Assembly (NCBI GenBank): GCA_013813715.1
Contig: JACCRF010000002.1
Span: forward strand, 1 to 35,037
From: Gemmatimonadaceae bacterium
GTDB taxonomy: Bacteria > Gemmatimonadota > Gemmatimonadetes > Gemmatimonadales > Gemmatimonadaceae
Reading direction: 5' to 3'
DNA: 35,037 nt
Below are positions 1 to 35,037 of the stretch, piece by piece; positions within the stretch are counted from its first letter, which is position 1; each line of letters starts with the position of its first letter. The notes beneath the pieces are model-generated. The model was not told the DNA's origin. It did not search any database and worked only from the letters and a program-made list of their open reading frames with translations. Both the position numbers and the translations under genes were made by a program.

Positions 1-1453
1 CGCGATACTCCGCGCTCGCCTCGGCGGTCCGGTTGAGCTCCATGAGCATATCGCCGAGCAGCTCGCGCGCCGGCGCCAGCGGCCCGGGAGTCACGGCGCT
101 CTTCTCGGTCGCGTCCTCACGTGCGGCGGCTTCGCGCATGCGCGCCAGCGCGTCGGTCTCCCGCTGCTCCGCGAGATCGAGCCAGGCCCGGGCGGCGAGA
201 TGCTGGATGGCCACCGCCTCCGCCCAGTATCCTTCGCCCCTCGCACTAAGCCGCTGCTGAATCGACGCCAGCGAATCGATGGCCGCCTTTGCTTTGGCGA
301 GATCGCCGGTGCGCGACGCACCGAGTGCGCGCGCGAAGTACGTCATCGCCTCCGTGTACGGATAGTCGCTCGCTCTGGGCTCGAGCGCGGCAGCTTCCGC
401 CCACGCGCTCCGCTCCAGCGCCCAGCGCGCCGGGATCGCGGCAAGCGCGAACACACCCGCAGAGCCTGGCGCGGCGCCGGTGATCGCGTTGGGGTCGAAG
501 CGCGCTGCAAGTGCTGGCAGTCCGTCGAGAATCGCTTTCGCGTCGGGTTCCTTTCCCAGCTGTAAATAGGCGTACATGGCGTAGTCGGCGGCGTGCAACG
601 TTTCTGCGATGGAGCCATCGCTCAGCGCGACTTTCATCGACCGATTGTTCGCGCTGACTGATTCCTCCCACATGCCGACCCGCGTAAACGTGTGCGAGGG
701 CATATGCATCGCGTGCGCGGCGGACGGCGCGATACTCGCATAGCGCCGTGCGGCCGCTCGCGCCTTGTCAGCGAGTGGCGGATAGTCGTAACTGTGGATG
801 ATGTAATGCGCGAGCCCGGGGTGATTGGGTTGCTTCGCCCAGAGCGGCTCGAGAATCCTGCCAGCCTTCAGCTGATTCGCGTATGTCTTGTCGGTCGGCG
901 GCGCGGACGCGGTGAGCGAGATCGCGTAGAAGATCGTGGCTTCGGTGTCCGCCGGTTGCCGCATCACGAGCTCGTTCATCGCGCGCTCGTACGCGACGAT
1001 TCGCGTCCGTTGATCCTTGTGCTCGAAGTCGTCGTACAGCCGGCTGACGGCGTGAATGTAGCCGCGCTCACGCTCGGACGCGCGACTGCCGAGTCGCGTC
1101 GCGGCGTCGACGGCCTGCTTGCCCTGCCGCAGCAGCGCGACCGACCGGTTTCCAGCCGCCATCGGATTGGTCCATCTACTGAGAGCGATCCCCCAGTGCG
1201 CCATCGCGCACGTTGAGTCGGCGGCGAGCACTCCATTGAAGGCCCGGATCGACGCGCCGAATTCGAAGGAGTGCAGCAGCGCAACGGCGCGATCGAACTG
1301 CGGCGCGACCCTGGGGCTGCATGACGTCGTGAAGTGAACGGTGCCGAACTTTTCAGTCGGCGCGCCCTGGGGCTGGGCGTGCTCCTGCGGATACACGGCG
1401 AACGCGGGGAGAGTGAGAACAACCGCGGCCGCGACGACAGATGCGCGTGTCAT
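1..1453 (-). CDS. Secreted tetratricopeptide-repeat protein, C-terminus beyond window
   Basis: The frame runs from an ATG at 1453 off the left edge (484 codons visible), so the protein is incomplete at its C-terminus. AAGGAG lies 6 nt before the ATG and fixes the start. Residues 1-17 form a short hydrophobic signal peptide (MTRASVVAAAVVLTLP). The rest is Ala-rich and helical, with TPR-like pairs and two blocks typical of a family of long bacterial TPR proteins: HPGLAHYIIHSYD in the middle and AAHAMHMPSHTFTRVG about 30 residues later. These His-rich segments recur in the family, but their function is not established to my knowledge. TPR proteins usually mediate protein contacts; no enzyme role can be assigned. 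It is the last visible gene of a minus-strand series and is separated from the serine hydrolase gene by 196 bp in which I see no gene. Confidence 0.8.
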   Translation of the reverse strand, partial: MTRASVVAAAVVLTLPAFAVYPQEHAQPQGAPTEKFGTVHFTTSCSPRVAPQFDRAVALLHSFEFGASIRAFNGVLAADSTCAMAHWGIALSRWTNPMAAGNRSVALLRQGKQAVDAATRLGSRASERERGYIHAVSRLYDDFEHKDQRTRIVAYERAMNELVMRQPADTEATIFYAISLTASAPPTDKTYANQLKAGRILEPLWAKQPNHPGLAHYIIHSYDYPPLADKARAAARRYASIAPSAAHAMHMPSHTFTRVGMWEESVSANNRSMKVALSDGSIAETLHAADYAMYAYLQLGKEPDAKAILDGLPALAARFDPNAITGAAPGSAGVFALAAIPARWALERSAWAEAAALEPRASDYPYTEAMTYFARALGASRTGDLAKAKAAIDSLASIQQRLSARGEGYWAEAVAIQHLAARAWLDLAEQRETDALARMREAAAREDATEKSAVTPGPLAPARELLGDMLMELNRTAEASAEYR

Positions 1454-1649
1454 TTGGTCTCCTTGCTGCTTCATTCTGAGGCGCGAGAGCGCGGACGGCA
1501 AGTCCTTGCTCGTGTGGGAACCAGCATGCGGGCACGGAAGCTTTCAGCCGCATAGGCCATGTCCGTGGCCAACGTCGCGCTTCCAGATCTGCGACCTTCA
1601 ACGGCGAGCATTTCGCTTCGAGTCAAGCAATCAACGTCTGCTCCCTCAG

Positions 1650-3254
1650 CTACCGGGTCTTGCGCACCGGCCTCAGCGTCAGGTCCTGAAAATCGAAGCT
1701 GAAATCCACCGACGGAGATGCCGCCTGCATCTTCGCCCGGGCAATGCTTCCGTCCGGGTTGAGAGCAAAGCTGACGTAAGCATCCGCACGCAACGTCCGG
1801 TCGTGCCAGCGCGCGAGAAACGTGTCGTGCTGCCAGTGCACGAGATCGCCCACGAGCGATGGCGTGTGCAGAAACTGAATCACAAGCTTCCCCGGAACGT
1901 TGGAGGACGCCTTCACCTCGGTGATGCTTACGTCGCCATACCATTGATCCGTATACGTACCAGCGTAGCCCGCGAGCGGAAGCGATGGGCGGGACGCGGT
2001 ATCACGCGCGGTGACCGCGCCCTTGTCGGCGGCGACCACCGCCGCGCGGCCGTGCTCGCTCAGCTTTTTGTAAATCGCGAGATAATCGACTGGGGTCGCG
2101 CCGAAGTAATGATCCACGATGCGGTATGAGATCGCGTTGAATGCGGCGCCGGATTCCTGGTTCGTGAGCACCACCACCCCGAGCCGCAGCTCCGGAATCA
2201 TCGTCACCTTCGACAGATATCCGGGCAGGCCGCCGGTATGCGACAGCATCTGCCTGCCGCGATAGTCGCGGACACCCATGCCCAGGGCGTAGCCGCTGAA
2301 TACCGAACGGTGAAAGGGGAGCTCCGGCGGCGGTGACCCCGCCGGTATCGGAGTCACGATCGTCCAGAGCTGAGTCGTTGTCTGCGGACTGAAGAGCCGT
2401 TTGCCATCGGCGAGTCGCCCCGAATCGAGCTGAACGATGAGCCACTTCGCCATGTCCTCAGCGCTCGAGTTGATTCCTCCGGCCGGATTGGTGTTGTCGC
2501 TGCTTAGAGGAGGCACGGGCCGGACGATGCCGTCCACCTCTGCATATGTCTTCGCGACGTTGCCGGCCTTCTCCGAATCGGAGTGGCGAACGTTGCTGCC
2601 GGTCATCCCAACCGGCGCAAGAATCCGCCTCGCCACGAAATCCTCCCACGTCTGCCCGGAGACAGTTTCGATGACTTCGCCGGCAACCGAATACAACACG
2701 TTGTCGTACGCGTAAGCATTTCGAAATGACGTCGCGAGCGGGATGAAGCGGAGCCGCCGCACAATCTCCTTGCGGTCGTAGGTCGACTCCGGCCACCAGA
2801 GCAGATCGCCCGCGCCAAGGCCAAGCCCGCTGCGATGAACGAGCAGATCGCGAATCGTCAGCTCACGCGTGACGTACGGGTCGGAGAGAGCGAAACCGGG
2901 CAGGTAGCGAACCACCGGCGCGTCCCATTCCAGCTTCCCTTCCTCGACGAGCAGCGCCAGCGCCGTAGCGGTGATTATTTTCGTGTTGGACGCAATGCCG
3001 AACAGCGTGCTCGCATCAACCGCCGCAGGTTCGCCCAGCGCCCGAACACCGTAGCCCTTCGCGAGAATAACCCTGCCGTCCTTGACGATCGCGAGCCCGA
3101 CCCCCGGGACCTGGAACTCCTTCATCACCGCCGAGACGAACCGATCGATATCGGGAGGCGGGGCCGTCTGGGCGTCAGCGGCGACCGCCAGCACGGCAAG
3201 CGCGACAAGCGATCGGATCATCTGGCGCACTTTGTAACGCGTGACATGAGGCAT
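1650..3254 (-). CDS. Secreted serine beta-lactamase-like hydrolase with C-terminal DUF3471-like domain
   Basis: A class C beta-lactamase/DD-peptidase-fold enzyme of about 534 residues. In the numbering from 3254 the nucleophile motif SNTK is at 89-92 (IASNTK), the YxN-type motif YDN at 183-185 and the HTGG (KTG-equivalent) motif at 339-342. The last ~110 residues resemble the DUF3471 beta domain often found behind such hydrolases. A hydrophobic segment (MIRSLVALAVLAVAADAQ) is an export signal, so it should act in the periplasm. The substrate is unknown: peptidoglycan peptides, D-amino-acid peptides or esters are all possible, and a true resistance beta-lactamase is less likely. Possible starts are 3281 (overlaps marC-like gene), 3254 (GGGAG upstream, 7 bp after that gene's stop) and 3221 (directly at the signal peptide); I chose 3254. 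Third gene of a likely operon with the esterase and MarC genes. Confidence 0.88.
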   Translation of the reverse strand: MPHVTRYKVRQMIRSLVALAVLAVAADAQTAPPPDIDRFVSAVMKEFQVPGVGLAIVKDGRVILAKGYGVRALGEPAAVDASTLFGIASNTKIITATALALLVEEGKLEWDAPVVRYLPGFALSDPYVTRELTIRDLLVHRSGLGLGAGDLLWWPESTYDRKEIVRRLRFIPLATSFRNAYAYDNVLYSVAGEVIETVSGQTWEDFVARRILAPVGMTGSNVRHSDSEKAGNVAKTYAEVDGIVRPVPPLSSDNTNPAGGINSSAEDMAKWLIVQLDSGRLADGKRLFSPQTTTQLWTIVTPIPAGSPPPELPFHRSVFSGYALGMGVRDYRGRQMLSHTGGLPGYLSKVTMIPELRLGVVVLTNQESGAAFNAISYRIVDHYFGATPVDYLAIYKKLSEHGRAAVVAADKGAVTARDTASRPSLPLAGYAGTYTDQWYGDVSITEVKASSNVPGKLVIQFLHTPSLVGDLVHWQHDTFLARWHDRTLRADAYVSFALNPDGSIARAKMQAASPSVDFSFDFQDLTLRPVRKTR

Positions 3255-3261
3255 GATCTGG

Positions 3262-3909
3262 CTAGCTCCCGGGGATGACATTCGAGATGACCCCCGCCTG
3301 GCGCAGGCCGCTGAGCACGAACTGAACCGCGATGGCGGCGAGGATGAGCCCCATAACTCGCGTCATCACGCGAATTCCGGATTCGCCGAATCTGACGAGC
3401 AGCTTATCGGCCCCGCGGAGCATCGCCCACGAAATCAGCATTGTCACGATGATTGAAACGAACACGATTCCCTGGTTCACGACTCCCGTCGCCTGCGCGG
3501 AGAGAACCATCACCGTCGACATCGCTCCCGGGCCAGCGAGCATCGGAACTCCAAGTGGCGTGACCGCCGAGTCCTCCTTCTGCTGCCCTTCCATCAGCTC
3601 CTCGTTGCCTTCCTGGGTGCTTCGTTTCGCGCGGAGCATGTCCATCGCGACAAGCCAGAGAATGGCGCCGCCCGCAATGCGGAACGCGGGGAGAGTTATT
3701 CCAAAGAGTCGGAGGATGATCTCGCCGCCGGCCGCGAACACGCACAGCGCGATGGCCGCCGCTATGCACGCCGCTCGTGCCGTGCGCCGCCGCCGCTCGG
3801 GAGTGTCGTTCCGGACGAATGCCAGGTAGGCCGGAATGACGGCGATCGGATCCACAAGAAAAAGAATGGAGGTGAACGTCACAAATGCGAACTGTCCGAG
3901 TCCTTCCAT
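3262..3909 (-). CDS. MarC family integral membrane protein
   Basis: A 215-residue, strongly hydrophobic protein with about six membrane segments, matching the MarC/UPF0056 family in length and motifs. The N-terminal part reads FLVDPIAVIPAYLAFV and the middle has a conserved GPGAMSTVMVLS loop. The family sits in the inner membrane; some members were linked to amino-acid export, but the original antibiotic-resistance role was not confirmed, so I assign no substrate. The start at 3909 has a GAGG/GGA-rich upstream region. It begins 11 bp after the esterase stop and ends 7 bp before the hydrolase start, so co-transcription of the three genes is likely. Confidence 0.92.
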   Translation of the reverse strand: MEGLGQFAFVTFTSILFLVDPIAVIPAYLAFVRNDTPERRRRTARAACIAAAIALCVFAAGGEIILRLFGITLPAFRIAGGAILWLVAMDMLRAKRSTQEGNEELMEGQQKEDSAVTPLGVPMLAGPGAMSTVMVLSAQATGVVNQGIVFVSIIVTMLISWAMLRGADKLLVRFGESGIRVMTRVMGLILAAIAVQFVLSGLRQAGVISNVIPGS

Positions 3910-3920
3910 TCAGTCCGCCC

Positions 3921-4970
3921 TCACTTCGCTTCCGCCGTCAGGTGCTTCGAGAAGAACGGAAGCGCCTTCTGCTCGATTCTCGCGCGAATGCGGTTGCCGT
4001 GCGTTCCCTCGTAGATTTCGAACGCGTGCGGAATGCCGAGCTCCGTTAGCAGCGCGTCGAGCTCGCGCGCCCGCACCGGGATGTCTCGAAGGCCGTCGTC
4101 ATCGCCGGCATCGAATGCGATGTTGAGCCGCGCGAGATTCGCCGCGTGCGACTTCGCCATCATGAGTGGCCCGACGCGCCATCGCGACGCGACAGATGAA
4201 TCGATCACCACAGAATCGCCGGCGATGCGGTACGGCAGATCCACAAAAAATGGAGGACGCGACGGATTCGGTGAGTACACCGCGGCGAGCGCGATGTAGA
4301 TGTTGGGGATGAAGCCCGCCGCCAGGAACTTCGAGCGGTCATCGAGCTCGATCGCCTTCCTCCAGTCGTGCGCCTCGGCCGCCGTCAGCGAATCGGAGGA
4401 AGCGAGGCAGCACGCGCTCAGGGCGTAGATCGAGGAGAAGGTTTCCGGATGCCGCATTCCTACATGAAGCGCGCCGTACCCGCCCATCGAATGACCGGCG
4501 AGTCCCCGTCCTTGCGCGCTCCGGACCGTGCGGTACTTCCTGTCCATGTGCGAGACCAGGTCGCGCGCGATGAAGTCCTCCCAGTTCCCGGTCGTCGTCG
4601 AATTGACGTAGAAGCTTCCCTCATAGGCGTTCCTCGCGCTCGGTGTCACGACGATCATCTCCCGAACAGCGCCCGCGCGGATAAGCGAGTCCATCGAAAT
4701 GCGGATGTTGAGGTTCTGATAGGCGCCGGCCATGAACGCACGGTGGTCGGCAGCGAATCCGTGGAGGAGATAGACAACGGGATACCGGCGCAGCGGCCGC
4801 TTCGAGTAGCTCGGCGGGAGGTACACAGTCGCCGCCCTCCGTTCGGGGTCACCCAGGAGATTGGGTCGCAGAGATGGCGCGGCGACGGTGTCGATGTGCG
4901 TGACGCCGCCGGTCTGGGCGATTGCCTGATTCGTGACCGCCACGAGCGCCGCGATGGCGAATCCAAGCAT
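3921..4970 (-). CDS. Secreted esterase of the FrmB/esterase D alpha/beta-hydrolase family
   Basis: About 349 residues from an ATG at 4970 that opens a clear signal peptide (MLGFAIAALVAVTNQAIAQ). The frame is open further upstream, but that part runs through an inverted-repeat element and has no protein-like character, so the shorter start is preferred. The core has YLLHGFAAD (oxyanion region), the nucleophile elbow GHSMGGYGA with Ser near residue 161, and a late His in YEGTHGNR, consistent with a Ser-Asp-His triad. The fold group includes S-formylglutathione hydrolases, mycolyltransferases and feruloyl/enterochelin esterases; the substrate cannot be told from sequence. First gene of the esterase-MarC-hydrolase cluster. 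Confidence 0.88.
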   Translation of the reverse strand: MLGFAIAALVAVTNQAIAQTGGVTHIDTVAAPSLRPNLLGDPERRAATVYLPPSYSKRPLRRYPVVYLLHGFAADHRAFMAGAYQNLNIRISMDSLIRAGAVREMIVVTPSARNAYEGSFYVNSTTTGNWEDFIARDLVSHMDRKYRTVRSAQGRGLAGHSMGGYGALHVGMRHPETFSSIYALSACCLASSDSLTAAEAHDWRKAIELDDRSKFLAAGFIPNIYIALAAVYSPNPSRPPFFVDLPYRIAGDSVVIDSSVASRWRVGPLMMAKSHAANLARLNIAFDAGDDDGLRDIPVRARELDALLTELGIPHAFEIYEGTHGNRIRARIEQKALPFFSKHLTAEAK

Positions 4971-4980
4971 CCCTGAAACC

Positions 4981-5151
4981 TGAACCACAGATGCGCAGAT
5001 GGGGGCAGATGCGCACCGATGACACCGGAACCGCAATTGCGAAATCAATTGGGGAACAGCAACAGCCTCCGACCCACGCTGTGTTGTTCCCAATTTCATT
5101 CCTGCCGTTTGGTTGTTTCGTCTGTGCGCATCGGCGACCATCTGTGGTTCA
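4981..5151. repeat. 171-bp inverted-repeat element (MITE-like or hairpin repeat)
   Basis: Perfect 13-bp terminal inverted repeats TGAACCACAGATG (4981-4993) and CATCTGTGGTTCA (5139-5151). Subterminal arms also pair: GATGCGCAC (5008-5016) with GTGCGCATC (5124-5132), and an inner imperfect stem 5047-5065 with 5079-5095 (AATTGGGGAACA... against ...TGTTCCCAATT) around a 13-nt loop at 5066-5078. The whole element could fold as one long hairpin. It has no coding capacity and lies in the gap between the glycerophosphodiesterase and esterase genes, 10 bp upstream of the esterase ATG. No clear target-site duplication is seen at its borders. Confidence 0.75.
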
Positions 5152-5197
5152 CCCGGTCCTAGTCTGGCCAGAAACAGCCGCGTTCACCAGATGCTCT

Positions 5198-6139
5198 CTA
5201 AGGGGAGCAATTCGCCGGCAGCATCGCTCGTCCGCTCGCTCCAACAGCGGCTCGCATCAAATCGGGACGATTCGTGAAGATGCCGTCGGCTCCCATTGCA
5301 AGCAGAGCGAGCATTTCTGGCTGCGCATCCACCGTGTACGTATGCAATAGAAGACACTCGCGGTGCGCCGCCTCGACCAGAGCTGCATCCACACTCCCGG
5401 CATGCGGGGCGATTCCCACCGCATAGCCGCGCACGCCCGACAACGCTCCGGCAATTGCGGCACTTCCGGAATTGGAGAACAACTGTATCAGCGGAATCGT
5501 AGGACCGAGCTGATGCACCCGCTTGAGACTCGCCTCGCTGAATGATTGCACCACCACACGGGGCGCGACCGGGTCCACCACCGGCGCGATTCCTCTCGAC
5601 GCGAGAAGCGCCACGAGGTCGGACTCGATTCCCGGGTACAGCTCTGGATCCTTGATCTCGATGTAGAAGCGCCCGGTCGTCAGGTACCGGTCGAGCACCT
5701 CAGCCAGTGTCGGAAGTCTGAGCCCCAGGTACTCTGCCTTCGCGCGCGACGGATTCGCCGAGTTGAACCAGTCGCCGGCGTCACACGATTTGACCTCCGC
5801 GAGAGTGTGCTCCCGCACGGCGCCACTGCACGCCTGCGCCGGGCCGCGCATCGTCCGGTCGAGGGTCGCATCGTGAAGTACGACGAGCACGCCGTCTGCG
5901 GTTCGATGGATGTCCTGCTCGATGAAGTCGGCGCCCTGCGCTATGGCGAGGTCATAGGCCGCGAATGTGTGCTCGGGCGCGGCGTACGAAGCTCCGCGGT
6001 GCGCGATCACCGCCGGAGTAGGGAGGCCCAGCGGCTTCATCGACTCATCGGTGCGGCAACCCGCCGCTGCCAGGCCAAGGATAGCGAGAATGCTCGCCTG
6101 GCCCAGACGTTTCTCGATCCTCGAAGGATCAGGCGCCAC
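5198..6139 (-). CDS. Lipoprotein glycerophosphodiester phosphodiesterase
   Basis: GDPD-family TIM-barrel enzyme, about 313 residues, cleaving glycerophosphodiesters to glycerol-3-phosphate and an alcohol. Numbered from the GTG at 6139, the motifs are IAHRGAS (His47-Arg48), PEHT (Glu56), the metal-binding EQD (Glu73, Asp75) and LHDATLDRT (His89), followed by FYIEIKDP and VVQSFSEASL of the family. The N-terminus ends in LAAAGC, a lipobox, so it should be a lipid-anchored envelope protein. The frame can start at TTG 6175 or GTG 6139; GTG was chosen because GAGG lies 9 nt upstream and the signal peptide then has a normal length. It is transcribed alone, downstream of the 6202-6226 terminator. Confidence 0.9.
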   Translation of the reverse strand: MAPDPSRIEKRLGQASILAILGLAAAGCRTDESMKPLGLPTPAVIAHRGASYAAPEHTFAAYDLAIAQGADFIEQDIHRTADGVLVVLHDATLDRTMRGPAQACSGAVREHTLAEVKSCDAGDWFNSANPSRAKAEYLGLRLPTLAEVLDRYLTTGRFYIEIKDPELYPGIESDLVALLASRGIAPVVDPVAPRVVVQSFSEASLKRVHQLGPTIPLIQLFSNSGSAAIAGALSGVRGYAVGIAPHAGSVDAALVEAAHRECLLLHTYTVDAQPEMLALLAMGADGIFTNRPDLMRAAVGASGRAMLPANCSP

Positions 6140-6201
6140 GCGTAGGTACCTCGAGCGCAAGTAGAAAGTCCTCAACCTAGGGAACGCAGTGCTCCATACG
6201 C

Positions 6202-6226
6202 AAAAGGGCCGCCCATCGGGCGACCC
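6202..6226 (-). terminator. Rho-independent terminator
   Basis: Read on the minus strand, GGGTCGCCC-GAT-GGGCGGCCC forms a stem of eight pairs with one mismatch and a 3-nt loop, followed by TTTTG. It lies 25 bp after the stop of the 72-residue gene and would end its transcript before the phosphodiesterase gene. Confidence 0.75.
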
Positions 6227-6250
6227 CTCGCTTCGCTTCAGTCTGACAGA

Positions 6251-6469
6251 TTAGTTATCGGTCTGGTCTCCCTCGTTGTCGTAGCCCAATGCATCGGCCT
6301 CGCGAAATCTGTCCAGGATCGCTCCCGGAAACTCCGTGCTCTTCTCTCCGTTGCTGCTCGCGATCGGCCACCCGCGCTGGAACCAGGCACCGAGATTGAC
6401 CAGGTCCTGCTGACTGCTCGTTTCGCTACCCTCGGGGTCAGGTGTCGCGCGTGCTCCCTCGTGCTCCAT
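6251..6469 (-). CDS. Small acidic protein of unknown function (72 residues)
   Basis: A 72-residue frame starting at ATG 6469 with GGAGG 8 nt upstream and followed by a terminator hairpin, which together support a real gene. The protein is hydrophilic and acidic, rich in Glu, Asp, Gly and Ser, with a central NLGAWFQRGWPIAS segment and an acidic tail (YDNEGDQTDN). It has no signal peptide or membrane segment. I do not recognise a family. It stands alone: 134 bp separate it from ispH upstream, and the terminator isolates it downstream. Confidence 0.65.
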   Translation of the reverse strand: MEHEGARATPDPEGSETSSQQDLVNLGAWFQRGWPIASSNGEKSTEFPGAILDRFREADALGYDNEGDQTDN

Positions 6470-6495
6470 CGTTTCATCCTCCGGCTGTGATCTCT

Positions 6496-6501
6496 ATTGT
6501 A
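6496..6501 (-). promoter_or_regulatory. Possible -10 box for the 72-residue gene
   Basis: TACAAT on the minus strand, about 27 nt before the ATG at 6469, would give a short leader containing the GGAGG site. The -35 region at normal spacing is a poor match, so this is only a candidate. Confidence 0.35.
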
Positions 6502-6603
6502 CTCCCCGAACGCCTGACAAGTTTCGGGAACCACATAATAAGCGCCAGCACAGGTTTGACGACTGGCTGGCGCACACGTGACACGCATTTTACGGAGTCG
6601 TAA

Positions 6604-7893
6604 CTATTCGATCGTAGCGGCGCTGATTCCCCTGGTCGCGAAGATCCGGGCGACTGCGTCCCCGATCTTGTTATTGGGTGTGCTTGCCCCCGCGGTCATT
6701 CCGATGCTGACAGGACCAGGCCTCGACAGCCAGCCCGCTTCCTCGACGTCTTCCTTGCTGCCCGGCGGCCGGTGCCGCAGCACGCCCGACTCGGGGTCGA
6801 TCGCCGACGCATCCTCGATGTGATAGGTGTGCACTTTCTCCGCGCACAGCGCCGCCAGAGAGATAGTGTTGCTGGAGTTGTAACCGCCGATCACGACCAT
6901 CACGTCGATAGGCTCGCGGAGTAGTTCGACGACGGCATCCTGCCGCTCCTGGGTCGCGCTGCAGATCGTGTCGAACGTACGGAAGTTCGCCGCCGCGTAC
7001 TCTACCCCGCGGGCGCGCGCCATGGCATCGCCGACCTCCGCCCCGATCGCGAGCGACTCGCGGGCGAGCATCGTGGTCTGGTTGGCCACCCCGATTCGCT
7101 CAAAATCCCGCGCAGGGTCGAACCCGGGCGACGCAGCATGGGCGAAAAGCTCCATCAGCGCGGTACCGGTCAGCCTGCCTTCGATGAAGTCGCACACCCC
7201 CCGCGCTTCCTCCATGTTGCGAACCACGAAGTAGTGCGCACCGGGGTGCTTCGACGCCTGCGACGCGGTGGCTCTCGTCTCTTCGTGGTAGTGCTTGCCG
7301 TGAATGAGCGACGTGAACCCGTCACGCGCATAGCTTTCGACTCGCTTCCAGACGTTGAGTACCGAGCCACAGGTCGTATCCACCATCACGCAACCGATCT
7401 CGCGCAGCTTCGCGAAATCCTGAATCGTTACCCCGAAAGCGGGAAGGATCACGACATCCTCGGCTCTCGTGATTCCGTAGTCGATGCCGCTGGGCCTGGC
7501 CTCGAGAATCTGGACGCCCATCTCCCGCAGCTTCGCGTTCACGTGCGGATTGTGAATTATCTCGCCGGCCAGCAGAACGCGCCGGTCCGGGAATTTGCGG
7601 CGGGTCTGGTAGGCGTAGTCCACCGCGCGCTCAACGCCGTAGCAGAAACCGAACTCGCGCGCCAGGCGGACTGTCGTATCTCCGGCGGTCAGGGAGTACT
7701 CCCGGCTCCTCAGCAGATCGACGAGGCGTCCGCTATAATCAGACGCGAGCTCCGCCTGGACCTCGGCCTTGAGCCCGAAGCCCTTCCGGAAATAGACCGA
7801 CGCGCCCGCTCCCTGCCCGTTCGCACCGGCAGGCGCTGGTACCGGCGGTGATACCGCAGTCTGGGTCATCCCTTTTACAGGCGAGTCCGGCAT
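6604..7893 (-). CDS. ispH: 4-hydroxy-3-methylbut-2-enyl diphosphate reductase (IspH)
   Basis: The last enzyme of the MEP pathway, converting HMBPP to IPP and DMAPP with an iron-sulphur cluster. About 429 residues from the ATG at 7893. The three cluster cysteines are in GFCYGVERAV (Cys84), DTTCGSVLNVW (Cys175) and DTICSATQERQ (Cys311). Substrate-binding elements EIIHNPHVN, HGKHYHEETRAT and GGYNSSNT are present. It belongs to the long IspH form (about 400 residues, as in cyanobacteria and plants) rather than the ~310-residue E. coli type, with an extra N-terminal stretch. A TTG at 7902 is an alternative start; neither has a good Shine-Dalgarno. Divergent from the LD-carboxypeptidase gene across about 45 bp. 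Confidence 0.95.
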   Translation of the reverse strand: MPDSPVKGMTQTAVSPPVPAPAGANGQGAGASVYFRKGFGLKAEVQAELASDYSGRLVDLLRSREYSLTAGDTTVRLAREFGFCYGVERAVDYAYQTRRKFPDRRVLLAGEIIHNPHVNAKLREMGVQILEARPSGIDYGITRAEDVVILPAFGVTIQDFAKLREIGCVMVDTTCGSVLNVWKRVESYARDGFTSLIHGKHYHEETRATASQASKHPGAHYFVVRNMEEARGVCDFIEGRLTGTALMELFAHAASPGFDPARDFERIGVANQTTMLARESLAIGAEVGDAMARARGVEYAAANFRTFDTICSATQERQDAVVELLREPIDVMVVIGGYNSSNTISLAALCAEKVHTYHIEDASAIDPESGVLRHRPPGSKEDVEEAGWLSRPGPVSIGMTAGASTPNNKIGDAVARIFATRGISAATIE

Positions 7894-7938
7894 ATCACGC
7901 AATTTAGTGACGGCAAAGGCACGGCGCTGACTCCGAAA

Positions 7939-8961
7939 GTGGGGACACCGCCTGAAACTGGGGCGTCACCGACGACCGCACTCGTTCGCCCCCCCGCAAT
8001 CGCAAAGGGCGAAGCGATCGGCGTGGTCGCGCCGTCGTATTCTCCACGCGAGGGGCATCTCACGCGCGGAGCCAAGGCCCTCGAACGCGCCGGATACACC
8101 GTGATCCTCGATCCCGACATTCTCGAACACAGGAGATTCCAGCGGCATCAGGACGATCGCCGGGCCGCCAACTTCATGGGCATGTGGCTCGATCCCCGCG
8201 TCAAGGCCGTCATAGGGGGTACCGGCGGCTACGGGACAACGCGGATGATTCCATACCTCGAGCCGGAAGTATTCCGGAGGAATCCGAAGATTTTCGTCGG
8301 ATACTCGGACATCACAGCTCTACATCTCTGGCTGATGCGCCAGTGCGGCCTGCGGGTGTTTCACGGACCAACGGTGGACGACCTGATTCCAGTAGCGCGA
8401 GATCCGACGATGAGTTCACTGCTCATCGCGATGACGACGCCCCGCCCGACCGCGCGGCTCGGCCGCAACATCTCGCGAGCCGTGCGCCCCGGAAAGGTCT
8501 CCGGCGCGCTGACCGGTGGGAATCTGTCGCTCGTTCAGCAGACAATCGGCACGTCGTACGAGATCGACACGCGCGACTCGATTCTCTTTCTCGAGGAGCA
8601 CGAAGATCCGATGTCGGTGGCGGACGAACGCCTGGTCCACCTCCGGGCATCGGGGCTCCTCAGAAACGTCAGGGGAGTCATGTTCGGACACCTGTCGATT
8701 GACCGTTCGGAGGAAGACGAGTTCGAGGATTTTCTGCTCGATCTTCTCTCCGACCTCGACATTCCCATTCTGATGGATTTTCCGGCCGGTCACGAGGTTC
8801 CCAACCTCACGCTTCCCTTCGGCACAGAGGTCGAGTTGACGGTGGACGCAACGACGGGCTGGATCAGCTACCGCGATGACGCTCTCTCGACAACCGAGCC
8901 GGTGCCGCTGGCGGACGATGGGGCCGAAGCGCCGCAGACGAGCGAGTCGGTCACTTCCTGA
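7939..8961 (+). CDS. S66 family LD-carboxypeptidase (LdcA/MccF-like)
   Basis: A 340-residue protein of peptidase family S66, cytoplasmic serine peptidases that remove the terminal D-Ala from recycled murein tetrapeptides (LdcA) or inactivate microcin C-type compounds (MccF). Visible motifs: VIGGTGGYGTTRMIPYL, the nucleophile VGYSDITALH with Ser123, a Glu in ILFLEEHEDP (219/220), and the His in FPAGHEVPN (His285). There is no signal peptide. The start is a GTG at 7939 without a clear ribosome binding site; only about 45 bp separate it from the divergent ispH, so the message may be leaderless or nearly so. Its end overlaps the end of the convergent NHL gene by 11 bp. Murein recycling is the more likely role, but MccF-like activity cannot be excluded. 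Confidence 0.9.
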   Translation: MGTPPETGASPTTALVRPPAIAKGEAIGVVAPSYSPREGHLTRGAKALERAGYTVILDPDILEHRRFQRHQDDRRAANFMGMWLDPRVKAVIGGTGGYGTTRMIPYLEPEVFRRNPKIFVGYSDITALHLWLMRQCGLRVFHGPTVDDLIPVARDPTMSSLLIAMTTPRPTARLGRNISRAVRPGKVSGALTGGNLSLVQQTIGTSYEIDTRDSILFLEEHEDPMSVADERLVHLRASGLLRNVRGVMFGHLSIDRSEEDEFEDFLLDLLSDLDIPILMDFPAGHEVPNLTLPFGTEVELTVDATTGWISYRDDALSTTEPVPLADDGAEAPQTSESVTS

Positions 8962-10102
8962 CGAACGGCGGGCCGACGATCGCCGGCTGGCGTTTTCGCC
9001 TAGCTCGGACCCTGCGTGAGACCTGGAATAGCGCAAAAGTGAGCAGCACGACGGACAGCGGTATCATCAAGGCGAGCATCGTCCGCCTTCCCCACAGGGT
9101 CTCCAGTGTGGTCATCGTTCCGTCGGCTGCGATGCGCTCGACTCGCAGATACGGGCCGATCCCAAGATCGCCCAGTATCGCGAACGGAAGGCGCAGGTGC
9201 TCGAGCACGTAGACCGCGCCGTCTTTCACCGCAACACCGGTCGGCGCCCACGGAAATGGCGTTCCGCGCGCTTCAACCACGCTCGAGTCCGCGAACAGCC
9301 AGACGACGCGCCTCCCGCTGTAGTCGGCGATGACGATCGAGCCAAACCCATCTGCGGCGATCCCCATCAGGTCTTCGCCGAACGAACTACCCGTGAGCGG
9401 GCTCGCGATCGGCGTCGTCACAACACCGCCTGTCGTCACTTTCCGAACGTAAGCGCCGTCGGCGACGAACAGAGCGCCGTCGTTGCCCCACGCCATCCCG
9501 TCGATGCCGAGGAATTTAGCGGCGGCGCCGGTGCCATCGGCGTGGCCGGGTTCAGAACCGGCGACACGCTGGACTGAGCCGTCGGGGTTGCGCCGCATGA
9601 GCACGAGCAGCGGAGTCGTCGAGCTGCGGGCGTTCACCGAATAGACGGCGCCGCGCGAATCCATTGCGAAGGATTGCAAACCAATTGGCAGGTCGGGGGT
9701 CGGCACGAGGACGTCCGACACCGTTCCCTGCGGCGTCACCTTCCAGATGCTTCCTATCGCCAGCGTCATGTGGGGATTGGTGCCGTACAGATTGCCGCCG
9801 GCATCCATGTGCAGGGCATGGGAATGTTTGCCCTCGACGATTTTCTCCAGCCGGCCGCTTTCCGAGATTCGCCAGATGGTATTGGTTGGAATGTCCGTGA
9901 AATAGATCCGGCCGCGGGCGTCGACGAGGATTCCCCACCCCTCGTGCGCATCGGCAGTGGCGGGAACGAGCAGGACAAGCGCGGCGAGGGCCGAGCAGAA
10001 GACTTGTTGCCAGCTACGCGTGGCCCGTGTTCCGTTGCCCGCCGTCCGTCGCCCGTTGCGCGCACCAACACGCCGCCGGACATATGCAAAGGGCGAGATC
10101 AA
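8951..10102 (-). CDS. Membrane-anchored NHL/SMP-30-like beta-propeller protein
   Basis: About 383 residues. A signal segment (SALAALVLLVPATADAH) precedes repeated propeller blades: WGILVDARGRIYFTD, ALHMDAGGNLYGTN, SFAMDSRGAVYSVN, GMAWGNDGALFVADG, GIAADGFGSIVIADYSG. A hydrophobic helix near the C-terminus (TMLALMIPLSVVLLTFALF) followed by RRVRARRKR suggests a C-terminal membrane anchor with the propeller outside. The only usable in-frame start is TTG 10102, which overlaps the TGA of the upstream isomerase gene (TTGA) and implies translational coupling. The ~30 residues before the signal segment are Arg/Gly-rich and encoded partly by period-7 repeat DNA. No enzyme residues are recognised; a binding or lactonase-like role is open. 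Confidence 0.8.
   Translation of the reverse strand: MISPFAYVRRRVGARNGRRTAGNGTRATRSWQQVFCSALAALVLLVPATADAHEGWGILVDARGRIYFTDIPTNTIWRISESGRLEKIVEGKHSHALHMDAGGNLYGTNPHMTLAIGSIWKVTPQGTVSDVLVPTPDLPIGLQSFAMDSRGAVYSVNARSSTTPLLVLMRRNPDGSVQRVAGSEPGHADGTGAAAKFLGIDGMAWGNDGALFVADGAYVRKVTTGGVVTTPIASPLTGSSFGEDLMGIAADGFGSIVIADYSGRRVVWLFADSSVVEARGTPFPWAPTGVAVKDGAVYVLEHLRLPFAILGDLGIGPYLRVERIAADGTMTTLETLWGRRTMLALMIPLSVVLLTFALFQVSRRVRARRKRQPAIVGPPFVRK
10024..10058. repeat. Degenerate heptamer repeat, five units
   Basis: Five consecutive 7-bp units on the plus strand: CCCGTGT, TCCGTTG, CCCGCCG, TCCGTCG, CCCGTTG. The shared pattern is YCCGYYG. It lies inside the 5' end of the NHL gene, upstream of its signal-peptide codons. 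Confidence 0.6.
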
Positions 10103-10668
10103 TCGGGCGCCAGCGCCTTGTCGATCGAGACGCACCATACATGAAGGATCATGAGATGTACTTCCTGCACATACGCGGTCACGTCGCTTGGCACCGCCAG
10201 CAGATGATCCGCCTCCGCGCCGATCAGCCCCGCAGAGCCGGTGAGCGCTATGGTCGTCGCGCCTTTTACCCGCGCCGCCATCAACGCGCGGATCACGTTC
10301 TCGGACTTGCCGCTCGTCGTGAGCGCGATCGCAACATCGCCGCGCTGCGCAAACGCTTCCATCTGGCGCTCGAAGATCGCAGCATAACCGAAGTCGTTGC
10401 CGATACACGTCACCGTTCCGGGATCTGCGGCGAGAGTGATTGCCGGCAGGGGCCGCCGCATCTTCTTGAAGCGGCCAACGAGCTCGCCTGCCATATGACT
10501 GGCCTGCGCCGCGCTTCCGCCATTGCCGAAGCAGATGACCTTCTGCCCGGTGGCGAGCGCCGAAACCAGCGCACGGCCGGCCGCATCGACCTCTGGATCG
10601 AGCGCCTCCACGCAGGCGGCGACAACGTCCTGATGTTCGCGAAAGTGGCGGCCGAGGTCTGTGGTCAT
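10099..10668 (-). CDS. gmhA: SIS-domain phosphosugar isomerase, GmhA-like
   Basis: A 189-residue single-SIS-domain protein with the length and motifs of D-sedoheptulose-7-phosphate isomerase, the first step of ADP-heptose synthesis for lipopolysaccharide core. Visible: CFGNGGSAAQASHMAGEL (phosphosugar binding), IGNDFGY, TTSGKSENVIRA, LTGSAG, and a late EVHLMILH with the conserved His. Start ATG at 10668 overlaps the helicase stop in an ATGA, so translation is coupled; its own stop overlaps the TTG of the NHL gene. No other heptose genes are in the window, so the exact sugar is inferred from the family. Confidence 0.85.
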   Translation of the reverse strand: MTTDLGRHFREHQDVVAACVEALDPEVDAAGRALVSALATGQKVICFGNGGSAAQASHMAGELVGRFKKMRRPLPAITLAADPGTVTCIGNDFGYAAIFERQMEAFAQRGDVAIALTTSGKSENVIRALMAARVKGATTIALTGSAGLIGAEADHLLAVPSDVTAYVQEVHLMILHVWCVSIDKALAPD

Positions 10669-13433
10669 GGCCCGCGAAATCTACGCTTCGGTCCCCCGCT
10701 TCGCCCCGAATTGCGACCGCTGCCCGGCTTATCGCCCCGCTTGGGTTTTTTTCGCTCGCCGCCACTTCGGCTGGTTTGCGCCCCCGGCTCTCGTTCGCGG
10801 CGGACTCGCGATTTCCGCGGGCGGCGGCCCGTCCGCGTTTCTGCCGCCAGCTCGCGCGCGCGGAGCTCGTCCGGCGATTCGTGCTCGCTCACTGGCAGGT
10901 CATCGGTCTCATCCGGCGACCACGGTCGCGACAGCGCTTCCTGGAGCTCCTCGACAGTATCCGCGCGGATCGCTCCGCGCTGGCCCCGGATCACGACGAA
11001 CCGAACTGGACGGTCGAGCGCCGGAACCTCCGCGTTCGTCAAAGTACGCGCCAGTTTTTCCGGGAGCCGCAGGCGCGCGACGGCCGTTAGCCCGGCATCG
11101 CTCTCCTCGATGTCGTACTCGATGTCGACCTCGCGGTCGCGAATGATCGCCGTATCGGGAAGCGCGGCGTAGCGCTCCCTCACCTCGCGCGGCACGATCG
11201 CATCAGCATCCAGATGGAACCGGGCATCCCGGAAATCGGCCATCGCGCCGATGGGCGCGAGTCGCTGCTCGTACCAGGCGGTCAAGTCGCCGAGGTTGAA
11301 GCGAGGAGTGGTGCCCCCAGACCGCCTGTACGTCTGCCGAAGCTCGTCAATCGCCGTGCGGTTTCGCTTCACCGAAGGATGCCTGATCACGCCGCGAGCC
11401 ATCGCTTCGGCCAGCGAATGCCGCACACGGTCGCTGTGCTCCGCGGGGAATTCCTCGATCGGCTCCGATTCCCGTTCGAGCTGAAAATCGAAATACGCGA
11501 GCGTTCGCTGAATGACGAGTTGTCCGCCTTTGCGGCGAGTATCGTAAGCGATGTCCGAGATGCTCCGCGTAGCGTACTTGCGAATGAGATGTATCGGGAT
11601 TTGCGTGCCCTCGATCCCCGCCCGCGGATTTCCTGATTTGTCCGCGAAGTACCGAAGCTCGCCGGCGATCGCTCCCCAGCTCCCGGCCACGCTCGTCCTC
11701 GACACTCTCGCGGCGCTGCCGTCGGCCGTTTCCTCGTCGATCACCAGATCGAACGGCATGTACCGGGCGAGGAGCTCCGTGAATTTCCGCTGAATGTGAT
11801 CGCGAGCGGGCGGCATCCGGTTGGGCAGCGGCAGCCCGACGCCGCGGAAAACACTGGCCATGCCGAGTGCCGCATCCTCTATCGCCTTCACCAGCACGCC
11901 GCGCCGCTCCGCCCACTGCTCGATGCTCTCGTCGAAGAGCTGGCGGGGCAATCCGTAAACCTCGCCGACGTATCCGCATTTCGCATATGCTTCGGCGTAG
12001 AGGTTGTACGCCGTGAGGTGATCGCTTCCGGGGACGATCACGCCGGCGAGATCGCGCTCCTCCCGCGTCATTCGATGCAGCGACTCGACTGAGCTCATTA
12101 CGGCGAGGAAAGGAACGAGCTCGTCGTCCGCGTTCACGAGCAGCTCGGCCCACGGGCGGTCGACCGGCAGCGCCTCGACGGCCCTCCCATATTTCGAGAG
12201 ACGCCCGTTCTCGATGATCCCTCTCCGCTCGAGCAGGGACACCGCGCGGCCATATGCGACACGATCGAGAGGCACCGGAAGCTCGAGCACCGAAGCGTCG
12301 ACGCCGAGGTCGGCGCACGTCATCGCCACGCGCTCCGAATCGCCCGCGAGCTGAAACTCCGGCGCGATCGGCTTGAGCGACCCGAACTGGATGTCGCGAT
12401 CGGAGAGAATAAAAACCCTGCCCCCTTCGACGCGCCCATGCACGCGCCCCGCCATCTGAAGAATTTCGTTCGCGCCGAGGTGCATGCGGGTAAGCACGTT
12501 GCGGCCGCGCTCGATGATGTTGCCGAAGCGCGTGTCGTCGATGACAACCGTATCGAGACCCTTCACGTTGAGCGCGCTCTGACCCGCAGCTGTCATCGCG
12601 AGGAAGTAAGGCTTGCGCTCTCCGCTTTCCAGGAACGGTCGAATGACGCGGATCGGCTCGCCGCCGTGATAGTACGCCGTGTTGATTCGCGGAAAACGGG
12701 ACGCAACATGCTCGGCCGCCTCCTCCACGCCGGCGCGCGTCGGCAGGAACATCCCGACTCCCCGGCGCTGCCCGAGAACGCGCTGGAGAAATCGCTCGTC
12801 GAGAAACTCCAGCGGATCCTTCCGTACGACTTTGACTTCCGCGGCGCGTGCGGGATCGAATGCGACACTTTCGAGCACTTCCGCCGCGTCAAGATACCGC
12901 GCATAGAAGGTTGGATCGACCGTCGCCGAGAGCCAGATGAAGCGGCAGCCGACGCGTTTTCCGAGCGCGAGGCACAGCTCGAGCTCGGCCGAGGTCTGGT
13001 GGATCTCGTCAACGACGAGCGTATCGGTTGGGAGAATGTCGCCGTCCTGGAACCAGCGGCGCGCGATGCCGGTCGTGACGATGATCACGTTCCACGACGG
13101 CGTCTCGGGCGTCGCCTCGCGTTCACGGTTCACGACGCCTACCCGGAGCTCACCGGTCTTCAGAATCGTTTCCGAAATGGGGCGCACGGACAGCGTCTTG
13201 CCGGTGCCGGTGCCGGCTACGATCCCGAATCCCTTGCCCGCAGCAGCCAGATCACGGATTTCCTGACCGTGCTGCCTCTCGAGGACTGTTTCGATCCGGA
13301 GGCCGAGGGCCAGCTCGATCGTTTCGCACGCGGCTCGCGTGGGCGCGATGACGATGATGCGGCCCGTCGCCGGCTCGGCCGCCACGAAAGCTTCATGATC
13401 CGGAGGAAGGAACCGGTCTCGGACGGTGCGCAT
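10665..13433 (-). CDS. DEAH-type superfamily 2 helicase with long C-terminal extension
   Basis: About 922 residues. Motif I GTGTGKT at 74-80, motif II DEIH at 142-145, motif III SAT at 169-171, and motif VI QMAGRVHGR, the pattern of DEAH/HrpA-HrpB-type RNA helicases. It keeps the two RecA-like domains and a winged-helix/ratchet-like region, but the last ~350 residues differ from HrpA/HrpB as I know them and end in a very basic Arg/Lys/Gly/Ser tail (KKPKRGDKPGSG...). That tail suggests nucleic-acid binding. The frame is open to 13493, but that region encodes a terminator hairpin, so the ATG at 13433 is preferred. First gene of a coupled operon with the isomerase and propeller genes. RNA rather than DNA as substrate is inferred from the family. 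Confidence 0.88.
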   Translation of the reverse strand: MRTVRDRFLPPDHEAFVAAEPATGRIIVIAPTRAACETIELALGLRIETVLERQHGQEIRDLAAAGKGFGIVAGTGTGKTLSVRPISETILKTGELRVGVVNREREATPETPSWNVIIVTTGIARRWFQDGDILPTDTLVVDEIHQTSAELELCLALGKRVGCRFIWLSATVDPTFYARYLDAAEVLESVAFDPARAAEVKVVRKDPLEFLDERFLQRVLGQRRGVGMFLPTRAGVEEAAEHVASRFPRINTAYYHGGEPIRVIRPFLESGERKPYFLAMTAAGQSALNVKGLDTVVIDDTRFGNIIERGRNVLTRMHLGANEILQMAGRVHGRVEGGRVFILSDRDIQFGSLKPIAPEFQLAGDSERVAMTCADLGVDASVLELPVPLDRVAYGRAVSLLERRGIIENGRLSKYGRAVEALPVDRPWAELLVNADDELVPFLAVMSSVESLHRMTREERDLAGVIVPGSDHLTAYNLYAEAYAKCGYVGEVYGLPRQLFDESIEQWAERRGVLVKAIEDAALGMASVFRGVGLPLPNRMPPARDHIQRKFTELLARYMPFDLVIDEETADGSAARVSRTSVAGSWGAIAGELRYFADKSGNPRAGIEGTQIPIHLIRKYATRSISDIAYDTRRKGGQLVIQRTLAYFDFQLERESEPIEEFPAEHSDRVRHSLAEAMARGVIRHPSVKRNRTAIDELRQTYRRSGGTTPRFNLGDLTAWYEQRLAPIGAMADFRDARFHLDADAIVPREVRERYAALPDTAIIRDREVDIEYDIEESDAGLTAVARLRLPEKLARTLTNAEVPALDRPVRFVVIRGQRGAIRADTVEELQEALSRPWSPDETDDLPVSEHESPDELRARELAAETRTGRRPRKSRVRREREPGAQTSRSGGERKKPKRGDKPGSGRNSGRSGGPKRRFRGP

Positions 13434-13450
13434 TCCCTGGCAACTTGCAC

Positions 13451-13486
13451 AAAAAAGGCCCCGGGAGGAATCGCTCCCCCGGGGCC
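13451..13486 (-). terminator. Strong rho-independent terminator
   Basis: On the minus strand a perfect 9-bp stem GGCCCCGGG / CCCGGGGCC encloses a 12-nt loop region and is followed by six T. It lies 20 bp after the stop of the secreted repeat protein at 13506 and separates that operon from the helicase operon. Confidence 0.85.
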
Positions 13487-13505
13487 GGCCCAACGTGGTC
13501 TGGAA

Positions 13506-14231
13506 TCAGCGCTTGTTCTTGTTGCCCTTGCCCTTCTCCCAGCCGTAGTGATTGCCGTTGTTGCTCTTATTCTTCTTCACCTTTCTCGCGCGCTCCCGCC
13601 GGTCATCGATACCGTCGCGATCGCGGTCGATGCGGCGATCGTTGTCGTCATCGATACCGTCGCGATCACGGTCGATCCATGGATCGTTACTGTTGCGACT
13701 CGCCCTGCGATTGTTGCTATTCGCTACCTGCCGATCGTACACGACGTATCTGCCGAGCGAATCGCGCCGGGCGTATTCCACGATGCGGTTGCCGTTCGAG
13801 TCGTAGCGTTCGCGGACGAAGATGCGGTTGCCGTTGCGGTCGGTGCCTGCGACGTGCCACTGGCCGTCGGACCTTCCGTTGTTGTTATCGTACACACCGC
13901 GGTCGGCCACGCGACGGTCGATGATCTGATACCGGCCCTGCGAGTCGCGACGTGCGCGCTCGATGATCACGTTTCCGTTCGAATCGACTCGCCGGCGTAC
14001 ATATATGGTATTGCCGTTCCGGTCGCGGCTCTCCGCTCGCCAAGTGCCGTCCGCACGCCGGGCGTCGGTGTCGCTGTGAATGGTGCCGGTACGATTGTCG
14101 ACGCGTCCCGAAGTCGTTCCGGTTCGCGCCGGATCCCACCAGGGTCCGTCATTCTGAGCACTCGCCGAAACCGGCGCGGCAAGCGCGGCCGCGGCGGCCA
14201 GACCGAGCACAATTGAAATTCGCTTCATCAT
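13506..14231 (-). CDS. Secreted repeat protein with two 61-residue repeats and calcium-loop-like tail
   Basis: A 241-residue secreted protein; signal peptide at 1-26 (LGLAAAAALAAPVSASAQ), start ATG 14231 with GGAG 5 nt upstream. Two tandem units (about 60-119 and 121-180) share the pattern DG.W, DRNGN.I.VR.R.DSNGN.I, ARRDS.GRY, DR.VA. They are followed by two copies of DRDRDGIDD (187-195 and 202-210), which look like thrombospondin type-3/EF-hand-type calcium loops, and a Lys/Asn-rich tail. The DNA for the DRDRDGIDD copies is almost identical, 45 bp apart. I do not recognise a named family. It overlaps the preceding gene by ATGA and is followed by a strong terminator, so the pair forms a short operon for envelope or extracellular proteins. 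Confidence 0.82.
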   Translation of the reverse strand: MMKRISIVLGLAAAAALAAPVSASAQNDGPWWDPARTGTTSGRVDNRTGTIHSDTDARRADGTWRAESRDRNGNTIYVRRRVDSNGNVIIERARRDSQGRYQIIDRRVADRGVYDNNNGRSDGQWHVAGTDRNGNRIFVRERYDSNGNRIVEYARRDSLGRYVVYDRQVANSNNRRASRNSNDPWIDRDRDGIDDDNDRRIDRDRDGIDDRRERARKVKKNKSNNGNHYGWEKGKGNKNKR

Positions 14232-14629
14232 TTGATCTCCTCGAGAAAGCTGGAAATGTCGCGGCGTTCCTTGCCGGACTTTCCTTTCTTTGGCTTGTCA
14301 TTGCCACGCCGCGGCGACTGGTCGCCGAATACGACGTAGCCATTAACTGGCCGGTTGCGCACGGCGGTGACACAATCGGTCGGCGCCGGCTGATGCCCCG
14401 CGGGAACGCCCTCGATCCAGATTCGGCACATTCCCGCCGGCGGCAGATAGGCCGGGGGAATTCCCGGCTGCTGTCGCGGGATACCTCTCGGAATTCCCTG
14501 CGGAAGACCTCGCGGCATACCTTGGGCGCTCGCTGAGCTCCCCGCCGCAAGAATCCCTGCGGCAAGGAGCGCGAGCCACCATCTATTGATCTTCCCCGCG
14601 GTCGCCCGCGAGAATGGAAGGGTTGTCAT
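14228..14629 (-). CDS. Small secreted proline-rich protein with CRxW...C motif
   Basis: About 133 residues from ATG 14629, which opens a signal peptide (WWLALLAAGILAAGSSASAQ). The mature part starts with a repeat of GMPRGLPQGIPRGIPR followed by YLPPAGMCRIWIEGVP and AGHQPAPTDC, a two-cysteine motif that occurs in small envelope proteins of several diderm phyla; its role is not known to me. The tail is Lys/Arg-rich and charged (RRGNDKPKKGKSGKERRD). The frame is open further upstream to 14764 but without protein-like character. It overlaps the next gene by ATGA, so the two products are probably made together. Confidence 0.75.
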   Translation of the reverse strand: MTTLPFSRATAGKINRWWLALLAAGILAAGSSASAQGMPRGLPQGIPRGIPRQQPGIPPAYLPPAGMCRIWIEGVPAGHQPAPTDCVTAVRNRPVNGYVVFGDQSPRRGNDKPKKGKSGKERRDISSFLEEIK

Positions 14630-14731
14630 GCCAGGTCTATTTGCAGGAGCGATGCCATTCATCGTGGAACTCGCAAGTGGTTGTGGGACAACGGTTTGGG
14701 GATATTGCCAGAACGCGTCAGGGAGACCCGA

Positions 14732-14749
14732 TGTCCAGATTTCCGGACA
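14732..14749. promoter_or_regulatory. Possible operator palindrome
   Basis: TGTCCAGATTTCCGGACA is an imperfect palindrome (TGTCC-N8-GGACA) in the 150-bp gap between the selenoprotein stop and the start of the secreted-protein pair, about 105 bp upstream of the ATG at 14629. It has the form of a dimeric regulator site. No matching regulator gene is in the window. Confidence 0.3.
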
Positions 14750-14779
14750 CTTCTGGAAACACATAGGACGAGCTGCCGG

Positions 14780-15016
14780 CTATTTCTCCATGTCGATTTC
14801 TGCCAGGAGAGCGAGAATTTCTCCCGGCTTGGCATGGCGTTTTTCCCAGGACTTTCGAAACACCGGGACTCCGTCGCGCAAAACCTCGAATCTTCCGCCG
14901 CTCGACGGCGTGAGATTGATGGCCGCTTGGGGGTATTTCTTCGCGATATCAGCCGCCAGACCGGCGGCTCGGGGATAGTAGTTTCAAACCGTGCAGTACT
15001 CTATCTCGATCTTCAT
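14780..15016 (-). CDS. SelW-like selenoprotein (Rdx family), UGA-encoded selenocysteine at residue 11
   Basis: 78 residues if the in-frame TGA at 14986-14984 is read as selenocysteine (U). The start ATG at 15016 has GGGG 6 nt upstream. The N-terminus MKIEIEYCTVUNYYPRAAG has the Rdx-family redox motif CxxU, then GLAADIAKKYPQAAINL, the hallmark TPSSGGRFEVLRDG, and a C-terminal helix (HAKPGEILALLAEID) ending at TAG 14782-14780. Homologues usually have CxxC or CxxU in a thioredoxin-like fold, and their length (75-95 residues) fits. A hairpin of bacterial SECIS type follows the UGA. Rdx/SelW proteins are thiol redox proteins, probably interacting with glutathione or other thiols; partners are unknown. 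Read without recoding the frame would be a 10-residue stub, although the sequence after the UGA is fully conserved in character. Neighbours: divergent pseudopilin gene upstream, secreted-protein pair downstream on the same strand. Confidence 0.85.
14951..14969 (-). promoter_or_regulatory. Bacterial SECIS hairpin of the SelW-like gene
   Basis: In the mRNA a perfect 7-bp stem AGCCGCC / GGCGGCU closes a 5-nt loop GGUCU. The loop begins 21 nt after the UGA, within the window used by known bacterial SECIS elements for SelB binding. From memory, the GGUCU apical loop is the same as in E. coli fdhF. There is no following U-run, so it is not a terminator. Confidence 0.75.
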
Positions 15017-15115
15017 TCGATACCCCGGCTGAAGTGATCCGCCACCTCGCGGATGGATGCGATGTCGCGCCGGCACCGCACTCACGGTAACTCCCGGATT
15101 CACCGCGGAGGAAAC

Positions 15116-15553
15116 GTGCAACTCGGAACCGCCCCACGCAAAGGCTTCAACGTCATCGAAATGACGATGGTTCTCGCAATCGTCGCGACACTCTCCGCCA
15201 TCACGCTGCCTCGCGCGGGGGGCTTTATCGACAGCATCGAGGTCCGCGGCGCAGTGACCGAGATCGATGCGATCTTCTCCACCGCCCGCCACGCCGCCAT
15301 CACGCGCGGGTCGCAGGCGGTGCTCGAGATCGATCCGGAGCTCGGCGTCATGACAATTCGCGTGGGGAGCGACACTCTCCAGCGCCGTGAGGTCAGCGCC
15401 GCGCATGGCGTCCTCATCGACAGCAATCGCGCGTCCATCACCTACTCCCCGATTGGCGTGGGATACGGCGCTGGCAATCTCACCATGGTCGTGTCGCGAA
15501 AGCGCGCCTCCGATACGCTGTACGTGTCGAGGCTCGGACGGGTGCGCCACTAG
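15116..15553 (+). CDS. GspH/FimT-type pseudopilin
   Basis: A 145-residue prepilin. The GTG at 15116 has a perfect GGAGG 4 nt upstream and gives the short basic leader MQLGTAPRKG, followed by the prepilin peptidase site G|FNVIE with the obligatory Glu at +5 and the hydrophobic helix MTMVLAIVATLSAITLP. The remaining ~110 residues (DAIFSTARHAAITRGSQAVLEID...) match the GspH/FimT minor pseudopilin pattern of type II secretion and type IV pili. A longer ATG start at 15053 is possible but lacks such a site. No other pilus or secretion gene is in the window, so it is an orphan minor pilin here. Divergent from the selenoprotein gene with 99 bp between them. Confidence 0.88.
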   Translation: MQLGTAPRKGFNVIEMTMVLAIVATLSAITLPRAGGFIDSIEVRGAVTEIDAIFSTARHAAITRGSQAVLEIDPELGVMTIRVGSDTLQRREVSAAHGVLIDSNRASITYSPIGVGYGAGNLTMVVSRKRASDTLYVSRLGRVRH

Positions 15554-15715
15554 TGGACTTTAGCTCAATCAAGCTGGAACACGAAAATGCGTTTCTGGAG
15601 ATGATTGTCACTCGAATAGCGGCAAGACATGTGGCCACGGTTCAGGGGCGAGCGATCCGGCATTCCAGAAAGCTTAGCCGCACACATACCGAATGACACC
15701 GCGATTGACAACCAG

Positions 15716-17035
15716 CTAGCGCCGCCCGGTTCTCCTCCGCGACACCGATACCGGCGCCGCTCTCACCTCTTCGAGATCGCCGGCGACCGATCCAAAGTCG
15801 TATCCAGGTACCGAGATCCGCGGAATCGGTTCTCCGATGATCCGCTCGATCGAGCGCACCATCGCGATCTCATCCGGCGCCATGAAGGTGAACGCGTCGC
15901 CCGTAGCTGCCGCGCGGCCGGTCCGGCCAATGCGGTGAACGTAGTCCTCGGGCTGCTGAGGAACGTCGTAGTTGATGACGTGGCTGATTCCGCTGACGTC
16001 GAGTCCGCGCTGCGCGATATCGGTGGCGACGAGCACCCGAATCTTCCCGAGCTTGAAATCTTCGAGGGCGCGCATCCGCTCCACCTGTGACTTGTCCGCA
16101 TGCATCGCCGTCGCCGTGACGCCCATGCCGGAGAGGTGGCGCACCACGCGGTCCGCACCATGCTTCGTCCGGGTGAAGATCAGCACCGAATCCATCCCGT
16201 CCTTCTTGAGAAGCTCAGCCAGCAGCTCGGTCTTTCTGTCGCGCGGAACGGGATAGACTGCGTGGGTGACGCCGGTCGCCGCGGACGACCGCCTTCCCAC
16301 CTGAACCACGATCGGCTTGCGCAGATACTTTCGCGCCAGCGCTTCGACCTCCGGCGGCATGGTCGCGCTGAACAGCAGCGTCTGCCTGAAGCGCGGCACT
16401 TCGGAGACGATTCTGTTGAGTTGCGGCGCGAACCCCATGTCGAGCATCCTGTCCGCTTCGTCGAGAACGAGCACTTCGAGATCGTCGAAAACGACGTTCT
16501 GTCGCTCCATGTGATCGAGGAGACGGCCCGGCGTCGCGACTACGACATCAACACCCGCCCTCAACAGTTTGGTCTGCGGCTCAACTCCGACGCCGCCGAA
16601 GATGGGAGTGACTCTGAGACCCGTGTGGCGGCCGTACTTTCTGAAGCTTTCCTCGACCTGAACGCATAACTCGCGCGTCGGCGTCAGAATCAGCGTCCGC
16701 ACCCGATGTGAATCCGAGCCGCCGTGATTCCCCTCCAGCAGCCGCTGAATGATCGGCAACGTGAACCCAGCCGTCTTCCCAGTGCCCGTCTGGGCCAGTC
16801 CAATCAGATCACGACCGTTGAGCGCGAGCGGAATCGCCTGTCGCTGAATCGGCGTCGGGCTCGTATACCCGGCGTCCCTCACCGCATCGAGCAGGGCGGG
16901 GATGAGCCCCAGATCGGCAAAGCTGGGCAATGCGGCATCGGGTATCGCGGCGATGATGGCCGGAGGCGACGCCTCTCCCTCCTTTGGCGCGGCGGGCTTG
17001 CGCCGCGGTGCACCGCGACCGGGAGCTTTCTTCAT
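15716..17035 (-). CDS. rhlE: DEAD-box ATP-dependent RNA helicase, RhlE-like
   Basis: 439 residues. Q motif region (FADLGLIPALLDAVRDAGYTSPTPIQRQAIP), motif I AQTGTGKT, motif Ia PTRELCVQ, motif Ib TPGRL, motif II DEAD, motif III SAT, motif IV/V FTRTKHGAD and ATDIAQRGLD, and motif VI HRIGRTGR are all intact. The N-terminus is a Lys/Arg/Ala/Pro-rich extension of about 35 residues and the C-terminus is a short basic tail, as in RhlE proteins, which act in ribosome maturation and RNA turnover in the cytoplasm. Monocistronic or first in a loose minus-strand series: 21 bp separate its start from the alpha/beta hydrolase stop upstream, so read-through is likely. Confidence 0.93.
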   Translation of the reverse strand: MKKAPGRGAPRRKPAAPKEGEASPPAIIAAIPDAALPSFADLGLIPALLDAVRDAGYTSPTPIQRQAIPLALNGRDLIGLAQTGTGKTAGFTLPIIQRLLEGNHGGSDSHRVRTLILTPTRELCVQVEESFRKYGRHTGLRVTPIFGGVGVEPQTKLLRAGVDVVVATPGRLLDHMERQNVVFDDLEVLVLDEADRMLDMGFAPQLNRIVSEVPRFRQTLLFSATMPPEVEALARKYLRKPIVVQVGRRSSAATGVTHAVYPVPRDRKTELLAELLKKDGMDSVLIFTRTKHGADRVVRHLSGMGVTATAMHADKSQVERMRALEDFKLGKIRVLVATDIAQRGLDVSGISHVINYDVPQQPEDYVHRIGRTGRAAATGDAFTFMAPDEIAMVRSIERIIGEPIPRISVPGYDFGSVAGDLEEVRAAPVSVSRRRTGRR

Positions 17036-17056
17036 CTGGCCCGAAATATAGCGCGA

Positions 17057-17932
17057 TCAGCTTCTCTCTCGGAAAAACCTGATCAGCGCACTGTTTACCG
17101 TATCCGGCGCTTCATCAAAGACAACGTGCCCCACGCCATCGATGACCGTCACCGGCATCGCCAAGCCGGGGCCGCGGTAGCGATCCGCGTCGGCGCTCCG
17201 CGACAGTCGATCTTCCCTTCCCACGATCGTAAGCCACGGCATCGCAAGTGTCGGAAACGGCTCGTCCCAGCGGAATTCGTGGAGCAGATGGCGCAACGCA
17301 AGTACGAAGTCCGCGAACGGCACCGGCGCCATGAACTCGGCAGCGTCGCGAGCCGTCGGCTGTCGACCGCTCCCGTACACGAATCGAAGCATCAACCGTA
17401 TGAGGCCGGGGGTCACCATCCGGCGGATGGACGGCAGAGCGGACAAGGGGGTGAGCGCCCTCAGGAGCGAGAGGCCGGGAACACCGGCGAATCCAACGGG
17501 GGCAACGAGCGCCAATGCCGCGCATCTCGCGGGATCGAACGCGGCAGCGTGGACTGCGACCGCGGCCCCCATCGAGTGTCCTACGAGCCCCGCACGCGCG
17601 AGCCCGAGAGCATCCAGCACCTCGAGAAGATTGTCCCGCATCGCGCTCACCGTATACTCGGCGGGCGAGGCAGGCTTGTCCGAAAGACCATGCCCTTTCA
17701 GATCGACGGCAATCACCCGAAATCCCGCCGCGGCAACCGGACCGAGCGTCTCTCTGAAGATGTAGGGCGTGCACGCCCAACCGGGGATGAAAGCGATCGC
17801 CGGGGCGCTCTCGGTTCCTCCTTCGATAACCCGGATGCGCATCCCCGATGCCAGGTGGAGATAGCGAGCGCGCAGGTCCGGCCGTCCCGCGGGAAACATC
17901 GCCGCGGGATCCAGGCGCTCGACGGAAACCAT
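17057..17932 (-). CDS. Alpha/beta-fold hydrolase
   Basis: 291 residues, cytoplasmic (no signal peptide). Oxyanion region FIPGWACTPYIF, VIAVDLKGHGLSD strand, nucleophile elbow VGHSMGAAVAVHAAAF with Ser120, acid region TIVGREDRLS and catalytic His in GVGHVVFDE. This is the common pattern of esterases, lipases and haloalkane/epoxide-type hydrolases; the substrate cannot be named. ATG 17932 has AGG 6 nt upstream and lies 7 bp after the stop of the unknown 381-residue gene, so the two are probably co-transcribed and may act in one pathway. Confidence 0.87.
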   Translation of the reverse strand: MVSVERLDPAAMFPAGRPDLRARYLHLASGMRIRVIEGGTESAPAIAFIPGWACTPYIFRETLGPVAAAGFRVIAVDLKGHGLSDKPASPAEYTVSAMRDNLLEVLDALGLARAGLVGHSMGAAVAVHAAAFDPARCAALALVAPVGFAGVPGLSLLRALTPLSALPSIRRMVTPGLIRLMLRFVYGSGRQPTARDAAEFMAPVPFADFVLALRHLLHEFRWDEPFPTLAMPWLTIVGREDRLSRSADADRYRGPGLAMPVTVIDGVGHVVFDEAPDTVNSALIRFFRERS

Positions 17933-17939
17933 CTGGTAC

Positions 17940-19085
17940 CTAGATGATTCTGATTTCGCGGCCGAGCAGCCGGCCGACCAAGCCGATGCGGAATGTCACG
18001 TCCGACCACGCGGCACCCGTCGCCTTCGCCGCGCCTCCGGAGAGATCGTCGAGCGGGAACGACGGCCACACACGCGGATTGCTCGTCGCGGGGATGTTGG
18101 TCCCCTTGTGAGGATGCCACACCCCGGTTCGATCTCGGTCGTCGACGAACCGCTCGAACATTTTCATCCAGTTCTCGTTACGCCGCAGGAAGCCTAGGCG
18201 CGCCATCGTTTCGAGCCACATCAGAGCGAACGGAACGTCGGCCTCGACTGCATTTCTGTGGGGCAGACGGTCGCCGAGCACATACTGGGGCTGCTCGACC
18301 ATCTTCTTGCCGACGACCTGCACCGAATCCTGTCGCGGGTGCGGCTGCGATACGTATGCGTAGATTCGCTCCATCTCCGTGTAATTCTCGTTGCGGAAAA
18401 TGGGCATGTGGGCCAGCATGGTGAGGGCGTGAAACGTCGGCGGACAGACTTCGGGCGCGAGGACGTGAACATTCCCAACGCGCTTCCACGGCTTCTCCGC
18501 CAGCGGCGAGTTCAGATACGCGTCGATGCGTTCCATGATCCGGCGCGCCGCGCCCCGAAGGCGCGGATCGCTTTCGTAGCCTGCCTGCGCGAGCGCAGCG
18601 GCAGCAGCCTCGCGCAGCTGCAGGCGCCCGCGCTTTACCGAATCCGGATCCTTGGCCTTCGCGCCCAGCTCATACAAATAGGCCGGATCATTGTCTTCCG
18701 CCAGCAACCGGAAAAGCGGCCTCCGCGCGAGGGCAAGCGGAGGTGACTCGCGATTCCATCCGTACTCGAGGAGCCGCCGAGCCGCGGGGATGGTGCCCAC
18801 CCCCGTGAAATCTCCGCCATGGCGGGGAACAGCCAGCATCGAACCGTTCCATATGCCATCCACGTTTTGCGAGAGGGCGAGCCGGAGCGCCGGCCTGAAG
18901 CTATATGGAAGTGATTCGATGTCGCGTAGTGTCCCGTGGGACAGGCGCGCAACTTCGTTCGCTGAACGGTATTTGACGGGGCCCGACGCGTTGTCGAGAA
19001 TCCAGCCTAGGGGGAACGCGATCGAGTCGCCCGTAGCGGAGGGCGGCGCGAAACTGATTTCGGCAACGGAGCTGGGGACGGTCAC
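17940..19085 (-). CDS. Conserved-looking protein of unknown function (381 residues)
   Basis: Not recognised. It starts at GTG 19085 with no clear Shine-Dalgarno. Composition is that of a soluble alpha-helical protein with many Arg, Leu and Trp residues (EYGWNRESPPLALARRPLFRLL, LPHRNAVEADVPFALMWLETMARLGFL, DRDRTGVWHPHKGT). The helix-rich layout with repeated W/R/H-containing segments could fit an alpha/alpha-toroid, as in terpene cyclase-like or glycan-processing proteins, but this is a guess. It is followed after 7 bp by the alpha/beta hydrolase. The frame is open upstream of the GTG for about 30 codons without an ATG. Confidence 0.7.
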   Translation of the reverse strand: MTVPSSVAEISFAPPSATGDSIAFPLGWILDNASGPVKYRSANEVARLSHGTLRDIESLPYSFRPALRLALSQNVDGIWNGSMLAVPRHGGDFTGVGTIPAARRLLEYGWNRESPPLALARRPLFRLLAEDNDPAYLYELGAKAKDPDSVKRGRLQLREAAAAALAQAGYESDPRLRGAARRIMERIDAYLNSPLAEKPWKRVGNVHVLAPEVCPPTFHALTMLAHMPIFRNENYTEMERIYAYVSQPHPRQDSVQVVGKKMVEQPQYVLGDRLPHRNAVEADVPFALMWLETMARLGFLRRNENWMKMFERFVDDRDRTGVWHPHKGTNIPATSNPRVWPSFPLDDLSGGAAKATGAAWSDVTFRIGLVGRLLGREIRII

Positions 19086-19290
19086 TATCGGCGCTCGACG
19101 AGTATGTCGGTTGAAAAAGCCCTGGAGACGCCGCCCTGTCGACCCATTCGGTCGGATGTGACAGGCAGCCAGCGAATGAGGCGTGGCAGGACGGTGTCCC
19201 TGCAGTGGCGCGTAAGAATAGCACTTTTTGTCCCGTCCGCTAGCCCACTCGCCGCAAGCTCTTCACTGACAATGACTTAGCAATCCTGGA

Positions 19291-20463
19291 TCAACTCTCC
19301 GGATTGAGAGCGCCCGCATTGTACGCACTGCGCGGGTTCCAGAGTATCCAGCTGTGGAAGCCGTTGTCGTATCCGGCCTTGATCTGCGCCCTCACCTGCT
19401 CCGCGTAATAGCGCGGAGCGCCCAGTGTGAAGTCCTGGTACCACGGAATGATCCTCGCCGCTCCTGGTATGCCCGCGGTTCGGCGCTTCACGTCCTTCAT
19501 AGCCCTGTCGATCGTCGCGTACGGCCGGGCATTCGGGTTGCCGATCTTGTACGTGCCCGGCGCAAAATGCGACGGGTACACCATCGGGAGCACGACGTCG
19601 GCCTGGTCGACGAACATCTCCCACTTCTGGCCGATCCCCATGTCGGTGGTATCGGTAGCGGTGAGGCCGAACACATCGATGGTGACGGGCATGGCGAGGG
19701 GCTTGAGTGCCGAGCGCACATACTGGAGCTGATCGCGAATGACCTGCGCCCGGACCCGTCCGTTCGCCAGTGGATACAGGGTTTCGCGCACCAGCCGCTT
19801 CTCGTCCGGGAAGCGAACGTAGTCGAACTGCACCTCGCTGAATCCGAGGTCGTACGCTTCTTTCGCCAGGTTTGCCGCGTACTCCCACACGCCCCGCTGA
19901 TGGGGATCAAGCCACGGCATTCCGTTTTTGTCGAGCCAGGGCTGGAGATTGTCGCGGCGCTTGATCGCCCACTCGAGCTTCGCGTTGGCGAGGAGGGGGT
20001 CCTTCGCCACGACTATTCGCGCGATCGGATAGATGCGATGCGCAACCATGGTATCGAGAATCGCGCGCAACCTGGTGTGCGACATCGCCCTGTTGGTGTC
20101 GGCACCGATCTGGATGGCGAGGGCAACACGCGATTTGTAGAGCACGAACCCGCGGTCGTCCTTCACGTCGATGACGAGCGCATTCACCTCGGTCTTCTTC
20201 GCGAGGTCGATGAGTTGGCCCATACGCCTGCCGATTGCGGCCCATCGATTCACGTACAGCCCTCGCACGACATCGGGAGCTGGCACACGAACGATCTTCG
20301 CGCGGGAGGCGGAATCGGCGCGAATGGAATCCGCGCGCGCGCGGGCAGACGGAGACATGGCGTGCGCCTGTGCCTGGCGTCCCGCAGCCGCAGGCGAGCC
20401 CGTGCGATCTGTGCAGCCGGCGAGCACGGCAACGGCCACCACGATCATGATTCGGTTGTGCAT
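19291..20463 (-). CDS. Lipoprotein with putative glycoside hydrolase domain (DUF4015-like)
   Basis: 390 residues. A lipobox (VAVLAGC) after a short signal peptide makes it a lipoprotein. From about residue 60 it matches the pattern of DUF4015, a TIM-barrel domain proposed to be a glycoside hydrolase: RGLYVNRWAA, NALVIDVKDDRGFVLY, YPIARIVVAKDP, DLGFSEVQFDYVRFPDE, VTIDVFGLTATDTTD, VLPMVYPSHF and GFHSWILWNP. The Asp and Glu residues in VIDVKDD and EVQFDYVRFPDE are the natural catalytic candidates. Activity is unproven. The region 19086-19290 upstream of the next gene holds no clear gene. Confidence 0.85.
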   Translation of the reverse strand: MHNRIMIVVAVAVLAGCTDRTGSPAAAGRQAQAHAMSPSARARADSIRADSASRAKIVRVPAPDVVRGLYVNRWAAIGRRMGQLIDLAKKTEVNALVIDVKDDRGFVLYKSRVALAIQIGADTNRAMSHTRLRAILDTMVAHRIYPIARIVVAKDPLLANAKLEWAIKRRDNLQPWLDKNGMPWLDPHQRGVWEYAANLAKEAYDLGFSEVQFDYVRFPDEKRLVRETLYPLANGRVRAQVIRDQLQYVRSALKPLAMPVTIDVFGLTATDTTDMGIGQKWEMFVDQADVVLPMVYPSHFAPGTYKIGNPNARPYATIDRAMKDVKRRTAGIPGAARIIPWYQDFTLGAPRYYAEQVRAQIKAGYDNGFHSWILWNPRSAYNAGALNPES

Positions 20464-20500
20464 GCTTCGATCTTCCGGCAGGTGACGGGGGATGCCGCTG

Positions 20501-22471
20501 CTAGAGTGAGTTGACCTCTGCGGCGGCGTCAGAGAGATAACCCATCTCTTTTACCACCACCTGAGCCTGTTCGGTCACCATCGTAAGTCCGTTCGAGGCG
20601 CCGGTCATACCGGCGGAGCGGTAGCGAAGCAGCTCGAGCCGCATGCTGCGCAGCAGCGTCCGGCAGTGCTCCAGCTTCGTCTCGGCTTCAGTGCGCTTCC
20701 TGCCGAGGTCGGCGACGACGCGGCGCTGACGCTTGAGGTGCGCGAGGCGGCGCACCCGATCCTCGCTGGCGTTGAAGTCGAGCGGATTCGCCTGCGCCTC
20801 GAGCCTGTCGATCTCCTTTTCGATCGACTCCGGCGTGTCGCGAGTGTCGCGCAGGTCGAGTTCGGCCAGTGTCGATGCGACCAGCATGCCTTTCTTGTAG
20901 ATGGCATCGGCCGACTGACCGACGTCCGGGATCTGATCGCGCTCCTCCTTCGTCATCGTCTGGAGCTGGCGCTGGATCTCGTCGCGGTCCATCCGGATCG
21001 AGGCGAGCGCGGAGCCATAGAGGGAATTGTCCGCCGGCAGTTGCGGTGGAGGGTTCTTTTCGCCCGGCAGCGGCGAGCGAGGCATGCGCCGGCCTCCCGG
21101 CAGCGGCGCCAGCGCGGAAACCGGCTCGAACATACCACCCGTGGCGCGCGCGCGGGCACGGGCGCGCACCTTCTCGCGTCTGCTCTCGTCGAACAGCGCG
21201 CGCGCGTCGTCGATCGTCTCAGCAGCTACATCGAACATGAGTCGGTCGCGCGGCTGGCGAAACACGTCACGCCAGTTGTAACCCTCCTGCCAGAGCTTGG
21301 AGTAGTTCACAGCCATTCCAATTGACCAGAACCCGGTTATGACAAGGAAACCCCCCTCGCCGAATATCGAGAGCGGAACGAGGATCGCGTTGACGGCGAG
21401 ATAGGGCGCGAGCTTTTTTCGGAACTTGCGAACGGGGGTGGCGTTCCAGCGGTCGAGCTCTTCCGGTGTCGGCACCGTGGCCGAACGCGAGCCCGGCGAC
21501 GAGCGGAGTAACGACGTGGCGCCTTTCGCTGGTGGCGCGGCGGCGTTGGAAAATCCGGCGAGCCCCAGGCGCCCTGCGCTTGCCGGTGCCTGCGCCGTGC
21601 GCAGCGTTGGCATGACGCCTCCACTCAATGCAGCCACTACCGACTGCGCGTCGGCAAAGCGGTTGGCGGGATCCTTCTCCAGCATCACCATGATGACCCG
21701 CGCAATGTCGGTAGGCAGATCGACACGGCGCTCGTCCACAGGCGTTGGCATCTCGGAGAGATGCTTCACAAGCATGGAGGGCGTATTCGGCGCGTTGAAC
21801 GGCAGATCGCCACACGCCATCTGATAGCCGACGACCCCGAGCGAGTAGAGGTCGCTCCTGCCGTCGATGTCCTGCTCACCTGCCGACTGCTCAGGGGACA
21901 TGTACGCCGGCGTACCGATCGCCATCCCGGTTGCTGTAAGCCGCGAATCGCCCTTGTCGGTGAGGGCGCGCGCGATACCGAAATCGGTGACCATCGCGCG
22001 GCCGGTGTCGGCATCGAGCAGGATATTGTCCGGCTTGATGTCGCGGTGCACTACGTTCCGCTTGTGCGCGAACGCGAGCGCATCCGCCACCTCGCGCAGA
22101 ATGCGCCGCACTTCGCTCGCCTCCATCGCGCCGTGAAGCTGCAGTCTGGTGGCGAGATTGTCGCCGGCGATGAACGCCATGATGAAATAGACGAGGTTCT
22201 CCTGCTCCTCGACGGTGTAGATCGGGACGATGTTCGGATGGCTGAGCTGCGCCGCCGTTTCCGCCTCACGGAGGAATCGCTGGCGGATGTCCGAACGGAA
22301 AGCCAGCTCGGGGGGTAGCAGCTTGATCGCGACATTGCGCTTCAGACGTTTGTCTTTGGCGCAATACACGATTCCCATCCCGCCGCGTCCGATCTCGCTG
22401 TCTATTTCGTAGTTGGGAGCGAGTACGGACGCGACATGGGCGCCAAGGGCATCGTCAGGTCTTAATGGCAT
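20501..22471 (-). CDS. Serine/threonine protein kinase, PknB-type, with 2TM module and coiled-coil tail
   Basis: 656 residues. Kinase domain 21-285: glycine loop IGRGGMGIVY, Lys50 in VAIKLL, Glu69, HRDIKPDN with Asp144, DFG at 163-165, and the activation segment GTPAYMSPEQ. A linker (290-350, Ala/Ser/Pro-rich) precedes two hydrophobic segments at 354-390 resembling the 2TM module seen fused to other bacterial signalling proteins. The last ~150 residues are Arg/Glu/Leu-rich and probably coiled-coil. So the kinase is cytoplasmic and membrane-tethered; there is no PASTA sensor. Divergent from lon, 131 bp apart. Followed after 37 bp by the DUF4015-like lipoprotein gene. Confidence 0.93.
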   Translation of the reverse strand: MPLRPDDALGAHVASVLAPNYEIDSEIGRGGMGIVYCAKDKRLKRNVAIKLLPPELAFRSDIRQRFLREAETAAQLSHPNIVPIYTVEEQENLVYFIMAFIAGDNLATRLQLHGAMEASEVRRILREVADALAFAHKRNVVHRDIKPDNILLDADTGRAMVTDFGIARALTDKGDSRLTATGMAIGTPAYMSPEQSAGEQDIDGRSDLYSLGVVGYQMACGDLPFNAPNTPSMLVKHLSEMPTPVDERRVDLPTDIARVIMVMLEKDPANRFADAQSVVAALSGGVMPTLRTAQAPASAGRLGLAGFSNAAAPPAKGATSLLRSSPGSRSATVPTPEELDRWNATPVRKFRKKLAPYLAVNAILVPLSIFGEGGFLVITGFWSIGMAVNYSKLWQEGYNWRDVFRQPRDRLMFDVAAETIDDARALFDESRREKVRARARARATGGMFEPVSALAPLPGGRRMPRSPLPGEKNPPPQLPADNSLYGSALASIRMDRDEIQRQLQTMTKEERDQIPDVGQSADAIYKKGMLVASTLAELDLRDTRDTPESIEKEIDRLEAQANPLDFNASEDRVRRLAHLKRQRRVVADLGRKRTEAETKLEHCRTLLRSMRLELLRYRSAGMTGASNGLTMVTEQAQVVVKEMGYLSDAAAEVNSL

Positions 22472-22500
22472 GCTACCCGCGTCATCCCGACATACGAAGT

Positions 22501-22529
22501 TTGCGAATCATGCCCCCCTGGCGTAAATC
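22501..22529 (+). promoter_or_regulatory. lon: Candidate sigma70-type promoter of lon
   Basis: TTGCGA (22501-22506), 17-bp spacer, TAAATC (22524-22529), about 74 bp upstream of the lon ATG. The two hexamers match the consensus moderately. I see no CIRCE (HrcA) operator in the leader; only an isolated TAGCACT-like half site occurs near 22549. Confidence 0.35.
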
Positions 22530-22602
22530 CAGCGCTCGAAAGATGCAGTAGCACTATACGAACGGATTCTAAATGTAGTCGTTTCAACATCAGGGAAATA
22601 AC

Positions 22603-25161
<2,559 letters not shown>

Positions 25162-25168
25162 ACCGACC

Positions 25169-25189
25169 GGGTACCTGGTACGTGGTACC
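25169..25189. repeat. Three-unit heptamer repeat in the lon 3' gap
   Basis: GGGTACC, TGGTACG, TGGTACC in tandem between two convergent stops (lon 25161 and the beta-barrel candidate 25194). Because each unit contains GGTACC-like symmetry the region can also form a bulged hairpin, but no T-run follows. Confidence 0.5.
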
Positions 25190-25193
25190 GGAT

Positions 25194-25727
25194 TCACCAC
25201 GCGTATCCGACCGAGAGGCGCCCTATCGGCAGGCCTTCCGGCCCGAAGGTGTTGTCCTTGCTGTAGAAGAGGCGCTTCGCCCCGATTCCTCCGGCGACTG
25301 CGAAGCGCTGATCGCGGCCTAGAATCCAGACATAGTCGCCGCGAACTCCGACCGTGAACGCGGTATCGTCGTCGTTGTTTTCGCACAGCGAGCAATCGTT
25401 CGTAACGCCCGCGTACCCGACGCTGCCGCCGAACGAGAATCCACGGATCGCCCTCGCTGTCGGATAATATCGGGCGATGCCGTCCACCACGGTGATCGTC
25501 TCGTCGAATTCGAACCGCGAAGCAGCAACCGCAAGTGATAGGGTGGGGCTTACCGCATGCTCGACCTCCGCATTGAACCACTCGAAGATGATGCCGATCG
25601 GGTTGGTGGAGATGAGATTTACGCGCGGCATTCCGGCCTGGTCGGAACCGGCCGACTGCGCCATCACCGGCGAGGACGCCGCCAGAGTTATCAAAATGCC
25701 GAGCAAAACTGAACGGACACGTGTCAT
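25194..25727 (-). CDS. Small outer-membrane-type beta-barrel protein candidate
   Basis: 177 residues from ATG 25727, which opens the signal peptide MTRVRSVLLGILITLAASSPVMAQ. The frame is open upstream to 25949, but that part overlaps the PBP gene and is not protein-like. The mature part has alternating hydrophobic strands (NLISTNPIGIIFEWFNAEVEHA, SLAVAASRFEF, RGFSFGGSVGYAG, FTVGVRGDYVWILG, RLSVGYAW) with a C-terminal aromatic residue, typical of an 8-stranded barrel such as DUF3575-like proteins. A Cys pair with an Asn/Asp run (CSLCENNDDD) lies in a presumed loop. Function unknown. Confidence 0.78.
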   Translation of the reverse strand: MTRVRSVLLGILITLAASSPVMAQSAGSDQAGMPRVNLISTNPIGIIFEWFNAEVEHAVSPTLSLAVAASRFEFDETITVVDGIARYYPTARAIRGFSFGGSVGYAGVTNDCSLCENNDDDTAFTVGVRGDYVWILGRDQRFAVAGGIGAKRLFYSKDNTFGPEGLPIGRLSVGYAW

Positions 25728-25827
25728 TGTCGAAGGGCTTGGGGATATCGCTGGTTGCCGGACTCCGGGGGAGCCGGGATCGTGCCGCGTAATGTAAACA
25801 CCTAGTGCCCGTCGACCAGCACGGCGC

Positions 25828-27867
25828 CTAGAACCCGATCGGCCCCCATCGGAATATCTTCCACGGATCGGCGCGCAACGGTGCTGGCTCGGTACCCTCG
25901 ACGAAATACTCGGTGTACCGGCGGTCGGTGGGAGTGTCGGCAGTCGCAAGCTGCCCAGTGACGCGATCCAGCTCGCCGCTTATCACGCCAATCGGCGGCG
26001 GCCATTGACCTCCTCCGCGCGGGAGCGAGCTGCCCGCTCCACTATTGTAGTACCGCGCCATCATCTTCCCCCAGACGGGCGCGGCGAGGGAGCCGCCGGC
26101 GGCTCCGGGCGTGATCGTCTTCGGCTTGTCGAACCCCAGCCACACACCAGCGACGACATCCGGTGTCAGCCCGATAAACCATACGTCGGTATTGTCGTTC
26201 GTCGTACCGGTCTTGCCCGCGACCGGGATGGACGTCGGAAGGTAGCGCCGAATCGACGATGCAGTTCCCCGCTCGACGACGTCGCGCATCATGTCGCGCA
26301 CCACAAACGCCGCCCTTGGATCGAGCGCTGGAGGCAGCGAGCGGATGGGCGCCGTGTACACCACCTTACCGGTTCGATCCTCGATGCGGTGGATGAACCG
26401 GGGCTCGACCGGCGTTCCGAGCGTCGCGAAAGTGGTGTACGCGGCGATCATGTCCAGCGGCTGCACCACCGATGCTCCGATTGCGCTCGACGGATACGGC
26501 GCGATCGGCGACTGGATGCCCATTCGCTTCGCAAGCGCGATGACTGAATCCATTCCTACCTGTAGCGCGATCTGAACGGCGACGACGTTGCGTGACTTCC
26601 AGAGTGCCTCGCGCAACGTAATTGCCCCGAGGTATTCGTTATCCGAGTTATCCGGCCGATATGTCGTCCCGTTCGGCATTGGGATGGAGATCGCGGTATC
26701 CCCGACGATCGCGTTAGGCGGAATGCTGTCGGCAATCGCTGCTGCATATACGATCGGCTTGAAGGACGAGCCCGGCTGGCGGAGTCCGTCCACGGCACGG
26801 TCGAACTGCGATGCCTTGTAGTCACGGCCGCCAACCAGGGCGCGGACGTCGCCGGTCGTCGGGTCCATCGCCACTACGAGCCCCTGCAAATAGTCGGAGT
26901 GGTTTCCGTTCGTGGCGGCCCTCGGATGCCGATACCCCGCGCGCGCTTCCACCTCGGCTGCGCCCTCCGCCAGCGAGCCGACCGCCGCCTCGTGCATCGC
27001 CGGATCCAGCGCTGTGAAAACACGGAATCCGCCCTGATTGATCTGGATTCCGGCGCGCCTGGCCTGAATCTGGACGACGTCCACAAAGTACGGCGCCGAT
27101 GCCGACATGCCATAGTTCGGCACCGTGACGAGCTGGGCCGAGCGCGCGGCCCTCGATTGCGCAGCCGTGATGAACCCCTGCTGCGCCATGAGGGCGAGTA
27201 CGGTGTTGCGCCGCTCCTTCACTCGCGCCGGAAATTTCACCGGCTCGAATATTTCCGGGCCCTTTGGCATCGCCGCAAGCGTGGCTGCTTCTGCGATCGA
27301 CAGTTTCGATGCGCTCTTGCCGAAATACCGGCGCGCAGCGGTTTCGATTCCGTAGTAACCGTGCGCGAAGCCGATCTGGTTGAGGTAAGCCTCCAGTATC
27401 TGCTGCTTGCTGTAGCGCTTCTCCATCTCGCGAGCCGCCGCCTGCTCACGCAGTTTGCGGCCCAGACTGGGGTCGCCGCGATCGATGATGCCGGGATGCA
27501 TGTTGCCGACGAGCTGCTGAGTGATCGTGCTCGCGCCGCGACGGTCGCCGAGTATGTTATCCTTGATGGCGCCGGCGATGCCGACCATGTCCACACCGTC
27601 ATGCTGGTAGAAGCGTTGGTCCTCGACGGCGACGAACGCCTGGGGCACGTACTTCGGCAGCGCACCGATCGCCACGCTCGTCCGCAGCTCCCTTCCTATC
27701 TCCGCGATCAGCGATCCGTCCCGCGCGAGGATCTGTGACGACTGCGGCTGAGAGATTATCTGCCAGGGCTCTGCGCGGCTGCGCGACTGGGCTGCGGCGA
27801 CTCCGCCCAGGAGAAAAACGATCGACATCGCGAGCCGTGCCAACTGTTGCCCGCGCCACCTGCGCAT
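25828..27867 (-). CDS. Class A penicillin-binding protein (PBP1A family)
   Basis: 679 residues from ATG 27867. N-terminal membrane anchor (ARLAMSIVFLLGGVAAAQ), glycosyltransferase 51 domain with catalytic Glu82 in AVEDQRFYQHDGVD, GASTITQQL, and the second acidic helix region KRYSKQQILEAYLNQI, then a transpeptidase domain with SSFK (Ser367, Lys370), SRN (425-427) and KTGT (552-555). It polymerises and cross-links peptidoglycan in the periplasm. An ATG at 27888 is also in frame but overlaps the nadE start. The gap to nadE is only 15 bp, so each gene's promoter must lie inside the other coding region. The length is in the normal range for the family, slightly short. Confidence 0.95.
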   Translation of the reverse strand: MRRWRGQQLARLAMSIVFLLGGVAAAQSRSRAEPWQIISQPQSSQILARDGSLIAEIGRELRTSVAIGALPKYVPQAFVAVEDQRFYQHDGVDMVGIAGAIKDNILGDRRGASTITQQLVGNMHPGIIDRGDPSLGRKLREQAAAREMEKRYSKQQILEAYLNQIGFAHGYYGIETAARRYFGKSASKLSIAEAATLAAMPKGPEIFEPVKFPARVKERRNTVLALMAQQGFITAAQSRAARSAQLVTVPNYGMSASAPYFVDVVQIQARRAGIQINQGGFRVFTALDPAMHEAAVGSLAEGAAEVEARAGYRHPRAATNGNHSDYLQGLVVAMDPTTGDVRALVGGRDYKASQFDRAVDGLRQPGSSFKPIVYAAAIADSIPPNAIVGDTAISIPMPNGTTYRPDNSDNEYLGAITLREALWKSRNVVAVQIALQVGMDSVIALAKRMGIQSPIAPYPSSAIGASVVQPLDMIAAYTTFATLGTPVEPRFIHRIEDRTGKVVYTAPIRSLPPALDPRAAFVVRDMMRDVVERGTASSIRRYLPTSIPVAGKTGTTNDNTDVWFIGLTPDVVAGVWLGFDKPKTITPGAAGGSLAAPVWGKMMARYYNSGAGSSLPRGGGQWPPPIGVISGELDRVTGQLATADTPTDRRYTEYFVEGTEPAPLRADPWKIFRWGPIGF

Positions 27868-27882
27868 GGCAACTTCATTGTA

Positions 27883-29781
27883 ATGCATCAATCCGTGCAC
27901 CTGGCAATCGTACAGTTCAAGCCGCTGAAGGGCGACTACACGAGCAACATCGAGAGGATCGGCGGGATATTCGCCCAACTCGATGCCCTCTCGCCGCGGC
28001 CCCAGGTCGCGTTCCTGCCCGAGACCGCCGTCAGCGGCTACTTCCTCGAGGGCGGAGTGCGCGACCAGGCCGTAACCGCCGGAACACTCGTCCGCGACCT
28101 CGACGCGCAATTCCGCGCCGCCGTCCCGTCAGCTGAGCCGATGGACGTCGGGCTCGGGTTCTACGAGATCTGGAACAATTCAATCTATAATAGTGCGCTC
28201 TATGTGACGCTGGGAGGCGAATCGCCGGCAGTGCGGCACGTGCACCGCAAGGTTTTCCTGCCGACGTACGGTCTGTTCGATGAAGAGCGGTTCGTCGACC
28301 GCGGCTTCGAAATCCGGGCGTTCGACACGAGCTGGGGGCGAGCCGCGATGCTCATCTGCGAGGATGCGTGGCACAGTCTCTCGGGGACGATCGCCGCGCT
28401 GGATGGCGCACAGATAATCTTCATCGCCTCTGCATCGCCGGCCCGCGGGCTCTTTCCGCGCAACGACGATCACGCAGGACCGGCGAGTCTCGAGCGGTGG
28501 GAGCGGCTCGCTCGCGACATCGCGTCCGAGCATGGCGTGTTCACCGCACTCGTTCAGCTCGTCGGCGTTGAAGGCGGGAAGACATTCTCCGGCGGTTCGG
28601 TCGTCGCCGGCCCCAGGGGCGACGTGAAGTTGCGCGCGCCGCTGTGGGACGAGTCCATCGCGACCGTCACGCTCGACACTTCGGAGCTGACGCGAGCGCG
28701 AGTGGAGATACCGCTGCTTACCGATCTTCAGACGATGCTTCCCCACCTCGTGCGCACGATCGGAAAGATCCAGGTGAACGAAACGATGCCGCTCACATTC
28801 GATCCCCCGTCGAGCAATGGCGCTTCGCCCGTCGGCATTACCTCCGGCCAGCCTTCCCGGTCCAACCGGACAGGCTCTTCCGCGACGCCGCCTGCCGGCG
28901 CCGGCCCCGCGTCGCGCACCGCTGCTGCCGACATAGCGGTGGTCGCCGCACCGGCGTCGGTGATGGGCCCGCCTACTCTCGACATCGATCCCTCACTCAC
29001 CGCCGACTGGCTGGTCTCGTTCCTGAGAGAGGAAATGCGTCTCCGCGGATTCGCAAAGGGCGTCGTCGGAATCTCCGGCGGTGTGGATTCGGCGGTTACC
29101 GCGCACCTTGCCACCCGCGCGCTCGGTGCCGCGAACGTCATCGGGGTGAGGCTTCCGTATCGGACCTCGAACCCCGATTCCCTCGCGCACGCGCAGCTCG
29201 TGCTCGATCAGCTGGGGATCGAGGGCCGGACGGTGGATATCTCGCCGGCGGTGGATGGATACCTGGCCGGTGAGCCGGATGCCGATGCCGCCAGACGCGG
29301 CAACGTGATGGCCCGTGTGCGTATGATCGCGCTCTTCGACCTTTCCGCGAGATATCGCGCTCTACCCATGGGAACTGGCAACAAGACCGAACGGCTGCTG
29401 GGCTACTTCACCTGGCACGCCGATGATTCACCGCCGATCAATCCGCTTGGCGATCTTTTCAAGACACAGGTGTGGAGCCTCGCCCGGCACCTCGGAGTGC
29501 CGCTGGAGATCATCGACAAGCCGGCTTCCGCCGATCTGATCGAGGGTCAGACCGACGAGGGCGACTTCGGCATCAGCTACGCCCGCGCTGACGCGATTTT
29601 GAACTGGCTCGTGAACGGATACGCGCCGGATGATGTCGCCGCCCACGGATTCACGAAGGAAGAGATCGATTCGGTTCACAAGCGTCTATCCGGAACTCAT
29701 TGGAAGCGGCGGCTGCCGACGGTTGCGATGGTGAGCCACAGCGCGATCGGGGAAACCTACCTGAGGCCGGTGGACTACTGA
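27883..29781 (+). CDS. nadE: Glutamine-dependent NAD+ synthetase (NadE)
   Basis: 632 residues, two-domain form. The N-terminal nitrilase-type amidase has the Glu-Lys-Cys triad Glu47 (LPETAVSGYF), Lys123 (HRKVFLPTYG) and Cys159 (LICEDAWH), releasing ammonia from glutamine. A ~55-residue Ser/Pro/Ala-rich linker (about 308-362) joins the C-terminal synthetase with the ATP P-loop SGGVDS at 398-403, GTGNKTER and the ADLIEGQTDEGDFGISY segment. It converts nicotinic acid adenine dinucleotide to NAD+. The ATG at 27883 was chosen; TTG 27847 would add 12 non-conserved-looking residues and overlap the PBP gene. No Shine-Dalgarno is visible. Confidence 0.95.
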   Translation: MHQSVHLAIVQFKPLKGDYTSNIERIGGIFAQLDALSPRPQVAFLPETAVSGYFLEGGVRDQAVTAGTLVRDLDAQFRAAVPSAEPMDVGLGFYEIWNNSIYNSALYVTLGGESPAVRHVHRKVFLPTYGLFDEERFVDRGFEIRAFDTSWGRAAMLICEDAWHSLSGTIAALDGAQIIFIASASPARGLFPRNDDHAGPASLERWERLARDIASEHGVFTALVQLVGVEGGKTFSGGSVVAGPRGDVKLRAPLWDESIATVTLDTSELTRARVEIPLLTDLQTMLPHLVRTIGKIQVNETMPLTFDPPSSNGASPVGITSGQPSRSNRTGSSATPPAGAGPASRTAAADIAVVAAPASVMGPPTLDIDPSLTADWLVSFLREEMRLRGFAKGVVGISGGVDSAVTAHLATRALGAANVIGVRLPYRTSNPDSLAHAQLVLDQLGIEGRTVDISPAVDGYLAGEPDADAARRGNVMARVRMIALFDLSARYRALPMGTGNKTERLLGYFTWHADDSPPINPLGDLFKTQVWSLARHLGVPLEIIDKPASADLIEGQTDEGDFGISYARADAILNWLVNGYAPDDVAAHGFTKEEIDSVHKRLSGTHWKRRLPTVAMVSHSAIGETYLRPVDY

Positions 29782-29785
29782 CGAG

Positions 29786-30343
29786 TCAATACACGATCCC
29801 ACGCGTGAGCATGCCGATCACGAAATAGAGCACGATCGTCGCGATGATGATCACGATGGTGTAGGTCATCGCCTTGTCCGCGGGAGCCTTCATCATCACC
29901 GGAATTCCGAGGTAAAGCAGGTACAGGCCGTAGAGTCCGCCGATGAGGGCAAGGATCGCGAGCGCGGGCATGAGTCCGAAGATTCCGGCCAGCCACGAGG
30001 GCGTGGAGCAATATGCGGCGAGCTTGATCGCCTGCGGCATGCTCTGCTGAGCACCGAAGTTAGGCGCCAGCGCGTTCGCCACCCAGGCCACGACGAACAC
30101 CGCGATCACCGAAAGTATGTACGTCGCGATCGCCATGCCAAGCGCCGTTCCAACCGGAACCCGGAACATTCCCCCGAATCCAAAGACTGTCATTCCGATG
30201 AACGCCGCAATCGGCCCGATGGCCGCCAGCGGCAGGATGTACTTCGTGAGCAGCTCGCCAGTGTCGAGAGGCTCGGCATCGATGACGGGCCATTCGGTCT
30301 TTGGCGACGTGATTATTGCTTTGGCGCGAGCGACGGTGTTCAT
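29786..30343 (-). CDS. YIP1 family membrane protein
   Basis: 185 residues with about five hydrophobic helices (YILPLAAIGPIAAFIGMTVFGFG, ATYILSVIAVFVVAWVANAL, IFGLMPALAILALIGGLYGLYLLYLG, YTIVIIIATIVLYFVIGM). The N-terminus RAKAIITSPKTEWPVID is the typical entry of bacterial YIP1-domain proteins. Inner-membrane location; function unknown. ATG 30343 has GGAGG 6 nt upstream. Ends 5 bp from the convergent nadE stop. The 266-bp gap upstream (30344-30609) holds only the heptamer repeat. Confidence 0.88.
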   Translation of the reverse strand: MNTVARAKAIITSPKTEWPVIDAEPLDTGELLTKYILPLAAIGPIAAFIGMTVFGFGGMFRVPVGTALGMAIATYILSVIAVFVVAWVANALAPNFGAQQSMPQAIKLAAYCSTPSWLAGIFGLMPALAILALIGGLYGLYLLYLGIPVMMKAPADKAMTYTIVIIIATIVLYFVIGMLTRGIVY

Positions 30344-30519
30344 GCACTGCCTCCAGACGAGAGTGGGCTGCGGAACCGCGCGCCAATAGTAACGCGTAGT
30401 TTCGCATTAAGCGATCAGTAGTATGGAACCGCAGCGGCGACCGACACGCCGGAGGCTGACGGCTTGGCAGCTAACGCCTGAGCGCGCCACAGCGCAGCGA
30501 CAGATCCGTCGTTCTGGTC

Positions 30520-30566
30520 TAGCCGGTAGCCGTGAGCGCCTTTTGTAGCCGGCGGCCGGTAGCCGG
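30520..30566. repeat. Interrupted heptamer repeat, TAGCCGG type
   Basis: TAGCCGG, TAGCCGT, GAGCGCC, a 5-nt break (TTTTG), TAGCCGG, CGGCCGG, TAGCCGG. It lies in the 266-bp intergenic region between the lipoprotein and YIP1 genes, where I see no gene. Confidence 0.55.
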
Positions 30567-30609
30567 GTAGTTCTCCGTTCCGTCCTTGAATGACCTCACG
30601 TACGCGACA

Positions 30610-31053
30610 TTACTTTGCCACGCAGGAGCCCCCCACCGCCTCGACTGCCGGTGGCACTCTGAACTCGCAGGTCGACACGAGCTGGTGCTTCGCATTGTAG
30701 GCTCGCTCGGCGACGGCAATCTCGTCCAGCTTGCGGAAGAGCGCAGCTGAATCCGTCGTTTTCGCGCAGTACGGGAGGTAGTATCGCGGGCCGCCGCATG
30801 GGCGCGATCCCACGGGGGCAGTGCGACAGCTCGCCGATGACTCGCAGCCCGCGACTTTCGCCAGTGTCTTCACCTGCTGCTCGAGACGCTCGACGGCCGC
30901 CCAGTCCGATTGCTGAGTTCCGGTCAGATCGGTGTTCGAGCCGGGTGGTGTGGCCGCTGGCGGCTGTTCGCTCGAGACGGGCCCTTGAGCGCACGCCACC
31001 GCAAGCAGCGCCGAGAAAATCAGCAGACCAACGGTAGTCCTCTCTCGATACAT
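30610..31053 (-). CDS. Small lipoprotein with cysteine-rich domain, unknown function
   Basis: 147 residues. ATG 31053 has GGAGG 5 nt upstream. Signal peptide with lipobox LLAVAC gives a lipid anchor at residue 21. A Pro/Ser/Thr linker and a helical segment (AAVERLEQQVKTLAKVA) lead into a domain with six further cysteines (CESSASC, CGGPRYYLPYC, STCEFR, GSCVAK), which may form disulphides in the periplasm. No named family recognised. Divergent from the E1 fusion gene with 135 bp between them. Confidence 0.78.
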   Translation of the reverse strand: MYRERTTVGLLIFSALLAVACAQGPVSSEQPPAATPPGSNTDLTGTQQSDWAAVERLEQQVKTLAKVAGCESSASCRTAPVGSRPCGGPRYYLPYCAKTTDSAALFRKLDEIAVAERAYNAKHQLVSTCEFRVPPAVEAVGGSCVAK

Positions 31054-31188
31054 GGAAACCTCCGATGTGAATTCCGTGGAACGAAACGTGACAAGAAACG
31101 AGCCACCCGGGCAGGTGCACGGGCGCCATAGACCGTTCAGGCAGCCGAAGACTATCTTTTACCGGCTGAACCCCCAATAGATCACCAG

Positions 31189-33309
31189 ATGGCAACCAGA
31201 ACCCTTTCCGATCGCACGACTCCGGGGCCCGCAGCCCACGAATTGCCGACGAAAGCGCTTGTCGGCGCCTACCGCAACATGCTCATGTCGCGGCGGCTGG
31301 ATGACAAGGAAGTGCAGCTCAAGCGCCAGAACAAGATCTTTTTCCAGATCTCTGGCGCCGGCCATGAAGCGATACTCACGGCGACTGCGATGGTGATGCG
31401 CTCAGGGTATGACTGGTTCTACACCTACTACCGGGACCGCGCTCTCTGCCTCGAGCTCGGCGTGACACCCGCCGAAATGCTCTACGAGGCGGTCGGCGCG
31501 GCGAAGGATCCGGCATCGGGTGGGCGTCAGATGCCGAGTCATTGGGGCCACAAGGATTACAACATCGTTTCCGCGTCGTCGCCCACCGGCACGCAGTTCC
31601 TCCAAGCGGTCGGCTCGGCCGAAGCCACGCTTCGGGCAAAGCTGCTCGGCATCACCGAAGGGTTCCGGGAGGACGAGGTGGTGCTCGTGACGACGGGCGA
31701 AGGCACGACAAGCGAGGGCGAGTTCTGGGAATCACTCAACACCGCGGCCAACCTCAAGCTTCCGGTCGTGTACCTGGTCGAGGACAACGGTTATGCGATC
31801 TCCGTCCCCGTCGAGGTGAGCACGGCCGGCGGATCCATCTCGAAGCTGGTGCGCTCGTTCCCCAACGTCCACGTCGACGAGGTCGACGGGTGCGATTTGA
31901 TCGCCAGCCATGCGGCGATGTCACGCGCCGTCCAATACGCGCGCGACAGGAAGGGGCCGGCCCTCGTCCACGCCAGGGTCATCCGCCCCTACTCGCATTC
32001 GCTTTCGGACGACGAGACGATGTACCGCCCGGCCGAGGAGCGCGAGGCCGATGCCGCGAGAGATCCGATTGCCCTGTTCCCGAAATGGCTCATCGCTGAA
32101 GGGCATGCCACCGACGACGAGATCAAAGGAATTCAGGAAGAGGTGGATGCAGTCGTTCTCGCCGCTACGGACGACGCGCTGGCGCAACCACAGCCCGGCG
32201 AAGACACAGTGTACTACGGTGTCTATTCGCCCGACGTCGATCCGGCGAGCGAGCAGTTCGACACTGAAGACGACCCCAGATTCACCGGAGATCCGACGAC
32301 GATGGTGGATCTGCTCAACGCTTGCATGAAGGATGAGATGCGGCGTGACGGCAAGATTCTCATGTTCGGCGAGGACGTCGCCGATGTGTCGCGCGAAGAA
32401 CACCTGGGCAAGGTCAAGGGGAAAGGCGGCGTCTTCAAGGTGACGTGGGGGCTTCAGAAGGAGTTCGGAGGCGCCCGCGTCTACAACACTCCCCTTGCGG
32501 AAGCCAACATCGTAGGCCGTGCGATCGGCCTCGCGATCCGCGGGTTCAAACCGGTGGTGGAAGTCCAGTTCTTCGATTACATCTGGCCCGCATACATGCA
32601 GCTCCGCGACGAGCTGGCGACAATGCGGTGGAGGTCGAACAACGCATTCGCCGCGCCGGTGGTGGTGCGCACTACGTACGGGGGCTACATCCGCGGCGCG
32701 ATCTATCACTCACAGACGGGCGCGTCGCTGTTCACCCATTGTCCCGGGCTTCGAGTTGTCTGTCCGGCGACCGCGCTCGACGCCAACGGATTGCTCCGCA
32801 CCGCCATTCGATGCGATGATCCCGTGATATTCCTCGAGCACAAGCACCTCTACCGGCAGACGTACAACAAGAGCCCGAACCCCGGTCCGAATTTCATGAT
32901 TCCGTTTGGCAAGGCGAAAATCGTTCGCGGGGGAACGGACGTCACGCTGGTAACGTACGGCGCGACTCTACAGCGCGCGCTCAGCGCGGCGAACGCTGTG
33001 CAGGAAGAAGGCATCTCCGTCGAGGTGATCGATCTGCGTACGCTTTCGCCGTGGGACAGGGAGGCGGTGTTCGACTCGGTGAAGAAGACTTCGCGGGCAA
33101 TCGTCGCCTATGAGGACTCGATCTCGTGGGGCTACGGCGCTGAGATAGCGGCGGAGATCGCCGACGGCTGCTTCGCCTGGCTCGATGCGCCGGTGAAGCG
33201 GGTGGCGTCGACCGATACCTTCGTTGGATACGCGCCTCAACTCGAGGATGCAATTCTGCCGCAGGTCGAGGATTTCAAGGCGGCGTACCGGGAGATCGCG
33301 AAGTACTAG
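31189..33309 (+). CDS. Fused alpha/beta E1 component of branched-chain or other 2-oxoacid dehydrogenase
   Basis: 706 residues combining both E1 subunits of a thiamine diphosphate-dependent dehydrogenase. Residues ~20-350 are E1 alpha: [26 protein letters not shown], and the ThDP motif [12 protein letters not shown]...DNGYAIS (170-203). Residues ~385-706 are E1 beta: [61 protein letters not shown], and [12 protein letters not shown]. It decarboxylates a 2-oxoacid and passes the acyl group to the lipoyl domain of E2. Branched-chain 2-oxoacids are the best guess from the alpha part; pyruvate is possible. E2 and E3 genes are not in the window. No good Shine-Dalgarno precedes the ATG. Confidence 0.93.
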
Positions 33310-33415
33310 CGGAATCGGCTGCTCTGCTAACGGGGGAGATGGAGCCGGTTCCGTCGGCCAGGCGTCCAGCTCCTAAGTTGGCGGATGTGAAATCCTTCGG
33401 TGCGATGAAATTTGC

Positions 33416-33444
33416 TTGCGCAGAGGGACCAACAAAGCTACATC
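33416..33444 (+). promoter_or_regulatory. Possible promoter of the OmpA-family gene
   Basis: TTGCGC (33416-33421), 17-bp spacer, TACATC (33439-33444), about 40 bp upstream of the ATG. Moderate match only. Confidence 0.3.
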
Positions 33445-33484
33445 CATAGCAGGAAAGAACTCCTCACATCCCCCGGGGCCACCC

Positions 33485-35037
33485 ATGGCACGCGCTCACC
33501 TCACCCTGATCGCGACGCTTCTCATCGCCGCGACAGCCGCAGACCTTTCCGCACAAACTCCGACCGATTCAGCCGCCACCGATTCCGCGGCGCCGAAAAA
33601 GAAAGGCAGGTTCGGCGGCCTCGTCGACAAGGCCAAGAAGGTGGCGGGCAACAAGGCCGTTCAGGACGCGGCCAAGGGGGCGGCGACGGGCGTTGCGTGC
33701 ACCGTGGTGCCGGGCGCCGCGGTCGTTTCGGCGGCGACGGGGCAGGGACCGTGTGCAACCAGCGGGCTCATGGGCACCCTGATGTCGGGTGGCGCCAAGG
33801 ACGCGGTGACAGCCGGCGCTGCCAATATGGGGCAGGGACTGGCGGCGGGGGCCGCGGCCAAGGCGATTGGCAAGGGTGGGGTGTCTGGAGCAGCGGCAGC
33901 CGGTGCGCTTGGGGCGGTAGGTGGCGCGAGCGGGTTGGCCAGCGCCGCAGCTCAGGCGGCTGCACTCAAGGCGATGGGAAGCAGGGGAGGCGCGGCGGCG
34001 GCCCAGGCGGCTGCGCTCAAGGCGATGGGTTACGGCGGCGGGGTGACCAACGCGGCAGCCCAGGCGGCGGCGCTCAAGGCCATGGGTGGCGCAAACGGGA
34101 TGGCGGCAGCCCAGGCCGCTATGCTGCAGGCGATGGGTGCTGCGGGCGGGGCGAACAATGCGGCAGCACAAGCCGCCATGCTGCAGGCGATGGGTGCTGC
34201 GGGCGGGGCGAACAATGCGGCAGCCCAGGCTGCAGCGATGGCCGCTGCCGCACGAATGATGTCCGATGGGGGCGGCACGCCTGCCGCGAACACGGGAAAG
34301 ACTGCCGGCGGAGCTGCGGCGGCGGCCTCACCTGCCCTCTGGGTCAATTACGATTTCGTCCCCGGCGACAGGGTGATCTTCTACTCCGACTTCACCGACG
34401 ACCAGGTCGGCAACTTTCCGGCGCGGCTCGAGTTCATCGAAGGCAACATGGAAGTTGCCGAGCTGGGCGGCCGGCGGCTGCTGCGTGCGACGAGCCAGAG
34501 CCTGCTCTCGATACCCCTCCCCGAGGTCCTCCCCGAGAAATTCACTATCGAGATCGACGTGATCAACCGTCCGTCACTGGCCGGAACGGCCTTTCATCTC
34601 CGGGGCAATGTGGGGAGAGTCGACGACCGCGCAACGTCGCTCGTGAGTTGGGGCAGTGACGGCGTTTCGTTGCTGGGTGGAGGCGGTGGGGAGGTCAAGG
34701 TCTCCAACAATGATGCCAACCGCGTCCGGTATAGCGGCAAGCCCGCGCAGCTCCGGGTGATCGGCGACGGCAAGTACGTCAAGGTGTATCTCGACGAGCG
34801 GCGACTGGCGAACGTCCCCAACGCCAATTTCACGAGGTCCAGGGTTCTGCATCTGATCATCGACGCGCGCAGCGACGAGAATCCCGCGTACATAGGGCGG
34901 ATCCGCGTCGCGGAAAGCCGGAAGCTGCTTTACGAGGAGCTGGCCTCAAAGGGTCGCGTCGCCACGCAGGGAATCCTGTTCGATACCGGCAGCGAGCGCG
35001 TGCGGCCCGAATCCACGCCGACCCTGAAGCAGATAGC
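33485..35037 (+). CDS. OmpA-family outer-membrane protein with Ala/Gly repeat region, C-terminus beyond window
   Basis: 517 codons are visible from ATG 33485; the frame runs off the right edge. Signal peptide MARAHLTLIATLLIAATAADLSAQ, then a Lys-rich segment (KKKGRFGGLVDKAKKVAG), a Gly/Ala-rich region, and from about residue 153 to 255 five to six tandem 17-20-residue repeats of the type AAAQAA(A/M)LKAMG..GG. A beta-rich domain follows (about 270-470: VIFYSDFTDDQVGNFPARLEF, FTIEIDVINRP, FHLRGN, YVKVYLDERRLANVPN), resembling laminin-G/concanavalin-like sandwiches. The visible end, GRVATQGILFDTGSERVRPES, is the start of an OmpA peptidoglycan-binding domain. So it should link the outer membrane to the cell wall. 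The plus-strand frame 33412-34659 overlapping it is a composition artefact. Confidence 0.85.
   Translation, partial: MARAHLTLIATLLIAATAADLSAQTPTDSAATDSAAPKKKGRFGGLVDKAKKVAGNKAVQDAAKGAATGVACTVVPGAAVVSAATGQGPCATSGLMGTLMSGGAKDAVTAGAANMGQGLAAGAAAKAIGKGGVSGAAAAGALGAVGGASGLASAAAQAAALKAMGSRGGAAAAQAAALKAMGYGGGVTNAAAQAAALKAMGGANGMAAAQAAMLQAMGAAGGANNAAAQAAMLQAMGAAGGANNAAAQAAAMAAAARMMSDGGGTPAANTGKTAGGAAAAASPALWVNYDFVPGDRVIFYSDFTDDQVGNFPARLEFIEGNMEVAELGGRRLLRATSQSLLSIPLPEVLPEKFTIEIDVINRPSLAGTAFHLRGNVGRVDDRATSLVSWGSDGVSLLGGGGGEVKVSNNDANRVRYSGKPAQLRVIGDGKYVKVYLDERRLANVPNANFTRSRVLHLIIDARSDENPAYIGRIRVAESRKLLYEELASKGRVATQGILFDTGSERVRPESTPTLKQI
33941..34246 (+). repeat. 57-bp tandem repeat region in the OmpA-family gene
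   Basis: Units encode AAAQAA(A/M)(L)(K/Q)AMG plus a Gly/Asn spacer. The last two full units are nearly identical over 47 bp beginning at 34121 and 34178 (period exactly 57 bp, 19 codons); earlier units are more diverged. Because the period is a multiple of three, copy-number change would keep the frame. Confidence 0.8.

Follow-up and report, generated by a model that had tools for sequence, protein, structure and literature searches.

A predicted SelW-like selenoprotein gene and selenocysteine machinery in a Gemmatimonadaceae genome

The selW-like gene and its product

The window, i.e., the whole analysed stretch of 35,037 nucleotides from a Gemmatimonadaceae bacterium, carries on its minus strand a short selW-like gene interrupted by one in-frame TGA, with genes for a small secreted protein and two helicase-type proteins in its vicinity (Table 1). 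Translation of 15016-14780 yields MKIEIEYCTV*NYYPRAAGLAADIAKKYPQAAINLTPSSGGRFEV...LAEIDMEK*; the full frame reads MKIEIEYCTV-TGA-NYYPRAAGLAADIAKKYPQAAINLTPSSGGRFEVLRDGVPVFRKSWEKRHAKPGEILALLAEIDMEK-TAG, the TAG being codon 79 (14780-14782). Retranslation reproduced the coordinates given in the preliminary description, the TGA at 14984-14986, the redox motif, and the 67 sense codons between the TGA and the stop. The ribosome-binding site proposed there is present 6 nt before the ATG, although it is weak. Further along the same strand, positions 13506-14231 encode a repetitive secreted protein rich in Asp, Arg, and Asn, with about two long repeats around GNRIxxRxRxDSxG and no Pfam match; a similar protein occupies the same place in one relative (L056).

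Table 1. Coordinates of features in the window and of selenocysteine-related genes in the host genome (C numbers denote contigs of the host genome)
Feature	Position	Strand	Evidence or remarks
selW-like selenoprotein gene (predicted)	14780..15016	-	78 residues plus TAG stop; ATG at 15016; family matches, homologues
In-frame TGA (UGA), codon 11, predicted selenocysteine, second redox position of CTVU	14984..14986	-	TGA in every readable orthologue
TGC, codon 8, conserved Cys of CxxU	14993..14995	-	Invariant in homologue alignment
Putative SECIS hairpin AGCCGCC-GGUCU-GGCGGCU	14951..14969	-	7 bp, perfect stem, apical loop with invariant G; fold, covariation
GGGG, ribosome-site-like run	15023..15026	-	Weak, 6 nt 5' of ATG; sequence
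Small secreted protein, MCRxW motif	14228..14764	-	Kept at locus in relatives; start uncertain, later in-frame ATG possible
DEAD-box helicase, upstream of selW	15716..17035	-	Pfam; neighbour in many relatives too
Helicase-like protein, IVIAPTRAACETIELAL motif	10665..13493	-	Conserved downstream flank of selW locus
tRNA-Sec	C12:16472-16564		68 bits, cut-off 47; ARAGORN: SeC, anticodon TCA
selD	C12:16662-17606		368 bits; directly adjoins tRNA-Sec gene
selB	C21:163463 onward		332 bits over frame, cut-off 242; reading frame intact
selA	C103:3-788		344 bits, above cut-off; partial, ends at contig edge
AhpC/TSA candidate, BCP-like peroxiredoxin	C131:10214-10594		FFYPKDNTSG[U]TREAC
AhpC/TSA candidate	C122:20465-20854		FFYQARSKG[U]TVQM
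AhpC/TSA candidate	C54:1599-1892		FFLRAFT[U]VSCL, UxxC

With the TGA translated through, the product is recognised by two family profiles, Pfam Rdx (PF10262; E 4e-17; 62.6 bits, cut-off 22.6; positions 1-72 of the 74 in the profile) and NCBIfam CXXU_selWTH (TIGR02174; 49.4 bits, cut-off 34.2), which bears out the SelW-like identity first claimed from the open reading frame. The NCBIfam equivalog SelTWH_Campy (NF041051) scores 85.1 bits, just below its curated cut-off of 88; hence, the protein is a relative of SelTWH_Campy and is not placed in that equivalog. In an alignment with Rdx/SelW homologues, as the preliminary description had proposed, Cys8 and codon 11 are invariant in all 16 homologues, and both follow strand 2-8 of the AlphaFold model. 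The window's copy is somewhat divergent: its best homologue is 70% identical, and it reads KSWEKRH where the majority of homologues have KSKxGRH. The nearest homologues in named genomes come nearly all from Gemmatimonadaceae or other Gemmatimonadota metagenome-assembled genomes, so that this gene would place the host in the same group.

The AlphaFold model (16 sequences; mean pLDDT 95.5; elements E-H-E-E-E-H-H) confidently predicts a thioredoxin-like Rdx fold. Its PDB matches at ranks 1-21 are all bacterial SelW-related/Rdx proteins, the best being 2fa8 with a TM-score of 0.88. The fold is shared (TM about 0.8-0.9) with 2fa8 from Agrobacterium, 2p0g from Vibrio, 2obk from Pseudomonas, and 3dex from Streptomyces; the solved SelW-related structures have the two redox positions in common with the window's protein, at roughly 23-32% identity across the aligned part. 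In the alignments shown, 2fa8 and 2p0g have CxxC, whereas the window's protein has CxxU. Mammalian SELENOW is a CxxU-type Rdx protein; the mouse structure (2npb) is related in fold but distant, with 17% identity and TM 0.66.

The SECIS hairpin

A spacer of 14 nt separates the UGA from the start of a putative SECIS hairpin. Eukaryotic SECIS elements are located in the 3' UTR; in the window's selW, unlike in eukaryotic selenoprotein genes, the element lies within the coding sequence. Across 93 distinct homologous sequences the stem is retained, and one loop G is invariant. Two stem pairs, 18-36 and 21-33 (numbered from the T of the TGA), each join two third codon positions, and they rank first and second for Watson-Crick excess among all 105 wobble-wobble pairs in these sequences. 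Pair 18-36 is Watson-Crick in 80.6% of the sequences versus 42.5% after shuffling, and pair 21-33 in 89.2% versus 80.2%; in both cases 0 of 500 shuffles, which take no account of relatedness, reach the observed value. In a smaller set of 14 representatives, pairing is kept in 98% of cells and 17 double changes are seen, against no more than 3 in slid controls; the representatives were chosen for diversity, hence the 93-sequence wobble test is the fairer one. As the covariation connects synonymous codon positions, protein constraint is not an explanation for the pairing.

Selenocysteine decoding in the host genome and its relatives

The host genome (G000; 3.73 Mb, 183 contigs, 96.6% complete) was searched for the selenocysteine machinery. 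The preliminary description held that the gene implies a working selenocysteine system, and that a genome with no selA, selB, or tRNA-Sec would speak against it; tRNA-Sec, selB, selD, and a partial selA were found, so that, judged by its genes, the system appears intact apart from selA at the contig edge. The selD gene has a single in-frame TGA of its own (...CAG[U]ASKMGPGDL...), which we take to be the catalytic Cys/Sec position of SelD, and with the neighbouring tRNA-Sec gene it occupies G000:C12:16472-17606 (L018). The selenouridine synthase YbbB has no match above cut-off in this genome.

Three AhpC/TSA-family genes of the host genome (L146, L149, and L153) have a TGA at a redox-Cys position; these are candidates from the sequence of a single genome. 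Its molybdopterin oxidoreductase genes (PF00384) show no in-frame stop, hence a selenocysteine formate dehydrogenase was not seen. Together with SelW and SelD, the genome thus has at least five selenoprotein candidates, a lower bound, since beyond selD the search covered the AhpC/TSA family and PF00384.

The gene being a pseudogene, with the TGA a true stop and the frame beyond it decaying, would fit the divergence of the window's copy, which is larger than in most congeners, and the lack of a neighbouring pfk gene at its locus. However, the reading frame continues unbroken past the TGA, the Rdx profile is matched over the whole domain, and 24 alignment columns of the family are still invariant once the window's copy is counted in. 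The SECIS stem is perfect, and the host retains the selenocysteine genes listed above; decay is therefore very improbable.

Among 61 related genomes, 47 have a SelW match, and the TGA is present in all readable orthologues; when genome contigs and relatives are combined, it is found in 94 of 94 readable distinct loci. An apparent Cys-type orthologue in genome G005, where no stop was seen, was discarded, as a run of N covers the site, and locus L126 has the same run over its TGA site. A second Rdx match without a stop in genome G042 is weak (37% identity, E 3e-4) and is not an orthologue. The occurrence of selW tracks that of selB (Fisher p = 2.5e-5): 40 of the 61 genomes have both selW(TGA) and selB, 4 selB only, 6 selW only, and 11 neither. 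In each of the six selW-only genomes a tRNA-Sec match exceeds 60 bits, hence selB is probably missing there because of a gap in the assembly or a match that was split.

Conservation of the TGA bears on whether the codon is truly TGC or TGT and the gene encodes a cysteine-type Rdx protein misread by sequencing or assembly. Cysteine-type Rdx proteins do exist, the two bacterial PDB relatives shown in the alignments being of this type, and the host genome is represented by a single assembly. Yet the same TGA recurs in every readable orthologue from dozens of independent assemblies, which makes a sequencing error very unlikely; given also the covariation of the hairpin at synonymous sites and the selenocysteine machinery in the genome, such an error is hardly credible. 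Other bacteria are known to recode UGA to other residues, but insertion of, e.g., Trp or Cys here by a tRNA other than tRNA-Sec is extremely improbable, as tRNA-Sec, SelB, SelD, and a SECIS are all present and the codon falls at the U of a classic CxxU motif.

With these three alternatives rejected on TGA conservation, the intact frame, the SECIS, and the selenocysteine machinery, the minus-strand gene at 14780-15016 is almost certainly a functional SelW-like (Rdx-family) selenoprotein gene with UGA read as selenocysteine; both Rdx membership and UGA recoding are well supported by sequence comparison. SelB carrying Sec-tRNA-Sec would recognise the SECIS hairpin just 3' of the UGA, selenocysteine would be inserted at codon 11, and the product would be a 78-residue thioredoxin-like Rdx protein with a Cys-x-x-Sec redox motif. 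Its motif and family suggest a redox activity, most probably that of a small thiol/selenol oxidoreductase in the cytosol, which may act in thiol or peroxide redox control alongside the peroxiredoxin-type selenoprotein candidates of the genome. The function of SelW-like proteins has been reported as unclear, with a redox role suggested (PMC1088965).

Linkage with phosphofructokinase and relation to known SelW-like genes

Of the Gemmatimonadota selW loci, 63 could be evaluated, and in 52 of these (all within L057-L122) a phosphofructokinase gene lies directly 3' of selW on the same strand. The downstream gene is PF00365 in the example tested (L082), and the GGDGS motif is found in 51 of the 52; the gap between the two genes ranges from -4 to 161 nt, eight loci overlapping by 4 bp. 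Neighbours were scored by motif searches, the clustering of raw ORFs being noisy from shadow ORFs in high-GC DNA. The window's flanks match those of the relatives, with the DEAD helicase upstream and the genes for the MCRxW protein and the helicase-like protein downstream, but pfk is missing from the locus; the host genome carries it elsewhere (G000:C61:99439-100362). The linkage is absent from selW loci outside Gemmatimonadota.

The loci share this synteny by common descent, and the flanking helicases are conserved too; hence, the linkage is a lead and not functional proof. A functional tie of Gemmatimonadota SelW to 6-phosphofructokinase, in which a tight operon would allow SelW to redox-control or repair PFK, is possible but unlikely. 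If it existed, it would link selenium status to glycolysis, and the host genome, with selW and pfk apart, would be a natural exception.

SelW-like selenoproteins rank among the most abundant bacterial selenoproteins. As the preliminary description stated, the family is known in bacteria: members were found in the Sargasso Sea and GOS surveys (PMC1088965, PMC2398784) and in Epsilonproteobacteria, where such genes were wholly missed by genome annotation (PMC4607533). The window's gene has in common with them the Rdx family, the CxxU motif, the in-frame UGA, and a SECIS just downstream with a conserved apical-loop G; it differs in lineage (Gemmatimonadaceae). The selW-pfk linkage of most of its relatives was not met in the bacterial SelW-like literature searched, nor was the gene pair found in those parts of the open literature that treat selenoproteins, phosphofructokinase, and SelW together; the linkage may thus be new.

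The expectation that selenocysteine is unusual for this lineage holds in part. Gemmatimonadota are hardly mentioned in the open selenoprotein papers searched, and no description of their selenocysteine use was found in the accessible portions of these, although the supplementary tables of large surveys may list it; on the other hand, tRNA-Sec and selB are widespread in the order. SelD has been reported in almost all bacterial lineages (PMC5029168).

The window's selenoprotein is almost certainly real but, since the SelW-like family is well known, fairly ordinary. Several independent sequence tests indicate that Gemmatimonadaceae use selenocysteine, and a gene caller that treats every UGA as a stop will overlook their selenoprotein genes or cut them short. 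The conserved selW-pfk linkage offers a testable lead on the target of a bacterial SelW protein.
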